Below, piece by piece: positions 1-64,000 of a stretch of 64,000 bases of DNA. Made by a program: the position numbers and the translations under genes. Each line of letters opens with the position of its first letter. Within the stretch, counting starts at the first letter, position 1. Source of the DNA: Nesterenkonia alba DSM 19423 (lineage in GTDB: Bacteria > Actinomycetota > Actinomycetes > Actinomycetales > Micrococcaceae); the NCBI RefSeq assembly GCF_000421745.1, contig NZ_ATXP01000004.1, forward strand, positions 124,001-188,000. Direction: 5' to 3'. Under the pieces are notes generated by a model, which did not search any database, was not told the DNA's origin, and was given only the letters and a program-made list of their open reading frames with translations.

Positions 1-137
1 TGGCCGGTCTCGTAGAGGAGTACATCCTCGTTTGACTCCAGCAGGACGACGTTATCGTCATCCTTGTGCTCGGCGACCCAGTCGGTGGAGACCAGAGCGT
101 CCGGGTTGGCGTACTGGGAGAAGTCCTTGTCGGCCAT
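1..137 (-). CDS. Thiosulfate sulfurtransferase (rhodanese), N-terminal part only
   Basis: The minus strand reads [20 protein letters not shown] and continues through [19 protein letters not shown] to the window edge. This resembles the start of actinobacterial CysA/SseA-type thiosulfate sulfurtransferases, which move sulfane sulfur from thiosulfate to acceptors such as cyanide or thiols. Only about 45 residues are present, so neither rhodanese domain nor the active-site Cys can be seen. The ATG at 137 is preceded by GAAAGGCGGA, a good ribosome binding site. It diverges from zapE, a neighbour often seen for this family. The function rests on N-terminal similarity only. Confidence 0.75.
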
Positions 138-169
138 GGAAGATTCCGCCTTTCTCGCGTGCGTGCAGT

Positions 170-184
170 GACAAAAGCTTTGTC
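170..184. promoter_or_regulatory. Inverted repeat at the sulfurtransferase promoter
   Basis: GACAAA-AGC-TTTGTC is a perfect 6-bp inverted repeat with a 3-bp centre. A minus-strand -10 element TAGTGT lies at 197-192, which puts the predicted transcription start near 185, immediately before the repeat. A repressor site for the sulfurtransferase gene is plausible but not identified. Confidence 0.4.
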
Positions 185-311
185 GTTGACCACACTAGTC
201 GGCTCAGCGCTTCGGGTGAAGGGTTCAACGTCACGAATCGTCATATGTTCACCCAATGTTCAGTTGCCGCTGGGTGGGGTGCCGGCTGCGCTACCTGGTA
301 CAGCCGCTCGG

Positions 312-317
312 TACAGT
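312..317 (+). promoter_or_regulatory. -10 element of a probable leaderless zapE promoter
   Basis: TACAGT ends 7 bases before the zapE ATG at 325, so transcription would start at or next to the A of the start codon. No separate ribosome binding site is needed. Confidence 0.6.
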
Positions 318-324
318 GGAGCCT

Positions 325-1377
325 ATGCCCACCGCCGAGCCGCTTTCCCAGCGAACCCCCCAGGTCGGCGTCGACGACCTCCTGGGGTCGCTGTCGCCTT
401 CATTCCGGTTCTCCGAGGTTTCCTTTGACAGTTATATCCCCGATCCGGGACATCCTTCACAGGCCGAAGCGGTCGAGGTGCTGCGTGGTTTCGCCGAGAA
501 TGTCAACGGTGCTGGTCAGGGATCAGGCGGATTCTTCAGCAAGCTGTTTGGCCGCGGGGCTGAGGATTCCGCGCCGCAGGGGATCTACCTCGACGGCGGG
601 TTCGGTGTGGGCAAGACACACCTGCTCGCCTCGCTGTACCACGCCTGCCAGGGACCGAAGGCCTTTGGGACCTTTGTGGAGTACACCAACCTCGTGGGGG
701 CGTTGAGCTTTCGCAAGACGGTCGATGTTCTCAGTGGTTACCGGCTGGTGTGTATTGACGAGTTCGAGCTCGACGACGCCGGGGACACGACCCTGATGTC
801 CCGCCTATTGCGGGAGCTTTCCGATGCCGGAGTGAAGCTCGCTGCGACGTCGAACACCCTGCCGGGCTCCCTGGGGGAGGGGCGGTTTGCCGCCAGCGAC
901 TTCAAGCGGGAGATTCAGGTGCTGGCCGATCAGTTCCGGGTGGTCCGCATCGATGGTGAGGACTATCGCCACCGCGGACTGCCCGAAGCCCCTCCGCCTC
1001 TGGAGTCAGCCGCGGTGGAGGGCTTTGCACAGGAGCACTATGGGGACCGGACTGTCGTCGTCGACGATTTCGGACCGCTGTGTGAGCATCTGTCCCAGGT
1101 CCATCCCAGCCGATACCGGCGGCTCATCGAGGGGGTGGATGTGCTGGCCATCAAGGATGTTGACACGATCGATTCCCAGGCGCTGGCGCTGCGGTTCGTG
1201 GTACTGGCCGACCGGCTTTACGACCAGGATGTCAAGATCGTTGCCTCCGGGGTGCCCTTCGATCAGCTTTTCACCGAGGAGATGATGGCCGGTGGGTACA
1301 TGAAGAAGTACTACCGAGCGGTTTCTCGCCTCACGGCCCTGGCTCGCGCCGGGCAGATGGGAGAGCAAGCCCTGTAA
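325..1377 (+). CDS. zapE: Cell division protein ZapE / AFG1-like ATPase
   Basis: A 350-residue P-loop ATPase of the AFG1/ZapE family, linked in other bacteria to Z-ring behaviour and in mitochondria to turnover of inner-membrane proteins. Walker A is GGFGVGKTHLL (about residues 91-101) and Walker B is CIDEFELDD. The family C-terminus with a VDVLAIKDVD-like segment and GVPFDQLF is intact. The frame is open further upstream, but the ATG at 325 fits the family N-terminus and the leaderless promoter, so I place the start there. The ppk2 gene follows after 78 bases on the same strand and could be cotranscribed. Confidence 0.9.
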   Translation: MPTAEPLSQRTPQVGVDDLLGSLSPSFRFSEVSFDSYIPDPGHPSQAEAVEVLRGFAENVNGAGQGSGGFFSKLFGRGAEDSAPQGIYLDGGFGVGKTHLLASLYHACQGPKAFGTFVEYTNLVGALSFRKTVDVLSGYRLVCIDEFELDDAGDTTLMSRLLRELSDAGVKLAATSNTLPGSLGEGRFAASDFKREIQVLADQFRVVRIDGEDYRHRGLPEAPPPLESAAVEGFAQEHYGDRTVVVDDFGPLCEHLSQVHPSRYRRLIEGVDVLAIKDVDTIDSQALALRFVVLADRLYDQDVKIVASGVPFDQLFTEEMMAGGYMKKYYRAVSRLTALARAGQMGEQAL

Positions 1378-1455
1378 GTGACCAGTTCATCCGGCGTTAA
1401 CCGCTGGGTGCTTGGATATTCGGCGGTAGCCGGAGACCTGGAGAAAGGCGGCACG

Positions 1456-2388
1456 ATGGCGCAGAAGGAACCCTGGGAAGGACTCGAACCCGGCAGACCG
1501 CGGCAGAATCTGCGTGAGTTCATCGACCAGCTGCGTGCCGGGGGTTACACCGTGGCCGATGGGCACACTCCGGATCCGGATCTCATCGATCCTCAAGGCA
1601 ATGCGGTGGAGACCTGGCAGGAGAATTACCCCTACGATTACCGCCTGGATCGGGAATTCTACGAGCTGGAGAAGTATCACCTACAGGTCGAGTTGCTGAA
1701 GTTTCAGTACTGGGCTGAAGACTACGGGCTCAAACATGTCATTGTGTTCGAGGGTCGGGACGCCGCAGGCAAGGGCGGAACCATCAAGCGGTTCACCGAG
1801 CACCTCAACCCCCGTACTGCGCGCGTGGTGGCCCTGGCCAAGCCATCCGACCGGGAGCAGGGTCAGTGGTATTTCCAGCGTTATATCTATCACCTGCCGA
1901 CCGCCGGGGAGATGGTGCTGTTCGATCGCTCCTGGTATAACCGCGCCGGGGTGGAACGGGTCATGGGGTTCTGCTCTGATGCGGAGTACGAGGTCTTTAT
2001 GAAACAGGCTCCGGTCTTCGAGCAGATGCTGATTGATGCAGGCATCCACTTAACGAAGTTCTGGTTCTCTGTGACGCAGAAGGAACAGCGCACCCGTTTT
2101 GCCATCCGGCAGATTGATCCGGTCCGGCAGTGGAAGCTTTCGCCCATGGATTTGGAGTCTCTGGACCGGTGGGAGGCCTACACCGAGGCTAAGGAGGAGA
2201 TGTTCCGCCGCACGGACACCGACCACGCCCCGTGGATCACCATCAAATCCAATGATAAGAAGCGGGCCCGGCTCAACGCCATGCGGTATTTCCTCTCCCA
2301 GTTTGAATATGAGGGGAAGGACCACGAGATCGTTGGCGAACCGGATCCGCTCATCGTCCAGCGTGGCCGCGAAGCCGTAGGGGACTAG
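1456..2388 (+). CDS. ppk2: Polyphosphate kinase 2 (PPK2 family)
   Basis: A 310-residue single-domain PPK2, which transfers phosphate between polyphosphate and nucleoside di- or monophosphates. It has Walker A GRDAAGKGG (about residues 100-108) and the lid and Walker B region LFDRSWYNRAGVERVMGF. One PPK2 domain suggests a nucleoside-diphosphate kinase type, but the direction and substrate cannot be read from sequence. The ATG at 1456 is chosen over an upstream in-frame start because GAAAGG lies 9 bases before it and the family N-terminus begins here. It follows zapE closely. No PPK1 gene is in the window. Confidence 0.9.
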   Translation: MAQKEPWEGLEPGRPRQNLREFIDQLRAGGYTVADGHTPDPDLIDPQGNAVETWQENYPYDYRLDREFYELEKYHLQVELLKFQYWAEDYGLKHVIVFEGRDAAGKGGTIKRFTEHLNPRTARVVALAKPSDREQGQWYFQRYIYHLPTAGEMVLFDRSWYNRAGVERVMGFCSDAEYEVFMKQAPVFEQMLIDAGIHLTKFWFSVTQKEQRTRFAIRQIDPVRQWKLSPMDLESLDRWEAYTEAKEEMFRRTDTDHAPWITIKSNDKKRARLNAMRYFLSQFEYEGKDHEIVGEPDPLIVQRGREAVGD

Positions 2389-2466
2389 CCGCGCGAGTGG
2401 TCGGTTTCTCACGTGGGCACAGCAGCCTGGTGAGTTTTCGGCACTGTGTCCGTCATCGCCCGGGGA

Positions 2467-2472
2467 TAGGAT
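2467..2472 (+). promoter_or_regulatory. -10 element of the gnd promoter
   Basis: TAGGAT lies about 45 bases before the TTG start of gnd. A start near 2480 would give a leader of roughly 36 bases that carries the AGAGGAG ribosome binding site. Confidence 0.5.
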
Positions 2473-2515
2473 GAGGTCGGCAACGACGACGACCACTCAC
2501 TTTAGAGGAGAGACA

Positions 2516-3976
2516 TTGGGCGCTGATATTGGTGTGACCGGACTAGCCGTGATGGGGGCCAACCTCGCACGGAACTTCGCACGCAACGGGTACACCGTGG
2601 CGTTGCACAACCGGTCCGTGGCGCGCACTGACTCGTTGGTCAATACCTACGGTCATGAGGGCCAGTTCGTCCGTACCGAGTCTCTTGCGGAACTGGTGGA
2701 GGCTCTGGATCGCCCCCGGCGGGTGCTCATTATGGTTAAGGCCGGGGCCCCGGTAGATGCGGTGATTGAGGACCTCGTGCCGCTTCTTGATGAAGGCGAC
2801 ATCATCATCGATGCCGGTAACTCTTTTTACGAGGAGACTCGTCGTCGTGAGGAGGCACTGCGCCAGAAGGGGCTGCACTTTGTCGGCGTCGGGGTCTCCG
2901 GTGGTGAAGAAGGGGCGTTGTGGGGACCGTCCATCATGCCGGGTGGGTCCCGGGAGTCTTATCAGACGCTGGGCCCAATGCTGGAGTCCATCGCTGCGGA
3001 TTATCACGGGGAGCCCTGCTGTGCCTGGGTGGGGACCGATGGCGCCGGGCACTACGTGAAGATGGTGCACAACGGTATCGAGTATGCCGATATGCAGGTC
3101 ATCGGCGAGGCCTATGACTTGATGCGTTCCCTGGCGGGTCTTGAGCCTCAAGAGCAGGCGGGGGTGTTCCGGGAATGGAATTCGACGGCGTTGGCCTCGT
3201 ACCTGATTGAGATCACCTCCGAGGTGTTGGATCAGGAGGATGAGCTGACTGGGCGTCCTTTGGTGGATGTCATTGTCGATGCGGCTGGTCAGAAGGGGAC
3301 TGGCCGGTGGACGGCAATTTCCGGGCTGGAGGTGGGTTCTCCGGTGACCACGATCGCTGAGTCAGTCTTTGCTCGTTCGATCTCTTCGCAGCGTTCGGTC
3401 CGCGAGGTCACCTCCCAGGTCTTTGAAGCTGGAATCAATGAGGCGGTCACCGCTGAGGAGCTTTATGCATCCGGGGATGCACGGCAGGACTTTGTGGAGG
3501 ACATCCGCAAGGCGCTGTATGCCTCTAAGTTGGTCTCCTATGCGCAGGGGTTCGACATGCTCAGCGCGGCCGGGCAGGAGTTCGGTTGGGATCTGAACAT
3601 GCGTACTATCGCTTCTCTGTGGCGTGCTGGTTGTATCATCCGGGCGGATCTGCTCGATACGATCATGCGAGCCTATGACGCTCCGGCGGCGGATCAGCCG
3701 CGTAACCTGCTGCTGGCCCCGGAGTTCACTGAGGCGCTGGCTGAGTGTCTGCCGTCCTGGAGAAGAGTCGTTGCCGCGGCGGCAACCTATGGGGTGCCGG
3801 CCCCGGTGTTCTCCTCAGCCCTGGCCTACTACGACTCTCTGCGGGCTGAGCGGCTACCGGCGGCCCTCACCCAGGGCCTGCGCGACTACTTCGGCGCCCA
3901 CACGTATCAGCGCATCGACAAGCCCGGGACGTTCCATATTCGGTGGAGTGAGGATCGTACTGAGGCTGAGGTGTAG
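2516..3976 (+). CDS. gnd: 6-phosphogluconate dehydrogenase, decarboxylating
   Basis: This 486-residue enzyme matches the long (about 470-residue) 6PGDH family. It oxidises 6-phosphogluconate to ribulose 5-phosphate and CO2 and supplies NAD(P)H in the pentose phosphate pathway. The N-terminal Rossmann motif is GLAVMGANLARNFARNGYT, followed by the substrate signature GVGVSGGEEGALWGPSIMPG and HNGIEYADMQ. The start is a TTG at 2516: AGAGGAG sits 5 bases upstream, and the protein then begins GADIGVTGLAVMG as in the family. Upstream in-frame codons lack a ribosome site. The last 48 bases are repeated downstream at 4070-4117. rpiB, another gene of the pathway, lies 16 kb away. Confidence 0.95.
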   Translation: MGADIGVTGLAVMGANLARNFARNGYTVALHNRSVARTDSLVNTYGHEGQFVRTESLAELVEALDRPRRVLIMVKAGAPVDAVIEDLVPLLDEGDIIIDAGNSFYEETRRREEALRQKGLHFVGVGVSGGEEGALWGPSIMPGGSRESYQTLGPMLESIAADYHGEPCCAWVGTDGAGHYVKMVHNGIEYADMQVIGEAYDLMRSLAGLEPQEQAGVFREWNSTALASYLIEITSEVLDQEDELTGRPLVDVIVDAAGQKGTGRWTAISGLEVGSPVTTIAESVFARSISSQRSVREVTSQVFEAGINEAVTAEELYASGDARQDFVEDIRKALYASKLVSYAQGFDMLSAAGQEFGWDLNMRTIASLWRAGCIIRADLLDTIMRAYDAPAADQPRNLLLAPEFTEALAECLPSWRRVVAAAATYGVPAPVFSSALAYYDSLRAERLPAALTQGLRDYFGAHTYQRIDKPGTFHIRWSEDRTEAEV

Positions 3977-4117
3977 GCTTTCGGTCCTTGAGGCGTGAAG
4001 GCCGCGGCGGCTGTACGCGGCCGAGAGGCGTGCGGGCTTTGCCCGCCGCCGGGACCAGCGCCGCAAGCGCGGGACGTTCCATATTCGGTGGAGTGAGGAT
4101 CGTACTGAGGCTGAGGT
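3925..4117 (+). repeat. Direct repeat of the gnd 3' end (two 48-bp copies, 145 bp apart)
   Basis: Bases 3925-3972 (end of gnd) and 4070-4117 are identical over 48 bp, and the next bases differ only as GTGTAG against GTTTAG. The second copy ends at the cysE stop codon. The 97-bp spacer holds GCGGGC-TTT-GCCCGC (4032-4046), a perfect 6-bp hairpin that could act as a terminator or stabiliser. No mobile-element ends are visible. Confidence 0.9.
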
Positions 4118-4705
4118 TTAGATGAAGAGGGCGGGGTCGAGGGCGTAGTGGGCGGGGTCCACAAGCGGCTTGTGCTCTTCTTCCCGGCGTTTGCGATCCT
4201 TGGCTGGTACTCCGATGAGCACCGAGTGGGCGGGTGCGGACTTCACGACCACGGCGTTGGCTCCTACAGCGGAGTGTTCGCCGATCTCGACGGGGCCGAG
4301 TACTTTGGCGCCGGCTCCTACGGTGACTCCGTCACCGAGGGTGGGGTGACGTTTGGTCTGCTCCAGGGAGGTGCCGCCGAGGGTGACCCCTTGGTAGAGC
4401 ATGCAGTCATCGCCGATTTCTGTGGTTTCCCCGATGACCACGCCCATGCCGTGGTCGATGAAGAATCGCCGGCCGATCGTCGCGCCGGGGTGGATTTCGA
4501 TGCCGGTCAGCCCCCGGGCCACTTGAGAAAGCACTCGGGCGGGGGTTTTGAGGGGTTTGACCTGCCACATCTTGTGAGCCACCCGGTGGGCCCAGATGGC
4601 GTGGAGTCCGGAGTAGGCCAGGACGATCTCCGCATTGCTGCGGGCGGCCGGGTCGTGTTCTCGGGCGGCGGTGATGTCCTCACGGAGTCGGGAGATGAAT
4701 CCCAC
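4118..4705 (-). CDS. cysE: Serine O-acetyltransferase
   Basis: A 195-residue CysE, which acetylates L-serine with acetyl-CoA to give O-acetylserine, the substrate of CysK. The N-terminal helical part ([20 protein letters not shown]) is followed by a left-handed beta-helix with the hexapeptide pattern [19 protein letters not shown] and [14 protein letters not shown]. It is a short form that lacks a long N-terminal domain, as in many actinobacteria and Bacillota. GAAAGG precedes the ATG. It lies 83 bases downstream of cysK on the same strand, probably as one operon, with a strong hairpin between them. Its stop codon abuts the duplicated gnd tail. Confidence 0.93.
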
Positions 4706-4741
4706 AGTTGGCGCCTTTCAGCTGAAGGGGTGCGTCGGGGT

Positions 4742-4780
4742 GGCGAGCCCGGGGGTGATGGTGGTGTTCCCGGGCTCGCC
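4742..4780 (-). promoter_or_regulatory. 12-bp perfect hairpin between cysK and cysE
   Basis: GGCGAGCCCGGG (4742-4753) and CCCGGGCTCGCC (4769-4780) form a perfect 12-bp stem with a 15-base loop. It lies between the cysK stop and the cysE ribosome site and has no T-run, so it is more likely a processing or stabilising element, or a partial terminator, than a full terminator. Confidence 0.65.
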
Positions 4781-4788
4781 GGCGGTGT

Positions 4789-5721
4789 TTAGCCGCGGAT
4801 GTCTTCGTAGAGCAGGGTGGAGATGTAGCGCTCCCCGAAGTCTGCGGCGATGGTGACGATGAGTTTGTCGCGCATATCTTCACGGGCGGCGACTTCGAGG
4901 GCGGCAGCGACGTTCGCTCCGGTGGAGAGTCCGCCGAGGATTCCTTCTTTGGTGCCGAGTTCCCTGGCGGTGGAGATAGCGGTCTCCAGTTTGGCTTGGA
5001 CGACTTCGTCGTAGATGTCGGTGTCGAGCACTTCGGGGATGAAGTTCGGTCCGATGCCTTGGATCTTGTGCGGTCCTGCGGCCCCTCCGGAGAGGATCGG
5101 AGAGTCTTCGGGTTCGACGGCGACCAGGCGAACTTCTGGCTTGCGTTCGCGTAGCTTCCGTCCGGCACCGGTGATGGTGCCGCCGGTGCCGATGCCGGCG
5201 ACGAGTACGTCAACGGCACCGTCGGTGTCCTGGAAGATTTCCTCACCGGTGGTGGCATAGTGGACTTGAGGGTTGGCCTCATTGGCGAACTGCCGGGCCC
5301 AGATGGCGTTCTCGGTCTCTTCGACGATCTGCTTGGCTTGTTCCACGGCGCCGCGCATGCCTTCGGAACCGGGGGTCAGTACGATCTCAGCACCGTAGGC
5401 GCGCAGCATGACCCGACGCTCGGTGGACATGGTCTCCGGCATGGTGAGTACCACGCGGTAGCCACGGGCGGCTCCCACCATGGCCAGGGCGATGCCGGTG
5501 TTGCCGGAGGTACCTTCGACGATGGTGCCGCCGGGTTTGAGTACGCCTGCCTCTTCGGCGGCGTCGATGATGGCCGCACCGATGCGGTCCTTCACCGAGG
5601 ATGCGGGGGAGTAGAACTCCAGTTTCACCGCCACATTGCCCGGCAGGCCCTCATCGAGTCGGTTGAGTTTGACCAGGGGGGTGCCACCAATAGCTTCAGT
5701 GATGTTGTTCAGCAGGGGCAT
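4789..5721 (-). CDS. cysK: Cysteine synthase A (O-acetylserine sulfhydrylase)
   Basis: A 310-residue PLP enzyme that makes L-cysteine from O-acetylserine and sulfide. It shows the PLP-lysine motif SSVKDRIG (Lys near residue 44), the phosphate-cupping and substrate loop EGTSGNTGIALAMVG, and GIGTGGTITG. The length is typical. The ATG at 5721 follows GAAAGG by about 7 bases. A TACAGT -10 element at 5765-5760 in the short gap after msrA probably drives cysK-cysE. Together with CysE it forms the two-step cysteine pathway, which also feeds mycothiol made by the mshA route. Confidence 0.95.
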   Translation of the reverse strand: MPLLNNITEAIGGTPLVKLNRLDEGLPGNVAVKLEFYSPASSVKDRIGAAIIDAAEEAGVLKPGGTIVEGTSGNTGIALAMVGAARGYRVVLTMPETMSTERRVMLRAYGAEIVLTPGSEGMRGAVEQAKQIVEETENAIWARQFANEANPQVHYATTGEEIFQDTDGAVDVLVAGIGTGGTITGAGRKLRERKPEVRLVAVEPEDSPILSGGAAGPHKIQGIGPNFIPEVLDTDIYDEVVQAKLETAISTARELGTKEGILGGLSTGANVAAALEVAAREDMRDKLIVTIAADFGERYISTLLYEDIRG

Positions 5722-5759
5722 GACGTGCCTTTCGGTCGCGGTGGATGCGTGTCGATGTC

Positions 5760-5765
5760 ACTGTA
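5760..5765 (-). promoter_or_regulatory. -10 element of the cysK-cysE promoter
   Basis: Minus-strand TACAGT in the 54-base gap between msrA and cysK. A start near 5753 would give a leader of about 32 bases with GAAAGG as the ribosome site. Confidence 0.5.
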
Positions 5766-5775
5766 TCGAGGCCGC

Positions 5776-6339
5776 TCAGACAGGGGTGTCTTGCTTTACC
5801 CACTGTGACCAGTGGGCGCGCAGCTGAGCGATTTTAGGGTCGATGATGAATTGGCAATACCCCACCTCCGGGCGCCGGGAGTGGAAGTCCTGGTGTTCGG
5901 CTTCTGCCTCGTGGACTGTACCTAGGGGCTCTAAGGTGGTGACGATCGGTCTGGCGAAGTGTTCTTGTGCCTGTTCGATGGCTGCAGCGAATTCACCGCG
6001 CTCGTCTTCTGATGAGTAGAACATCGCGGAACGGTATTGGGTGCCGACGTCGTAACCCTGCCGGTTGAGGGATGTGGGGTCGTGGGTGGAGAAGAAGATC
6101 TCGTAGAGCACTTCGGCGGGGAGCACCTGCGGGTCGAAGGTGATTTCCACGGCTTCGGCGTGCCCGGTGGTTCCGGTGCACACTGCCTCATAGGTCGCCG
6201 GTCCGTGGCCACCGGTGTAGACGCTGCGTACCCGGTGTACGCCCCGCAGACGCCGGGCGATGGAGTCCAGGCACCAGAAGCATCCGGCGGCCAGCACGAC
6301 GGTTCGCAGAGGGGTGTGCTCGGAAGGGGCTGTGCTCAT
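5776..6339 (-). CDS. msrA: Peptide methionine (S)-S-oxide reductase
   Basis: A 187-residue MsrA that repairs the S-epimer of methionine sulfoxide in proteins and free methionine. The active-site motif is GCFWC (Cys near residue 20), followed by YTGGHGPATYEAVCTGTTGH, THDPTSLNRQGYDVGTQYRS and the family C-terminus EVGYCQFIIDPKI. The family motif GCFW-C is complete; a downstream Cys in GYCQF is a candidate resolving residue. The ATG at 6339 lacks a good ribosome site and lies directly after a SigH/SigR-type promoter, so the mRNA may have almost no leader. Diverges from thrE. Confidence 0.94.
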   Translation of the reverse strand: MSTAPSEHTPLRTVVLAAGCFWCLDSIARRLRGVHRVRSVYTGGHGPATYEAVCTGTTGHAEAVEITFDPQVLPAEVLYEIFFSTHDPTSLNRQGYDVGTQYRSAMFYSSEDERGEFAAAIEQAQEHFARPIVTTLEPLGTVHEAEAEHQDFHSRRPEVGYCQFIIDPKIAQLRAHWSQWVKQDTPV

Positions 6340-6340
6340 G

Positions 6341-6382
6341 TCCGATGCAACTCACCGAGTCTGCAGTTCATTCCGCATCGGA
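6341..6382 (-). promoter_or_regulatory. SigH/SigR-type promoter of msrA framed by an 8-bp inverted repeat
   Basis: On the minus strand GGAAT (6374-6370), 18 bases, then GTT (6351-6349) match the thiol-oxidative-stress ECF consensus GGAAY-N18/19-GTT. The flanks TCCGATGC (6382-6375) and GCATCGGA (6348-6341) are perfect inverted repeats touching the -35 and -10 elements. The msrA ATG starts one base after the inner arm. Confidence 0.65.
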
Positions 6383-6478
6383 GGTTCGCAGTGGTTGGTG
6401 CTCTGGCTGATGTGTTGAGTCGTTGTGTGGGGCCCGGTGACGTGCGAGGATGGCGCTCTGCCGAACTCTGGAGGGTTC

Positions 6479-8074
6479 ATGACACCTCACTCTTCCAGTG
6501 ACGAAAATCAGCAGGCTGCGGAGGAGACCGGTACTTCTGAACCGCCGGCCACCACTGAGCCCATCGATCCGGTCATCAGTGCTGCTCCGCCGGCTGCGAC
6601 CCTGCAGCCGTTGGTTGAGCCCTCAGCCCCGGATCCGGCGACTGGACCGGTGCCCGCTGGTGCACGGCGGCGTCGGGATGTGCGGCATGTTTTCCGTCGG
6701 GTGATGCATATCGACTCCACCCAGACCGGACAGATACCGATTATTGATCGACTGACCGGCACCCCCTATGAGAATCCGTACCAGGCTGAGGAGCCCGGTG
6801 AGGCCGATGAGCTGGTCACGATCAACTTGGTACTGGACCTGGGGGAGGCGTTGTTCCGGTACGGTGCCGGGGCTCTTGAGGTGGAGACGTCGATCATCGC
6901 GGTCTCGGCGGCGTTCGGGATGAAGAACACGGACGTGGACATCACCAATCAGTCGATCATTCTCAACTGGGCACCGGAGGGGAAGGTTCCCTATACCCGG
7001 GTGCGGGTGGTGCGGTCGTGGTCGGCGAATTTCCGGGCGTTGTCTGCAGTGCATCAGCTGGTCACCGACATCATTGACGGCCATCTGACCCGCAGTGAGG
7101 CTGAGGAGCGGCTGGCGGAGATCACTCGGCAGCGGAAGCCCTATCCTCGGTGGGCGGTGACGCTGGCTGGGGCGCTGTTCGCCGCCTTCTTCTCCAGTTA
7201 CACCGGCGCCACCCCGCTGGAGGCTCTGCTGGGTTTTGGGGCTACCTTGCTGGTGCTGGTGTTGACCCGGCAGTTGAGCCGGCGGAAGGTCCCGGAGATC
7301 TTTGCCCTCGCCGCCGGTGGTTTCACGGCCACCGCTGTGGCCTTAGGCGGGATCGCTGCTGGATTGGATATGACTCCTTCGATGGTGGTCGCCGGTGGGT
7401 TGATGATCCTGCTGCCCAGCGTGCGCATTGTCTCGGCTTTGCAGGATGTCATCAATGCTTTCCCTATCACCGCGGCTGGGCGGCTGGTCTCGTCTCTGGT
7501 TGCCTTCGCCGGGATGACCGCCGGGATTATGGTCGCGGTAGTCCTCGCCGAAGCCGTGGGGGCACCTCAGGTGGAGATTGCCGAGGGCATCACCCGCCTT
7601 TACTCAGCCCCGACACTGGCGCTGCTGGTGTTCTGCTCGGCGGTCAGTGCCGCCGTGGTCGAGCAGGTCCCGTGGAGACTGCTGGCCCCGACCGGGGCGG
7701 TCGCCGTGTTGGGATTTTGTGCCTTCTACACCGGGGAGCTGCTGGGTTTAGGGGAGACTTTTACTCCGCTGATCGGCGCCACTGTCATCGGGGCGTTGGC
7801 GCGGGTCACCGCCTTGCGTTTCGGTGCACCGCAGCTGGTGGTCGCGGTGCCGGCGATGATGTTCATGCTTCCGGGGCTGCTGATCTTCCGAGGGATGTAC
7901 CAGCTGGCCATTGAGGATTCGACCTCCCTGATGCTCGCTGGGCTCTTCCAGCAGTTCACCGCTCTCATCATCATTTTGGCGATCGCTTCGGGCATTGTGC
8001 TGGGCGATGTCATCATGCGGCCGTTTACTGCGCGGTGGAAGTCGCATGAACGCTTTAAGGCCCGACGTCGGTAG
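6479..8074 (+). CDS. thrE: Threonine/serine exporter, ThrE family
   Basis: A 531-residue inner-membrane protein of the ThrE family, which in Corynebacterium exports threonine and serine. A Pro/Ala-rich, probably disordered N-terminus (about 1-80) is followed by the cytoplasmic DUF1212-type region with GAGALEVETSIIAVSAAFG, then about ten hydrophobic helices in two blocks (about residues 225-400 and 400-520). Both halves are fused in one chain, as in corynebacterial ThrE. The ATG at 6479 has GGAGGG 3 bases upstream; an earlier in-frame ATG lacks a site. Substrate is inferred from the family. Confidence 0.88.
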   Translation: MTPHSSSDENQQAAEETGTSEPPATTEPIDPVISAAPPAATLQPLVEPSAPDPATGPVPAGARRRRDVRHVFRRVMHIDSTQTGQIPIIDRLTGTPYENPYQAEEPGEADELVTINLVLDLGEALFRYGAGALEVETSIIAVSAAFGMKNTDVDITNQSIILNWAPEGKVPYTRVRVVRSWSANFRALSAVHQLVTDIIDGHLTRSEAEERLAEITRQRKPYPRWAVTLAGALFAAFFSSYTGATPLEALLGFGATLLVLVLTRQLSRRKVPEIFALAAGGFTATAVALGGIAAGLDMTPSMVVAGGLMILLPSVRIVSALQDVINAFPITAAGRLVSSLVAFAGMTAGIMVAVVLAEAVGAPQVEIAEGITRLYSAPTLALLVFCSAVSAAVVEQVPWRLLAPTGAVAVLGFCAFYTGELLGLGETFTPLIGATVIGALARVTALRFGAPQLVVAVPAMMFMLPGLLIFRGMYQLAIEDSTSLMLAGLFQQFTALIIILAIASGIVLGDVIMRPFTARWKSHERFKARRR

Positions 8075-8085
8075 ATCCACTGCGG

Positions 8086-8091
8086 CATACT
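8086..8091 (+). promoter_or_regulatory. -10 element of a probable leaderless NIF3-gene promoter
   Basis: CATACT ends 7 bases before the ATG at 8099 in the 24-base gap after thrE. There is no ribosome binding site in the gap. Confidence 0.5.
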
Positions 8092-8098
8092 GGGCACC

Positions 8099-8959
8099 AT
8101 GACTTCCGGAACCTCTCCCGCTGTGCCCGCCCTGTCCGAGGTGCTCGACGTCGTCGAAGAGCTGTGGCCGAGCTCTTTGGCTGAGTCCTGGGATGCTGTT
8201 GGCCTGGTGGCCGGCCGCAGGGAGGCCGAGGTGTCGACGATCCACTTCGCCGTGGACCCGGTGGCTGAGGTCGTTGAAGAGGCGTGCCGGGCGGGGGCTG
8301 ATCTCCTCATTACCCACCACCCCTTGTTGCTCCGCGGGGTGACCACCGTGGAGGCTGGGACCTTTAAAGGCGCGGTGATTCACCGCCTCATCGAATCTGG
8401 GTGCGCCTTGCTCAGTGCCCACACCAATGGGGACTCGGCGGTCGGTGGGGTCAATGACGTGCTCGCTGAGATCCTGGGGTTGGAAGAGACTACTCCGCTG
8501 AAACCGGCGGAGGAGGGACTTAACGAGGAGGGGCTCGGGCGGATCGGTACCCTGCCTCAGGGCACCACGCTGGGAGATTTCGCTGCCACAGTGTTCGGCA
8601 TTTTGCCTGCAGTGGCCGGCGGTGTGCGAGTGGCCGGGGACCGTGATGCCTTCATCCAGCGTGTGGCCCTCTGCGGTGGGGCCGGTGACTCGCTGCTGCA
8701 GACTGCCGCTGAGGCCGGTGCCGATGTGTACATCACCGCGGATCTGCGCCACCACCCGGCCTCTGAGGCGCGGGAAGCCGCCGCTGGGGGCAGGCCCTAC
8801 CTGATGGATGTCTCCCACTTCGCCTCCGAATGGTTGTGGTTGCCCGCTGCGGCCCAGGCGTTGGACCGTGCTCTGGCTGACCGGGGGTGGCAGGTGGAGG
8901 TCGCTGTTTCTGGCATCAATACCGACCCTTGGGATTTCGTCATTACCCCCGGGCATTGA
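8099..8959 (+). CDS. NIF3-like dinuclear metal protein (GTP cyclohydrolase 1 type 2 family)
   Basis: A 286-residue NIF3/YbgI-family protein. Metal ligands are visible: the ITHHPLLL motif (about residues 69-76), HTNGDSAVGGVND (about 102-114) and a C-terminal DVSHFASEW with His and Glu. The family is widely annotated as GTP cyclohydrolase 1 type 2, but its physiological role is unsettled. This is the short form without the PII-like insert. In many actinobacteria a zinc-ribbon (DUF164-type) gene lies between nif3 and the RNase H gene. Here RNase H follows directly after 39 bases. Confidence 0.88.
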   Translation: MTSGTSPAVPALSEVLDVVEELWPSSLAESWDAVGLVAGRREAEVSTIHFAVDPVAEVVEEACRAGADLLITHHPLLLRGVTTVEAGTFKGAVIHRLIESGCALLSAHTNGDSAVGGVNDVLAEILGLEETTPLKPAEEGLNEEGLGRIGTLPQGTTLGDFAATVFGILPAVAGGVRVAGDRDAFIQRVALCGGAGDSLLQTAAEAGADVYITADLRHHPASEAREAAAGGRPYLMDVSHFASEWLWLPAAAQALDRALADRGWQVEVAVSGINTDPWDFVITPGH

Positions 8960-8986
8960 TCCCGCACCACCCGGTGCTGGTGCGGT

Positions 8987-8992
8987 TACAGT
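8987..8992 (+). promoter_or_regulatory. -10 element of a probable leaderless RNase H promoter
   Basis: TACAGT ends 6 bases before the GTG at 8999, so the start codon would be the 5' end of the transcript. Confidence 0.65.
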
Positions 8993-8998
8993 GGTCCG

Positions 8999-9466
8999 GT
9001 GACTGATCTGATCGTTGAAGCCGATGGCGGCAGCCGCGGCAATCCAGGAATCGCCGGGGCCGGGGCTCTCGTGAAGGACACCGAGGGGCGAATCCTTGCC
9101 GCGGTTGCCGTGCCTCTGGGCCGGGCGAGCAACAATGTCGCCGAGTACACCGGTCTCATCGAGGGGCTCAAGCTTGCCCGGCAGATCGATCCGGCAGCCT
9201 CCGTGGAGGTCCGGTTGGATTCCAAACTGGTGGTCGAGCAGATGTCCGGCCGGTGGAAGATCAAACACGAGGACATGAAACGGCTCGCCCACGAGGCATC
9301 GCAGATCCTCTCCCCGATGCAGGTCACCTACACCTGGGTGCCGCGCAAGGACAACGGCGCCGCCGACCAGTTGAGCAATGAGGCGATGGACGCCTCGGCT
9401 GCTGGTACCGCATGGGATCCGGCCGCTAGCGCTATCCAGCCCAGCACCTCACGCCGCCCGGGCTGA
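8999..9466 (+). CDS. Stand-alone ribonuclease HI-type protein
   Basis: A 155-residue RNase H fold protein that cuts the RNA strand of RNA/DNA hybrids. The acidic active-site set is visible: D in EADGGSRGNPG (about residue 9), E in NVAEYTG, D in RLDSKLV and D in KDNGAADQLSN. In mycobacteria and many relatives this domain is the N-terminal half of a fusion with a CobC-type phosphatase. Here the chain ends about 25 residues after the RNase H fold in a Ser/Pro/Ala tail and no phosphatase follows. The start is a GTG with a leaderless promoter. Its stop lies only 4 bases from that of yaaA, which is convergent. Confidence 0.88.
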   Translation: MTDLIVEADGGSRGNPGIAGAGALVKDTEGRILAAVAVPLGRASNNVAEYTGLIEGLKLARQIDPAASVEVRLDSKLVVEQMSGRWKIKHEDMKRLAHEASQILSPMQVTYTWVPRKDNGAADQLSNEAMDASAAGTAWDPAASAIQPSTSRRPG

Positions 9467-9470
9467 GGTC

Positions 9471-10235
9471 TCACCCGGAGGCGATCAGATCCAGTTGGTG
9501 GGGTTTTCTGCCCTGGGCTGGCCTGAGTTCTACCAGCCAGCGGGTGCAGGCGACGTCGACGACGTCGTCGATCGTCTCCGGGGCAGGCTCAGCCCGCAGC
9601 AGCATGCCAGCCAGTTCTCCGCGCGCGGCCTTGGCGAAGTGGGTGACGACCTTGCGTTGGCCATTTTTTTCGGTGAAGTTATTGACCTGTAGAACCCGCT
9701 GGGGGTCTCCCGGGAAGGGTTTCTGATACGAGCCTGAACGACAATCCACCAGCAGTTCGCCGGCGAGAGTCTGGTCCAGCGGCGCCGCCAGGTGCTGCTT
9801 CCAGAAAGTGCTGAGCCGGCCGAGCTGCGGGAGTGTGATGTCCATGGCGCATCGGTAGGCGGGAATGGGGTCAGTGAATCCGGTCACGCCAAACAGCCCG
9901 GAGAAGATGAGTACGTCATCGGCAGCCCGGCGCATCGTTGCTTGGGGCAGTGAGCGTGCCGCCAGTGCTTCATAGAGAACCCCGGTGTAGACCTGCCAGG
10001 CCGGTGCCGTGGGGGCAGAAGGCATATCCCGGTTGGCGTGCACCTCCGCCATGGCCCGGGATCCGACCTTGAAGATCTGTTGCGCGTCGGCTCGCGCGCT
10101 GGCGGCGATCACCGCATCAAGCGCTGTGCGGCGCGCGTCGGTGAGCTCAGGCAGAGTCAGCGATTCCAGGTCCAGGGGTGTCCCGGCGTCGTCGGGTGTG
10201 GTCTTGCCCTCTGAGGGTGGAAGCAGGATTTTCAC
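9471..10235 (-). CDS. yaaA: YaaA family peroxide-stress protein
   Basis: A 254-residue YaaA/DUF328 protein. In E. coli the homologue lowers free intracellular iron during hydrogen peroxide stress and binds DNA. The family start KILLPPSEGKT is followed by VYTGVLYEAL, LIFSGLFGV, a helical middle, and the C-terminal block NFTEKNGQRKVVTHFAKAAR. The frame stays open far upstream through the RNase P RNA, but homology begins at the GTG at 10235. TACCCT ends exactly 6 bases before it, indicating a leaderless start. It is convergent with the RNase H gene and back-to-back with rnpB. Confidence 0.9.
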   Translation of the reverse strand: MKILLPPSEGKTTPDDAGTPLDLESLTLPELTDARRTALDAVIAASARADAQQIFKVGSRAMAEVHANRDMPSAPTAPAWQVYTGVLYEALAARSLPQATMRRAADDVLIFSGLFGVTGFTDPIPAYRCAMDITLPQLGRLSTFWKQHLAAPLDQTLAGELLVDCRSGSYQKPFPGDPQRVLQVNNFTEKNGQRKVVTHFAKAARGELAGMLLRAEPAPETIDDVVDVACTRWLVELRPAQGRKPHQLDLIASG

Positions 10236-10241
10236 CTCGGC

Positions 10242-10247
10242 AGGGTA
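10242..10247 (-). promoter_or_regulatory. -10 element of a probable leaderless yaaA promoter
   Basis: Minus-strand TACCCT followed by 6 bases and the GTG start of yaaA at 10235. Confidence 0.55.
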
Positions 10248-10284
10248 CCAACCGGTGGGAATGGCCGGTGCGGCGTGCCAGTTG

Positions 10285-10290
10285 TACTGT
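10285..10290 (+). promoter_or_regulatory. -10 element of the RNase P RNA promoter
   Basis: TACTGT lies 6 bases before the predicted first base of the RNA at about 10296. Confidence 0.55.
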
Positions 10291-10295
10291 GGAGC

Positions 10296-10655
<360 letters not shown>

Positions 10656-10718
10656 ATGACATAGACTCGGAGCCGTCAACGACGACGATTCCGACCTTGG
10701 AAGGGAAGGCCCGACGAC

Positions 10719-12167
10719 GTGTCTGCACCCATCAACGAGCACCTCGACAGCTGGATCCAGCGCGAAGCACAAGCTGAGGCGATGATTCCGCTCATCGGCC
10801 GCCTCTACCGTGAGAACAACGTGGTCACCGGTATCTACGGCCGCCAGCTGGTCAACCAGTCGGCCATCGACATTCTCAAAGCCCACCGTTTCGCCCGCCA
10901 GATTGACGAAGTCGAACTCCCGGTCTCCGAGACGTTGCCGCTGGTTGAGGCGCTTACCCGGCTGGATCTGGGGGCCGCCAGCATCGACCTGGCTCGGCTG
11001 AATAACGCATTCAAAGCTTCCGGGCACAGTGACCTTGAGGCATTTTTGCGGGAGGAATTGGCTGAGGTGGTCGGGCGTAAAGGCCAGGGCCGGGCTGAAC
11101 CGACTGACGTGGTGCTCTACGGATTTGGGCGTATTGGCCGCCTGTTGGCTCGCATTATGGTCGAACACGCGTCCTCCGCCTCTGGGCTGCGGTTGCGTGC
11201 AGTGGTCGTTCGCCGGGGTAAGGGCAATGACCTGGCCAAACGCGCTTCCTTACTGCGCCGGGATTCGGTGCACGGACCGTTCGCCGGATCCATCCGGGTG
11301 GATGAAGAGCGTCAGGCGATCATCGCCAATGGCACCTACATTCAGGTCATCTACGCTGATAGTCCAGAGAATGTGGACTACACCGCTTACGGGATCCATG
11401 ACGCTCTGGTGGTGGATAACACTGGTATCTGGCGGGATGAAGAGGGTCTGAGCAAGCACTTGCAGGCCCCGGGAGCTGCGCGAGTAGTACTCACCGCGCC
11501 GGGCAAAGGCGGAATTAAGAACATCGTCTACGGGGTCAACCACCACGATATCGACGACGGCGACCAGATCCTCTCGGCAGCTAGCTGCACCACCAACGCC
11601 ATCACCCCAGTCATCAAACTGATGCACGATGAGTACGGCATCGACCATGGGCACGTGGAGACGGTCCACGCCTACACCAATGACCAGAATCTCATTGACA
11701 ACTACCACAAGGGGGCCCGGCGGGGACGCTCAGCGGCGCTGAACATGGTGCTGACCGAGACAGGGGCGGCCAAAGCAGTGGCTAAGGCGCTGCCGGAACT
11801 GGCCGGACGACTTTCCGGAAACGCAATCCGGGTGCCCACTCCGGATGTATCCATGGCGGTGCTGAACCTGGAGCTGACCAGGGAGGTGGAGAAGGACTCG
11901 TTGAATGCTTTCCTGCGCCGGGAGTCCCTTGAAGGGGCGCTTTACAGCCAGGTTGACTACATTGACTCCGCCGAAGTTGTCTCCACCGATTTCGTGGGGT
12001 CCCGGGCTGCCGGTGTGGTGGACGGACTGGCGACCATCACCAATGGGGCGCAGGCGATTCTCTACGTGTGGTATGACAATGAGTATGGCTACTCTGCTCA
12101 GGTGGTGCGGATCCTGGAACACATCGCCGACTCCGAGCCGGCGAAGTACCCGCCGCGGGCCGAATAG
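10719..12167 (+). CDS. gapB: Glyceraldehyde-3-phosphate dehydrogenase, long form
   Basis: A 482-residue GAPDH. About 125 N-terminal residues (starting SAPINEHLDSWIQREAQAEA) precede the Rossmann motif VVLYGFGRIGRLLARIM. The catalytic motif SAASCTTNAITP carries Cys290, and TETGAAKAVAKALPELAGRL and YDNEYGYSAQVVR follow. Long forms of this size occur in Corynebacterium (GapB/GapX) and Micrococcales, where they have been linked to gluconeogenic use; coenzyme preference is not readable here. The GTG at 10719 has AAGGGAAGG about 9 bases upstream, and CATAGACT near 10656 is a possible -10. The usual 335-residue glycolytic Gap is not in the window. Confidence 0.88.
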   Translation: MSAPINEHLDSWIQREAQAEAMIPLIGRLYRENNVVTGIYGRQLVNQSAIDILKAHRFARQIDEVELPVSETLPLVEALTRLDLGAASIDLARLNNAFKASGHSDLEAFLREELAEVVGRKGQGRAEPTDVVLYGFGRIGRLLARIMVEHASSASGLRLRAVVVRRGKGNDLAKRASLLRRDSVHGPFAGSIRVDEERQAIIANGTYIQVIYADSPENVDYTAYGIHDALVVDNTGIWRDEEGLSKHLQAPGAARVVLTAPGKGGIKNIVYGVNHHDIDDGDQILSAASCTTNAITPVIKLMHDEYGIDHGHVETVHAYTNDQNLIDNYHKGARRGRSAALNMVLTETGAAKAVAKALPELAGRLSGNAIRVPTPDVSMAVLNLELTREVEKDSLNAFLRRESLEGALYSQVDYIDSAEVVSTDFVGSRAAGVVDGLATITNGAQAILYVWYDNEYGYSAQVVRILEHIADSEPAKYPPRAE

Positions 12168-12186
12168 CCAACTGGTGACTACCGGC

Positions 12187-12192
12187 TAGGGT
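12187..12192 (+). promoter_or_regulatory. -10 element of the ettA promoter
   Basis: TAGGGT followed by GGAG; a start near 12200 gives a leader of about 66 bases before ettA. Confidence 0.45.
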
Positions 12193-12230
12193 GGAGATAC
12201 ACGCTTCTGGGTCAGCCCAGGGGTTCCCAT

Positions 12231-12242
12231 GTGCACGTGCAC
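12231..12242. promoter_or_regulatory. 12-bp palindrome in the ettA leader
   Basis: GTGCACGTGCAC is a perfect palindrome 24 bases before the ettA start codon. It could be a protein site or fold as a small hairpin in the leader. Confidence 0.4.
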
Positions 12243-12265
12243 CTGAGAAGTCTGATTGGTAGGTA

Positions 12266-13948
<1,683 letters not shown>

Positions 13949-13956
13949 GCGCAGCA

Positions 13957-13987
13957 GCGGCCACTACCCGAGGGCTGGTGTGGCCGC
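13957..13987. terminator. Hairpin between convergent ettA and ssb
   Basis: GCGGCCAC (13957-13964) and GTGGCCGC (13980-13987) form a perfect 8-bp stem in the 59-base gap between the two stop codons. There is no T-run, so it would be an atypical or weak terminator. Confidence 0.4.
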
Positions 13988-14007
13988 GGTGCCCACGCCA
14001 TAAGCGC

Positions 14008-14565
14008 TCAGAAGGGAGCCGGCGCGTGGTCGCGCTGCGTATCCCACCCGACCGGGTCCGTGGTGTGCTGGTCGGCAGAGTTCTGCTCAGCAGCTGGCTC
14101 AGAGGCGGTGACCGCAGATGCTGACGCTTCGTCAGCGCTGGTGTTCTCTTCGGAGACGCTGCCCTGCTGTGGTGCACTGTGTGCCGAGTCGTCGTTGCTG
14201 GTGTGGCCGCTGCGGTTGCGTGTGAAGACGGCTCGGCCGCGGCTGAGATCATGGCCCAGGGTCTCTGCGTAGATTTCTAGGTCGGTGCCGCGTTCACCCT
14301 CGTCGTTTTCCCAACTGCGCAGCTGCGGTCGCCCCGTGACGACGACGGCGTCGCCCTTCTGCACGGAGGCGAAGACGTTCTCCGCCAATCGGCGGAAACA
14401 CTTCACGGTGTACCACGTGGTGTTGCGGTCTTCCCACTGGCTGGTCTCCCGGTTGTAGATCGTATGGGTGCTTGCGATCCGGAAACTGGTGTAACTGCTG
14501 GCCGCATCCCCGGGGTTCGATGGAGCAGTGCCGACGTTTCCACGCACGGTGATTGAAGCCGTCAT
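14008..14565 (-). CDS. ssb: Single-stranded DNA-binding protein, secondary paralogue
   Basis: A 185-residue SSB. The OB fold (about residues 1-110) starts MTASITVRGNVGTAP and contains TWYTVKCFRRLAENVFASVQKGDAVVVTGRPQLRSWE. The C-terminal half is Ser/Ala/Glu-rich and disordered. It ends HAPAPF and lacks the acidic DDDIPF-type tip that recruits partner proteins, suggesting the accessory SSB that actinobacteria often carry near ettA rather than the essential one near rpsF. The ATG at 14565 has AAAGGA upstream; the frame is open for 50 more codons but without homology. Confidence 0.9.
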   Translation of the reverse strand: MTASITVRGNVGTAPSNPGDAASSYTSFRIASTHTIYNRETSQWEDRNTTWYTVKCFRRLAENVFASVQKGDAVVVTGRPQLRSWENDEGERGTDLEIYAETLGHDLSRGRAVFTRNRSGHTSNDDSAHSAPQQGSVSEENTSADEASASAVTASEPAAEQNSADQHTTDPVGWDTQRDHAPAPF

Positions 14566-14780
14566 CGGTGAAGAGGTCCTTTCCCGCGGCCGGGGTGACA
14601 TCTCATCCGGGTGGAAGCCGACCGCGGTGCGCTTCCACCTGGGCACTAGTCCACCGGGTAGACCACAGGCATATGCCCGGAACCGGACAATCTGTGGAAA
14701 GTCTGGGCGTGTCACCGGATGGATCGCAGCGCGGTGGAAAAGCCGCCACGGGTTAGACTGAGGCGCTGACGATGCGTCAT

Positions 14781-14853
14781 GCCCGAGTAGCTCAGGGGAT
14801 AGAGCAGCGGCCTTCTAATCCGCCGGTCGGGGGTTCGAATCCCTCCTCGGGCA
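14781..14853 (+). tRNA. tRNA-Arg (anticodon TCT)
   Basis: A 73-base cloverleaf. The acceptor stem GCCCGAG pairs with CTCGGGC, followed by the discriminator A at 14853. The anticodon loop CTTCTAA gives TCT, which reads AGA arginine codons. The T-arm contains GGTTCGAATCC. CCA is not encoded; the next bases are CTG. AGA is a rare codon in this GC-rich sequence. No integrase or attachment-site duplication is visible next to it. Confidence 0.96.
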
Positions 14854-14959
14854 CTGTCCCATCCCGCCGACCTTCGGCGGCCACGCTGTGCCCGCCTGCA
14901 CCACCGCACGGGTCGGCTGCGCTGCCTGCCTGAAAGTTCTGTCACCGCAAGGAGACCGT

Positions 14960-16462
14960 TTGCCCACTCGCCATAAGGTGCACCTGGCCCTGGTCATGGG
15001 TGCCTTCGGCCTCCTCGCGGCGGCGCATTCACTGCTGCGGTTCCGCAACTTCGAGGCCAAAGGATACGACCTCGGCATCTTCGACCAGGCGGTGCGCCAG
15101 TATTCACTGTTGAAGCCCCCGATGGTGCCGGTCAAAGGTGAAGACTTTCACCTGCTGGGAGACCATTTCCATCCGATCATCGCGGCATTCGCGCCCCTGT
15201 ACTGGATCTGGGACGACCCGCGGATGCTCAATATGGGGATGATCGCGCTGCTGGTCTCCACCGCTCTGCCGGTGTACCTGGTGGTCCGCGGCTGGTTCTC
15301 CCATGGGCCAGCACTGCTTAGCGCGACGGCGTTACTGCTGTGGTGGCCCTTCCAGGCCCTGGTGAATTGGGACTTCCACGAAATCGCCTTCGGTGTTCCA
15401 CTCATCGCCTGGGTGATCTGGGCCATCGAACGGAAGCGATACTGGCTGGCCTTCGCGCTTTCGGCGAGTTTGCTGCTGGTGCGTGAAGATATGGGGGCCA
15501 CTCTGCTGGCCATCGCGGTGGTGTTCGCTGTTCGCCGCGCCTGGCTTCAGGCGAGTCTCACCGCGGTCTTGGGCGTGGCCGGACTCTGGATTGCAGTCGG
15601 TGTGGTCATCCCGTATTTCGCTCCGGCAGGGGAGTTTCAGTATTGGGAGTACACATCCCTGGGGGCCACCGCCTCAGCGGCCGCGCTGACTGTGCTCACC
15701 CGGCCCTGGGAGGCACTGGTGGTGCTATTCGATCATCCCCTGAAAGTCGGGTTGTGGCTGCTGCATTTTCTGCCGCTGTGGTTCGCCCCTCTGCTGAGCC
15801 CGTATGTGCTCATCGGTCTGCCCATCCTATTGTCTCGGCTGTGGAACGACCGGCTCAACGTATGGGCGCCGGTCTACCAATACGACGCGATCCTGGCCCC
15901 TGTCTTCCTGCTCGCCGCAGGTGATGTGATCCGGCGGTTGGTTCACCACGGACGGCTCATACCTCGCTGGCGTCCCCGGCACCGCCCGGCCATCAGTGAG
16001 GTGCTCAGCCGGCGTCGTCGTCGGCTTGCCCTGGCACTGCCAGCCACTGTGGTGCTCCTCGGAGTGATCGGTTCACTGGTGTTTCCGCAGGTTTTCCCCT
16101 ACCAGCGGACCCTCACCGCACAGAACTGGAGCATGAGTGAGCGGGCCGAAGCCCACCAGCGGGCTGTGGATCTGATTCCCGATGGAGTCTGTGTTGAGGC
16201 GGCCGATACCGCAGTGCCGCACCTGGTCGACCGGACATACGTGGGGCTTCATGGCACCACCGCGGAGGAGGACCTGGCATGGCTCATCATCGATGACCGG
16301 GTCGAGGAATTAGGCGGTACCGACCCGTTGACCCCTGAAGAGGCCTTCGCCCGGGCCGAACGCCTGGGCTTTGAAACTGTCACCGCTGACGATGAAGGTC
16401 TCTGGGTGCTGCACCGGGACATCCCCACCGCCCAGAAGTGCCGAGACTACCTGACCCGGTAG
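14960..16462 (+). CDS. DUF2079 family multi-pass membrane protein
   Basis: A 500-residue integral membrane protein with about nine to ten hydrophobic segments in the first 420 residues and a soluble C-terminal region. The family signature FEAKGYDLGIFDQAVRQYS lies in the first extracytoplasmic loop, and WDFHEIAFGVPLIAW and REDMG follow. DUF2079 proteins resemble GT-C-fold glycosyltransferases, but no substrate is known. I chose the TTG at 14960 because AAGGAG lies 5 bases upstream and the first helix begins soon after. A GTG at 14888 lies just after the tRNA and has no site. Confidence 0.82.
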   Translation: MPTRHKVHLALVMGAFGLLAAAHSLLRFRNFEAKGYDLGIFDQAVRQYSLLKPPMVPVKGEDFHLLGDHFHPIIAAFAPLYWIWDDPRMLNMGMIALLVSTALPVYLVVRGWFSHGPALLSATALLLWWPFQALVNWDFHEIAFGVPLIAWVIWAIERKRYWLAFALSASLLLVREDMGATLLAIAVVFAVRRAWLQASLTAVLGVAGLWIAVGVVIPYFAPAGEFQYWEYTSLGATASAAALTVLTRPWEALVVLFDHPLKVGLWLLHFLPLWFAPLLSPYVLIGLPILLSRLWNDRLNVWAPVYQYDAILAPVFLLAAGDVIRRLVHHGRLIPRWRPRHRPAISEVLSRRRRRLALALPATVVLLGVIGSLVFPQVFPYQRTLTAQNWSMSERAEAHQRAVDLIPDGVCVEAADTAVPHLVDRTYVGLHGTTAEEDLAWLIIDDRVEELGGTDPLTPEEAFARAERLGFETVTADDEGLWVLHRDIPTAQKCRDYLTR

Positions 16463-16503
16463 CATGAGATCCGCCCTCGCTACGCACCCTCCTGGAGAAA
16501 CCC

Positions 16504-17811
16504 ATGCCCGCTGACGTCACTGCCGGCAAGCGGGTCGTCATGCTCAGTCTCCACACCTCCCCCTTGGCTCAGGCCGGCGCCGGTGACGCCGGAGGGCTCA
16601 ACGTCTACGTCAATGCCCTCTCCGCCGCCCTGGCCCGCCGGGGGATGAGCGTGGATATTGTCACTACCGACCTGGATGGTGTCGGCCCCGCCGGAGACGG
16701 CACCGACACCTGGCGCCGGCTGCCCGACGGACGTCGGCTCCACATCCTGCCGGTGCACACCACCTGCCGGGAGGACAAGTCCCGGTTACTGGAATGCCTG
16801 GAGGATCTGGCTCTACGGGCTGAGCGAAGTCTGCGCACTGCCGAGGGTGCGGCAGTCGACATCCTTCACTCCCACTATTGGATTTCCGGGTTGGCGGGAA
16901 TTCCCCTGGCTTCCTCCCTGGGAGCCCAGCTAGTCCACACCATGCACACCATCGGTGCGGTCAAGACCGAGCGGGATCCGAGCGCCCGCGAGGATCCCCG
17001 CCGGCATCAGGCAGAAGTCGCCATCACCAGTGCGGCTTCCGTACTCACGGCTAATACTCGCCGTGACGCCGCAGACCTGCAGCGTCTCTTCGGGCTGGGT
17101 GCGCAGAAAATACACCACGTCCGGCCCGGGGTTGATGTGGCCGTCTTCCACCCGCCGGCCGGACGCGATCCGCGTTCCGAATCCCCGGGCGTTGAGACTC
17201 CGCCTGCCGAGACCCCATCCGGTCAGGCGAAGAAGACCACCAAACGGATCCGACTGACCTTTGCCGGGCGGATCCAGGCGCACAAAGGCCCGCAGATCGC
17301 CGTGGCCGCAGCCGGGCAGCTGCAGCGGATGCTGCCGGGCCACCACGTGGAACTCACCGTTGCCGGGCGTCAAAGCGGGCCCGACGCCGTTGACATCACC
17401 TCCCTGGCCCGGGCTGAAGGGATAGCGGAGTTTTTAAGCGTCTGTGACCCGCTGCCGCACACCGAGCTGGCCCAGCTGTTCCGCCGCAGTGACGCCGTGC
17501 TGGTGCCCTCCTACTCAGAGTCGTTTGGTCTGGTGGCCTTGGAAGCCATGGCTTGCGGCACCCCGGTGATAGCCCACGACGTCGGCGGGCTCGCTGAGGT
17601 GGTCGACCACGGCTCCACTGGGGTGTTAGTGGATTCGTTGGACCCAACAGTATGGGCCCGGGCGGTCTGCGAGATGGTCACTGATCGGCGCAGGTGGCAG
17701 TGTTACAGCACGACCGCAGCTGAACGGGCGCGGCGGCACTCCTGGGACGCGACGGCAGAAGCCGCCCTGGGCGCCTACCGGAAAGCGTTGACGGCCTCCG
17801 CGATCTGCTGA
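16504..17811 (+). CDS. mshA: D-inositol-3-phosphate glycosyltransferase (mycothiol synthesis)
   Basis: A 435-residue GT-B (GT4) enzyme that joins N-acetylglucosamine from UDP-GlcNAc to inositol 3-phosphate, the first step of mycothiol, the main thiol of actinobacteria. The N-domain has the inositol-phosphate loop AGAGDAGGLNVYVNALSAALARRG. The C-domain shows LTFAGRIQAHKGPQIAV and the E-x7-E type motif in PSYSESFGLVALEAMACGTPV. It carries a slightly long Pro-rich linker (about residues 220-245). GGAGA precedes the ATG. No SigH-type promoter is visible upstream, unlike at msrA. Confidence 0.93.
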   Translation: MPADVTAGKRVVMLSLHTSPLAQAGAGDAGGLNVYVNALSAALARRGMSVDIVTTDLDGVGPAGDGTDTWRRLPDGRRLHILPVHTTCREDKSRLLECLEDLALRAERSLRTAEGAAVDILHSHYWISGLAGIPLASSLGAQLVHTMHTIGAVKTERDPSAREDPRRHQAEVAITSAASVLTANTRRDAADLQRLFGLGAQKIHHVRPGVDVAVFHPPAGRDPRSESPGVETPPAETPSGQAKKTTKRIRLTFAGRIQAHKGPQIAVAAAGQLQRMLPGHHVELTVAGRQSGPDAVDITSLARAEGIAEFLSVCDPLPHTELAQLFRRSDAVLVPSYSESFGLVALEAMACGTPVIAHDVGGLAEVVDHGSTGVLVDSLDPTVWARAVCEMVTDRRRWQCYSTTAAERARRHSWDATAEAALGAYRKALTASAIC

Positions 17812-17866
17812 ACCCGGAAGCGCGTGCCGGCTGAAGCTGGGCAGCGCTGTGCTGAAACCAGAGGGT

Positions 17867-18880
17867 TTAAGACTCCATGTAGCGGGAACGCCAGGCCGCA
17901 GCGTACTTCTCATTGACCTCACGGGGTGGACGGGCACCCACGCGCTGAACCGTCTCGGCAATGCGGGGGCGCATGCCCTGGGGCGGACGGACCATACCTT
18001 CCTGGGCGAACGTTGCTACCAGAGCACCGTCAGCGGAGAACACCGACCCCTGGGACAGCCCCCGGGCACTCTGCGTGGACGGCGAATCCATCACGAAGAG
18101 CAGCCACTCATCAGCGCGAGCATCGCGATGCCACCACAGGGCGTGGTCCAAAGAGGCCAACTTCAGGCCCGGTTTGGCCCAATAGAGCCCGTGCTGGCGC
18201 ATGATCGGCTCAAAGGGCAGGTAGTCCGAGGCGTACAGCAGAGCCGCCCGGTGTACCGCGGGATCATCCGGTAATGCGGTACGGGTCCGCATCCACGCCG
18301 CGGAGGTGGGCCGGCGGTGTCGGTCGGCCTCCAGGTACACCGGACGGTCCACGTGGCGGATTTCGAAAGGCCGACCGCGTCCCCATTCCTGGACCACCGG
18401 GTGCTTGACGTGACCGACGAGTTCCTCCGGTGCGGCCAGCTCCTCGGGGGCGGGGATATTGGCGGGCATCGCCGACTGGTGCGCTGGTCCGGGGGAGGGG
18501 CGTTGGAAACTGGCGATCATTGACAGGATCGGCTTGCCCTCCTGATAGGCCTGACACCGGCGGGCGGAGAAGGAACCGCCATCCCGTAGCCGCTCGACTT
18601 GCAGCTCAATGGGTTTGGTGGAATCCCCGGGGCGAAGAAAATACCCGTGCACCGAGTGGATCGCCCGTTCAGCCTCGACGGTCTGCATGGCCGCACGAGC
18701 ACCCTGGGCCAGGACTTGGCCCCCGAAGACCCGCCAGAACGCCTGCTCGAAGACCGGAGCCAGGAAGCGGTCATCAACGTGGGCTTCCTCATCACCGGTG
18801 AGCGGCTGGACCTCGAGCATCCGGGTGAACTGGTTCACCGCTTCTTCGGCGCTCGGGGCACGGTACTGGCGGTCCGGCAT
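17867..18880 (-). CDS. tesB: Acyl-CoA thioesterase II
   Basis: A 337-residue TesB with two hot-dog domains, hydrolysing acyl-CoA to free fatty acid and CoA. Visible blocks are AFWRVFGGQVLAQ and SVHGYFLRPGD in the first domain, and RVARTALPDDPAVHR-like, ALLYASDYL, SLDHALWWHRD and DEWLLFVMDSPS in the second. The catalytic Asp, Ser/Thr and Gln positions seem preserved, including D of SLDHA. The start is the second of two near ATGs, at 18880: GGAGG touches the first (18886) but is 6 bases from the second. It diverges from an unrecognised gene with overlapping -10 elements. Confidence 0.92.
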   Translation of the reverse strand: MPDRQYRAPSAEEAVNQFTRMLEVQPLTGDEEAHVDDRFLAPVFEQAFWRVFGGQVLAQGARAAMQTVEAERAIHSVHGYFLRPGDSTKPIELQVERLRDGGSFSARRCQAYQEGKPILSMIASFQRPSPGPAHQSAMPANIPAPEELAAPEELVGHVKHPVVQEWGRGRPFEIRHVDRPVYLEADRHRRPTSAAWMRTRTALPDDPAVHRAALLYASDYLPFEPIMRQHGLYWAKPGLKLASLDHALWWHRDARADEWLLFVMDSPSTQSARGLSQGSVFSADGALVATFAQEGMVRPPQGMRPRIAETVQRVGARPPREVNEKYAAAWRSRYMES

Positions 18881-18916
18881 CGTCATCCTCCCTACTGGCG
18901 GGTAAGCGTCATCTGT

Positions 18917-18923
18917 CAGAATA
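18917..18923. promoter_or_regulatory. Overlapping divergent -10 elements of tesB and the 18930 gene
   Basis: Plus-strand CAGAAT (18917-18922, with an upstream TGT giving an extended -10) ends 7 bases before the GTG at 18930. Minus-strand TATTCT (18923-18918) would drive tesB with a leader of about 30 bases. The two hexamers share five bases, so the same DNA can open for only one polymerase at a time. Confidence 0.5.
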
Positions 18924-18929
18924 TCCGGT

Positions 18930-19601
18930 GTGCCACATGACCAGCTGAGTTTTGCCGACGCCGCTTCGCTCCAAGATCTGGGCACCTATGTCACCCGGGC
19001 GAAGAAAATCCAAGAACAGGGTATCCGCCTGCAGGCCGCCGGCCGGGTGCTCGCCGCCTGGGTGCCAGTGATGACCCCGGGCTCTTTGCAGAGCACCCTG
19101 CCTGCCGTGCTTGGACTGCGGACTATGGCCCTGGCCGAGGAATCCCGAGCCGATGTGACCGTTGAACTTGGTTCCATCAGCGAACGTCTGGCCCGGATGT
19201 CTCCGGCAGAGACCGTGTTCCCCTTGCCACCGAGCCAGATCCACGTGCCCTGGGCAGCGGTCACTCCGCCGCGCTCTGGATGGGAGCCTCGTGGCACGGT
19301 GACAGACGCGCTGTTGCGCGAAACCGCTGAAGAAGGAATCGCCGAGATTGCCCGCGCCGTGCCGGACACCGCCGGGGCTCATGTGGTCGAACAGGTTCGC
19401 CAGAATGTATGGGGCCGGCCACTGACTCCCGCGAGCGAGGCCGAGGACCTACACATCCCCGCCGGGGCGGCCTTCGGCGCCTACTCCTTGGGTTTCCTCT
19501 CCCGCAGTGAGCACGCAGCCACTGAGGTCCACACGCTGGGGCGGTGGGTTCGGCTCAGCTCCGCCGGAGGATTTATCCTCAGCCGCACCAGCGGACTGTG
19601 A
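18930..19601 (+). CDS. Unrecognised soluble protein between tesB and glbO
   Basis: A 223-residue protein I cannot assign. It starts with an amphipathic helical stretch (FADAASLQDLGTYVTRAKKI), has no signal peptide or membrane helix, and contains no metal or nucleotide motif that I recognise. The middle has APPRSGWEPRG-like and ETAEEGIAEIARAVPDTAG, and the end is GRWVRLSSAGGFILSRTSGL. Codon use matches its neighbours, so it is a resident gene. The GTG at 18930 is supported by a leaderless-type promoter. Similar unannotated genes may occur beside globin genes in relatives, but that is a recollection, not shown here. Confidence 0.75.
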   Translation: MPHDQLSFADAASLQDLGTYVTRAKKIQEQGIRLQAAGRVLAAWVPVMTPGSLQSTLPAVLGLRTMALAEESRADVTVELGSISERLARMSPAETVFPLPPSQIHVPWAAVTPPRSGWEPRGTVTDALLRETAEEGIAEIARAVPDTAGAHVVEQVRQNVWGRPLTPASEAEDLHIPAGAAFGAYSLGFLSRSEHAATEVHTLGRWVRLSSAGGFILSRTSGL

Positions 19602-19655
19602 TCCGCCCAGCACTGATGACTCCAGAAGCCCTGAGCCAGTCCTTGGGGCTGACGA

Positions 19656-20312
19656 TTACTGGTTGACCATGGAGTGCGCGGCCCGCTCCAGGTAGTCCCA
19701 GAGGATCTCCTCATGCATGGGGGAGAGCTCAGCGGCCTCCACGGCCCGGCGCATATACCGCAGCCAGGTATCGCGGGCCGCGGCGTCAATGGCGAAGGGC
19801 ATATGCCGCATGCGTAACCGCGGGTGTCCCCGTTCGGCCTGGTAGGTGCGGGGACCGCCCCAGTACTGTTCGAGGAACATCAGTAGCCTGCGCTTGGCCG
19901 GCTCGAGGTCCTCCTCCGGGTACATGGCGCGGAACGCCTCGTCCTCGGCCACTTGGGCATAGAAGACATCCACGATCTTCTGGAACGTCTTGCGGCCACC
20001 CACCTGGTGGTAGAAGCTGTTCGGATCGGTCTTCTCCGGGTCAGGTTCAGCCGGGACAGGGCGCCCATCGGGTCCGGGCATCACCCCGAGGTCAGCCGGC
20101 TGCTGGGGCTCCGGCTGCCCGATAGACCGTCCATCGGAACTCGGCTGAGCCGGTGCGTCCTGGGAGGCCGGGGAGGTGGCGGCGGCGTCGTGGGCACTGC
20201 GTTGCGGCCGGCCGGTCACCTGCGAGGGAGGCTTGCCGACCGGTCGGACCGTGGCGATGGGTGCACCGAGCCGCCGGGAGAACTTCGGCAGCTGAGGATC
20301 ATGCTCTGTCAT
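19656..20312 (-). CDS. glbO: Group II truncated haemoglobin with a long N-terminal extension
   Basis: A 218-residue protein whose last 125 residues are a TrHbO-type globin: [49 protein letters not shown] and [15 protein letters not shown] with the haem-binding His. The Trp of QYWGGP region and Tyr positions typical of group II are present. GlbO proteins are usually about 130 residues; the first 90 residues here are a Pro/Gln/Ala-rich, apparently disordered arm ([20 protein letters not shown] onward). The role is oxygen or redox handling by analogy to M. tuberculosis. It diverges from rpiB; the minus-strand TATGCT -10 suggests a leaderless ATG at 20312. Confidence 0.9.
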
Positions 20313-20321
20313 ATTCGGTAC

Positions 20322-20331
20322 AGCATAGGAT
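20322..20331. promoter_or_regulatory. Overlapping divergent -10 elements of glbO and rpiB
   Basis: Minus-strand TATGCT (20327-20322) and plus-strand TAGGAT (20326-20331) share two bases. The first lies 9 bases from the glbO ATG. The second would start rpiB near 20339 with a leader of about 33 bases. Confidence 0.5.
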
Positions 20332-20371
20332 GAGCACTGCTTGTTCCTTCAACCCCGACCAAAGGATGCCC

Positions 20372-20845
20372 ATGCGCGTGCACATCGCCACCGACCACGC
20401 CGGTATGGACCTCTCCGCGCACCTGGTGCGGCACTTACGTGAGCGCGGCTGGGAGGTCATTGACCACGGTCCGCAGACCTACGACCCCGAAGACGACTAC
20501 CCGGCATTCTGCTTACGAGCTGCCGAGGCCGTAGCCACCGAATGGGCTCAGGGGACCACATCATTGGGCATCGTGCTGGGGGGTTCCGGTAACGGGGAAC
20601 AGATCGCGGCGAATAAGGTCAAAGGCATTCGGGCGGCCCTGGCCTGGAACCTGGAGACCGCACGGTTGGCCCGTGAGCACAACAACGCCAATGTGGTCGC
20701 CCTGGGCGGTCGCCAGCACGAGCTCACTGAAGCTACCGAGATCGTCGAAGCTTTCCTCACCGCCCAGTGGACCCAGGCCGAACGCCACGCCCGCCGGATC
20801 GGAAAGATCACCCACTACGAGAACACCGGAGAGATCCTGGACTAA
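20372..20845 (+). CDS. rpiB: Ribose-5-phosphate isomerase B
   Basis: A 157-residue RpiB/LacAB-family isomerase interconverting ribose 5-phosphate and ribulose 5-phosphate. It begins MRVHIATDHAGMDL and shows GIVLGGSGNGEQIAANKVKGIRAAL, where enterobacterial forms have Cys in GTGIG; actinobacterial RpiB often uses GGSGNGE, and the catalytic base is then a Glu. The ATG at 20372 is preferred over one at 20366, which overlaps the AAAGGA ribosome site. The nei gene follows after 4 bases, so the two are cotranscribed. Confidence 0.93.
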   Translation: MRVHIATDHAGMDLSAHLVRHLRERGWEVIDHGPQTYDPEDDYPAFCLRAAEAVATEWAQGTTSLGIVLGGSGNGEQIAANKVKGIRAALAWNLETARLAREHNNANVVALGGRQHELTEATEIVEAFLTAQWTQAERHARRIGKITHYENTGEILD

Positions 20846-20849
20846 CAGC

Positions 20850-21809
20850 GTGCCCGAAGGTCACACTCTCCACCGGCTGGCGGCTCAAATGGACAGTCTC
20901 TTCGTCGGGCGTCCGTGGCGCGTCACCTCACCTCAGGGTCCCTTCACTGCGGGGGCAGCTCGGCTCACCGGGCGCGCCCCGCAGCGTGCCGAAGCCTGGG
21001 GCAAACACCTGTTCATCCACGTCGGGGCCGACATCTGGCAGGTGCATTTAGGTCTCTATGGGGCCTTCAGCTTCCAAGGTGACGAGCAATTCGCCGGTGC
21101 GGCCAGCCTCGGTGCCCCGCGGACCGCCACCGAACAGCTCACACCGCACTACGACGACGACGGATGGATCATCCCCACCCCTCCTACTGGGGCGGTGCGC
21201 GCCCGGGTCCACACGCGGCACGGCTGGGCCGATCTGCGCGGGCCGGCCACATGCCGAGTCCTCAACCCCATGCGGTACGAGCAGATCATCGGGCGCCTCG
21301 GTCCTGACCCACTCCGGCAGGCCGATGGGCCGCTCGACGAGCAGATGCTCCAGAGCTTCGCGCAGAACCTCTCCCGGCGCAGAATCAGCATTGCCGCGGC
21401 CCTGATGGATCAAGCCGTCATCGCCGGGGTGGGCAATATCTACCGGGCGGAATCGCTCTTCGTCGAAGGCATTGACCCGGACACACCCGCGGCCCGTTTG
21501 ACCGAGGAGCAGGTGCGCTCCCTGTGGCAGACGCTGACCCGGCAACTGCGCCACGGTTTCACCGAAGGTGTCATCCGTACCTTGCGTGAGCCCGAGACAC
21601 CGCGTGAGTCTGAGACGCGGCGTGAGCCTGGGACCGCGCGGGGGTTCGGGACACTGAGTGATCCTCAAACCCCCGGGCGGAATCCACGACGCCGGCACTG
21701 GGTCTACAAGCATCAGGGCACCCGGTGCCTGCGGTGTGGTGAGACCATCCGCAGCCGTGAGCTCGCCGGGCGGCGGCTCTACTGGTGTCCCGGCTGTCAA
21801 ACCGCATGA
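20850..21809 (+). CDS. nei: Fpg/Nei family DNA glycosylase/AP lyase
   Basis: A 319-residue endonuclease VIII-type base-excision enzyme. The chain starts GTG then PEGHTLHRLA, so the catalytic Pro and Glu follow the initiator Met. The H2TH region has ISIAAALMDQAVIAGVGNIYRAE, and the C-terminal zinc finger is CLRCGETIRS then CPGCQTA. It is about 55 residues longer than usual. Part of the excess is a repeat insert at about residues 246-275, encoded by 18-bp units, which lies between the H2TH domain and the zinc finger. It follows rpiB by 4 bases. Confidence 0.9.
   Translation: MPEGHTLHRLAAQMDSLFVGRPWRVTSPQGPFTAGAARLTGRAPQRAEAWGKHLFIHVGADIWQVHLGLYGAFSFQGDEQFAGAASLGAPRTATEQLTPHYDDDGWIIPTPPTGAVRARVHTRHGWADLRGPATCRVLNPMRYEQIIGRLGPDPLRQADGPLDEQMLQSFAQNLSRRRISIAAALMDQAVIAGVGNIYRAESLFVEGIDPDTPAARLTEEQVRSLWQTLTRQLRHGFTEGVIRTLREPETPRESETRREPGTARGFGTLSDPQTPGRNPRRRHWVYKHQGTRCLRCGETIRSRELAGRRLYWCPGCQTA
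21585..21674 (+). repeat. Five 18-bp tandem units inside nei
   Basis: Units start at 21585, 21603, 21621, 21639 and 21657. The first three are close copies (CGTGAGCCCGAGACACCG, CGTGAGTCTGAGACGCGG, CGTGAGCCTGGGACCGCG) and the last two are decayed. They encode REPETP, RESETR, REPGTA, RGFGTL and SDPQTP, so the frame is kept. Confidence 0.85.
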
Positions 21810-21848
21810 GACGGCGTCGTCGGGTGCCACTGGTCCGGCTGTGTCCCG

Positions 21849-21892
21849 TAGAATCACGACGTCATACCCCTGCGGGCCGGGAAACGGCCCGC
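21849..21892 (+). promoter_or_regulatory. thrS promoter and leader hairpin
   Basis: TAGAAT (21849-21854) is a good -10 with a predicted start near 21861. The leader of about 60 bases contains the perfect 8-bp hairpin GCGGGCCG-GGAAA-CGGCCCGC (21872-21892), ending 11 bases before the TAGGAG ribosome site. It is too short for a T-box. Confidence 0.5.
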
Positions 21893-21920
21893 TGATACCG
21901 CCTAGGAGAACACCAGCCCC

Positions 21921-23924
21921 GTGTCCGAGCAGATCAGCATCACCCTCAGCGGCGCCCCGACGACCCTTCCAGCGGGCACCACCGGGACCACTCTCTTCTC
22001 CGAGGCGAAGACCACTGTGGTGATGCGGGTCAACGGTGAACTCTGGGACCTAGACCGGGTGCTGCCCGACGGCGCGCAGGTCGAGCCAGTCGACATCAAT
22101 GACGAGGACGGGCTCAACGTGCTGCGCCACTCCACCGCCCACGTCATGGCCCAGGCGGTCCAGACACTTTTCCCGGAGGCGAAGCTCGGCATCGGTCCCT
22201 ACATCACTGACGGGTTCTACTTCGACTTCGACGTGACCGAGCCCTTCACCCCCGAGGATCTGAAGAAGATCGAGAAGACGATGCAGAAGATCGTCAACCA
22301 GGGGCAGAGGTTCGAACGCGAAGTCGTCGAGCCCGATGAGGCCAAGCGGCAGATGGCCGATGAGCCCTACAAGCTCGAACTTCTCGGTGTCGCCGATGAG
22401 GACGTCGACGCCGCCGGAGAAGGCGCCAATGTGGAAGTAGGCGGCGATGTCATCACGATTTACCACAACGTCGACCGCAACGGAGAGCGCGTGTGGTCCG
22501 ACCTGTGCCGAGGTCCGCACCTGCCCCACACCAAACTGATCTCCAATGCCTTTGCGCTGACCCGCACCGGGGGGGCCTATTGGCGGGGTAAGGAAACCAA
22601 CCCGCAGCTGCAGCGCATCTACGGCACCGCCTGGCCCACCAAACAGCAGTTGAAGGAATACAAGGAACGCCTGGCGGAGGCCGAGCGGCGTGACCATCGC
22701 AAACTCGGTGCAGAACTGGACCTGTTCAGCTTCCCTGAAGCGCTCGGCTCCGGGCTGCCGGTCTTCCATCCCAAGGGCGGGGTGCTGCGTAAGACGATGG
22801 AGGACTACTCCCGGCAGCGGCATTCCCAGGCCGGCTACGAATTTGTCTACACCCCGCACATCACCAAGGGGAAGCTCTATGAGGTCTCCGGGCACTTGGA
22901 TTGGTACGCCGATGGCATGTTCCCCCCGATGCGCGTGGACGAGGAACGGGATGAGAACGGGCAGCTGACCAAAGCCGGGCAGGACTACTACCTGAAGCCG
23001 ATGAACTGCCCGATGCACAATCTCATCTTCGCCTCGCGAGGTCGCAGCTACCGGGAACTGCCCTTGCGGCTGTTCGAGTTCGGCTCGGTGTATCGGTATG
23101 AGAAGTCTGGGGTGGTGCATGGCCTCACCCGCGTGCGGGGAATGACCCAGGACGACGCCCATATTTACTGCACCCGCGGGCAGATGAAGGCCGAACTGAC
23201 CGAGACTCTGCACTTCGTGCTGGGGTTGCTGAAGGACTACGGCCTCGACGACTTCTACCTGGAACTCTCCACGAAGGATCCGGAGAAGTTTGTCGGCTCT
23301 GATGAGATCTGGGATGAGGCCACCGCCACCCTGGAGGAGGTCGGCCGAGCCTCTGGGCTAGAGCTGGTTCCCGACCCCGGGGGAGCGGCTTTCTACGGGC
23401 CGAAGATTTCTGTGCAGGCGCGCGACGCCATTGGTCGGACCTGGCAGATGTCCACCATTCAGCTGGACTTCAACCTCCCGGAGCGTTTCGACCTGGAGTA
23501 CACCGCCGACGACGGCACTCGCCAGCGTCCGGTGATGATCCACCGTGCCCTCTTCGGCTCCATCGAACGATTCCTCGGTGTGCTCACTGAGCACTACGCC
23601 GGCGCTTTCCCCGCGTGGCTGGCACCCATCCAGGTGCGCGGTATTCCGGTGGCTGAGCCGTTTAACGATTACCTGGGTGAGGTCATTGCGCGGTTGCAGG
23701 CCGCCGGTGTACGGGCTGAGCTCGACGACGGCAACGAGCGTTTTCCTAAGAAGATCCGCACTGCCTCGAAGGACAAGATTCCTTTTGTGCTCATCGCCGG
23801 TGGTGAAGACGCTGAGGCTCAGGCGGTGTCTTTCCGCTACCGGGACGGTTCCCAACAGAACCAGGTGCCCATCGAGGAAGCTGTGGCCCAGATTCTGAAG
23901 GCCATCGAGGACCGGGAAGCCTGA
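21921..23924 (+). CDS. thrS: Threonine-tRNA ligase
   Basis: A 667-residue ThrRS: TGS-like N-terminal domain (about 1-75), the editing/SAD region with [15 protein letters not shown] and the second-site [14 protein letters not shown], the class II catalytic core with [10 protein letters not shown] (zinc ligand Cys) and [14 protein letters not shown], and a C-terminal anticodon-binding domain starting near [16 protein letters not shown]. Lengths and order are standard. The GTG at 21921 has TAGGAG 11 bases upstream. It heads a conserved actinobacterial group thrS-HIT-pgsA with spacings of 7 and -1 bases. Confidence 0.96.
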
Positions 23925-23931
23925 ATCCGCC

Positions 23932-24504
23932 GTGGTCGAAGCAGACACCAGTCCCGGTGATGGCTTCGCCGCGGCTCCTGACGGTTTCCAGCGTCTGTGG
24001 AACCCGCACCGGGCCGCATACCAGGCTCGGGGACAAGACCAGGTCACTGGGGAAGATGACTGCCCGTTCTGCCTGGGTCCGCAGCGCAGTGATGAAGACG
24101 CCCTCATTGTCGCGCGTGGGCGGCTATGCTTCGCGGTGCTCAACCTCTACCCGTACAACCCTGGGCACGTGCTCATCTGTCCGTACCGGCACGTTCCGGA
24201 TTTCACGGACTTGGATGCTCAAGAGTCCGCGGAGTTCACCGCCATGACTCAGCAGGCCATACGGGCGTTGCGGGCAGCGTCCTCCCCTCACGGGTTCAAC
24301 CTGGGTATCAATCAGGGCAAGGTCGGAGGTGCCGGGATCGCCGCGCATCTGCACCAGCACGTGGTGCCCCGGTGGCAGGGCGACACGAACTTCATGCCGA
24401 TTATTGCTCAAACCAAGAACCTCTCAGCCACCCTGGGGGAGACTCGGCAGCGAGTCGCCGAGGCCTGGGAAGCAGACAGCCAGCAGTCAGGGGAGCAGCG
24501 CTGA
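23932..24504 (+). CDS. HIT-family Ap4A phosphorylase
   Basis: A 190-residue histidine triad protein with the motif AHLHQHVVP (HxHxH). It matches the organisation of M. tuberculosis Rv2613c, a diadenosine tetraphosphate phosphorylase: FQRLWNPHRAAY at the start, then LYPYNPGHVLICPYRHVPDFTDL and GFNLGINQGKVGGAGIAAHLHQH. Here a CPFC pair near residue 45 may bind zinc as in many HIT proteins. Ap4A is a side product of aminoacyl-tRNA synthetases, which fits its place directly after thrS. The GTG start lies 7 bases from the thrS stop. It overlaps pgsA in TGATG. Confidence 0.88.
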   Translation: MVEADTSPGDGFAAAPDGFQRLWNPHRAAYQARGQDQVTGEDDCPFCLGPQRSDEDALIVARGRLCFAVLNLYPYNPGHVLICPYRHVPDFTDLDAQESAEFTAMTQQAIRALRAASSPHGFNLGINQGKVGGAGIAAHLHQHVVPRWQGDTNFMPIIAQTKNLSATLGETRQRVAEAWEADSQQSGEQR

Positions 24505-25112
24505 TGCTCAAACATCTTCGGGCGTTCTTCTCTGCGGTCTTCACCCCGTTGGCTCGGGGGCTGCTCCGGCTCGGACTGACTCCGAATGCGGTGACGGTGA
24601 TCGGCACGGTCGGGGTCAGCCTCGGCGCCCTGGTGCTCTACCCGATGGGTCAGCTGTTCTGGGGAACTGTGGCGATCACCCTGTTTGTCTTCAGCGACCT
24701 CATCGATGGGCTGATGGCTCGGCTGGGAGACCAGAAGAGCGTCATCGGCGGTTTCCTCGATTCGGTGCTCGACCGGGTCCAGGACAGTGCAGTGTTCCTG
24801 GGTTTGCTGCTGTGGTTCTTCAACGGTGGGGATCACTATGGGATCGGGGCCGCTGCGGCGGTATGCATGATCCTGGGTTTGCTGGTCTCCTATATTCGGG
24901 CCAAGGCGGAGTCGCTGGGCTATGACGCGAACACCGGGATCGCCGAACGCCCGGAGCGCATGGTCCTGACGCTGGTATTCACCGGTTTCGTCGGCCTCGG
25001 CATGCCTCAGCAGGTCCTCCTGGTGGTGCTGGTGGTGTTGGCGGCAGCCTCGGCAATCACGGTCATTCAGCGCATCGTCACCGTCACCCGCCAAGCCCGC
25101 CATCCTGCTTAA
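24504..25112 (+). CDS. pgsA: Phosphatidylinositol phosphate synthase
   Basis: A 202-residue CDP-alcohol phosphatidyltransferase. The signature DGLMARLGDQKSVIGGFLDSVLD provides the D-G-x2-A-R-x8-G-x3-D-x3-D metal site, followed by five to six membrane helices. By position after the HIT gene it matches PgsA1 (Rv2612c), which makes phosphatidylinositol phosphate from CDP-diacylglycerol and inositol 3-phosphate. The ATG overlaps the HIT stop. In mycobacteria and many relatives an acyltransferase and the PimA mannosyltransferase follow; here the next gene, yebC, begins after 128 bases, so those genes are not at this locus. Confidence 0.88.
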   Translation: MLKHLRAFFSAVFTPLARGLLRLGLTPNAVTVIGTVGVSLGALVLYPMGQLFWGTVAITLFVFSDLIDGLMARLGDQKSVIGGFLDSVLDRVQDSAVFLGLLLWFFNGGDHYGIGAAAAVCMILGLLVSYIRAKAESLGYDANTGIAERPERMVLTLVFTGFVGLGMPQQVLLVVLVVLAAASAITVIQRIVTVTRQARHPA

Positions 25113-25181
25113 CCCTCGCTCTGGTCAGACAGAAGGTGCCCGTTCAGCGTGGATCGTCCGCGGAGATTCGAGCCTGCCCGA

Positions 25182-25187
25182 TAGTCT
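25182..25187 (+). promoter_or_regulatory. -10 element of the yebC promoter
   Basis: TAGTCT with a predicted start near 25194, giving a leader of about 47 bases that carries AAGGAGAG before yebC. Confidence 0.5.
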
Positions 25188-25240
25188 TGGACCTAACGAT
25201 CTGATTCAGCCCACGCTCGACGACGTTCGCAAGGAGAGAT

Positions 25241-26002
25241 ATGGCCGGCCACTCCAAATGGGCCAACACTAAGCACCGCAAAGCTGCTGTGGATGCCAAA
25301 CGGGCCAAGATCAACGCCCGCTACATCAAGCAGATCGAGGTTGCCGCACGCAATGGCGGCCCGGATCCCGCGGGTAACCCGGCCCTGGACTTGGCGGTCT
25401 CCAAAGCGAAGAAGGAGTCGGTGCCCAATGACAACATCGACCGGGCCATCAAACGCGGGGCCGGGCTCACCGGTGATGCAGTGGACTACGAGGAAATCAC
25501 CTACGAAGTCCGCGGTCCGGCCGGTTCTGCACTGTTAGTGGAATGCCTCACGGATAACCGCAACCGCGCAGCCTCAGAGGTACGCACCGCGGTGACCCGG
25601 GCCGGGGGAACCGTTGCTGATCCGGGCTCGGTGGCCTACATGTTCCAGCGCAAAGGCGTGGTCAATGTGCCCAAGACCGAGGGACTCACCGAAGATGACG
25701 TGCTCGCGGCGGTCCTGGAGGCCGGTGTGGAGGAAGTCATCGAACATGAGGAATCCTTCGAAGTGCAATCCGAACCCAGTGACCTACACGACGTCGTCAA
25801 AGGTCTTGAAGAAGCCGGAATCAGCTACGACAACGATGAGGTCGCCTTTGTCTCTGATATCAAGGTCGATCTAGAGCTCGACGACGCCAAGAAGTTCCTG
25901 CGACTCCACGACGCTTTAGAAGATCTCGACGACGTGCAGAACATCCACACCAACGCGGACCTCTCCTCCGAGACGCTCGCCGCGCTCGACGCCGAAAGCT
26001 GA
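25241..26002 (+). CDS. yebC: YebC/TACO1 family protein
   Basis: A 253-residue YebC family protein. It starts [23 protein letters not shown] and contains the family blocks [24 protein letters not shown] and [13 protein letters not shown], then the acidic C-terminal domain [10 protein letters not shown]. Members have been described as transcription regulators and, more recently, as factors that help ribosomes through proline stretches; the sequence cannot choose. Its position before ruvCAB is conserved across bacteria. AAGGAGAG lies 5 bases upstream of the ATG. ruvC follows after 12 bases. Confidence 0.94.
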
Positions 26003-26014
26003 CGGTATCTGCCC

Positions 26015-26704
26015 GTGCCGGCGGTCAGCAGAGCGGTGAAGTCAACAGCTGCGGACTCCCGAGTTGCTCAGCGGATCCTCGGGGTTGATCCGGGGTTGAC
26101 CCGGTGTGGATTCGCTGTGGTGGAGATGCAGCCAAACCGCACCGGAACCTCTGTGCACGTGGAGGTCACCGGCACCTGCAGCGAGGATGACCTAGCTCAT
26201 CGTATTCTGGCCATCCAGCGGGCTGCCGAAGATCTGCTTGAGGCCTACGCTCCTGATGTCCTAGCCATCGAACGGGTCTTCTCCAGTTCCAACGCTCCCA
26301 CGGCCATGGCCACGGCACAGGCTTCCGGCGTCATTATCGCCGCCGCGGCCGCCCGGGGAATCCCGGTGGCTTGGCACACTCCCAGTGAGGTCAAGGCCGC
26401 AGTCACCGACGACGGCAGAGCCGGTAAGGATGCCGTGGCCCGCATGGTCCAGCGCATCTTGAAATTGCCGGGCCGGCCTAAGCCGGTCGATGCCACCGAT
26501 GCCTACGCGGTGGCGATCTGCCACGCCTGGCGTTCAGGGATTGGGGCGGCCTACAACATGTCAGCGGCAACCCGCACCCACCAGGGGGCCCGCACCGCAG
26601 CCCAACAAGCGGCCGAAGAACAGCGCGGAGGGCTCACCCCCGCGCAACGAGCCTGGCAGGAGGCAGAGAAACGTGCCGGTGGCCGAGTGAGCCGTCCACG
26701 GTAG
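26015..26704 (+). CDS. ruvC: Holliday junction endonuclease RuvC
   Basis: A 229-residue resolvase that nicks Holliday junctions symmetrically. The acidic active site is visible: D in ILGVDPGLTRCG, E in LAIERVF, and the DATDAYAVAICH pair. The usual length is about 170-185; here the start carries about 20 extra residues and the C-terminus a 45-residue Gln/Ala/Arg-rich tail after SGIGAAYN. The GTG at 26015 is taken as the start because it follows yebC by 12 bases, but a GTG at 26036 is equally possible and neither has a strong ribosome site. Confidence 0.9.
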   Translation: MPAVSRAVKSTAADSRVAQRILGVDPGLTRCGFAVVEMQPNRTGTSVHVEVTGTCSEDDLAHRILAIQRAAEDLLEAYAPDVLAIERVFSSSNAPTAMATAQASGVIIAAAAARGIPVAWHTPSEVKAAVTDDGRAGKDAVARMVQRILKLPGRPKPVDATDAYAVAICHAWRSGIGAAYNMSAATRTHQGARTAAQQAAEEQRGGLTPAQRAWQEAEKRAGGRVSRPR

Positions 26705-26747
26705 GACTCGCCGTGAAGCGGTGGCGCGCGGTCTCAGCGGTGAGCGC

Positions 26748-26753
26748 TACAGT
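26748..26753 (+). promoter_or_regulatory. -10 element before ruvA
   Basis: TACAGT with a predicted start near 26760 would give ruvA-ruvB their own promoter. The leader carries AAAGGGGG 7 bases before the GTG. I see no LexA-type site in the gap. Confidence 0.45.
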
Positions 26754-26793
26754 GGTCGAAGATGTGTTCTATAGAGCGTAAAGGGGGCCAGCG

Positions 26794-27426
26794 GTGATCG
26801 CCAGCATCCGCGGTGAGGTGTTGCATGTGGGACTCGACCACGCCGTGGTGGAGGTTTCCGGGTTCGGACTGCATGTCTCCGCCACGGCGCAGACGCTCAG
26901 CCAGCTCCGGGCTGGCGAGCACACCCTGCTGCAGACCAGCTACGTTCCTCGGCAGGATGAAGCCCCCTTACTCTTTGGCTTCGCTGACACCGACGAGCGC
27001 GAGATCTTTACCACCCTGCTGGGTATCTCCGGAGTGGGGCCCCGGTTAGCACTGGCGGTGCTCTCAGTACACACTCCCACTGATGTGCGGCTGGCGATCC
27101 GAGATTCGGATACCGCAGCCTTTACCAAAGTTCCCGGCATTGGAAAGAAGACCGCCCAGCGGATCTTGTTGGAGCTGGCTGGCAAGCTCGTGCTCGATGA
27201 GGTGTCCACCGGTGAAGGTGAGTCTCAGAAGCAGTCGGCGCCTGGCGACGTCGTCAGTGCTGAGGTCCGTGCAGCACTGGTCTCCCTGGGGTGGAGTGAG
27301 AAGGACGCTGCTGCGGCGGTGGACCGGACCATCAGCGCAACTCCTGAACTGGCGCAGGCACAGACGGCTGAGGTGCTGCGAGCGACCCTGCGGTCCCTGG
27401 GCGCCTCCAAGGCGGTGACCGGATAA
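26794..27426 (+). CDS. ruvA: Holliday junction branch migration complex subunit RuvA
   Basis: A 210-residue RuvA, the junction-binding tetramer subunit that seats RuvB. It has the N-terminal OB domain ([21 protein letters not shown]), the tandem helix-hairpin-helix region with [17 protein letters not shown] and [16 protein letters not shown], and the flexible linker plus domain III that contacts RuvB ([17 protein letters not shown]). AAAGGGGG precedes the GTG. ruvB follows after 4 bases, so translation is likely coupled. Confidence 0.95.
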
Positions 27427-27430
27427 CACT

Positions 27431-28495
27431 GTGAGTACCGAAGATCCCCGCGAGCGGGTCGGCACCACCCAGGCGGCCGAAGAGAAACAGCTTGAAGCTG
27501 CGTTGCGTCCCAAAGCGTTGGAAGACTTTGTGGGGCAGCGGACGGTGCGTGCTCAGTTGTCGCTTGTGTTGGAATCGGCCAAGCTGCGTCAGCAGGCTGC
27601 TGACCATGTTCTGCTCTCCGGGCCCCCGGGATTGGGCAAAACGACTCTGGCTATGATCGTCGCCTCGGAGATGAGCGCACCGCTGCGCATTACCTCCGGT
27701 CCGGCGATTCAGCACGCCGGTGACCTGGCAGCCATCCTGTCCTCCTTGGCTGAAGGGGAGGTGCTCTTCGTCGATGAGATCCACCGGATGTCCCGCCCGG
27801 CTGAGGAGATGCTCTACATGGCGATGGAAGACTTCCGGGTGGACATCATCGTGGGTAAGGGTGCCGGGGCCACCTCGATTCCGTTGGAGTTGCCGGCCTT
27901 CACCCTGGTGGGTGCCACCACCCGCGCCGGACTTCTCCCCGGTCCGCTGCGCGACCGCTTCGGCTTCACTGCACACCTGGAGTACTACAGTCCCGACGAA
28001 CTGGAGCGTGTGCTGCGCCGCTCAGCCGGGATGCTCGACGTCGCCGTTACCGACGCGGGCTTCACCGAGATTGCCACACGGTCCCGGGGTACCCCCCGTA
28101 TTGCCAACCGGCTGTTACGCCGAGTACGGGACTGGGCGCTGGTCCACGGGGTGCAGCAGGTAGACCGGGACGCGGCCTCCGAGGCGTTGAACACTTATGA
28201 GGTCGATATCCGCGGCCTGGACCGCCTGGACCGAGCCGTTCTCGAAGCGCTGTGCACCACCTTCCGTGGTGGACCGGTAGGTCTGTCTACCCTGGCGGTC
28301 ATCGTCGGCGAGGAGACCGAAACGGTGGAGACCGTCGCCGAACCCTACCTGGTCAGAGAAGGGCTGCTGGCCCGCACACCACGTGGGCGTGTAGCCACCG
28401 AAGCCGCCTTCAAACACCTGGGCCTGACTCCTCCTGAGGACACCAGAACGGAGAACCACACCCCTGACACGGACCCATTGTGGGAAGAGCGCTGA
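27431..28495 (+). CDS. ruvB: Holliday junction branch migration ATPase RuvB
   Basis: A 354-residue AAA+ motor that drives branch migration with RuvA. Walker A is [11 protein letters not shown], Walker B is LFVDEIHRM, and sensor 1 is LVGATTRAG with the arginine finger in GPLRDRFG. The C-terminal winged helix includes [16 protein letters not shown] and [11 protein letters not shown]. The start is a GTG 4 bases after ruvA. The last 20 residues form a polar, acidic tail that is not part of the fold. Confidence 0.96.
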
Positions 28496-28547
28496 ACAGC
28501 CTCGCGGTGAACTCACCCGTCTTCAGGGATCCAGCGGCCCAAGGTGA

Positions 28548-28553
28548 TATCGT
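28548..28553 (+). promoter_or_regulatory. -10 element of a possible leaderless yajC promoter
   Basis: TATCGT ends 8 bases before the GTG at 28562; no ribosome binding site is visible in the ruvB-yajC gap. Confidence 0.45.
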
Positions 28554-28561
28554 GACCCGTT

Positions 28562-28948
28562 GTGATTGACCTGCCCGTGATGACCTTCCTCGCCGACGAG
28601 ACTGGCGAAGACTTCAACCCACTGACCGACCCGCTGCTGCTGGTCATGTTCGGCTTGATTGCGCTGTTCATGATCTTCACCCTCCGGCGGGGGCGAAAAA
28701 TGCGTGAAGCCCAACGGGACGCCCACAGTGGCGCCGTGGTGGGCGCTGAAGTCATTACCGCTGGGGGCCTCGTCGGCACTGTTGTCCACCGTGATGAGGA
28801 GCGCCAGCGCATCACCTTGGAATTCTCCACCGGTGACCGTGCCGATTTCCTCCTCGGAGCGGTCCAGCAGGTGACCGAACCGGCCCCGGGCCAGCCCGGC
28901 ACCCACGGGCCGGAAACCACCGACCCCACTTCCGGCGACAAGAACTAA
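28562..28948 (+). CDS. yajC: Preprotein translocase accessory subunit YajC
   Basis: A 128-residue YajC with one N-terminal transmembrane helix (PLLLVMFGLIALFMIFTLRRG, about residues 21-41) and a cytoplasmic domain with AEVITAGGLVGTVVHRDEER and VTLEFS-like strands. It joins SecDF in the accessory translocase complex. A Pro/Gly/Thr-rich tail ends the chain. secD follows after 12 bases. The start is a GTG with a possible leaderless promoter. Confidence 0.92.
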   Translation: MIDLPVMTFLADETGEDFNPLTDPLLLVMFGLIALFMIFTLRRGRKMREAQRDAHSGAVVGAEVITAGGLVGTVVHRDEERQRITLEFSTGDRADFLLGAVQQVTEPAPGQPGTHGPETTDPTSGDKN

Positions 28949-28960
28949 CGCACCCCACCC

Positions 28961-30898
28961 ATGGCCCAGTCGAAACCTGTGCGGAAAGCCCGCGCGGCGC
29001 TTATTGCGCTGTTCGTCCTCCTCTTCGCCATGGGCGGAACCCTGCTCTACGGGGTGACCCAGGACCGTGCCCAGTGGGCGCCACTGCTGGCCTTGGACCT
29101 GGAGGGTGGCACACAGATGGTGCTGGCCCCGCAGGTCGAAACCGGTGAAGAGATCGACGATGAGCAGCTCGAACAGGCCGTGGAGATCATCCGGCAACGC
29201 GTGGATGGCACTGGTGTGGCCGAGGCTGAAATCACCACACAGGGTGCCGAGAACATCGTGGTTTCCCTGCCGGGTGCACCGGATGAAGAGACCCGTGAAC
29301 TCATCCAGGCACCAGCGGATATGCAATTCCGTCCCGTCATCCAGACCCGCCAGGATCCCTTCTACCTCACCGAGCTGATGCGCGACGGCGCACAGGCCGA
29401 TTACGAAGCCGGTGAGATGAGTGAAGAGGACTACCAGGAGTGGCTGGAGGACTACGAAGAGGAAATCGCCCAACTCGAGGAGGAAGAGGGCGAAGAGGCC
29501 GTTCCCGAGGACTTCCCCGAACCTGAAGGTGAACCAGAGAACCACTCCGACCCCAACTGGGTCACTCCCGAGCTGGCCGCTGAGTTCGAGAACTACCGCT
29601 GCAGCCAGGATGTCAGCGTCGAGGAACGCGACCAGTGGGACGACGATGAGCCGATGATTACCTGCGACCCCCGCAGCGGTGAAGTTTTCCTGCTGGGGCC
29701 GGTGGACGTCCCGGGTGAGAACATCGACGACGCCACGTGGGGCACCCACCAGCAGCGCCCCGGGGAATACGTGGTCAACGTGCGTTTCGACTCCGAGGGT
29801 GCTGATCTTTTCTCTGAGTCCTCGGTCCGGCTCTACGGGCTCAGTGGAGATCAGAACCGCTTTGCCGCGGTGCTCGACGGTCATGTGGTGACCTCTCCGA
29901 CGATGAACGCGCCCATCACCGACGGCCGAGCTGAGATTTCCGGCAGCTTCACCGAAGAGGAGGCGGAAAGCCTCGCTGAGCAGTTGCGCTACGGTTCTCT
30001 GCCCCTGAGCTTCAGTATCGAATCTGAGGAACAGATCTCTGCCACCTTGGGTGCTGACCAACTGCGCATGGGTCTGATTGCCGGGATTATCGGTCTGTTA
30101 CTCACCGCCGGTTACGCCATCTACCAGTACCGGGCTCTAGCCCTGGCGGTGACGATCCCGTCACTGGTCGTGGTGGGGCTGCTCACCTGGTGGGCGATCT
30201 CCTTGCTGGGCTGGTCCGACGGCTACCGGCTCTCCCTGGCCGGTATCGCGGGGTTGATCCTGTCCATCGGTCTGACGGCTGACTCCTTCGTGGTGTACTT
30301 CGAGCGCGTCAAGGATGAACTCCGTGAGGGCAGATCTCTGGCCGGAGCAGTGGAATCCGGGTGGTCGCGGGCCCGGCGTACCATTTTGGCGTCCAAAGCG
30401 GTGAATATCATCGCCGCGGTGGTGCTCTACCTGGTGGCGGTGGGGAATGTGCGCGGATTCGCCTTCACCCTAGGTTTGACGGCACTGATCGACGTCATCC
30501 TCGTCTTTCTCTTCACCCATCCGCTGATGCAGCTGTTGGCCCGGCGGAAGTTCTTTGCCTCCGGGCGGAGGTTCTCCGGCCTCAGTGAGAAGGAGCTGGG
30601 AGTGGATGTCCTCTACCGCGGTGCCGGGCGATTCGCCCGCCGCAACGTCGTCTACTCCGACCCAGAGGCTGTTGGTGCCATGGCTGCTGATGCCCCTGAA
30701 CCGGACTCCGCATCCGCCGACCGCTCCGAGGAACTGCCCGAGATCTCTGAGGAGGAATGGGCGCAGATGACCATCGCCGAACGCCGGCGGGCGCGTATGG
30801 AACGCCAGCGGCGCCACCGCGAGGAGACCGACGACGTCGGCGAGTCCCAGAGTGCCCACACCCCGGCAGATGCCACCGCAGGCGGGGGTGAACGCTGA
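28961..30898 (+). CDS. secD: Protein translocase subunit SecD
   Basis: A 645-residue RND-type membrane protein that uses the proton gradient to complete export. One helix near the start (ALIALFVLLFAMGGTLLYGV) is followed by the large extracytoplasmic P1 domain with LDLEGGTQMVL and VDGTGVAEAEI, then five more helices from about residue 370 with LSIGLTADSFVVYFERVKDE. P1 contains a strongly acidic insert (about residues 150-200, many Glu), as in many actinobacteria. The C-terminal 90 residues are a charged cytoplasmic tail. secF begins one base after the stop. Confidence 0.95.
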   Translation: MAQSKPVRKARAALIALFVLLFAMGGTLLYGVTQDRAQWAPLLALDLEGGTQMVLAPQVETGEEIDDEQLEQAVEIIRQRVDGTGVAEAEITTQGAENIVVSLPGAPDEETRELIQAPADMQFRPVIQTRQDPFYLTELMRDGAQADYEAGEMSEEDYQEWLEDYEEEIAQLEEEEGEEAVPEDFPEPEGEPENHSDPNWVTPELAAEFENYRCSQDVSVEERDQWDDDEPMITCDPRSGEVFLLGPVDVPGENIDDATWGTHQQRPGEYVVNVRFDSEGADLFSESSVRLYGLSGDQNRFAAVLDGHVVTSPTMNAPITDGRAEISGSFTEEEAESLAEQLRYGSLPLSFSIESEEQISATLGADQLRMGLIAGIIGLLLTAGYAIYQYRALALAVTIPSLVVVGLLTWWAISLLGWSDGYRLSLAGIAGLILSIGLTADSFVVYFERVKDELREGRSLAGAVESGWSRARRTILASKAVNIIAAVVLYLVAVGNVRGFAFTLGLTALIDVILVFLFTHPLMQLLARRKFFASGRRFSGLSEKELGVDVLYRGAGRFARRNVVYSDPEAVGAMAADAPEPDSASADRSEELPEISEEEWAQMTIAERRRARMERQRRHREETDDVGESQSAHTPADATAGGGER

Positions 30899-30899
30899 T

Positions 30900-32057
30900 A
30901 TGGCTGCAGGTTTCGCTCAGGCCGGTAACCAGCTCTACACCGGTGAACGGTCGTATCCGTTTATCCAGCGGTCCCGCATCTGGTTTGTTGCTGCCGCGCT
31001 CATCATCATCGCGTCGGTGGCGGTGCCGTTTATTCGTGGTGGATTCAACTTCGGTATCGAGTTCACCGGTGGCAGTGAGTTCACGGTCTCCCAGACGGAG
31101 ACCACCGATGTCAGCATCGGTGAAGAGGTCGTTGCCGAGGTCGCCGGGCAGGAGGCGGTCGTGACGAATATCGCCCCCCAGACGGTCCGGGTACAGACTG
31201 AGGAACTTGACGACACGGAGACACTGCAGGTCGCCGAAGGCCTCCAGGAAGGCTACGGAGTGGGCTCCGATCAAATCTCCTCGACTTATATTGGTCCGGT
31301 CTGGGGTGAGCACATCTCCCAGCAGATGATCGTCGGGCTGGTGATTTTCCTCGCCTTGGTTGCGCTCTATATGACGGCCTACTTCCGGACCTGGACGATG
31401 TCGGTGGCCGCCTTGGCCGGTCTGGGTTTCGTGGTCATCACCACGGTCGGTATCTATGCCGCCACCGACTTCGAAGTGACCCCGAGCGCCATTATTGGCT
31501 TCCTCACCATCCTTTCGTACGCCCTGTACGACACGATGGTGGTCTTCGATAAGATCCGTGAGAACCTCGAGCCGCTTCACGATCAGAAGGATCAAACCTT
31601 CGCCGAACGAGTCAACCTCGCGGTGAACCAGACCCTGGTTCGCTCGGTGAACACCTCTGTGGTCGGCATCCTGCCCGTGGGATCGATTCTGTTTATCGGT
31701 GCTGGTCTCCTCGGTGCGGGCACGCTACGGGATATTGCCCTGGCCCTGTTCACCGGCATCATCGTTGGCACGATTGCCACGATCTTCGTTCAGGCACCGT
31801 TGTATGCGTTCATGCGTCGGCGGGATCCGGCCATCCGCGAACATACCGAGGAAGTGCTCCGGTTGCGTCAAGAGCGTGGCATCGGCACAGTGACCCACTC
31901 CGGTACCCCCTTGGATGAGAACGGCAAGCCGATTCCGTTCCCCCCGTTGCCCGAGCCTGAGATTGATGAGGACGAGGCCGAAGATGAAGGCATCCCGGAT
32001 TGGGATGCACTCATCGTGGCGGAGTCGGTCGGAGGCGACGACGAACGGCGATCCTAA
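30900..32057 (+). CDS. secF: Protein translocase subunit SecF
   Basis: A 385-residue partner of SecD. Helix 1 ([17 protein letters not shown]) leads to the periplasmic domain with [15 protein letters not shown], and five helices follow including [40 protein letters not shown], split here as seen in the family. The C-terminal 65 residues are acidic and Pro-rich. I chose the ATG at 30900, one base after the secD stop. A GTG at 30888 inside secD is an alternative. Confidence 0.94.
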
Positions 32058-32082
32058 GTCGGGAGTCGGGCCTGACCTCCAC

Positions 32083-32088
32083 TACAAT
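32083..32088 (+). promoter_or_regulatory. -10 element of a probable leaderless relA promoter
   Basis: TACAAT ends 9 bases before the ATG at 32098, in the 40-base gap after secF. No ribosome site precedes the ATG. Confidence 0.55.
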
Positions 32089-32097
32089 GGCCGCACC

Positions 32098-34494
32098 ATG
32101 ACTGCTGACGACGGCGCCCCGGGCTCCCACACGGTGAGCTCTCCGCAGACGGCAGCGCCAGATGCTGCCGCCCAGAATGCGGCTGCCGCGGAACGGGCTT
32201 CTGCGCCTCGTCGTCGTTCCCGTAGCGTGGGAACCCTGGCTGAATCGGGAGACTCTCCCTTGCTGGAGCCGCTGCTGCGTGCGGTGAAAGCTAACGGCGG
32301 CCAGGAGGATCTGCCCCTGATCCGGCGGGCTTTCGACGTCGCCCATCACCATCATGCTGGGCAGAAGCGCAAATCCGGCGACCCATACATCACCCACCCT
32401 GTAGCGGTCGCCACGATACTGGCTGAACTCGGCCTCAATGGTCCGACGTTGGCGGCCGCTCTGCTGCATGACACCGTCGAGGACACTGACTACAGTCTCG
32501 AGGAACTCACCGACGATTTCGGTGAGGAAGTCGCCCTGCTCGTCGATGGCGTGACCAAGCTGGACAAGTTGAAGTTCGGCGACGCCGCCCAGGCGGAGAC
32601 GGTCCGCAAGATGGTTCTGGCCATGGCCAAGGACATCCGCGTGCTGATGATTAAGCTCGCTGATCGACTCCACAATGCCCGCACCTGGCGGTATGTGCCC
32701 GCGGAGTCTAGTGCCCGCAAGGCCAAGGAGACTCTGGAGATCTTCTCTCCGTTGGCTCACCGGCTGGGGGTCAACACCATCAAATGGGAGCTGGAGGACC
32801 TCTCTTTCGCGGCACTGTACCCCAAGGTGTATGAAGAGATCGTCCGTCTGGTGGGTGACCGCACACCCCAGCGAGAGAAGTTCCTCTCTGAGGTGCGTGA
32901 GACCATCGCCGAGGACCTCAATGAGGCCAATATTGCGGCCACGATCACCGGTCGGCCCAAACACTACTACTCGATCTACCAGAAGATGATCGTTCGCGGC
33001 AAAGAGTTCGACGACATCCACGACCTCATGGGGGTCCGGGTGCTCGTCGAGACAGTGCGGGACTGCTATGCAGCTCTTGGGGCACTGCACGCCCGCTGGT
33101 CGCCCTTGCCGGGGCGGTTCAAGGACTACATCGCGATGCCGAAGTTCAATATGTACCAGTCCCTGCACACTACGGTGCTGGGACCGGAGGGCAAACCGGT
33201 TGAAGTCCAGATCCGCACCTATGAGATGCACCGCCGGGCGGAATACGGTGTCGCTGCCCACTGGAAGTACAAGCAGGACGGCACCAGCGCTCAGAATGGG
33301 GCAAGCCAGCAGCTACCTGCGGGTTCGACTCCCCGAACCGCAACCCAGGAGTCCCAGGCCACCGCAGACATCGGGTGGCTGCGTTCGCTGGTGGACTGGC
33401 AATCTGAGACCAAGGATCCTGACGAGTTCCTGGATTCCCTGCGGTATGAGATCAACGCCAAAGAGGTCTTCGTCTACACCCCCAAGGGTGAGGTCATCTC
33501 CCTGCCTGCCGGGGCAACCCCGGTGGACTTCGCCTACGCCATCCATACCGACGTCGGCCATAAGACCATCGGTGCGCGGGTGAATGGGAAACTCGTTCCG
33601 CTCAGCTCGGAACTGCAGCACGGCGATTGGGTGGAGATTTTCACCTCCAAAGCGGAGGGGGCCGGTCCTTCCAGCGACTGGTTGCAGTTCGTTCGTTCCC
33701 CGAGGGCGCGGAATAAGATCCGGCAGTGGTTCTCTAAGGAACGCCGTGAAGAGTCGATCGAACGCGGCAAGGAGATGCTGACCAAGGCCATCCGGAAATC
33801 GAACTTGCCGCTGCAGAAGGTGATGAACCCGGATGTGCTGCTGGCTGTGGCCCAGCAGCTGCACTACCAGGACATCTCGGCGCTATACGCGGGGGTGGGG
33901 GAGGAGCATGTCTCCACCCAGAACGTGATCGAGCACCTGCAGGATTTGCTCGCTCCTGATGAGGACGAAGAGTCTGAGGAGCACGACACCACTCCGATTA
34001 CCGCACCGCCGAGCAAGCCGGCCGAGTACTCGGATGCTGGTGTGGTGGTCAAAGGGGCAGGCAATGTCTTGGCCAAGCTGGCCCGATGTTGTACTCCGGT
34101 TCCCCCCGATGAGATCGAAGGTTTCGTCACGCGCGGGCAGGGTGTGTCAGTGCACCGGGCGGACTGTCGCAATGTCAAGCAGCTGCGTGAGGAGCCCGGC
34201 CGGCTGGTGGAGGTCGAATGGGCGCCGTCGAAATCCTCAGTGTTCTTGGTGGAGATCCAAGTCGAGGCTCTGGATCGGAAGTCTTTGCTCTCTGATGTGA
34301 CCCGCGTGCTCGCCGAATCCCAGGTCAATATTCTCTCCGCCACGGTGCACACCTCAAAGGACCGGGTGGCCATCTCACGGTTCAGCTTCGAAATGGGTGA
34401 CCCCCGCTACCTCAACCACGTGCTGAACTCAGTACGCCGTATCGACGGTGTGTACGACGTCTACCGCACCGTCGGTAAACGCCGCGAAACATAA
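32098..34494 (+). CDS. relA: Bifunctional (p)ppGpp synthetase/hydrolase (Rel)
   Basis: A 798-residue long RSH protein that makes and degrades (p)ppGpp. The HD hydrolase is intact ([27 protein letters not shown]), as is the synthetase ([40 protein letters not shown]). TGS ([20 protein letters not shown]), helical, zinc-finger ([20 protein letters not shown]) and ACT domains ([20 protein letters not shown]) follow. It is therefore predicted to be bifunctional, as is usual in actinobacteria with one Rel. A 60-residue disordered N-terminus precedes the HD domain. The ATG at 32098 follows a leaderless promoter; the 3' end overlaps the opposing gene by 34 bases. Confidence 0.95.
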
Positions 34495-35159
34495 CTCAGC
34501 GTCTCTTCAGCCCGTTGGGCTCGCTGGGGGAGTCGGTGCTCAGAGCGCACACTGCGCGCCGCGACTCGGTGCGCCAGATCTGTGGTGTTCATGCCGGTAC
34601 GCTCCAGCAGCACGTGTAGGAGATGACGACGACGCCGCATCGGCTCGTCTTCATGCGTCTGTTTCACAGCGTCGAGCGCTACCGAACACCCAGAGACCCC
34701 CACACCCAGGAAAAGATCCTCCATGGTGCGCTCCAGGGTGGTTACTGAGACGGTTCCCACTCGGGTATGGGCCTGTCGCGGCAAGGGGACCTGGTGAATC
34801 TGCCACAGGGTGGGTTCGCTGAGATTCGGCCGACGGAAAAGACCGTCTGTGGTGACGTGGACTCTAGCTGGTGCCCGCCCACCCAGGTGCACCCACGCCG
34901 CGGTTTCCCCACATAACGTGCCGTGGGCACGTAATACATGGTTGAGCAGACTCGCTGCTGCCTCCGCCCGGGCCACTGGTGGGGTGCAGGCCCCGCGGGG
35001 AACCCACACATCGGCGATCACCCGGTGAAGAACCCCCTGGCTTTCGAGCACCTGGAGCTCTTCCGCTGTGAACGGTCGGCCGGGTCGGTAAGTCGCCACA
35101 GCGCGGTCAGGGGAGGGAGAAACTGCCGAAGCGGGGCGCCGGTGGATTGTGGTGTTCAT
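34461..35159 (-). CDS. AbiEi-antitoxin-like protein, no partner toxin visible
   Basis: A 232-residue protein whose middle resembles the AbiEi-type antitoxin fold common in orphan actinobacterial genes: a winged-helix start ([27 protein letters not shown]), then [32 protein letters not shown], a VHVTT strand, and [18 protein letters not shown]. The C-terminus is basic. Similar orphans often lack any toxin and their role is unknown; no nucleotidyltransferase toxin gene lies nearby. The ATG at 35159 is preferred to one at 35195. Its 3' end runs 34 bases antisense into relA. The family call is from pattern recognition and is moderate. Confidence 0.6.
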
Positions 35160-35211
35160 AGCAGTAGGGTGACCAGGGGCCCGCACCGGGTGCAAGAGGG
35201 TCCGGACCGGT

Positions 35212-35224
35212 TGTGGAAAACGCC
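35212..35224. promoter_or_regulatory. GCGTTTTCCACA motif, copy 1
   Basis: TGTGGAAAACGCC on the plus strand (GGCGTTTTCCACA toward the AbiEi-like gene), 53 bases before that gene. The same 12-mer recurs at 42229-42241 and 49914-49925. It includes TTTTCCACA, which fits the DnaA-box consensus TTWTNCACA. Confidence 0.5.
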
Positions 35225-35248
35225 CGGTACCGTCGAGGAAGCAAGCGA

Positions 35249-35743
35249 TCAGGCCCCGGAGGGAAAGCCAGTGACGGGAACTCCTGGTTCGGTGCCCTGG
35301 GCTGCGCGGGTCTCCAAAGCCTGCGTGAGAATCTCCACCGCGGCCGCCTGGTCAATCCGGTCCCGCTGATCACGAGACTCCACGCCCGCCTGGCGCATCT
35401 TCCCCGCCGCGGAGACTGTGGAGAGCCGCTCATCCACCAGCCGGACCTCGGTCCCCAGACCAGCTTCCTGCAGCCGGACAGCCAACTGGTCAGCGTATTG
35501 GCGGGCCTTCTGCGTGGAGAGGGTCTCCTCCCCGGAGAGGGAGATCGGCAGTCCGACGTAAATGACCTGCGCCGCCCGATCGGCGGCGATCCGGGTGAGC
35601 ATGCGCAGGTCGGATCCCCGATTGGGGTCCCGCCGCAAGGTCATTACCGGGGTGGCTAGTAAGGCATCGGGATCCGATGCCGCCAGTCCGACACGTGCCT
35701 CACCGACATCAACCCCCAGCCGGACTCCGGCACGAGCACTCAT
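35249..35743 (-). CDS. ruvX: Putative pre-16S rRNA nuclease (YqgF/RuvX)
   Basis: A 164-residue RNase H-fold protein of the YqgF family, thought to mature the 16S rRNA 5' end. It starts with VRLGVDVGEARVGLAASDPD, has VYVGLPISLSGEETLSTQKAR-like text and RLVDERLSTVSA, and ends with DQAAAVEILTQALE, keeping the acidic residues of the fold. Its ATG overlaps the alaS stop by 4 bases (ATGA), so the two are cotranscribed. In many actinobacteria mltG and aroE follow; here an AbiEi-like gene does. Confidence 0.9.
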   Translation of the reverse strand: MSARAGVRLGVDVGEARVGLAASDPDALLATPVMTLRRDPNRGSDLRMLTRIAADRAAQVIYVGLPISLSGEETLSTQKARQYADQLAVRLQEAGLGTEVRLVDERLSTVSAAGKMRQAGVESRDQRDRIDQAAAVEILTQALETRAAQGTEPGVPVTGFPSGA

Positions 35744-38436
35744 CGGCGCGAACGCACCGCCGTGACGATCGCATCGAGAGCTGCTGGAATCTGTTGGGGA
35801 TCCTGGCCGCCCCCCTGAGCGAGGTCCGGTTTGCCGCCTCCACCGCCGCCGAGGATCTGCGTAGCGGTCTTGACCAGATCACCAGCGGAGACTCCCTCTT
35901 CGCGGGCCTGCTCGGTAGTCCCCACCACGATCACCGGTCGGGACTTCGATTCTCCGGCCACCGCCACCACAGCAGCACGGCTACCGAAACGTCCGCGTAG
36001 GTCCATCACCAGCTGGCGCAGGTCCCCGCCTTCAGCCTCCCCGGCGTTGTGAGCCAGCACGGAGATGCCGTCGGCGTCGACGGCCTCATCGACCAGCCGG
36101 GCAGCTGAGGCGCGCAACTGCTCGGCGCGTAGCCGCTGAAGTTCCCGTTCAGTTTCCTTGAGCTTTTGCAGTGTGGAGGCGATCCGGTCGGGGACCTGGT
36201 CTGCTGGGACCTTCAGCATCTCTGTGAGCTGGTTGACCAGTGTCCGTTCGGCCGCGAAGTGTTTGAAAGCATCCAAACCGACCAGTGCCTCAACACGCCG
36301 GTTGCCAGCCCCTACCGAGGATTCCGACAGCAGCGCCAGGGTGCCGATCTCCGCTGTGGAGTCCACATGGGTGCCCCCGCAGAGTTCGCGGGACCATTCA
36401 CCATTCATCTCCACGACCCGGACCCGTTCGCCGTATTTCTCACCGAAGAGCATCATCGCTCCCATGGCTTGAGCGTCTTCCAGGGACATCACCATAGTTT
36501 CAACCTCATGGTTGTCCCGGATCGCCAGATTGGAGATCTCTTCGAGTTCCTGACGTGCCCCCGGGGAGAGGGCGTCGTCGTGAGTGAAGTCAAAGCGTAG
36601 ATACCCCTCCTTGTTGAAGGAGCCTGCCTGCACCGCCTCAGGGCCAAGAACATCGTGCAAGGCCGCATGGATGATGTGGGTGGCCGAGTGAGCCTTCTGA
36701 GCATCCAGGCGCCGCCGCACATCAATGGTGCTCAACGCTTGGGCACCCACGTGCACCTCCCCGGAGAGCACCCGACCCCGATGGATTGATAGCCCCCCGA
36801 TGGGGGACTGCACATCGGTGATCTCCAGGGTGAAACCATCCCCGGTAATGCGGCCGGTGTCCGGAGCCTGCCCGCCGGCTTCGGCATAAAACGGGGTGGC
36901 ATCGAGGACCACTTCGATCTGCTCACCGGCCGAGGCGCGGTCCCGCAACTGGCCATCGACCAGAAGGCCCCGAATACGGGACTCCGTGGTGTGTTCGGTA
37001 TACCCGGTGAAGTGAGTCGGCTGACCAGCCAGTAGCTGCCGGTAAATCTCCGTGTCGGCGTGACCGGACTTCTTGCCCTGAGCATCGGCGCGGGCGCGCT
37101 GGCGCTGCTCGGCCATCAGCTCACGGAAGGTCTCTTGGTCCACTTCGACGCCGGCTTCTTCGGCCATCTCCAAGGTGAGGTCAATGGGGAAGCCATAGGT
37201 ATCGTGCAAAGCAAAGGCGTCATCGCCGGAGAGCCGCCCGCCAGAGCGCTTGGCCTCGGTCACCGCGGTCTCCAGGCGCTGAGTGCCCGCGGAGATGGTC
37301 CGCAAGAAAGCCTGTTCCTCTTTGACCGCCACTTGGTGGATCGTGCCGAAGTTCGTCTCGACCTCCGGGTAGACGCCCTTCATTGCGTCCTTAGAAACAG
37401 TGATGAGGTCGCCGAAGACCGGCTCTTCCACTCCGAGCAGGCGCATACCGAGGATGACCCGCCGAATGAGTCGGCGCAGGATGAATCCACCCCCTTCGTT
37501 CGAGGGGCGGACACCGTCACTAATGAGCATCAGTGCACTGCGGGTGTGATCGGCCACCATGCGCAGACGCACGTCATGGGAATGATTCGGGTCCGAGGGA
37601 TCCTCCGTGGAGGTGTACGTCACCCCGGCCAGTTCCGCAGCACGGTCCAGAACCGGGCGCACCTGGTCGGTTTCATACATGTTCTCCACGCCCTGGAGAA
37701 CCATCGCCAGACGCTCCAGGCCGAGGCCAGTATCGATGTTCTTGTTCTCTAGCGGACCGGCGACCTCAAAATCCGACTTCGAGTGGACTGCAGAAAGCCG
37801 GTACTGCATGAAGACCAGGTTCCAGATCTCCACGTAGCGGTCCTCATCCGCCGCCGGACCGCCTTCGGCGCCATAGGCGGGACCGCGATCGTAGTAGATC
37901 TCCGAACACGGGCCACCGGGACCGGGTTGACCGGTGTTCCAGTAATTATCCTCCGGGCCGAACCGTTGGATGCGCTCAGCGGGCACGCCCACAGTCTCGC
38001 GCCAGATCTCGTACGCTTCGTCGTCGTGCTCATATACGGTGACCCAGAGCCGGTCCGGATCGAGTCCGTAGCCGCGTAAACCAGTTGCAGGGTCCCCCTC
38101 CACTGGTGTGGTCAGCAGCTCCCAGGCCATCGGGATGGCCGTTTCTTTGAAGTAGTCCCCGAAGCTGAAGTTCCCGCACATCTGGAAAAACGTCCCGTGG
38201 CGGGCGGTCTTGCCGACCTCTTCGATGTCCTCAGTGCGGATGCACTTCTGCACAGAGACCGCCCGGGAATACGGGGGAGTCTCGACGCCGGTGAAGTACG
38301 GAATAAACGGCACCATGCCGGCGATGGTGAACAGCAAAGAGGGTTCGGAGGAGACCAATGACGCCGAGGGCACCTTCGTATGCCCCTTGGCCTCGAAATA
38401 GTCGTACCAGGTGCGGGTGATCTCCTCGGACTTCAC
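35740..38436 (-). CDS. alaS: Alanine-tRNA ligase
   Basis: An 898-residue class II AlaRS: catalytic domain with HTKVPSASLVSSEPSLLFTIAGM and HGTFFQMCGNFSFGDYFKE, tRNA-recognition helices, the editing domain with AHSATHIIHAALHDVLG and RELCGGTHVDSTAEIG (zinc-ligand Cys and His), and the C-terminal oligomerisation domain ending with GGGGGKPDLAQGGG. I place the start at the GTG at 38436: GGAGG lies 5 bases upstream and the protein then begins KSEEITRTW as in the family. An ATG 21 bases earlier has no site. A TAGACT -10 is at 38496-38491. Confidence 0.95.
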   Translation of the reverse strand: MKSEEITRTWYDYFEAKGHTKVPSASLVSSEPSLLFTIAGMVPFIPYFTGVETPPYSRAVSVQKCIRTEDIEEVGKTARHGTFFQMCGNFSFGDYFKETAIPMAWELLTTPVEGDPATGLRGYGLDPDRLWVTVYEHDDEAYEIWRETVGVPAERIQRFGPEDNYWNTGQPGPGGPCSEIYYDRGPAYGAEGGPAADEDRYVEIWNLVFMQYRLSAVHSKSDFEVAGPLENKNIDTGLGLERLAMVLQGVENMYETDQVRPVLDRAAELAGVTYTSTEDPSDPNHSHDVRLRMVADHTRSALMLISDGVRPSNEGGGFILRRLIRRVILGMRLLGVEEPVFGDLITVSKDAMKGVYPEVETNFGTIHQVAVKEEQAFLRTISAGTQRLETAVTEAKRSGGRLSGDDAFALHDTYGFPIDLTLEMAEEAGVEVDQETFRELMAEQRQRARADAQGKKSGHADTEIYRQLLAGQPTHFTGYTEHTTESRIRGLLVDGQLRDRASAGEQIEVVLDATPFYAEAGGQAPDTGRITGDGFTLEITDVQSPIGGLSIHRGRVLSGEVHVGAQALSTIDVRRRLDAQKAHSATHIIHAALHDVLGPEAVQAGSFNKEGYLRFDFTHDDALSPGARQELEEISNLAIRDNHEVETMVMSLEDAQAMGAMMLFGEKYGERVRVVEMNGEWSRELCGGTHVDSTAEIGTLALLSESSVGAGNRRVEALVGLDAFKHFAAERTLVNQLTEMLKVPADQVPDRIASTLQKLKETERELQRLRAEQLRASAARLVDEAVDADGISVLAHNAGEAEGGDLRQLVMDLRGRFGSRAAVVAVAGESKSRPVIVVGTTEQAREEGVSAGDLVKTATQILGGGGGGKPDLAQGGGQDPQQIPAALDAIVTAVRSRR

Positions 38437-38490
38437 CGATTCCTCCAGATCTTGCATCAGCGCGTCAACGCCGGGTCAGGCGCCCGGACA

Positions 38491-38496
38491 AGTCTA
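38491..38496 (-). promoter_or_regulatory. -10 element of the alaS-ruvX promoter
   Basis: Minus-strand TAGACT with a predicted start near 38484, giving a leader of about 48 bases to the GTG at 38436. Confidence 0.5.
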
Positions 38497-38569
38497 CTGT
38501 GGGCTATGAAACAGCGAACCCGCCGTGCCCGATCAAGGCGACGGCGGGTCCGATGTCGAACACCTGGAA

Positions 38570-39202
38570 TCAGCGAGCGTAGTACTCGACGACCAGCTGC
38601 TCTTCGCAGGTCACGGGAACTTCGGACCGCTCGGGCTTACGCACCAGGGTGGCCTGCAACTTCTCCAGGTCCACACTGAGGTAGCCGGGAACGTCCGGCA
38701 GGACCTCCTGGTGAGCACCGGCGGCGGCGATCTGGAACGGCTCGAACTTCTCGCTGCGTTCGTGCACGTGGATCATCTGCCCCGGCTTGACGCGGTACGA
38801 GGGACGGTCCACGCGCTTGCCGTTGACCAGGATGTGGCGGTGCACCACAAACTGGCGGGCCTGAGCGATCGTGCGAGCGAATCCAGCGCGCAGCACCAAG
38901 GCGTCCAGGCGGGACTCCAACAGCTCGATGAGGTTCTCACCGGTCAGCCCCTCGGACTGACGCTTGGCTTCCTCGTAGTAGCGCAGCATCTGGGACTCGC
39001 GGATACCGTACTGAGCGCGCAGCTTCTGCTTCTCCCGCAGACGCACCGCGTAGTCGGAGTCGGTGCGACGCCGGGTGCGGCCGTGCTGGCCCGGACCGTA
39101 AGGACGCCGGTCGAGGTACTTCTGGGCCTTGGGAGTCAGGGCCACGCCGAGCGCGCGCGAGGCCTTGACGGTCCGCCGAGCCCGCAAAGGAGTCTTAGGC
39201 AT
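38570..39202 (-). CDS. rpsD: 30S ribosomal protein S4
   Basis: A 210-residue S4, a primary 16S rRNA-binding protein that starts assembly of the 30S body. It shows RALGVALTPKAQKYLDRRPYGPGQHGR, SDYAVRLREKQKLRAQYGI and the S4 RNA-binding domain ESRLDALVLRAGFARTIAQARQFVVHRHILVNGKRVD. No zinc Cys cluster is present at the N-terminus, so it is the zinc-free type. The ATG at 39202 has AAAGAG upstream; ten further codons upstream lack homology. It is monocistronic with a leader of about 180 bases, which may carry a control element. Confidence 0.96.
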   Translation of the reverse strand: MPKTPLRARRTVKASRALGVALTPKAQKYLDRRPYGPGQHGRTRRRTDSDYAVRLREKQKLRAQYGIRESQMLRYYEEAKRQSEGLTGENLIELLESRLDALVLRAGFARTIAQARQFVVHRHILVNGKRVDRPSYRVKPGQMIHVHERSEKFEPFQIAAAGAHQEVLPDVPGYLSVDLEKLQATLVRKPERSEVPVTCEEQLVVEYYAR

Positions 39203-39395
39203 TGTGTCTCTTTCTGCTTGACGAAGCGGCATCGTGTTGATTCATCCGTGGATGGCAGTGACATCCACGGCTCCTGGCCTCCGCCGCCCCGGGCACGGAG
39301 AGACCCAGCTGCCGATTGCTGGGGGACTGCGGTACCGGTGTTGAATCAGGGCGTCTCATGGGCACACCGGTCCTGCCAGACAGCAGACCAGTCTA
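39203..39395 (-). promoter_or_regulatory. rpsD promoter and long structured leader
   Basis: Minus-strand TAGACT (39395-39390) predicts a start near 39383 and a leader of about 181 bases. The leader has a perfect 9-bp hairpin, CCGTGGATG (39246-39254) with CATCCACGG (39262-39270), and GATTCA/TGAATC segments that can pair across it. This layout suits autoregulation by S4, but no known S4 leader class was matched. Confidence 0.45.
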
Positions 39396-39460
39396 CGCTA
39401 TGCACTCTGTGTTATTCCAGTCCGTTGAGGGGGTCGCGTGGGCGCCCCTGCGTGTAGACC

Positions 39461-40270
39461 TCAGCCTCGGAGGGCTTTGCGGTCCGGGCGGACGCGGTAA
39501 GGATCCACACCCTTGGGGATGGGCGGACGCACTGCCGGGAGTGCGGAGAGGCGCTGCTCAACAGCGTGGACCTCATGCTTCGTCAGAGATTTGTCCAGCT
39601 TCTTAATGTGCTTGGTCAGCTGCGGCAGGGGCACCTGACCTTCGGCACGACCCACGTGGACCACGTGAACCGGGACCCCGGTGTTCTTCAAAATGGGGGA
39701 GAGGCGCTTCTGCGTGCGGGAGGCCAACTTCTTCACCCGGTTGGGCGGGCCCTCGGTAATGAGAATGACGCCGGGCTTGCCGATCACCCGGAAGACCGAA
39801 TCCTGGGTCTTGGGGTCCATGGCTACGGGTTCTTCGGTGATGATCCACCCGCGGCGCAGGGTGTTCAGTGCTGCAACGGCAGCCCCCGGGCGTCCCTCGA
39901 TGCGGTGGAAGGCCGCTTTCTGCGCACGCCGGTTCATCACGATCATGGCCCCGAGCAAAGCCGAAGGCAGGGCCACCAGCAGACCGGTGATCCAGTTCAG
40001 CAGCACGGTAAACAGCACGAACGTCACGGTGAAGGCCACCAGCGCGGCCAGCGCCATCCACCACCCGATGTTCGGGTCGTAGGTGCGGGTCATATTGAAG
40101 ACCTGCTTGATGCGGGAGAAGAACCCGTCACCTGAGCCGGACTTCTTCTTGGCCTTCTTGCGCGCCTTAGCCTCAGCCTTGTCGCGCTTGCGCTGCTCCT
40201 TGAGCTTCTTCAGCTCTGCCTTGGCTTCCTCCTTGGAGGAAACCTGGGGGGTACTCGACTTCGCTGCCAT
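39461..40270 (-). CDS. DUF4191 membrane protein
   Basis: A 269-residue protein of an actinobacterial family of unknown function. A Lys/Ala-rich N-terminus (about residues 1-48) is followed by FSRIKQVFNMTRTYDPNIGWWM and two transmembrane helices (about 71-112), then a soluble domain with AAFHRIEGRPGAAVAALNTL, RGWIITEEPVAMD, GKPGVILITEGP and VPLPQLTKHIKKL. It regularly lies beside lipA, as here. TAGGCT ends 9 bases before the ATG, so a leaderless mRNA separate from lipA is possible. Confidence 0.85.
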   Translation of the reverse strand: MAAKSSTPQVSSKEEAKAELKKLKEQRKRDKAEAKARKKAKKKSGSGDGFFSRIKQVFNMTRTYDPNIGWWMALAALVAFTVTFVLFTVLLNWITGLLVALPSALLGAMIVMNRRAQKAAFHRIEGRPGAAVAALNTLRRGWIITEEPVAMDPKTQDSVFRVIGKPGVILITEGPPNRVKKLASRTQKRLSPILKNTGVPVHVVHVGRAEGQVPLPQLTKHIKKLDKSLTKHEVHAVEQRLSALPAVRPPIPKGVDPYRVRPDRKALRG

Positions 40271-40279
40271 GATGCCCCC

Positions 40280-40285
40280 AGCCTA
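40280..40285 (-). promoter_or_regulatory. -10 element of a possible leaderless DUF4191 promoter
   Basis: Minus-strand TAGGCT, 9 bases before the ATG at 40270. An internal GGGGG could serve as a close ribosome site instead. Confidence 0.4.
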
Positions 40286-40321
40286 CCGGAGATGTGCCGG
40301 GGAATCTCCTCGCCACCCGGC

Positions 40322-41398
40322 TCAGAAACCGGCTGCGACCAGGGTCGAGGCCTCCTGCTTGGTCTGACCGGAGGGTTCAATGTGGGACAGCTCCTCAGGA
40401 ATGGGCCAGCCCTTCTTCTGCATCGCCTTGGCCCAGAGGGAACCGGCACGGTAGGAGGAGCGCACCAAGGGGCCGGACATCACACCGAGGAAACCGATCT
40501 CTTCGGCCTCCTGAGAGATCTCCATAAACTCTTGGGGCTTGACCCAGCGATCCACTGGCAGGTGGCGGGGAGTGGGCCGTAGGTACTGGGTGATGGTCAG
40601 CAGGTCACAGCCGGCCTCGTGGAGGTCGCGCAACGCTTCGGAGATCTCCTCTCGGGTCTCGCCCATCCCCAGGATCAGATTCGATTTGGTAATCATCCCG
40701 TGCTGACGGCCCTGGGTGAGCACATCAAGGGAGCGCTCGTAGCGGAATGCCGGACGGATCCGGCGGAAGATGCGCGGCACCGTTTCCACATTGTGCGCGA
40801 AGACTTCCGGGTTGGCCTCACAGATGCCGGCGATGTTTTCCTCCTTGCCGGAGAAGTCCGGGATGAGGATTTCGACGCCGGTGCCTGGGTTCAACTCGTG
40901 AATCTTCCGGATGGTCTCAGCGTAGAGCCAGACTCCTTCATCGGGAAGGTCATCGCGGGCCACACCGGTGACCGTGGCGTAGCGCAGCTGCATCTCCCGC
41001 ACAGATTCAGCCACTTGTAAGGGTTCGGCCTCATCAAGCGCGGCGGGACGGCCAGTGTCGATTTCGCAGAAGTCACACCGCCGGGTGCAGGCGGAGCCAC
41101 CGATGAGGAACGTAGCCTCGCGGTCTTCCCAGCACTCGAAGATGTTCGGGCAGCCAGCTTCCTCGCAGACGGTGTGCAGGCCCTTAGAGCCCACCCGTTT
41201 CTTCATCTCGGCGAACTCGGGACCCATTTTGACTTTGGTACGCATCCACTCGGGTTTGCGCTCGACCGGCACCGCGGCGTTCTTCGCCTCGACGCGAAGC
41301 ATTCGCCGGCCTTCGGGGGCCACATTGGTGGACCGGGAACCGCTTCCGGCGCCGCAGCCACCTGCAGCCGGTGCCTGGTCGATGAGCTGGTCAGTCAT
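40322..41398 (-). CDS. lipA: Lipoyl synthase
   Basis: A 358-residue radical-SAM enzyme that inserts two sulfurs into octanoyl groups bound to lipoyl domains. Both clusters are visible: the auxiliary [12 protein letters not shown] motif (C-x4-C-x5-C) and the radical-SAM motif CTRRCDFC (C-x3-C-x2-C). The C-terminal Ser ligand is expected in SSYRAGSL, which is present. The N-terminus has a short Gly/Ser-rich stretch with an extra Cys before the usual [11 protein letters not shown] start. AAGGAAGG lies 9 bases before the ATG. It follows lipB by 27 bases as one operon. Confidence 0.96.
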
Positions 41399-41425
41399 GT
41401 GGAAATGCCTTCCTTGGCCGGGGGC

Positions 41426-42166
41426 TTAAGGTCGTGGGGATGTCGGCTCAGAGGCGACGCAGGCAGTGAACTGGGGTGCGACGTCGTCGTGCTCTGTGAC
41501 ATCATCCGGTGCTTTGATCAACGGCGGCAGGGCAGTGCGCAATTCCGCCTCGATACGATCGACCACATCCCGGGGGGTCACCGTGGTTCCGGTCTCCCGA
41601 GTGATGGAGGTCGTTTCGGCGTCGTTGATGCCACAGGGGATGATGTTCTCGAAGGGACGCTGCTCATTGGAACAATTGAGGGCGAACCCGTGGGTGGTCA
41701 CGCCACGGTGGTTGCGGATCCCGATCGCGGCGATCTTGCGGTCTGGAACTCCGGCCGCAGCATCGCCGAGGATCCATACACCGATCCGGCCCTCAACACG
41801 GGTGGAATCGATGCCGAAGTCCTCACGCAGTACCTTCATGATGACGTCTTCTAAGGTGCAGACGTACTGCTTGACCAGGGTGCGGTGTTTCAGGTGCAGG
41901 ATCGGGTAGCCAATGAGCTGACCGCGGCCATGCCAGGTGATTTTTCCTCCGCGATCGACATCGACCACCGGAGTGCCATCACGGGGACGTTCATGAGGCT
42001 CAGTCCGCCGACCGGCGGTGTACACATCGGCGTGCTCCAGCAAATACACCCGGGAGGCAGCAGGATCGGCGAGCACCTCGTGGTGGGCCTGCCGTTGCAG
42101 ATCGAAGGCCTCACGGTAATCGACCAGCTCGGGATCGAAACCGAGTCGGTGGAACGGAAGACTCAT
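41426..42166 (-). CDS. lipB: Octanoyltransferase (lipoyl(octanoyl) transferase)
   Basis: A 246-residue LipB that transfers octanoyl from acyl carrier protein to lipoyl domains. The motifs GGKITWHGRGQLIGYPI, RKIAAIGIRNHRGVTTHGFALN-like (with the catalytic Lys in RKIAAIG) and IPCGINDAETTSI (with the catalytic Cys) are intact. The C-terminal 40 residues are a loose tail. Its substrate E2 (sucB) lies 1.6 kb away. The ATG directly follows TAGGGT plus 6 bases, a textbook leaderless start. Confidence 0.94.
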   Translation of the reverse strand: MSLPFHRLGFDPELVDYREAFDLQRQAHHEVLADPAASRVYLLEHADVYTAGRRTEPHERPRDGTPVVDVDRGGKITWHGRGQLIGYPILHLKHRTLVKQYVCTLEDVIMKVLREDFGIDSTRVEGRIGVWILGDAAAGVPDRKIAAIGIRNHRGVTTHGFALNCSNEQRPFENIIPCGINDAETTSITRETGTTVTPRDVVDRIEAELRTALPPLIKAPDDVTEHDDVAPQFTACVASEPTSPRP

Positions 42167-42172
42167 AGCTCC

Positions 42173-42178
42173 ACCCTA
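42173..42178 (-). promoter_or_regulatory. -10 element of a probable leaderless lipB-lipA promoter
   Basis: Minus-strand TAGGGT, then GGAGCT, then the ATG of lipB. Confidence 0.6.
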
Positions 42179-42228
42179 CGCCCTGTGGAGCGTTCCACGC
42201 TGGTGAGGACGAGCACACCAGCCAGGCC

Positions 42229-42241
42229 TGTGGAAAACGCC
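42229..42241. promoter_or_regulatory. GCGTTTTCCACA motif, copy 2
   Basis: TGTGGAAAACGCC in the 111-base gap between divergent lipB and the kinase-like gene. It is identical over 13 bases to the copy at 35212. Confidence 0.5.
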
Positions 42242-42277
42242 TGCAGAGCGCTGCTCTGCGCGGCACACTGGGGAGGT

Positions 42278-43801
42278 ATGAACACCGCTGACAATGTGAC
42301 ACCGAGTCTGAGGTTGAGGCAGACCGTGAGCTCCACAACGTCCGAACTAGCGGTCTCCGGCACCGTTGGGGATTCTTCGCAGGTGGTCAGACCAGAGGCC
42401 GAAGGGCTGGTCGTGGAACGGCTGCTAGGCATTGGAGGCCGGTGCGCGGTATGGGAGGTCAGGCGTACGAAACCGGTTCCGGCCGGTTGCCGGTGGGTCA
42501 CTGCGGGGGATGCTGTCCCCCAACGGTTGGCTTTGAAGGTGGCTTTGGAGTCCAGCCGGACGGTGCCCGCTGTGCACGGAATGGTCTCCGAACTGGAAGC
42601 GATGGCCACCTTGCGGCATCCGCATGTGGTGCGAGCCTGGGGTGTGGTGGAGACCAGCGCAGGAGTCGGGCTCCTGCTTGACCTCTACGCTGCCGGTTCC
42701 CTGGCAGCTCTCTGCGCCGGACGTGGGCCGCTGAGCGTGCCAGAGGCTGTGACAGTCTTCACCCCGGTGGCTGAGGCATTGGCTTACCTCCACCGGGCAG
42801 GCGCCGCTCACGGCGATGTCAGGTGTGCCAACATTCTGCTGGCGCCCGATGGTCATCCGGCCCTGGCTGATCTGGGAGATGCCCAGGTGCTTGGCATGCC
42901 AGCCCGAGAAGCCGCTCCTGCCGAAGACATCCGCCAATTGGCCGCATCGCTGTGGCAAGCACTCACCGGTGAGGAGCCGGGGGAAGAGGCCGGCCGAGCG
43001 CCACTGCGTACCCTGTGTGCTGAGGCGCCCGCTGCTCTGGCGGATCTCCTCGAGGCCGGACTCGATACTCGGGCCTCGCAGCGGCCACGTGCCGAAGAAT
43101 TCGCCCGTGAACTCTACGCCTGTGCGACCGCGGAACCTCTGGATCTGCGGGACCACGTCAATGACCATGTCCTGGCGGAGGTGCCGACGGTACCGGCAAG
43201 CGGATACCGACCCGCTGGGCGCCAAAGGTCTGTTCGGCAGTTAGCTGGTGCGGCAGTGCTCGCCGCTAGTGTGCTGACTGGCGCTGGCTTCTGGTGGACT
43301 CTCGAAGAGACCGCCCAGCCGCATGCTGCTGAGGCTGAGGCCGCCGGCTATGGCGGGGGAGCGCGAACTCAGGACACTGAGAACACCGAGGGCACCGAGA
43401 AAGTCACGGCTGAGGAGCCGGCGCAGCACACTGATGACCTGATTGCTGAGCTCACCGAGGAGTTCTTACCGTGGCTGGCAGCAGAACGCACTGCGGCCCT
43501 GCGAGACCCCGATCCCGGTGCCAACCTCACCTACGTTCAAGCGGACTCTTCGGCGGAAGAGAGCGAACGAGCGTTACTGGAGTACATGGTGAGCGAAGAT
43601 CTCCGTTACACGGGTGAACCCTTACGGATCGAATCCTCCTCCGAGCCGGAAGAAGGGCCAGACGGCAGTATCGAACTTCAGGTGAGGGTCACCGCAGAGA
43701 CTTTCGAGGGCGAGGGCACAGTCACCCAGCAGGCAGTCCTGACCCTTCAGCGCACTGAAGAATCGGAACTGCTGCTGGGTGACATCGAGGTCATGGACTG
43801 A
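42278..43801 (+). CDS. Membrane-anchored protein kinase-like protein with altered HRD and DFG motifs
   Basis: A 507-residue protein with a cytoplasmic kinase fold (about residues 44-285), a proline-bearing linker, one transmembrane helix (321-341), and an acidic extracytoplasmic region of about 165 residues with no repeats. The ATP-site Lys is K87 (RLALKV), the alphaC Glu is in SELEAM, and the loop reads HGDVRCANILL (D180, N185), so HRD has become HGD. The DFG equivalent is DLG (198-200). The glycine loop GIGGRCAVWEV is partly degenerate. The key acidic and Lys residues remain, so activity cannot be excluded. It sits alone between lipB and sucB. CACACT ends 8 bases before the ATG. Confidence 0.82.
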   Translation: MNTADNVTPSLRLRQTVSSTTSELAVSGTVGDSSQVVRPEAEGLVVERLLGIGGRCAVWEVRRTKPVPAGCRWVTAGDAVPQRLALKVALESSRTVPAVHGMVSELEAMATLRHPHVVRAWGVVETSAGVGLLLDLYAAGSLAALCAGRGPLSVPEAVTVFTPVAEALAYLHRAGAAHGDVRCANILLAPDGHPALADLGDAQVLGMPAREAAPAEDIRQLAASLWQALTGEEPGEEAGRAPLRTLCAEAPAALADLLEAGLDTRASQRPRAEEFARELYACATAEPLDLRDHVNDHVLAEVPTVPASGYRPAGRQRSVRQLAGAAVLAASVLTGAGFWWTLEETAQPHAAEAEAAGYGGGARTQDTENTEGTEKVTAEEPAQHTDDLIAELTEEFLPWLAAERTAALRDPDPGANLTYVQADSSAEESERALLEYMVSEDLRYTGEPLRIESSSEPEEGPDGSIELQVRVTAETFEGEGTVTQQAVLTLQRTEESELLLGDIEVMD

Positions 43802-43819
43802 CCAGCAGCCAGCCGGTGT

Positions 43820-45688
43820 TTACAGGCCGAGCTGGGCCTCGAAGTTACCTTCTTCGAGACGAGCCTTCAGCGTCTGGAGGAAGCGCCCGGCGTCGGCCCC
43901 ATCCACGATCCGGTGATCGTAGGTCAGCGACAGGTACATCAAGTGCCGGATACCGATGGTGTCATTGCCGTCAGCATCCATGACGACCTTCGGCCGTTTC
44001 TCGATGGTGCCAGTGCCGAGAATCGCTACCTGCGGCTGGTTGATGATCGGAGTATCGAACAGCGCCCCGACCGATCCGATGTTCGTGATGGTGAACGTAC
44101 CGCCGGAGAGCTCCTCCGGGCCGATCTTCCCCTCACGGGTTCGGGTGGCGACGTCGACGATCTTCTTGGCCAGACCCGGGATGGAGAGATCTCCGGCGTC
44201 ACTGATAACGGGTACGAGCAGACCCTTCTCCGTATCCACGGCGAAAGCCAGGTGCTCAGCATCGTGGTAGATGATCTGTTGGTCATCCTCGTGGTACTCG
44301 GCGTTGAGCTTGGGATGCTGCTTCAGCGCCTCGGTCACTGCCGTAGCGATGAATGGCAGGTAGGTGAGGTTCACGCCGTTCTGCTGCTTAAAGGACGCCT
44401 TGGCTTTGGCCCGGAGGTTGACAATCCGGGTCATGTCGACTTCCTGGACCTGGGTCAGCTGAGCTGAGACCTCCAGGGACTCCTTCATTCGGCGAGCAAT
44501 GACCTGACGGATGCGTGGTGCCTTCTCTGTGGTTCCGCGCTTGGTGGTGTCGACCTCCACCTCAGGGGCCGGCTTCGGTGCAGAGTCCGACGCCGGCTGC
44601 TGAGCGGGAGCCGAGGTCTTCTTCTGCGCCTCCGCGGCGTCGAGAACATCCTGCTTGCGGATGCGTCCACCCACACCAGTGCCCTTCACCTGGGAGAGAT
44701 CCACACCCTCCTTCTTCGCCAGCCGGCGCACCAGAGGCGTGACGTAGCCCTCCGCTGCGGAGTCATCACCGGAGGAGTCCTCAGCGGACTGAGTCTGCTG
44801 CGGCTCGTGCTGTGCCGGTGCTTCGTCCTGAGGAGTCGGTTCGCCAGCCGGCTCGGAGGAGGTCTCCTCGTCACCGCCCTGCGGTGCGGAGGACTCAGCG
44901 GGAGCCTCTTGGCGAGTCTCCTCCTCGGCTTGGTCAGCACCGGTGTCACCGGACTCGCCTTGGTCACCACCGCCGGAAGGTGCAGCCGAGGAACCAATCA
45001 GCGCCAGCACGGCACCGACCTCCACGGTCTCGTCCTCACTGACCTTCAGCTCTTGGACGGTACCGGCGACAGGGGAGGGAACTTCGGTATCAACCTTGTC
45101 CGTGGAGACCTCCAGCAGGGGTTGGTCAACCTCGACCTCCTCTCCGACTTCCACCAACCACCGGGTGACGGTGCCTTCGGTGACAGATTCACCGAGCGCG
45201 GGCAGGGTGACCTCCTCTGCATCCCCGGAGGGCTGCGGCGAGTCAGAGGATGTCTCCTCGGCAGGAGACTGCTCCTGCTCGGTGGACTCCGCCCCGCCGG
45301 CCTCACCGGCGGCAGGAGTCGGGGCCTCTTCCTCAGCGGCCTGTTCTGTGGCCTCGGGGGTCTCGGCGGCGGCAGCAGCGTCCTCAACGTCATCGGCCTC
45401 TTCGCCGGATGACTCACCGCCGGAGGATGAGTCATCTGAGCCGCCTCCGGACCTGTCTCCGATGCGGATCAGTGGGGCGCCGACCTCGACGGTCTCGTCC
45501 TCGTCGACGAGGAGCTCCTCGACGACGCCCGCAGCGGGGGAGGGGACTTCAGTGTCGACTTTATCCGTGGAGACCTCCACGATGGGCTGGTCGACCTCGA
45601 CCTCCTCTCCGACCTCGACGAGCCATCGGGTGACAGTGCCTTCGGTGACGGACTCACCGAGTGCGGGAAGGTTCACAGTCTCAGACAT
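43820..45688 (-). CDS. sucB: Dihydrolipoamide acyltransferase (E2) with two lipoyl domains
   Basis: A 622-residue E2 of a 2-oxoacid dehydrogenase. Two nearly identical lipoyl domains (about residues 2-78 and 155-231) carry the lipoyl-lysine in [12 protein letters not shown] (K43 in the first). Long Ala/Pro/Glu/Ser linkers follow each. The peripheral E3-binding domain is [20 protein letters not shown] (about 316-352) and the acyltransferase core has [16 protein letters not shown]. In actinobacteria such proteins, named SucB or DlaT, often serve pyruvate dehydrogenase and share subunits with the 2-oxoglutarate complex; which substrate applies is open. AGGAG precedes the ATG. It follows lpd in an operon. 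Confidence 0.93.
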
Positions 45689-45740
45689 CGTGTCCGGCTC
45701 CTACTCGTATTCTCTGGGCTTCGCTCAGCTCGCGGACGGA

Positions 45741-47105
45741 TCAGCCGTGCAGCGGGTGGCCGAAGAGAGCCATGGCGGCCTCTCCGAGGGCTTCGTTCTG
45801 GGTGGGGTGGGCATGGACCAGGGTGGCAACATCCTCCGGATAGGCCTCCCAGTTGACGATGAGTTGGGCCTCACCGATCTGCTCGCTGATCCGGCTGCCG
45901 ATGCCGTGGACGCCGACAATCGGACCGCCCTTGACCGCGACCATCTTGATGATGCCGCCGGTGCCCAGGATCGAGGACTTGCCGTTACCGGCGAGGTTGT
46001 ACTCGGTGACCTGGATGTTGTCCTTACCGAACTCGTCTTCGGCCTTGGGCTGGGTGTAGCCCACTGACATGATCTCCGGCTCACAGAAAGTGACCTTGGG
46101 GATATTGATGTCCTCGACGATCATCGGGTTGTTGCCGGCGATCTCCTCGGCGACGAAAATTCCCTGCTGGTAGCCACGGTGGGCCAACTGCAGTCCCGGG
46201 ACGATATCGCCAATGGCGTAGATATTGCCGACCCCGGTGTGCAGTCGCTCATTGGTGATGACAAAACCGCGGTCTAAGGTGATGCCGACATCCTCGAAAC
46301 CGAGCCCTTCGGTCACTGGGCCGCGGCCGACGGCGACCAGGCAGATCTCCGCCTCGAAGGTCTTGCCGTCCTCCAAGGTGACCTTCACGCCGTCGTCGGT
46401 CTCTTCGACGTCCTTGAAGAAGGTGCCGGTGTTGAAGGTGATGCCGCGTTTTTTGAAGCTGCGCTCAAGCTGCTTGATGATCGCCGGGTCTTCATTGGGC
46501 ACCAGGCTGGGCAGCCCCTCAATGATCGTGACATCGGTGCCGTAAGAGGTCCAGGCCGAGGCGAACTCGCAGCCGATGACACCACCACCGAGCACCAGGG
46601 CCGATTTCGGGGTGTAGTCCAGCTCAAGTGCCTCCGTGGAGGTGATAATCCGCTTCGACAGGGGTAGCCCCATGGTCTTGGACGTGGACCCGGTAGCGAG
46701 CACAATGTTCTTGGCCCGGTACCGAGTGCCAGCGACGTCGATTTCGGAGTCAGAGACGAGCTTGCCTTCGCCTTCGATGACCTGGATCTTGCGCATCTTC
46801 AGCAGCCCGGAGAGGCCCTTGTACTTGCCGGCGACGATGCCGTCCTTGTACTCCTTGACCTGAGCCATGTCCACCCCCTCAAAGGTGGTCTTCACGCCAT
46901 ATTTCTCACTGGACTTGGCCTCGTCGGCCAGTTCAGCGGCGTGCAAATAGGCCTTAGTGGGGATGCAGCCGGTGTGCAGGCAGGTGCCGCCGAGTTTGGA
47001 CTTCTCGATGAGTCCGACGGAGTAGCCGTGCTGGACTGAACGCAGCGCGGCCGCGTAGCCGGCGCTTCCTCCACCGAGGACCAGGACATCGAATTCTTCG
47101 GCCAC
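45741..47105 (-). CDS. lpdA: Dihydrolipoamide dehydrogenase (E3)
   Basis: A 454-residue flavoprotein that reoxidises the lipoyl groups of E2. The FAD motif is VLVLGGGSAGYAAALRS, the redox pair is GGTCLHTGCIP, the NAD motif is ALVLGGGVIGCEFAS, and the dimer-interface acid-base motif is VHAHPTQNEALGEA with its His-Glu pair. The GTG at 47105 has AGGAG about 10 bases upstream. TAGTCT near 47159 may be its own -10. It sits upstream of sucB with 52 bases between. Confidence 0.95.
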   Translation of the reverse strand: MAEEFDVLVLGGGSAGYAAALRSVQHGYSVGLIEKSKLGGTCLHTGCIPTKAYLHAAELADEAKSSEKYGVKTTFEGVDMAQVKEYKDGIVAGKYKGLSGLLKMRKIQVIEGEGKLVSDSEIDVAGTRYRAKNIVLATGSTSKTMGLPLSKRIITSTEALELDYTPKSALVLGGGVIGCEFASAWTSYGTDVTIIEGLPSLVPNEDPAIIKQLERSFKKRGITFNTGTFFKDVEETDDGVKVTLEDGKTFEAEICLVAVGRGPVTEGLGFEDVGITLDRGFVITNERLHTGVGNIYAIGDIVPGLQLAHRGYQQGIFVAEEIAGNNPMIVEDINIPKVTFCEPEIMSVGYTQPKAEDEFGKDNIQVTEYNLAGNGKSSILGTGGIIKMVAVKGGPIVGVHGIGSRISEQIGEAQLIVNWEAYPEDVATLVHAHPTQNEALGEAAMALFGHPLHG

Positions 47106-47179
47106 AGTGATTCGCTCCTAGGGGGTAGACCGGATAGTGGTTTTCCTGCTGGTCAGACTATCAGCGCAGGGTGAGAGGA

Positions 47180-48760
47180 TCAGGCCTTCGCCGCCGACTC
47201 CAGGTAGGTGATGAGAGTGCGTACCATCACCCCGGTGCCGCCCTTGGGGGTGTAACCCCAGGGACCTTTGCTGTTGAACGAAGGACCGGCAATATCCAAG
47301 TGGACCCACGGGATGCGCTGGGACTCTGGATCCAGGGCCTTCGGGTCAGCGCCGGGCTTCTGGCCGACGAACTCGCGCAAGAACGCGGCAGCGTTGAGCA
47401 TGCCGCCCTCGCGGGCCCCGGTGTTGGTCAGATCAGCGACATCGGAGTCAAAGGTGGAGATGGCCTCTTCAGGAATCGGCATGCCCCACAGCGACTCGCC
47501 AGCCTCTTGTGCGGCGTCGACGAGGTCCTCACGCAGATCCTCAGCTCCCATGGCACCGACGGTTCGGTTGCCGAGGGCGATCATCTGAGCACCGGTGAGC
47601 GTGGCGATGTCGATAATGGCATCGGGGTGCTCTTCGCTGGCGGCGACGATACCGTCGGCCAGAACCAGCCGACCCTCGGCGTCAGTGTTGAGGACCTCGA
47701 CCGTCTTACCGCCGTAGATGGTGATGACATCCTCCGGCCGCTGCGCGGTGGCCGAAGGCATGTTCTCCGCCAGGCACAGCCAACCGGTCACCTTCACCGG
47801 GAGGTTCAGCTCAGCAGCGGCGAGCACGACGGCGGCTACTGAAGCAGCCCCGGCCATGTCCAGTTTCATCGTGGTCATGGCGTTTGAGGGCTTCAGCGAC
47901 AGTCCACCAGAGTCGAAGGTGATTCCCTTCCCCACCAAGGCGATGTGTGCCACCGGCCGGGACGGGGAGTGTTCCATGCGTACCATCCGCGGGCCACGGG
48001 AAGATCCCCCGCCGACCCCCAGGAGGCCACCGAAGCCTTCTTTCTGCAGATCTTTGACGTCCCAGACCTTGGTCTTGACCTTCGTGGACTTCGCCGCCTG
48101 CAGGACTGTCTCGGCGAAGGACTCCGGGTAGAGGTGGCTGGGCGGAGTGTTGACCAGGTCACGGGTAGCCCGGACCGCGTCACCGACGACCGCCGCCCGG
48201 GAGACCGCCTGTTTAGTGTGCTTGTCTTTCAACTCGGTCAGAACCGCGATCTCAGCAACCGGAGTCTTACTGCGAGCCTCCTCGCTGCCGCGGAAGTGCG
48301 GGAAGTTGTAGGCGCCCAGCACTGCGCCCTCGGCCACAGCCGAGACCTGCTCGACAGTAGCTGCCGGCAAAGCCAGTGCGACGGCGTCGGCTCCGGAGAG
48401 CTGCCGAACAGCGGAGCCAGCGGCACGGCGTAGGGCTTCAGGTGACACGCCGCCGTCGGGTTCACCGGTCAGCGGGCCAACGCCGATCAAGACCAGGGTC
48501 TCGGACTTGAAGCCGTCCACCCCGGGCAGGCGCAACAGCTGATCGGCGGAACCGGAGGCACCGAGGGCTTTGAGCGAATCGGCCACTCCCTTCGCGGCTT
48601 TATCCGCCAAGGGGTTGGGCAGCAATACTGGACCTTCGGGGCTCTTTGCCACGCCGAGGACCAGCGCATCGGCGTCAACCTTCTCGACGGCGGAGGACAC
48701 TGCGGACACTGTGGGCTTGAAGTCGTTGATCACGTGACCGATCCTACTCACATTCACCAC
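47180..48760 (-). CDS. pepA: Leucyl aminopeptidase (M17 family)
   Basis: A 526-residue M17 aminopeptidase that removes N-terminal residues from peptides. The N-terminal domain (about 1-190) precedes the di-metal catalytic domain: ITFDSGGLSLKPSNAMTTMK, with its Lys and Asp, and the signature NTDAEGRLVLADG, followed by ATLTGAQMIALGNR. The start is a GTG at 48760 with GGGAG 7 bases upstream; a second in-frame GTG lies directly after it, so the start is uncertain by a codon or three. It diverges from the PAC2 gene. Confidence 0.94.
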   Translation of the reverse strand: MVNVSRIGHVINDFKPTVSAVSSAVEKVDADALVLGVAKSPEGPVLLPNPLADKAAKGVADSLKALGASGSADQLLRLPGVDGFKSETLVLIGVGPLTGEPDGGVSPEALRRAAGSAVRQLSGADAVALALPAATVEQVSAVAEGAVLGAYNFPHFRGSEEARSKTPVAEIAVLTELKDKHTKQAVSRAAVVGDAVRATRDLVNTPPSHLYPESFAETVLQAAKSTKVKTKVWDVKDLQKEGFGGLLGVGGGSSRGPRMVRMEHSPSRPVAHIALVGKGITFDSGGLSLKPSNAMTTMKLDMAGAASVAAVVLAAAELNLPVKVTGWLCLAENMPSATAQRPEDVITIYGGKTVEVLNTDAEGRLVLADGIVAASEEHPDAIIDIATLTGAQMIALGNRTVGAMGAEDLREDLVDAAQEAGESLWGMPIPEEAISTFDSDVADLTNTGAREGGMLNAAAFLREFVGQKPGADPKALDPESQRIPWVHLDIAGPSFNSKGPWGYTPKGGTGVMVRTLITYLESAAKA

Positions 48761-48776
48761 GATGTTCTCCCGGACG

Positions 48777-48803
48777 GGAATGAGACAGCCTCCACCGGGC
48801 GTT
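48777..48803 (+). promoter_or_regulatory. SigH/SigR-type promoter of the PAC2 gene
   Basis: GGAAT (48777-48781), 19 bases, GTT (48801-48803). A start near 48810 would give a leader of about 34 bases with AGGAG 4 bases before the ATG at 48844. Confidence 0.5.
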
Positions 48804-48843
48804 CTGTCTGCACAGCGAGCGGTCTTCAGTGAACAGGAGCCAG

Positions 48844-49908
48844 ATGCACAACCACGACTTCGACTTGTTGCACCTCAACGCCGTCGAGGCCGAAGAGGGG
48901 CAAGACGCCTCCTCCGAGGTAGTGCTGCACGAGGTGGCGCAGCAACGTAGTGCCCGGGGTCCGGCGATGTTGGTGTCTATTGCCGGACATACCGATGCCG
49001 GCCGACTCTCCGAGCAGCTTTCTGAGTACCTGCTGGCCACCCTGCCGAACCGTCAAGTGGCTAGCTTCGATGTCGATGCGATTTTCGATTACCGCTCGCG
49101 TCGGCCGCAGCTGACGTTTACCGAGAGCCGGTTTTCTGATTACCGGGGCCCCGCCCTGGAGCTCTACGAAGTGGAGGACTCGCTGGGGCGGAAGTTCCTG
49201 CTACTGACTGGAGACGAACCGGACTTCCAATGGGAACGGATCACCGAGACCCTCATCGAGCTGGTCAAGCAACTCGGCGTGCGGTTGACCGTGTTCACCG
49301 ATGCTCTGGGATTGCCGGCTCCGCACACTCGCCCCTTGGGGGTGACCGCGCACGGTAATCGGCCTGATCTCATCGAGGGGATCTCTACCTGGCAGCCGAA
49401 TGCACATGTCGAAGCCGGCCTGGTCCAGGTTCTCGAAGCCCGGCTGGATGAGAGTGGACATGACGTCGTCGGCTACACCGTTCACGTTCCCCACTACCTG
49501 GCTGCGGGGAAGTATCCACCGGTGGCTGTTGCTGCCCTGGAGTATGCCGGGGCCGCCGGTGAGCTCATGCTGCCCACTGACGAACTGCGCGAAGCCGCCC
49601 GGATGGTGGACTCGGATATCTCTGAGCAGGTGTCGCAGAACCCGCAGATTGCCGCAGTGGTTGAACAGCTCGAGCGTAACTTCGACCAGTACGCCACGCC
49701 GCAGCAACGGTCTCTGCTGGTGAAGGACAATGAGGCCGTCCCCGACGCCGAGGAACTCGGCGCAGCGGTGGAGGAGTACCTGCGGACTCAGCCTGGCGAC
49801 GTGATTTTCGGACAGGCAGCGCACGACGACGCCGAAGCCCCCAGTTCTGAGACTGATACCTCAGAGGACACCCCACCTGAGGATGACTCCGGGGACACCA
49901 AACGCTGA
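48844..49908 (+). CDS. PAC2 family protein
   Basis: A 354-residue protein of the PAC2 family, named after a eukaryotic 20S proteasome assembly chaperone. Visible blocks are GPAMLVSIAGHTDAGRLSEQ, SFDVDAIFDYRSRRP, LLTGDEPDFQWERI, PLGVTAHGN and VPHYLAAGKYPPVAVAAL. The C-terminal 40 residues are acidic and disordered. The actinobacterial members lack a settled function. The ATG at 48844 (AGGAG upstream) is preferred to a GTG at 48829. It may be under SigH/SigR-type control. The DUF4192 gene follows. Confidence 0.88.
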   Translation: MHNHDFDLLHLNAVEAEEGQDASSEVVLHEVAQQRSARGPAMLVSIAGHTDAGRLSEQLSEYLLATLPNRQVASFDVDAIFDYRSRRPQLTFTESRFSDYRGPALELYEVEDSLGRKFLLLTGDEPDFQWERITETLIELVKQLGVRLTVFTDALGLPAPHTRPLGVTAHGNRPDLIEGISTWQPNAHVEAGLVQVLEARLDESGHDVVGYTVHVPHYLAAGKYPPVAVAALEYAGAAGELMLPTDELREAARMVDSDISEQVSQNPQIAAVVEQLERNFDQYATPQQRSLLVKDNEAVPDAEELGAAVEEYLRTQPGDVIFGQAAHDDAEAPSSETDTSEDTPPEDDSGDTKR

Positions 49909-49913
49909 GTCCT

Positions 49914-49925
49914 GCGTTTTCCACA
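49914..49925. promoter_or_regulatory. GCGTTTTCCACA motif, copy 3
   Basis: GCGTTTTCCACA in the PAC2-DUF4192 gap, followed by CCCGACCCGG, which resembles the ACCGGTCCGG that follows copy 1 in the same orientation. Confidence 0.5.
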
Positions 49926-50017
49926 CCCGACCCGGTGCAGTGGGCGCCACGCCGAGGCCTCCACAGCAACGCCTCACTGACCAGCGAGGGGGAACGTGGG
50001 CGCCGCAGCCTGGGGGC

Positions 50018-51289
50018 ATGGATCACACCACAGAACCCCACATGTGGGATACACAGACATCCCCCGCTGTCCGGCTTCACCACCCCGGTGACGCCCTAGC
50101 CCTGGTGCAGCATGTCTTCGGGCACATCCCGCGCCAGTCACTGGTCCTCATCGGTGTTACCGGTGGCACCAGCGGTGGACATTTACGCATCGACCTGCCA
50201 CCGGCCCTCGACCACCCCCAGATGATGGCTCAGCGTTGCGCGCAGTGGCTTGCCGGAGCGGATGCCTCACCGGTGCCCCAGGCCTGTCTTGCCATGGTCT
50301 TCGACGAGGATCCGCCCCGTTGCGGCGGTTGTACCCTCGATGAACTCCTCGCGGCACTGCGCGAGGCTCTTGAGCATCTCGGCGGCATCCGTCTGCTTCA
50401 CATTTGGCACGTCACCGGGGGTCGTATCCGCGACTACGCCTGCCAGGATCCGCAGTGCTGCCCGCCCGAGGGTCATGCCATCAGCACGGTGCTGGAACAG
50501 ACCTATACGCGATTGCCCCATCTGGCTCCGGTGGGGGAGACCCATACACCGGAGGAAATGCTTGCTGAGTACCTGGCCCCCAGCACTGCGCTGTCCTCGG
50601 ATCAAGTGGAGGGTGTGGTGCAAGCGGCCCAGGCGGCTGAGGTTCAGCACTGTGAGGCGGTGCTCACGCTCTGGGACGCGGCCCTGCGCCGCAGTTGCCG
50701 TGAACAGCACGCCGGTTGGATTCATACCCAGCCGCAGCGGACCGCTCCACTATTGGCTACGCTCCGTCGTTCCGTGGTGGCTGACTGGCTCAAACCGCTC
50801 GCCACGATGGGTTATCTCACCGCACTTGCTGGCGCGTACCTGGATCAGGTCACTGGCGAAGGCGTCTGCGTGAGGCAGGACTACCTCCCTGCGGTGATGG
50901 AACACCTGCCCGATCGGATCACCGAGGAGCAGGCAGCCCAACTACTGGTCGATTGCGCGGCTGCAGCCGAAGGAGCAACTCCGCATCCACCCGATTGGCT
51001 CCGCGTGGAAGCTCTTGACCTCACCCTGCGGGAACTGTTGCCCTATGCCCAGGGTTATCAGCGCCAAACCATCCTCTGCTTGAAGGGGTGGATCGAATGG
51101 ATTCGCGGTCGGGGCTCAGTGGCCTCTGTTGCGGTCGAAACGGTACTGACAGAAGCACCGGATAGTACACCGGCGACGGCGTTGCGTCGCCTCATCGCTC
51201 GGTACCCGGTCTGCGACTGGGCCCGGGTGAAACGGCACAGCTACAGCTGGTGGGCGGCCAACGGTAGGGTCCCGGGACAACAGCGCTGA
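50018..51289 (+). CDS. DUF4192 domain protein
   Basis: A 423-residue protein of an actinobacterial family of unknown function, usually found near sigA as here. The N-terminal part has VRLHHPGDALALVQHVFGHIPRQSLVLIGVTG, typical of the family, then CLAMVFDEDPPRCGGCTLDE and RIRDYACQDPQCCPPEG with several Cys that might bind metal. The C-terminal half is helical and rich in Ala, Leu and Trp. No membrane segment is seen. The ATG at 50018 is chosen; a CAGCCT -10-like hexamer ends 6 bases before it. An ATG at 50042 is an alternative. Confidence 0.8.
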   Translation: MDHTTEPHMWDTQTSPAVRLHHPGDALALVQHVFGHIPRQSLVLIGVTGGTSGGHLRIDLPPALDHPQMMAQRCAQWLAGADASPVPQACLAMVFDEDPPRCGGCTLDELLAALREALEHLGGIRLLHIWHVTGGRIRDYACQDPQCCPPEGHAISTVLEQTYTRLPHLAPVGETHTPEEMLAEYLAPSTALSSDQVEGVVQAAQAAEVQHCEAVLTLWDAALRRSCREQHAGWIHTQPQRTAPLLATLRRSVVADWLKPLATMGYLTALAGAYLDQVTGEGVCVRQDYLPAVMEHLPDRITEEQAAQLLVDCAAAAEGATPHPPDWLRVEALDLTLRELLPYAQGYQRQTILCLKGWIEWIRGRGSVASVAVETVLTEAPDSTPATALRRLIARYPVCDWARVKRHSYSWWAANGRVPGQQR

Positions 51290-51330
51290 GCAGAGATGAT
51301 CCGGCGCGCGGAAGAAAAGTTCGCGTTTCG

Positions 51331-51356
51331 GGAATGCCCGGGGGCGCAGTATCGTT
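51331..51356 (+). promoter_or_regulatory. SigH/SigR-type promoter upstream of sigA
   Basis: GGAAT (51331-51335), 18 bases, GTT (51354-51356). A SigA-like -10, TATCGT (51350-51355), overlaps the GTT, so either sigma factor might start near 51362. Confidence 0.55.
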
Positions 51357-51467
51357 GGCACTCGCACAGAAGACCCTGCAGACCCGGCGAGGAGTGCATC
51401 CTCCACACGGGACTTGACAGGGTCATAGGCGTGTTGGGCATGTCTTCATAGATACCCGGTGCGCCGA

Positions 51468-51485
51468 CCCCGTCTACGGACGGGG
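51468..51485 (+). promoter_or_regulatory. UNCG-loop hairpin in the sigA leader
   Basis: CCCCGTC-TACG-GACGGGG is a 7-bp stem with a cUACGg tetraloop, an unusually stable RNA hairpin, 28 bases before the sigA GTG. Confidence 0.5.
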
Positions 51486-51513
51486 CACCCAAGTGTCGAG
51501 TCGGAAGGTCATC

Positions 51514-52932
51514 GTGCCCACTACTGCGTCAAAGACTGAGGAAGAGACTCAGGTCCCCGAGGCTGAGAAGAAGAGTGCCTCCGCCAAGGGGAGCACGCGC
51601 TCGTCCGGGGGGTCGGCGAAGAAATCATCGACGACCAGCTCCCGGAAGAAGGCCAGTTCCACCTCAGCTGGCTCGAAGGCGTCCCGGTCGAAGGCCGCCT
51701 CAGCGAAGAAGACCTCCACGAAGAAAACCGCAGCCGGGACATCTTCTGCCGGTGCCAAGAAGACCGGCGGACGGAAAAAGACCGACGCGGTGGACGAGAT
51801 CCTCGCTGAAGTCGAGCAGGAGGAACAGCAGGAAGAGGCCCAGTCACCCACTGAGGCGCTGGAGTCGGCTGTGGCCAAGGCAGAGGATGCCGGTGAGGAC
51901 GCTTCCAGCCTGGTCGATACAGACACTGGGGAAGCTGAGGAGGAGTCGACCTCCGGGCGGGGCTTCGTCATCTCCAACGCTGATGACGACGACGCCCCTG
52001 CTGTCCAGGTCGTTTCTGCAGGGGCAACAGCCGACCCGGTCAAGGACTACCTGAAGCAGATCGGGAAAGTCGCGCTGCTGAACGCCGAACAAGAAGTTGA
52101 CCTCGCGCTGCGGATCGAGGCCGGCCTCTACGCAGAGCACAAGCTGAAGACTGAGACCATCAAGGACAAGCGTCTCAAGCGCGATTTGGAACTCATCGTC
52201 GCTGACGGCAAGAAGGCGAAGAACCACCTGCTGGAGGCGAACCTCCGCCTGGTGGTCTCCCTGGCCAAGCGCTACACCGGCCGCGGCATGCTCTTCCTGG
52301 ACCTCATCCAGGAAGGAAACCTCGGTCTGATTCGTGCGGTGGAGAAGTTCGACTACACCAAGGGCTTTAAGTTCTCCACCTACGCCACCTGGTGGATTCG
52401 TCAGGCCATCACCCGGGCCATGGCAGACCAGGCTCGCACTATCCGCATCCCGGTGCACATGGTCGAGGTCATCAACAAGCTGGCCCGCGTCCAGCGTCAG
52501 ATGCTGCAGGACCTCGGGCGTGAACCGACGCCGGAGGAACTGGCTGCCGAGCTGGATATGACCCCGGAGAAAGTCGTCGAAGTGCAGAAGTACGGCCGCG
52601 AGCCGATCTCCCTGCACACCCCTCTGGGTGAAGACGGTGACTCGGAGTTCGGTGACCTCATCGAAGATTCTGAGGCCGTTGTTCCCTCAGATGCGGTGAG
52701 CTTCACCCTGCTGCAGGAACAGTTGCACTCCGTGCTGGACACCCTTGCCGAGCGGGAGGCAGGTGTGGTCGCCATGCGCTTCGGTCTGACTGATGGCCAG
52801 CCCAAGACTCTCGATGAGATCGGGAAGGTCTATGGCGTGACCCGCGAGCGTATAAGGCAGATAGAGTCCAAGACGATGTCCAAGCTGCGTCACCCCAGCC
52901 GTAGCCAGGTTCTCCGCGACTACCTGGACTGA
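51514..52932 (+). CDS. sigA: Primary RNA polymerase sigma factor
   Basis: A 472-residue housekeeping sigma-70. The first 160 residues are a disordered arm, Lys/Ser/Ala/Thr-rich ([19 protein letters not shown]) then acidic. Region 1.2 is [20 protein letters not shown], region 2 is [40 protein letters not shown], region 3 follows, and region 4 is [33 protein letters not shown] choose the GTG at 51514 because GGAAGG lies 5 bases upstream; a GTG at 51493 has none. Two promoter types may feed it. A bidirectional terminator follows 114 bases later. Confidence 0.95.
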
Positions 52933-52955
52933 GTTGGTGCTTCAAGCGCGTACGT

Positions 52956-53002
52956 GGCGTGCACGCTTCGTGGCAGGCAAAGCTTTGCCCGCCTTCACGC
53001 CT
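52956..53002. repeat. Nested palindrome downstream of sigA
   Basis: GGCAAAGCTTTGCC (52976-52989) is a perfect 14-bp palindrome, extended by GGC/GCC and flanked by GGCGTG and CACGCC arms. The AGGCGTGAAGGC on its right (reverse strand) also occurs after gnd at about 3986-3997, beside another GC-TTT-GC hairpin. Confidence 0.5.
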
Positions 53003-53046
53003 GAAGACATGGTCACCCAAGGACTAGCGGGATACGGTTCCCGAGT

Positions 53047-53086
53047 ATGAAAAATGCCCCGGCACAACTGCCGGGGCATTTTTCAT
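53047..53086. terminator. Perfect bidirectional terminator between sigA and the DUF7455 gene
   Basis: ATGAAAAATGCCCCGGCA and TGCCGGGGCATTTTTCAT form a perfect 18-bp stem around a CAAC loop. The arms provide a T-run in both directions, so it can end both convergent transcripts. Confidence 0.9.
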
Positions 53087-53094
53087 GTGACCAT

Positions 53095-53301
53095 TCAGCT
53101 GATGCGGTCTGATTCGTCCACCCACTGGGTGGTCTTTGGCCGCAGGCTGGTTTCCAGCTGCCGTGCATGGTGATTGCAGAACAGCAGAATTCCGCCGGAG
53201 GCGAGCTCGGCACGCACGTAAGCCTGGGCGCCGCAACGGTCGCAGCGGTCCAGAGCTGTCAGCGTGGGCTGTGCCTCAAGAGTGCCCGTGGTGCTTGTCA
53301 T
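53095..53301 (-). CDS. Small DUF7455 protein (zinc-ribbon-like)
   Basis: A 68-residue protein typical of actinobacteria and placed next to sigA. It has CDRCGAQAYVRAELASGG then LLFCNHHARQ, so CxxC and CxxH pairs can form one zinc site. Function is unknown. The ATG at 53301 is preferred because AGGAGG lies 7 bases upstream; the frame is open for 15 more codons. It is convergent with sigA and divergent from parE. Confidence 0.88.
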   Translation of the reverse strand: MTSTTGTLEAQPTLTALDRCDRCGAQAYVRAELASGGILLFCNHHARQLETSLRPKTTQWVDESDRIS

Positions 53302-53421
53302 CCGTTCGCCTCCTAGCGCATCGGGATATCGATCTCGCCCATACAACCACGTCTGCGGCCAGATTCATCCCTTTTTGGCCCTCCTCAGGCGCGCCGTTCG
53401 CCCACCGCGTACCCTCCTGGC

Positions 53422-53427
53422 TAGGCT
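53422..53427 (+). promoter_or_regulatory. -10 element of a probable leaderless parE promoter
   Basis: TAGGCT ends 9 bases before the ATG at 53437, with no ribosome site between. Confidence 0.5.
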
Positions 53428-53436
53428 GAGCGGGTC

Positions 53437-55497
53437 ATGGCACAACGCGACGAATACAGCGCTCGGCACCTCTCCGTCCTCGAAGGCCTCGAGGCGGTAC
53501 GTAAACGTCCCGGTATGTACATCGGGTCCACCGACTCCCGTGGACTCATGCACTGTGTCTGGGAGATCATCGACAACTCCGTGGATGAGGCGCTGGCGGG
53601 CTATGCCTCACAGATCACCATCACCCTGCATCCCGATGACTCGGTCGAGGTTTCTGACGACGGCCGAGGCATCCCGGTCGACATCGAACCCCGCACTGGC
53701 CTGTCGGGACTGGAAGTCGTCTTCACCAAGTTGCACGCTGGAGGCAAGTTCGGCGGAGGCTCGTATAACGCCGTCGGTGGCCTTCACGGCGTCGGCGCCT
53801 CGGTGGTCAACGCACTTTCAGCCCGCCTCGACGCGCATGTCACCCGTGGCGGTAAAGTCCACCAGCTCTCTTTCCGCCGCGGAGAGCCGGGCACCTTCGC
53901 AGGTGCCGGTCCCGACGCCGCCTTCACTCCCGCTGAGGCCGGTTCACCATTGCAGGTGGCGGGTAAGGCCAAACGTGGCGCCACGGGGACCACCATCCGC
54001 TACTGGGCAGACCGGGAGATCTTCACCCCGGATGCCGCCTTCGACGACGCAGAGCTGGCCACCCGTGCCCGCCAGACGGCCTTTTTGGTACCGGGACTGC
54101 GCATCACGGTCCGCGATCTGCGGGGCGCCGAACCCACCGAAGAAGTGTTCCAGTATGACGGCGGTATCAGTGAGTTCGTTGAACACCTCAGCCCCGATCA
54201 GCCCGTCACAGACATTTGGCGCATCCAGGGGCACGGCACATTTAGCGAACGCGTGCCCGTCGACGGGACGATGACCGATGTAGAGCGCGACTGTGAAGTT
54301 GATATCGCCCTGCGCTGGGGAACCGGTTACGACACCACCGTGCGCAGTTTCGTCAACATCATCGCCACACCCAAGGGCGGAACACATTTAAGCGGTTTCG
54401 AACAGGCCCTGCTCCGCACGTTTCGCAAAGTCGTAGAAGCCAACGCACGTCGGCTCAAAGCCGGCAACGACAAGCTGGAAAAAGACGATGTCCTCGCGGG
54501 ACTCACCGCTGTTGTCACCGTTCGGATCGCCGAACCGCAATTCGAGGGCCAGACCAAGGAGATCCTGGGGACGCCGGCGGCACGCCAGATCGTCTCCAAG
54601 GTCACCGCCCGGGAGGTGGAAAAGCGACTGACCTCCACCAAGCGCGCCGAAAAACAAGAATCCTCCGTGTTGCTGGAAAAAGTCGTCGCGGAGATGAAGT
54701 CTCGCATTTCAGCTCGCCAGCTGAAGGAGACCCAACGGCGAAAGAACGCGTTGGAGAATTCCACGATGCCGGCCAAACTCGTCGAGTGCCGCGCCAAGGA
54801 CGTCGAAGCCAGCGAACTGTTCATCGTGGAGGGGGATTCCGCTCTGGGCACCGCCAAGCTGGCCCGCTCCTCGGACTACCAGGCTCTGCTACCCATTCGC
54901 GGCAAGATCCTCAACGTCCAGAAGGCCTCGGTCTCCGACATGCTGTCCAACGCCGAATGCGCCGCTCTTATCCAAGTCATTGGTGCCGGCTCGGGCCGCA
55001 GCTTCGACCTGGAGGCCGCCCGCTACGGAAAAGTGGTGTTGATGACCGACGCCGACGTCGACGGGGCCCATATTCGCACCCTGCTGCTGACATTGTTCTT
55101 CCGGTACATGCGGCCGATGGTCGAGGCAGGTCGGGTCTTCGCCGCGGTTCCTCCACTGCACCGTGTGGAGATCATCCATTCCGGCAAGAAGCCCAATGAG
55201 GTCCGCTACACCTACAGTGAGGCCGAGCTGGTGACGTTACTGGCCGAACTGGAGAAGGAAGGCCTGAAATACAAGGAACCCATCCAGCGATACAAGGGAC
55301 TGGGGGAGATGGATGCCGATCAGCTCTCCGAGACCACCATGGACCCGCAGCGTCGATCCCTGCGGCGGATCCGAATTGAGGATGCGGAGGCTGCCGAGCG
55401 AGTCTTCGAACTGCTGATGGGAAGCGTCGTCGCGCCTCGGAAGGACTTCATCATCGCAGGGTCCCAGGCTCTCGATAAGGACCGGATCGACGCCTGA
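53437..55497 (+). CDS. parE: DNA topoisomerase IV subunit B (GyrB-like, type IIA)
   Basis: A 686-residue ATPase subunit of a second type IIA topoisomerase. It has the GHKL ATP site (EIIDNSVDEALAGYA, DDGRGIPVD, VGGLHGVGASVVNALS), the transducer, and the TOPRIM domain with IVEGDSALGTAKLARSS, PIRGKILNVQKA and DADVDGAHI. The text EGDSALGTAKLARSSDYQAL is ParE-like where GyrB has EGDSAGGSAK. Its position beside sigA and DUF7455 fits the extra ParE of Micrococcales and streptomycetes. The partner A subunit (parC) is not in the window. Confidence 0.92.
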   Translation: MAQRDEYSARHLSVLEGLEAVRKRPGMYIGSTDSRGLMHCVWEIIDNSVDEALAGYASQITITLHPDDSVEVSDDGRGIPVDIEPRTGLSGLEVVFTKLHAGGKFGGGSYNAVGGLHGVGASVVNALSARLDAHVTRGGKVHQLSFRRGEPGTFAGAGPDAAFTPAEAGSPLQVAGKAKRGATGTTIRYWADREIFTPDAAFDDAELATRARQTAFLVPGLRITVRDLRGAEPTEEVFQYDGGISEFVEHLSPDQPVTDIWRIQGHGTFSERVPVDGTMTDVERDCEVDIALRWGTGYDTTVRSFVNIIATPKGGTHLSGFEQALLRTFRKVVEANARRLKAGNDKLEKDDVLAGLTAVVTVRIAEPQFEGQTKEILGTPAARQIVSKVTAREVEKRLTSTKRAEKQESSVLLEKVVAEMKSRISARQLKETQRRKNALENSTMPAKLVECRAKDVEASELFIVEGDSALGTAKLARSSDYQALLPIRGKILNVQKASVSDMLSNAECAALIQVIGAGSGRSFDLEAARYGKVVLMTDADVDGAHIRTLLLTLFFRYMRPMVEAGRVFAAVPPLHRVEIIHSGKKPNEVRYTYSEAELVTLLAELEKEGLKYKEPIQRYKGLGEMDADQLSETTMDPQRRSLRRIRIEDAEAAERVFELLMGSVVAPRKDFIIAGSQALDKDRIDA

Positions 55498-55516
55498 TCG
55501 ATAGTGTCTGTGGCCT

Positions 55517-55557
55517 CACGTAGCAATTCTTCTACGTCACGTAGAAAACGGTACACT
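55517..55557 (+). promoter_or_regulatory. ctaB promoter with an overlapping palindromic operator
   Basis: TACACT (55552-55557) ends 6 bases before the GTG of ctaB, giving a leaderless start. The 17-bp palindrome TTCTACG-TCA-CGTAGAA (55530-55546) covers the spacer and -35 region, and a further CACGTAG half-site lies at 55517-55523. Confidence 0.6.
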
Positions 55558-55563
55558 GGAGCG

Positions 55564-56523
55564 GTGACCGAACTGAGCACTCGTGGCGTGGAGGCCTCGC
55601 CGAAACCAGCCTCCCCTCGCTGGGCAGGGATCAAGCGCAAGGCCTCGGCCTATCTGGCTCTTACGAAGCCGCGGGTCATCGAGCTGCTTCTGGTGACGAC
55701 GTTGCCGACCATGTTCTTCGCCGAGCGTGGGGTCCCGGATCCGTGGACTGCCGTGGCCACGATGGTCGGCGGTGCGTTCGCCGCAGGTTCTGCGGGTGCG
55801 TTCAACTGCTACATCGACCGAGACATGGACCGGTTGATGAACCGGACGAAACGGCGCCCACTGGTCACCGGAGAGGTCACGCCACAGGAGGCCCTGGTCT
55901 TCGCCTCGGTCTTGGGCGTTCTGGCCCTGGCGATCCTCACCTTCGGGGCCAATTGGCTGGCTGGAGCGTTGGGTGCGGCAGCCATCTTCTTCTATGTGGT
56001 CGTCTACACCCTGGTGCTGAAGCGTCGGACCGAACAGAACATCATCTGGGGTGGTATCGCCGGCTGCTTCCCGGTACTCATCGCCTGGGCCGCTGTCCGC
56101 GAGACGATCGAATGGCCGGCCGTGGTGCTGTTTGTCATCATCTTCCTGTGGACCCCGCCGCACTATTGGCCGCTGTCCATGAAGTACCGCACGGATTACC
56201 AGACCGCCTCGGTGCCGATGCTCGGTGCTGTGGCCAGTGCTCGTACGGTCTCCGTCCAGGTGGTGCTCTACGCCTGGGCCACAGTCATCTGCTCGCTGCT
56301 TCTGGTTCCGCTGGGCTGGGCCGGGATCACCTACACAGCCATCGCCGCAGCTGCCGGAGGGTGGTTCATCTGGGAATGCCATGTGCTCTACAACCGGGCA
56401 CAGCGGGGCAACCTCAAGGACAAGGAAGCCATGAAGGTCTTCCACCTGTCCATCCTGTATCTCACCCTGCTGTTCATCGGCCTCTGGCTCGATCCCTTCA
56501 TCGGTGCACCCCTGATGGCCTGA
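55564..56523 (+). CDS. ctaB: Protoheme IX farnesyltransferase (haem O synthase)
   Basis: A 319-residue UbiA-superfamily membrane prenyltransferase that farnesylates haem b to haem O for cytochrome oxidase. The first Asp-rich motif is [20 protein letters not shown] and the second region has [19 protein letters not shown]. About eight to nine helices are predicted. The GTG at 55564 is supported by the leaderless promoter and by [14 protein letters not shown] as the N-terminus; the frame is open 20 codons earlier. ctaA, its usual partner, is not in the window. Confidence 0.93.
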
Positions 56524-56569
56524 GCACAGGGGTAAACGCCGAGGGGTAGACCTGCACCTGAAGTGGGTT

Positions 56570-56612
56570 TACAGTACCTCTCAAGAGTGATTTATGTCAC
56601 AACTTTGAGAGG
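56570..56612. promoter_or_regulatory. Nested inverted repeats before the aldehyde dehydrogenase gene
   Basis: TACAGT (56570-56575) is a possible -10. AGTGA-TTTATG-TCACA (56586-56601) matches nine of ten conserved positions of the CRP/GlxR consensus TGTGA-N6-TCACA. The outer arms CCTCTCAA (56577-56584) and TTGAGAGG (56605-56612) form an 8-bp inverted repeat, and the right arm overlaps the AGAGGAG ribosome site. Confidence 0.5.
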
Positions 56613-56619
56613 AGTCATC

Positions 56620-58143
56620 ATGACTGTCTACGCGCAACCAGGGACTGAAGGCAGTGTGGTCAGCTTCAAGGACCGTTATGACAACTACATCGGCGGGGAA
56701 TGGGTTGCCCCGGTCAAGGGCCAGTATTTCGAGAACCCCACGCCCGTGACGGGGAAGACGCTGGCAGAGGTCGCCCGCTCCACCGCTGAGGACATCGAAG
56801 TCGCTCTGGATGCCGCCCATCAGGCCGCTCCAGCCTGGGGAAAGACCTCTGTGGCAGAGCGCGCGGTGGTACTGAATAAGATCGCCGACCGCATTGAAGA
56901 GAATCTCGAAATGCTCGCGGTGGCCGAGACGTGGGAGAACGGGAAACCGGTCCGCGAGACCTTGGCCGCGGATCTGCCCTTGGCGGTGGACCACTTCCGT
57001 TACTTCGCTGGGGTGATCCGTGCCCAAGAAGGTGGTATCAGCGAAATTGACTCCACCACCGTCGCCTACCACTTCCACGAGCCGCTCGGTGTGGTCGGCC
57101 AGATCATCCCGTGGAACTTCCCCATCCTCATGGCAGTGTGGAAGCTGGCACCTGCTCTGGCAGCCGGTAACGCCGTGGTGCTCAAACCCGCGGAGCAGAC
57201 GCCCACCTCGATCTTGCTGCTGATGGAACTCATCGGGGATCTCATCCCGCCAGGTGTGGTCAACGTGGTCAATGGTTTCGGCACCGAAGCCGGAGCTCCG
57301 CTGGCCTCCAACCCCCGCATCCGGAAAGTTGCCTTCACCGGAGAGACCACAACCGGCCGGCTCATCATGCAGTACGCCAGCCAGAATCTCATTCCGGTGA
57401 CCCTCGAGTTGGGTGGGAAGTCTCCCAATATTTTCTTCGCCGACGTCGCCCGCGCCGATGACGCCTTCTACGACAAAGCACTCGAAGGCTTCACCATGTT
57501 CGCGCTGAACCAGGGGGAGGTGTGCACCTGCCCCTCCCGGGCCCTCATCGAAGACAGCATCATGGATGAATTCCTTGAGGCAGCGGTCGAACGGACCAAA
57601 GCTGTCAAGCAGGGCAACCCCTTGGACACTGAAACCCAAGTGGGGGCACAAGCTTCCAATGACCAACTGGAGAAGATCCTCAGTTACCTGGACATCGGGC
57701 AGAAAGAAGGAGCCGAAGTGCTCACCGGGGGAGCGAAGGCCGATCTCGGCGGGGACCTCTCGGGCGGGTACTACGTGGAGCCGACGATCTTCCGCGGGTC
57801 GAACTCCATGCGCATCTTCCAAGAGGAGATCTTCGGTCCGGTGGTCTCGGTCACCGGCTTCAGCGATTACGACGACGCCATCTCCATTGCCAATGACACT
57901 CTCTACGGCTTGGGTGCCGGGGTGTGGTCACGCGAAGCCAACATCGCCTACCGTGCCGGCCGGGATATCCAAGCCGGACGAGTGTGGACTAACTGCTACC
58001 ACCAGTATCCGGCGCATGCAGCCTTCGGTGGGTACAAACAGTCCGGAATTGGCCGGGAGAACCATCTGATGATGCTGGCCCATTACCAGCAAACCAAGAA
58101 CCTGCTGGTCAGCTATTCAGAAGACAAACTGGGTTTCTTCTGA
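56620..58143 (+). CDS. NAD(P)-dependent aldehyde dehydrogenase
   Basis: A 507-residue ALDH oxidising aldehydes to acids. The motifs are [36 protein letters not shown] with the general-base Glu, and [18 protein letters not shown] with the catalytic Cys302. The overall text resembles acetaldehyde dehydrogenases of the ExaC/AldB group, and the adjacent DUF779 gene supports this, since the two are often paired. The ATG at 56620 has AGAGGAG 6 bases upstream. The promoter region carries a CRP/GlxR-like site, consistent with carbon-source control. Confidence 0.92.
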
Positions 58144-58225
58144 GGTGGACCGAAGCGGAGGTCGCGCCATGACGCGGCCTTGGCGATAATCCTTCGCCGC
58201 TGAAGAGAAAGGACAAAGAACTGCC

Positions 58226-58624
58226 ATGGGTGCTGAGCGTGTCGCCATCACGGAGGAAGCTGCCGATCTGCTGCGTCGACTCCGCGACGAGCACGGCCAG
58301 CCGCTGATGTTCCATCAGTCCGGGGGATGCTGCGACGGCTCAGCACCCATGTGCTACACCCAGGGGACCTTCCTCACCGGCCCGCAGGATGTCCTGCTGG
58401 GGGAGCTTCAGCCCGGTACTCCGGAGCCGGTGCCGGTCTGGATCTCCAAGCCCCAGTTTGAGTACTGGTCACATACCCACATCACTATCGATGTGACCGA
58501 GGGTCGAGGTTCGGGATTCAGTATTGAGGGCCCGACCGGGAAACGATTCATCGTCCGCTCTCGGCTGTTCACTGAGGATGAGCTAGCAGAGCTGGAACCG
58601 GTTCGCTACGGCACCACCGGTTGA
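58226..58624 (+). CDS. DUF779 protein paired with aldehyde dehydrogenase
   Basis: A 132-residue protein with the family block LMFHQSGGCCDGSAPMCY, whose three Cys could bind a metal, then VWISKPQFEYWSHTHITIDVTEGRGSGFSIEGP and RFIVRSRLFT. DUF779 genes are typically found beside acetaldehyde dehydrogenase genes and have no established activity. It lies 82 bases after the aldehyde dehydrogenase gene. AAAGGA is 12 bases before the ATG, a rather long spacing. It is convergent with gdhA. Confidence 0.88.
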   Translation: MGAERVAITEEAADLLRRLRDEHGQPLMFHQSGGCCDGSAPMCYTQGTFLTGPQDVLLGELQPGTPEPVPVWISKPQFEYWSHTHITIDVTEGRGSGFSIEGPTGKRFIVRSRLFTEDELAELEPVRYGTTG

Positions 58625-58654
58625 GTGTCACTGAGGGGAGCGTCAACGGTTACC

Positions 58655-60155
<1,501 letters not shown>

Positions 60156-60163
<8 letters not shown>

Positions 60164-61400
60164 TGAGACCGGCCCGACGCCGGGTGCTTCGGTTGGCGTG
60201 GTCGGAATACCGGGGCAGCCATCGCTGCATTCCGGCAGCGGCCAGTGGACCCAGAGTGGAGGCGGCCCACACCCCGGCTGCCAGCGAGCCCAGTGCCGCC
60301 CCGGCAGAGAGAATCAACGGTCCGGAGCCCAAGCCAATATCGGTCAGCAGTCGCCAGGCACCCAAGAACTGGGGGCGCGCTTCAGGTGGGGAGACATCAG
60401 AGGAGATCGTCATCATGATGCCTGAGCCCCAGCCGTTGGCGAAGCCCAGCAGCATGGCGACCACCGCAAGCCCGGCGGCGGTGGAGGTTAAGGGGAATAG
60501 GGCCATGGCGATACCGAGCATGGTCATGGCGGGCACCCCGACCCACAGCCTCCCCAGCCGGTCCATGACCTTGCCTGCGGGGTAGAACAGCAACATATCG
60601 ATTCCGCCAGCGAGGCCGAAGAGCAGGGAGATCGTCGTGGGGTCGAGCTCGATGTATTCACCCCAGAGGGGGATGACCTGCTGGCGTGCACCCCGGATCG
60701 CGCCGACGAACATGCCCACTGTGCCCAATGTCGCCAGCATCCGCCGGTGCTCTTTCAGCACGGACCAGAATCGCGGCGTTGCTATCTGCTGGGTCGCCGA
60801 GGCACGGGGAGCTTCTTCTGTGGTCCCGGTCGGTCGGGCCAGCCACACGGTGACCGTGGCGGCCAGGGCAGTGACTACCGCCAGGAGGAAGACCGCGCGC
60901 ATATCGAACAGGAAAATGATGCCGGCACCCAGGAACGGGCCAATGAACTGCCCGATGCGGTGGACCCCACCGAGGGTGGAGAGCACCGTAGCTCGGTGGA
61001 AGGCGGGGGTAACGTCGGTCAAATAGGAATGCCGTGCCAGGTGGAAGACCGCATTTGATGCACCGACCAGCAGGACCGCGGCCGCCAGGGTGATGACCGA
61101 AGGTGCCAAGGCGGCAGCGAAAAACCCCAGGGCGGCCACGGAGCCGGCCACCACCATCGCTGGGCGATCCCCGATCTTCGCGGCGAGTTGACCGGCAGGT
61201 AGATCCGCCAGGATTTGGCCCAAGGGCAGCATGGCGGCCACAACACCGGCAGCAGCCAGGGTGGCTCCGCGTTCAACACTGTATGGGGCAATGATCGGCA
61301 ACAGTGCGCCGATGCCGGTGGAGAAGATGAATGCAGGCACCAGAGCCCCCAGGACGACATCCCGGAATGGGAAGGTCGGCTGGCTGACTGGTGTGCTCAC
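60156..61400 (-). CDS. Major facilitator superfamily transporter
   Basis: A 414-residue protein with twelve predicted helices in two sets of six and a charged central loop (about residues 180-205). The first-half motif between helices 2 and 3 reads GQLAAKIGDRPAMV, a variant of the MFS signature, and the second-half equivalent is GKVMDRLGRLWVGV. It resembles drug- or metabolite-efflux members, but no substrate can be stated. I choose the GTG at 61400: TAGAGT ends 8 bases before it. An ATG at 61430 is possible. gdhA lies downstream after 142 bases. Confidence 0.85.
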
Positions 61401-61408
61401 AGCCCTAG

Positions 61409-61414
61409 ACTCTA
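61409..61414 (-). promoter_or_regulatory. -10 element of a probable leaderless MFS promoter
   Basis: Minus-strand TAGAGT, 8 bases before the GTG at 61400. Confidence 0.45.
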
Positions 61415-61614
61415 CTCCTTCTGAGCGCATTTAGTTGCCTCATGCAATAGTTCGACACGCTGTGCGAGAAACTCCCAGTCAGCGAGGGGAGTGGCGGCTG
61501 TGATCCGCCGCTGTGGTCGGTAGGGTGGGAACGCGGTATCCGGCGGACCCGGGTGCTGTATGGATCGCGCAGTAAATTGACCGCGCAGTGACGACGACGG
61601 GAAGCGAGGCAGTG

Positions 61615-64000
61615 ATGAGCTCACCGGCCGAACGCTACGCACAATCCCGCCGGCGAGCCGCCGAGGCGAAGACCCGGCTTGGTGCCTTCCGCGCGGAACA
61701 GGCCTTCGAACTTGATCCCTTCCAGTTGGAGGCCTGCCGGCACCTCGAGGCCGGCAAAGCGGTCCTTGTGGCTGCTCCCACTGGAGCGGGGAAGACGATC
61801 GTGGGGGAGTTTGCCGTCTACTTGGCCCTGGCCACGGGCAAGAAGGCTTTCTACACCACACCCATTAAGGCGCTGAGTAATCAGAAGTACCAGGAACTGG
61901 TGGCCGACTACGGGTCCGAGCGGGTTGGGCTGCTGACTGGTGATACGTCGATTAACTCCGAAGCCGACGTCGTGGTGATGACCACTGAGGTCCTGCGCAA
62001 TATGCTCTACCAGGATTCAGCGACTTTGCAGGATCTGGGCTTTGTGGTGATGGACGAGGTCCACTACCTTGCCGACCGGTTCCGGGGGGCGGTGTGGGAG
62101 GAAGTCATCATCCACCTGCCGGAACGGGTTCAGGTGGCAGCGCTTTCGGCCACGGTGTCCAATGCCGAGGAATTCGGCGATTGGCTCGACACGGTGCGTG
62201 GGGAGACCGCTGTGGTGGTCTCCGAGCACCGGCCGGTGCCGTTGTGGCAGCACATGATGGTCGATCACCGTCTCTTTGACCTCTTTGTCATCACCGAAGA
62301 GTCCAACACCGCACCGGAGTCCACTCAGGTCGTCAACCCGGAACTGCAGCGGCTGATCCAATACCAGCAGGCGCCTGAGTCGCGGCGTTCTGGCGGCCAC
62401 CGCGGCCGGGGACGTGGGCGCCGCGGACCGCGCCGGCAGTTTGGCTCCAGTGGTAAAGATGTCTCGAGGTTGTCGGGTTCCCCGGTGGGGGCCCGGAGGT
62501 TGAGCCGGCCGAAGATGATCCGGACACTGGATCGTGAGGGTCTGCTGCCTTGTATTGCGTTTATCTTCTCGCGGGCCGGATGTGAGGCCGCCGTGGAGCA
62601 GTGCCTGCACCAGGGCATACAGCTCACCGATCGGCAGGAGGCCGCGGAGATCGCTTCCCGCGTGGAGGAGATGGGGTGGGAGCTGCCGGCTGAAGATCTC
62701 GCCGTGCTGGGTTTTGATAATTTCCGTGAGGCTCTCATTAATGGCGTGGCCGCTCACCACGCCGGGATGCTTCCGCCGTTTAAGGAGCTGGTGGAGAATC
62801 TCTTTGCCGAAGGGCTACTGAAGGTGGTGTTCGCTACCGAGACCTTGGCCCTGGGTATCAATATGCCGGCTCGAACGGTCGTGTTGGAGAAGCTCGACAA
62901 GTTCAATGGGGAAACCCACGTGGATATCACCCCGGGGGAGTACACCCAGCTGACCGGGCGAGCCGGTCGTCGGGGCATCGATGTCGAGGGTCACGCCGTG
63001 GTGGTGTGGCAGCCGGGTATGGATCCTCGTCAGGTCGCCGGTTTGGCTTCTAAGCGCACCTACCCGCTGAACTCCAGTTTCAGTCCCAGTTACAACATGG
63101 CGGTCAATCTCACGGCCCAGTTCGGACGCCGCCGGGCCCGCACCATTTTGGAGTCCAGCTTTGCCCAGTTCCAAGCGGATAAGTCGGTGGTCGGCTTGGC
63201 GCGGGATGTGGCGAAGCGGCAGTCCTCTCTGGAGGGTTATGAGCGGGCAATGCAGTGTCACCTCGGGGATTTCCGGCAGTACGCCGAGTTGCGTCGTCGG
63301 CTCGCCGAACGGCAGAAGGATCAGGCCAAGGCCCGTACTCGGCAACGACGTCGGGAAGTGGTCCGTGTGCTTGCGGCACTGGAGCCCGGCGACGTCGTTG
63401 ACGTTTCGGGGCGTCGCCGGATGGGCAGGTGCCTGGTGGTGCACTCGGCACCGGAACATGACCCCCGTCCGGCGGTGGTGACCGAGGATGGCAAGCTGCG
63501 CACGCTGACGGTGGAAGACTTCAAACAGCCGCCGGAGGTGATTTCCTCGATTCGGTTGCCGCGTAAACCGCAGGTCAAAGTGCCGAAGATCCGGCGTGAT
63601 TTGGCCAGTTCGATGCGCGCTGCACTGCACGACCGGGTTCCGCCCCGGAAGAACGCACCTAAGCCCGGGTTCGGGTTTGTGGAGCAGGAGACTGCCGAAC
63701 CGGCTGAGGAGATAGAGCAACTGGAGTCTGCGCTGCGTCGGCACCCTTGCCATGCGTGCAGTGATCGGGAGGAGCACGCCCGGTGGGCTGAGCGATGGTG
63801 GGCGTTGCAGCGGGAGACCGACTCGCTCAAAGCCAAAATTGACCGGCGCACCGGCTCCATTGCCAAGACCTTTGACCGGGTGTGCGGTGTCTTATTTGAA
63901 CTGGGACATCTGCAGCCAGCGGATAACGAGCGGTTGCCGAATGCTGATCCGCTGCCGGAGGAGTTCCAGGCTGAGGAATTCATTGTCACCGAGCGGGGAC
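61615..64000 (+). CDS. helY: DEVH-box superfamily 2 helicase HelY, N-terminal part
   Basis: The frame stays open from 61615 to the window edge, 795 codons. It encodes an Mtr4/Ski2-like helicase of the actinobacterial HelY type, thought to act in RNA processing or decay. Visible are Q-motif LDPFQLEACRHLEAGK, Walker A APTGAGKT, DEVHYLADRFRG, SATVSNAEEF, LIFSRAGCE-like FIFSRAGCE, AAHHAGMLP, TETLALGINMPARTVV and QLTGRAGRRGID. An Arg/Gly-rich insert (about residues 258-285) sits between the two RecA domains. The ATG at 61615 has GAAGCGAGG upstream. TAGGGT (61523-61528) and TAAATT (61573-61578) are candidate -10 elements in the 214-base divergent region. Confidence 0.93.
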   Translation, partial: MSSPAERYAQSRRRAAEAKTRLGAFRAEQAFELDPFQLEACRHLEAGKAVLVAAPTGAGKTIVGEFAVYLALATGKKAFYTTPIKALSNQKYQELVADYGSERVGLLTGDTSINSEADVVVMTTEVLRNMLYQDSATLQDLGFVVMDEVHYLADRFRGAVWEEVIIHLPERVQVAALSATVSNAEEFGDWLDTVRGETAVVVSEHRPVPLWQHMMVDHRLFDLFVITEESNTAPESTQVVNPELQRLIQYQQAPESRRSGGHRGRGRGRRGPRRQFGSSGKDVSRLSGSPVGARRLSRPKMIRTLDREGLLPCIAFIFSRAGCEAAVEQCLHQGIQLTDRQEAAEIASRVEEMGWELPAEDLAVLGFDNFREALINGVAAHHAGMLPPFKELVENLFAEGLLKVVFATETLALGINMPARTVVLEKLDKFNGETHVDITPGEYTQLTGRAGRRGIDVEGHAVVVWQPGMDPRQVAGLASKRTYPLNSSFSPSYNMAVNLTAQFGRRRARTILESSFAQFQADKSVVGLARDVAKRQSSLEGYERAMQCHLGDFRQYAELRRRLAERQKDQAKARTRQRRREVVRVLAALEPGDVVDVSGRRRMGRCLVVHSAPEHDPRPAVVTEDGKLRTLTVEDFKQPPEVISSIRLPRKPQVKVPKIRRDLASSMRAALHDRVPPRKNAPKPGFGFVEQETAEPAEEIEQLESALRRHPCHACSDREEHARWAERWWALQRETDSLKAKIDRRTGSIAKTFDRVCGVLFELGHLQPADNERLPNADPLPEEFQAEEFIVTERG

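Follow-up and report, generated by a model that had tools for sequence, protein, structure and literature searches.

Most genes of a bacterium are transcribed at a level that depends on how much housekeeping sigma factor is present, which makes the control of this factor a central question. The closest described case is the principal sigma gene hrdB of Streptomyces coelicolor, of which, according to an excerpt of PMC9205884, promoter P2 is read by SigR and promoter P1 by ShbA. The same excerpt gives the SigR consensus as GGAAT-N18-19-GTT, and during thiol stress HrdB is reportedly kept up by SigR (excerpt of PMC5742136, citing Kim et al. 2012). In Corynebacterium glutamicum, promoters of the SigH sigma factor, e.g. 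those of sigB and trxB1, have the core -35 GGAA and -10 GTT, and sigB is SigH-controlled (excerpts of PMC5483222 and PMC3489674).

In our study, we analysed the region upstream of sigA in a window of 64,000 nucleotides from Nesterenkonia alba DSM 19423 (contig NZ_ATXP01000004.1, positions 124,001 to 188,000) together with its counterparts in the family Micrococcaceae. Judging from the letters, sigA is preceded by a SigR/SigH-type promoter in nearly every relative examined. A SigR promoter before a principal sigma gene is already known from hrdB, and the Micrococcaceae sigA case extends it: a further actinobacterial family has a Streptomyces-type stress-sigma promoter before the primary sigma gene, at 74 of the 77 loci compared. 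The two systems are alike in that the primary sigma gene has a SigR-type promoter in both; they differ in that Streptomyces has the second promoter P1 (ShbA), and in that, among 80 named loci, the 63 from outside the family gave no match to the leader RNA described below in front of sigA/hrdB. With C. glutamicum the locus shares the GGAA/GTT core and a sigma gene as target, but the target there is the non-essential sigB, whereas in Nesterenkonia it is the primary sigA.

Loci compared and sigma factors of the genomes

The comparison comprised 77 sigA leaders: 28 from the same genus, 17 named loci and 32 other loci of the same family. The genus loci, one of which is the window, were obtained by a SigA protein match in 30 same-genus genomes, two incomplete ones giving no match. 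The 17 named loci were picked for the conserved block downstream of the promoter out of 80 named loci among the matches listed, the other 63 lying outside the family and the best of the 80 being from Arthrobacter, and the 32 loci from other family genomes were selected by the block pattern. As the set was gathered partly by that pattern, block columns that reach 100% do so partly by construction, and the fair measure of block conservation is given by the 28 genus loci and by 34 of 35 family genomes. Because some of the 77 loci may belong to the same species, a 41-member non-redundant set was used too. Of the family loci, 61 extend far enough to be checked for a SigA motif downstream, and every one of them has it; the outside control, L146, does not.

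In the window, the gene and its ribosome-binding site are placed as follows.

51514-52932, plus strand: sigA, primary sigma factor, GTG start (NF004561, 799 bits against a cut-off of 582; Sigma70 r1_2, r2, r3 and r4)
51503-51508, plus strand: Shine-Dalgarno-like GGAAGG of sigA (read directly)

As the start codon, GTG 51514 is preferred to GTG 51493, given the position of GGAAGG and the VPTTAS N-terminus of many genus loci. The gene upstream encodes a DUF4192 protein and ends at 51289.

The 2.59-Mb genome of Nesterenkonia alba encodes SigR and RsrA in tandem (371 bits against a cut-off of 251.6, and 79 bits against 62.5, respectively), and SigR scores above the cut-off in all 34 further family genomes. 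The sigR gene has its own GGAAT-N18-GTT (GGAATG-N17-GTT), 92 nt before a candidate start, which is a site of autoregulatory type. Genome-wide, GGGAAT-N18-GTT occurs at 13 sites compared with 3 for the backwards pattern, and several of the 13 fall within long open frames. Others of the 13 are placed shortly before frames which, named by eye, we take to be DnaK-like, HesB/ErpA-like and SufT/PaaD-like (L086, L093 and L089); from their position, these sites likely belong to the SigR regulon.

Profile PF04542 has three matches in the window's genome and two, SigA and SigR, in G365. The only non-SigR ECF sigma factor found with it in the window's genome has its gene immediately ahead of one for a Ser/Thr protein kinase (L082, 1396-2118 and 2-1399, minus strand, contig C2). 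This second ECF sigma has no curated equivalog match above cut-off, and the 500 nt upstream of its gene contain no block-like site, the best score with the block model being -22 bits vs at least 34.5 in block members. Genome G365 (L172, L199), a family genome of 2.2 Mb and an estimated 100% completeness with SigA and SigR as its only sigma factors by PF04542, is a minimal case for the question of unstressed sigA transcription.

Promoter element upstream of sigA

Upstream of sigA we read, directly in the letters, GGAAT at 51331-51335, 18 nucleotides of spacer and GTT at 51354-51356, with TATCGT laid over the latter.

51331-51335, plus strand: -35 element GGAAT of the SigR/SigH-type promoter (GGAA[TC]-N18-GTT in 74 of 77 family loci)
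51354-51356, plus strand: -10 element GTT of the same promoter (read directly; same count)
51350-51355, plus strand: TATCGT, a SigA-like TANNNT hexamer over GTT, lineage-limited (14 of 74 loci, window's genus only)

These letters agree with the sequence-only reading, which had proposed a SigR/SigH-type promoter before sigA at this place; the proposal is borne out by the family loci and by the SigR and RsrA genes of the genome. That reading had named absence of the GGAAT block in close relatives as an observation that would speak against it, and GGAAT is present in them. Of the 77 family sigA loci, 74 have the pattern GGAA[TC]-N18-GTT in the 260 nt that precede the conserved leader block (38 of 41 in the non-redundant set), while any other gap from 10 to 27 nt gives 0-5 of 77 loci and the reversed pattern at N18 gives none. 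The three remaining loci have N19 (two) or GTC (one), and the 35th family genome, G391, has its own GGAAT-N18-GTT. Spacing and both elements fit the SigR/SigH consensus (GGAA[TC], 18-19 nt, GTT). The -35 element is preceded by G at 51330, a position at which 56 of 58 non-redundant loci also have G.

From the usual promoter geometry, transcription presumably starts at about 51363-51366. The sigA start codon at 51514 is separated from GTT by 157 nt. Provided that SigR uses the predicted promoter, thiol stress would raise sigA transcription, in analogy to what SigR does for hrdB. In the family loci, an A+T-rich stretch, possibly UP-like, is located about -20 to -11 upstream of GGAAT (57-60% vs about 36-41% on either side).

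A predicted two-hairpin leader RNA

What the sequence-only reading had missed is a conserved structured RNA leader, which the promoter would transcribe. The two-hairpin RNA, made of helices P1 and P2 and of hairpin P3, spans 51372-51465, at the start of the predicted transcript, and has the following parts.

51370-51468, plus strand: whole leader RNA element (covariance model R1, built without the window's genus; 46 bits, E 2.6e-9)
51372-51378, plus strand: P1 helix, 5' strand GACCCUG, from the 16th base after GTT, pairing with 51418-51424
51383-51386, plus strand: P2 helix, 5' strand CCCG (fold; partner-swap tests over the family)
51408-51411, plus strand: P2 helix, 3' strand CGGG (fold; partner-swap tests)
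51412-51417, plus strand: conserved internal-loop strand ACUUGA (column counts; TTGA had also served to select loci)
51418-51424, plus strand: P1 helix, 3' strand CAGGGUC (34 of 35 family genomes have TTGACAGGGTC[AT]TAG, and the other one has TTGACAGGGTC)
51425-51427, plus strand: conserved AUA linker, AUAG with 51428 (column counts)
51428-51438, plus strand: P3 hairpin, 5' side GGCG-UG-UUGGG (fold, R1 match; counted in other genera)
51455-51465, plus strand: P3 hairpin, 3' side CCCGG-UG-CGCC (fold, R1 match)

The comparison of loci indicates that RNA pairing is conserved in the sigA leader, with different contributions of the three helices. In P1, GACCCTG (51372-51378) is the reverse complement of CAGGGTC (51418-51424) and is present in 28 of 28 genus loci. 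Other genera have arm variants (GGCTCTG, GATCCTG, GGTCCTG, GACTCTG) in which pairing is kept through G-U, and in some of their loci the last P1 pair or the arm is lost; altogether the arm is good in 67 and weak in 10 of the 77 loci. Among 22 non-genus loci P1 undergoes one-sided wobble changes only, never two-sided ones, and its 3' strand is more invariant than needed for pairing. The duplex energy of the leader 5' stretch with the block is modestly better than that of shuffles (mean z -0.95; 6 of 38 loci at P <=0.05).

Compensatory change is confined to P2 and P3. The sequence of P2 differs between lineages, and each tends to keep its own partner: when partners were swapped among 31 loci, 7 of 38 having been left out by the P1 filter, the observed score was reached in 0 of 5000 trials, and in 13 of 5000 when swaps were made within clades. 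The within-clade signal rests on two clades (P 0.02 for 6 loci and 0.003 for 17 loci), since the window's own clade, of 8 loci, gives P 0.47. For P3 alone, 93.5% of cells pair in 24 loci vs at most 63% when the strands are slid; its covariation score was reached by 1 of 500 shuffles and its count of two-sided pairs by 34 of 500. For the three helices together, in 22 non-genus loci chosen for the P1 arm, 90.2% of cells pair vs 38-44% slid (P1 95.5%, P2 72.9%, P3 94.4%), five pairs are changed on both sides, and the covariation score was reached by 0 of 500 shuffles, which, as in all our shuffle tests, leave the relatedness among loci in place. The leader folds with a mean z of -3.18, 30 of 38 loci being below -1.64, compared with -0.15 and 2 of 38 for stretches of equal length upstream of the promoter.

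The most conserved letters form the block GGAC-TTGACAGGGTC-[AT]TAG-KN-GTGTTR, found right after the promoter. Its part TTGACAGGGTC[AT]TAG occurs a single time in each of 34 of 35 same-family genomes; the remaining one, G391, keeps TTGACAGGGTC but not ATAG, and has the GACCCTG/CAGGGTC pair and an R1 match of 28.2 bits. Outside the family, the pattern TTGACAGGGTCNNAG is present in 13 of 361 other genomes of the order, ATAG in one of them only (L146), with no SigA motif downstream there. With a weight matrix of the block, no member scores below 34.5 bits and none of the 63 named loci from outside the family above -9 bits. In the window's genome the block has one exact copy, and with up to 3 mismatches it is found at 48 places (the copy included) vs 33 backwards. 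The letters TTG ACA GGG TCA TAG could also be read as a short upstream reading frame; this candidate was rejected, the stop being lost in L015, L101 and G391 and no conserved ribosome-binding site being seen upstream.

Model R1 recovers all 28 genus loci at E <1e-4, the window included, and 16 of the 17 named family loci at the same threshold, twelve of these being training sequences; the match in Rothia amarae (L010) is weak, 14.5 bits. In the 63 non-family named loci there is no sigA/hrdB-upstream match among the matches listed, and the best match that a non-family locus gives (L007, E 0.02) is on the opposite strand inside the sigA region, not upstream. With 150 candidates scored per genome, R1 has no match at E <=0.001 in 14 genomes of other families and misses the block carrier G365. 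Search of window positions 51250-51600 against Rfam gave no covariance-model match at E up to 5, and six further loci gave one snoRNA match (E 0.86, 19.9 bits vs a gathering score of 64), which is not credible. Among the papers listed in the literature search, none points to a folded leader before sigA of these bacteria, and a term search of PMC8040213 gave neither sigA nor rpoD. The leader RNA is apparently an undescribed, strongly conserved element.

Possible role of the leader and alternative readings

The transcript made from the SigR/SigH promoter would open almost at once with the P1/P2 hairpin and its nearly invariant strand CUUGA-CAGGGUC-AUAG, followed by P3 and then by the ribosome-binding site. 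Where the arm is good (31 loci), the first base of P1 is the 10th to 16th after GTT, which would put the helix at the very 5' end of the SigR transcript, whose start is itself predicted. There is no terminator in the window between 51100 and 51600, and control by termination is therefore unlikely; the leader would instead act in cis, on how the sigA mRNA is translated or how stable it is. Some members of the family have a CACAGA strand, closing P3, that can pair with UCUGUG, which holds the GUG start codon (of 5000 partner-swap trials on 19 of 27 loci, 27 reach the observed score, the other 8 loci being without the needed triplet). Such pairing may compete there with P3 and would then make a translational switch. 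A further pairing involves a segment near the start:

51494-51502, plus strand: UGUCGAGUC next to the ribosome-binding site (possible partner of leader GACUUGACA; alternative fold, own lineage only)

The GACUUGACA-UGUCGAGUC pairing has z -3.6 in the window; of 14 non-redundant genus loci 3 have a z lower than -1.64, as does 1 of 27 others, and a general pairing of block and ribosome-binding site was rejected on these counts. Because no terminator is present, post-transcriptional control of sigA seems the likeliest role of the leader; the start-codon and ribosome-binding-site pairings, which are patchy, are candidate switches. As a whole, we regard a sigA gene under a SigR/SigH promoter with a conserved structured leader acting post-transcriptionally as the best explanation, and probably the right one. 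If the RNA acts, control of a primary sigma factor after transcription could be tested on it; Arthrobacter and similar genera can be grown in the laboratory.

The promoter may be read otherwise. SigR and SigA could share it through overlapping -10 elements, with one start site in both conditions, as the sequence-only reading had suggested. The overlap of TATCGT with GTT in the window is real, and a TANNNT with its last T on a T of GTT is found in 14 of 28 loci of the window's genus, but in 0 of 46 elsewhere among the 74 promoter-bearing loci; in 58 non-redundant loci there are 10 cases vs 3.8 in spacer shuffles (P 0.002), these 10 being interrelated and not independent. Moreover, a consensus scan of 51100-51600 found no sigma-70-type hexamer pair. 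On these grounds a shared -10 is possible in the window's lineage and is not a family feature, and promoter sharing as the explanation is unlikely. Since a primary sigma gene is expected to have an unstressed promoter and the scan found none, the conserved 27-nt block might itself be a DNA element, i.e. a second promoter or an operator, with the RNA helices being secondary. Its geometry, GGACT-N18-GTT, is like that of an ECF promoter, it contains a perfect TTGACA, TTGACAGGGTC varies less than pairing alone would demand, two-sided changes are absent from helix P1, and hrdB of Streptomyces likewise has another promoter, the ShbA-read P1 (excerpt of PMC9205884). However, no conserved -10 hexamer follows TTGACA at 16-19 nt, for which a SigA promoter with TTGACA as -35 was rejected, and the co-varying P2 and P3 helices and the fold z-scores would be unexpected for a DNA site. 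GGAC and GTT also vary in the clade that includes G365 (L172), a genome with SigA and SigR only by PF04542, and this, along with the conservation of the spacer as well, led us to reject a SigR-like second promoter within the block. A dedicated ShbA-like third sigma factor in every block carrier was rejected too: G365 has the block and only two PF04542 matches, which makes the ShbA route unlikely to be general in the family, a sigma factor divergent from PF04542 being conceivable. We consider a DNA element as the main function of the block improbable.

The RNA, in turn, need not be regulatory. The P1/P2 hairpin could be a 5'-terminal stem that merely slows decay of the sigA mRNA and neither switches nor binds a ligand, which would suit both the place of P1, about at the predicted 5' end in the 31 good-arm loci, and the variable sequence and length of P2 and its loop. 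A plain stem does not need the nearly invariant internal loop and its flanks (CUUGA, AUAG), though, and we find this reading rather unlikely, but worth keeping in mind. Kinship of the block with the rRNA leader (boxA-like) element was suggested by TTGA-N7-ATAGTG, common to the block and TTTGAGAACTCAATAGTG of the same genomes; the best gapless match has 15 letters, which 21% of shuffles reach (P 0.21), and the relationship, rejected on similarity, is highly improbable. The over-invariant 3' strand of P1 could reflect a bound protein, a ligand, a partner RNA or a role at the DNA level. Extending the preferred post-transcriptional reading, we tentatively propose, as something that may well prove wrong, that the sigA mRNA carries family-wide a new class of regulatory RNA which senses the state of the cell and adjusts how much primary sigma factor is translated; the input may be a metabolite, an RNA-binding protein, or the sigma factor or RNA polymerase itself. 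If true, a thiol-stress promoter would be joined to an RNA, and transcriptional and translational control of sigA would meet in less than 200 nt. The leader is similar to riboswitches and protein-binding mRNA leaders in having conserved helices, with unpaired letters that are conserved too, close to the ribosome-binding site and upstream of a single gene; it differs from them in lacking a credible Rfam match and in being found, in this comparison, in one family and before one gene only.

Two features concern the extent of the leader. Between P3 and the ribosome-binding site the window has an extra hairpin, CCCCGTC-TACG-GACGGGG (51468-51485). The shortest leaders, with 38-39 nt from GTT to TTGACA, are those of L030 and L179; L030 still folds P1/P2-like and P3-like hairpins and could be a minimal form.
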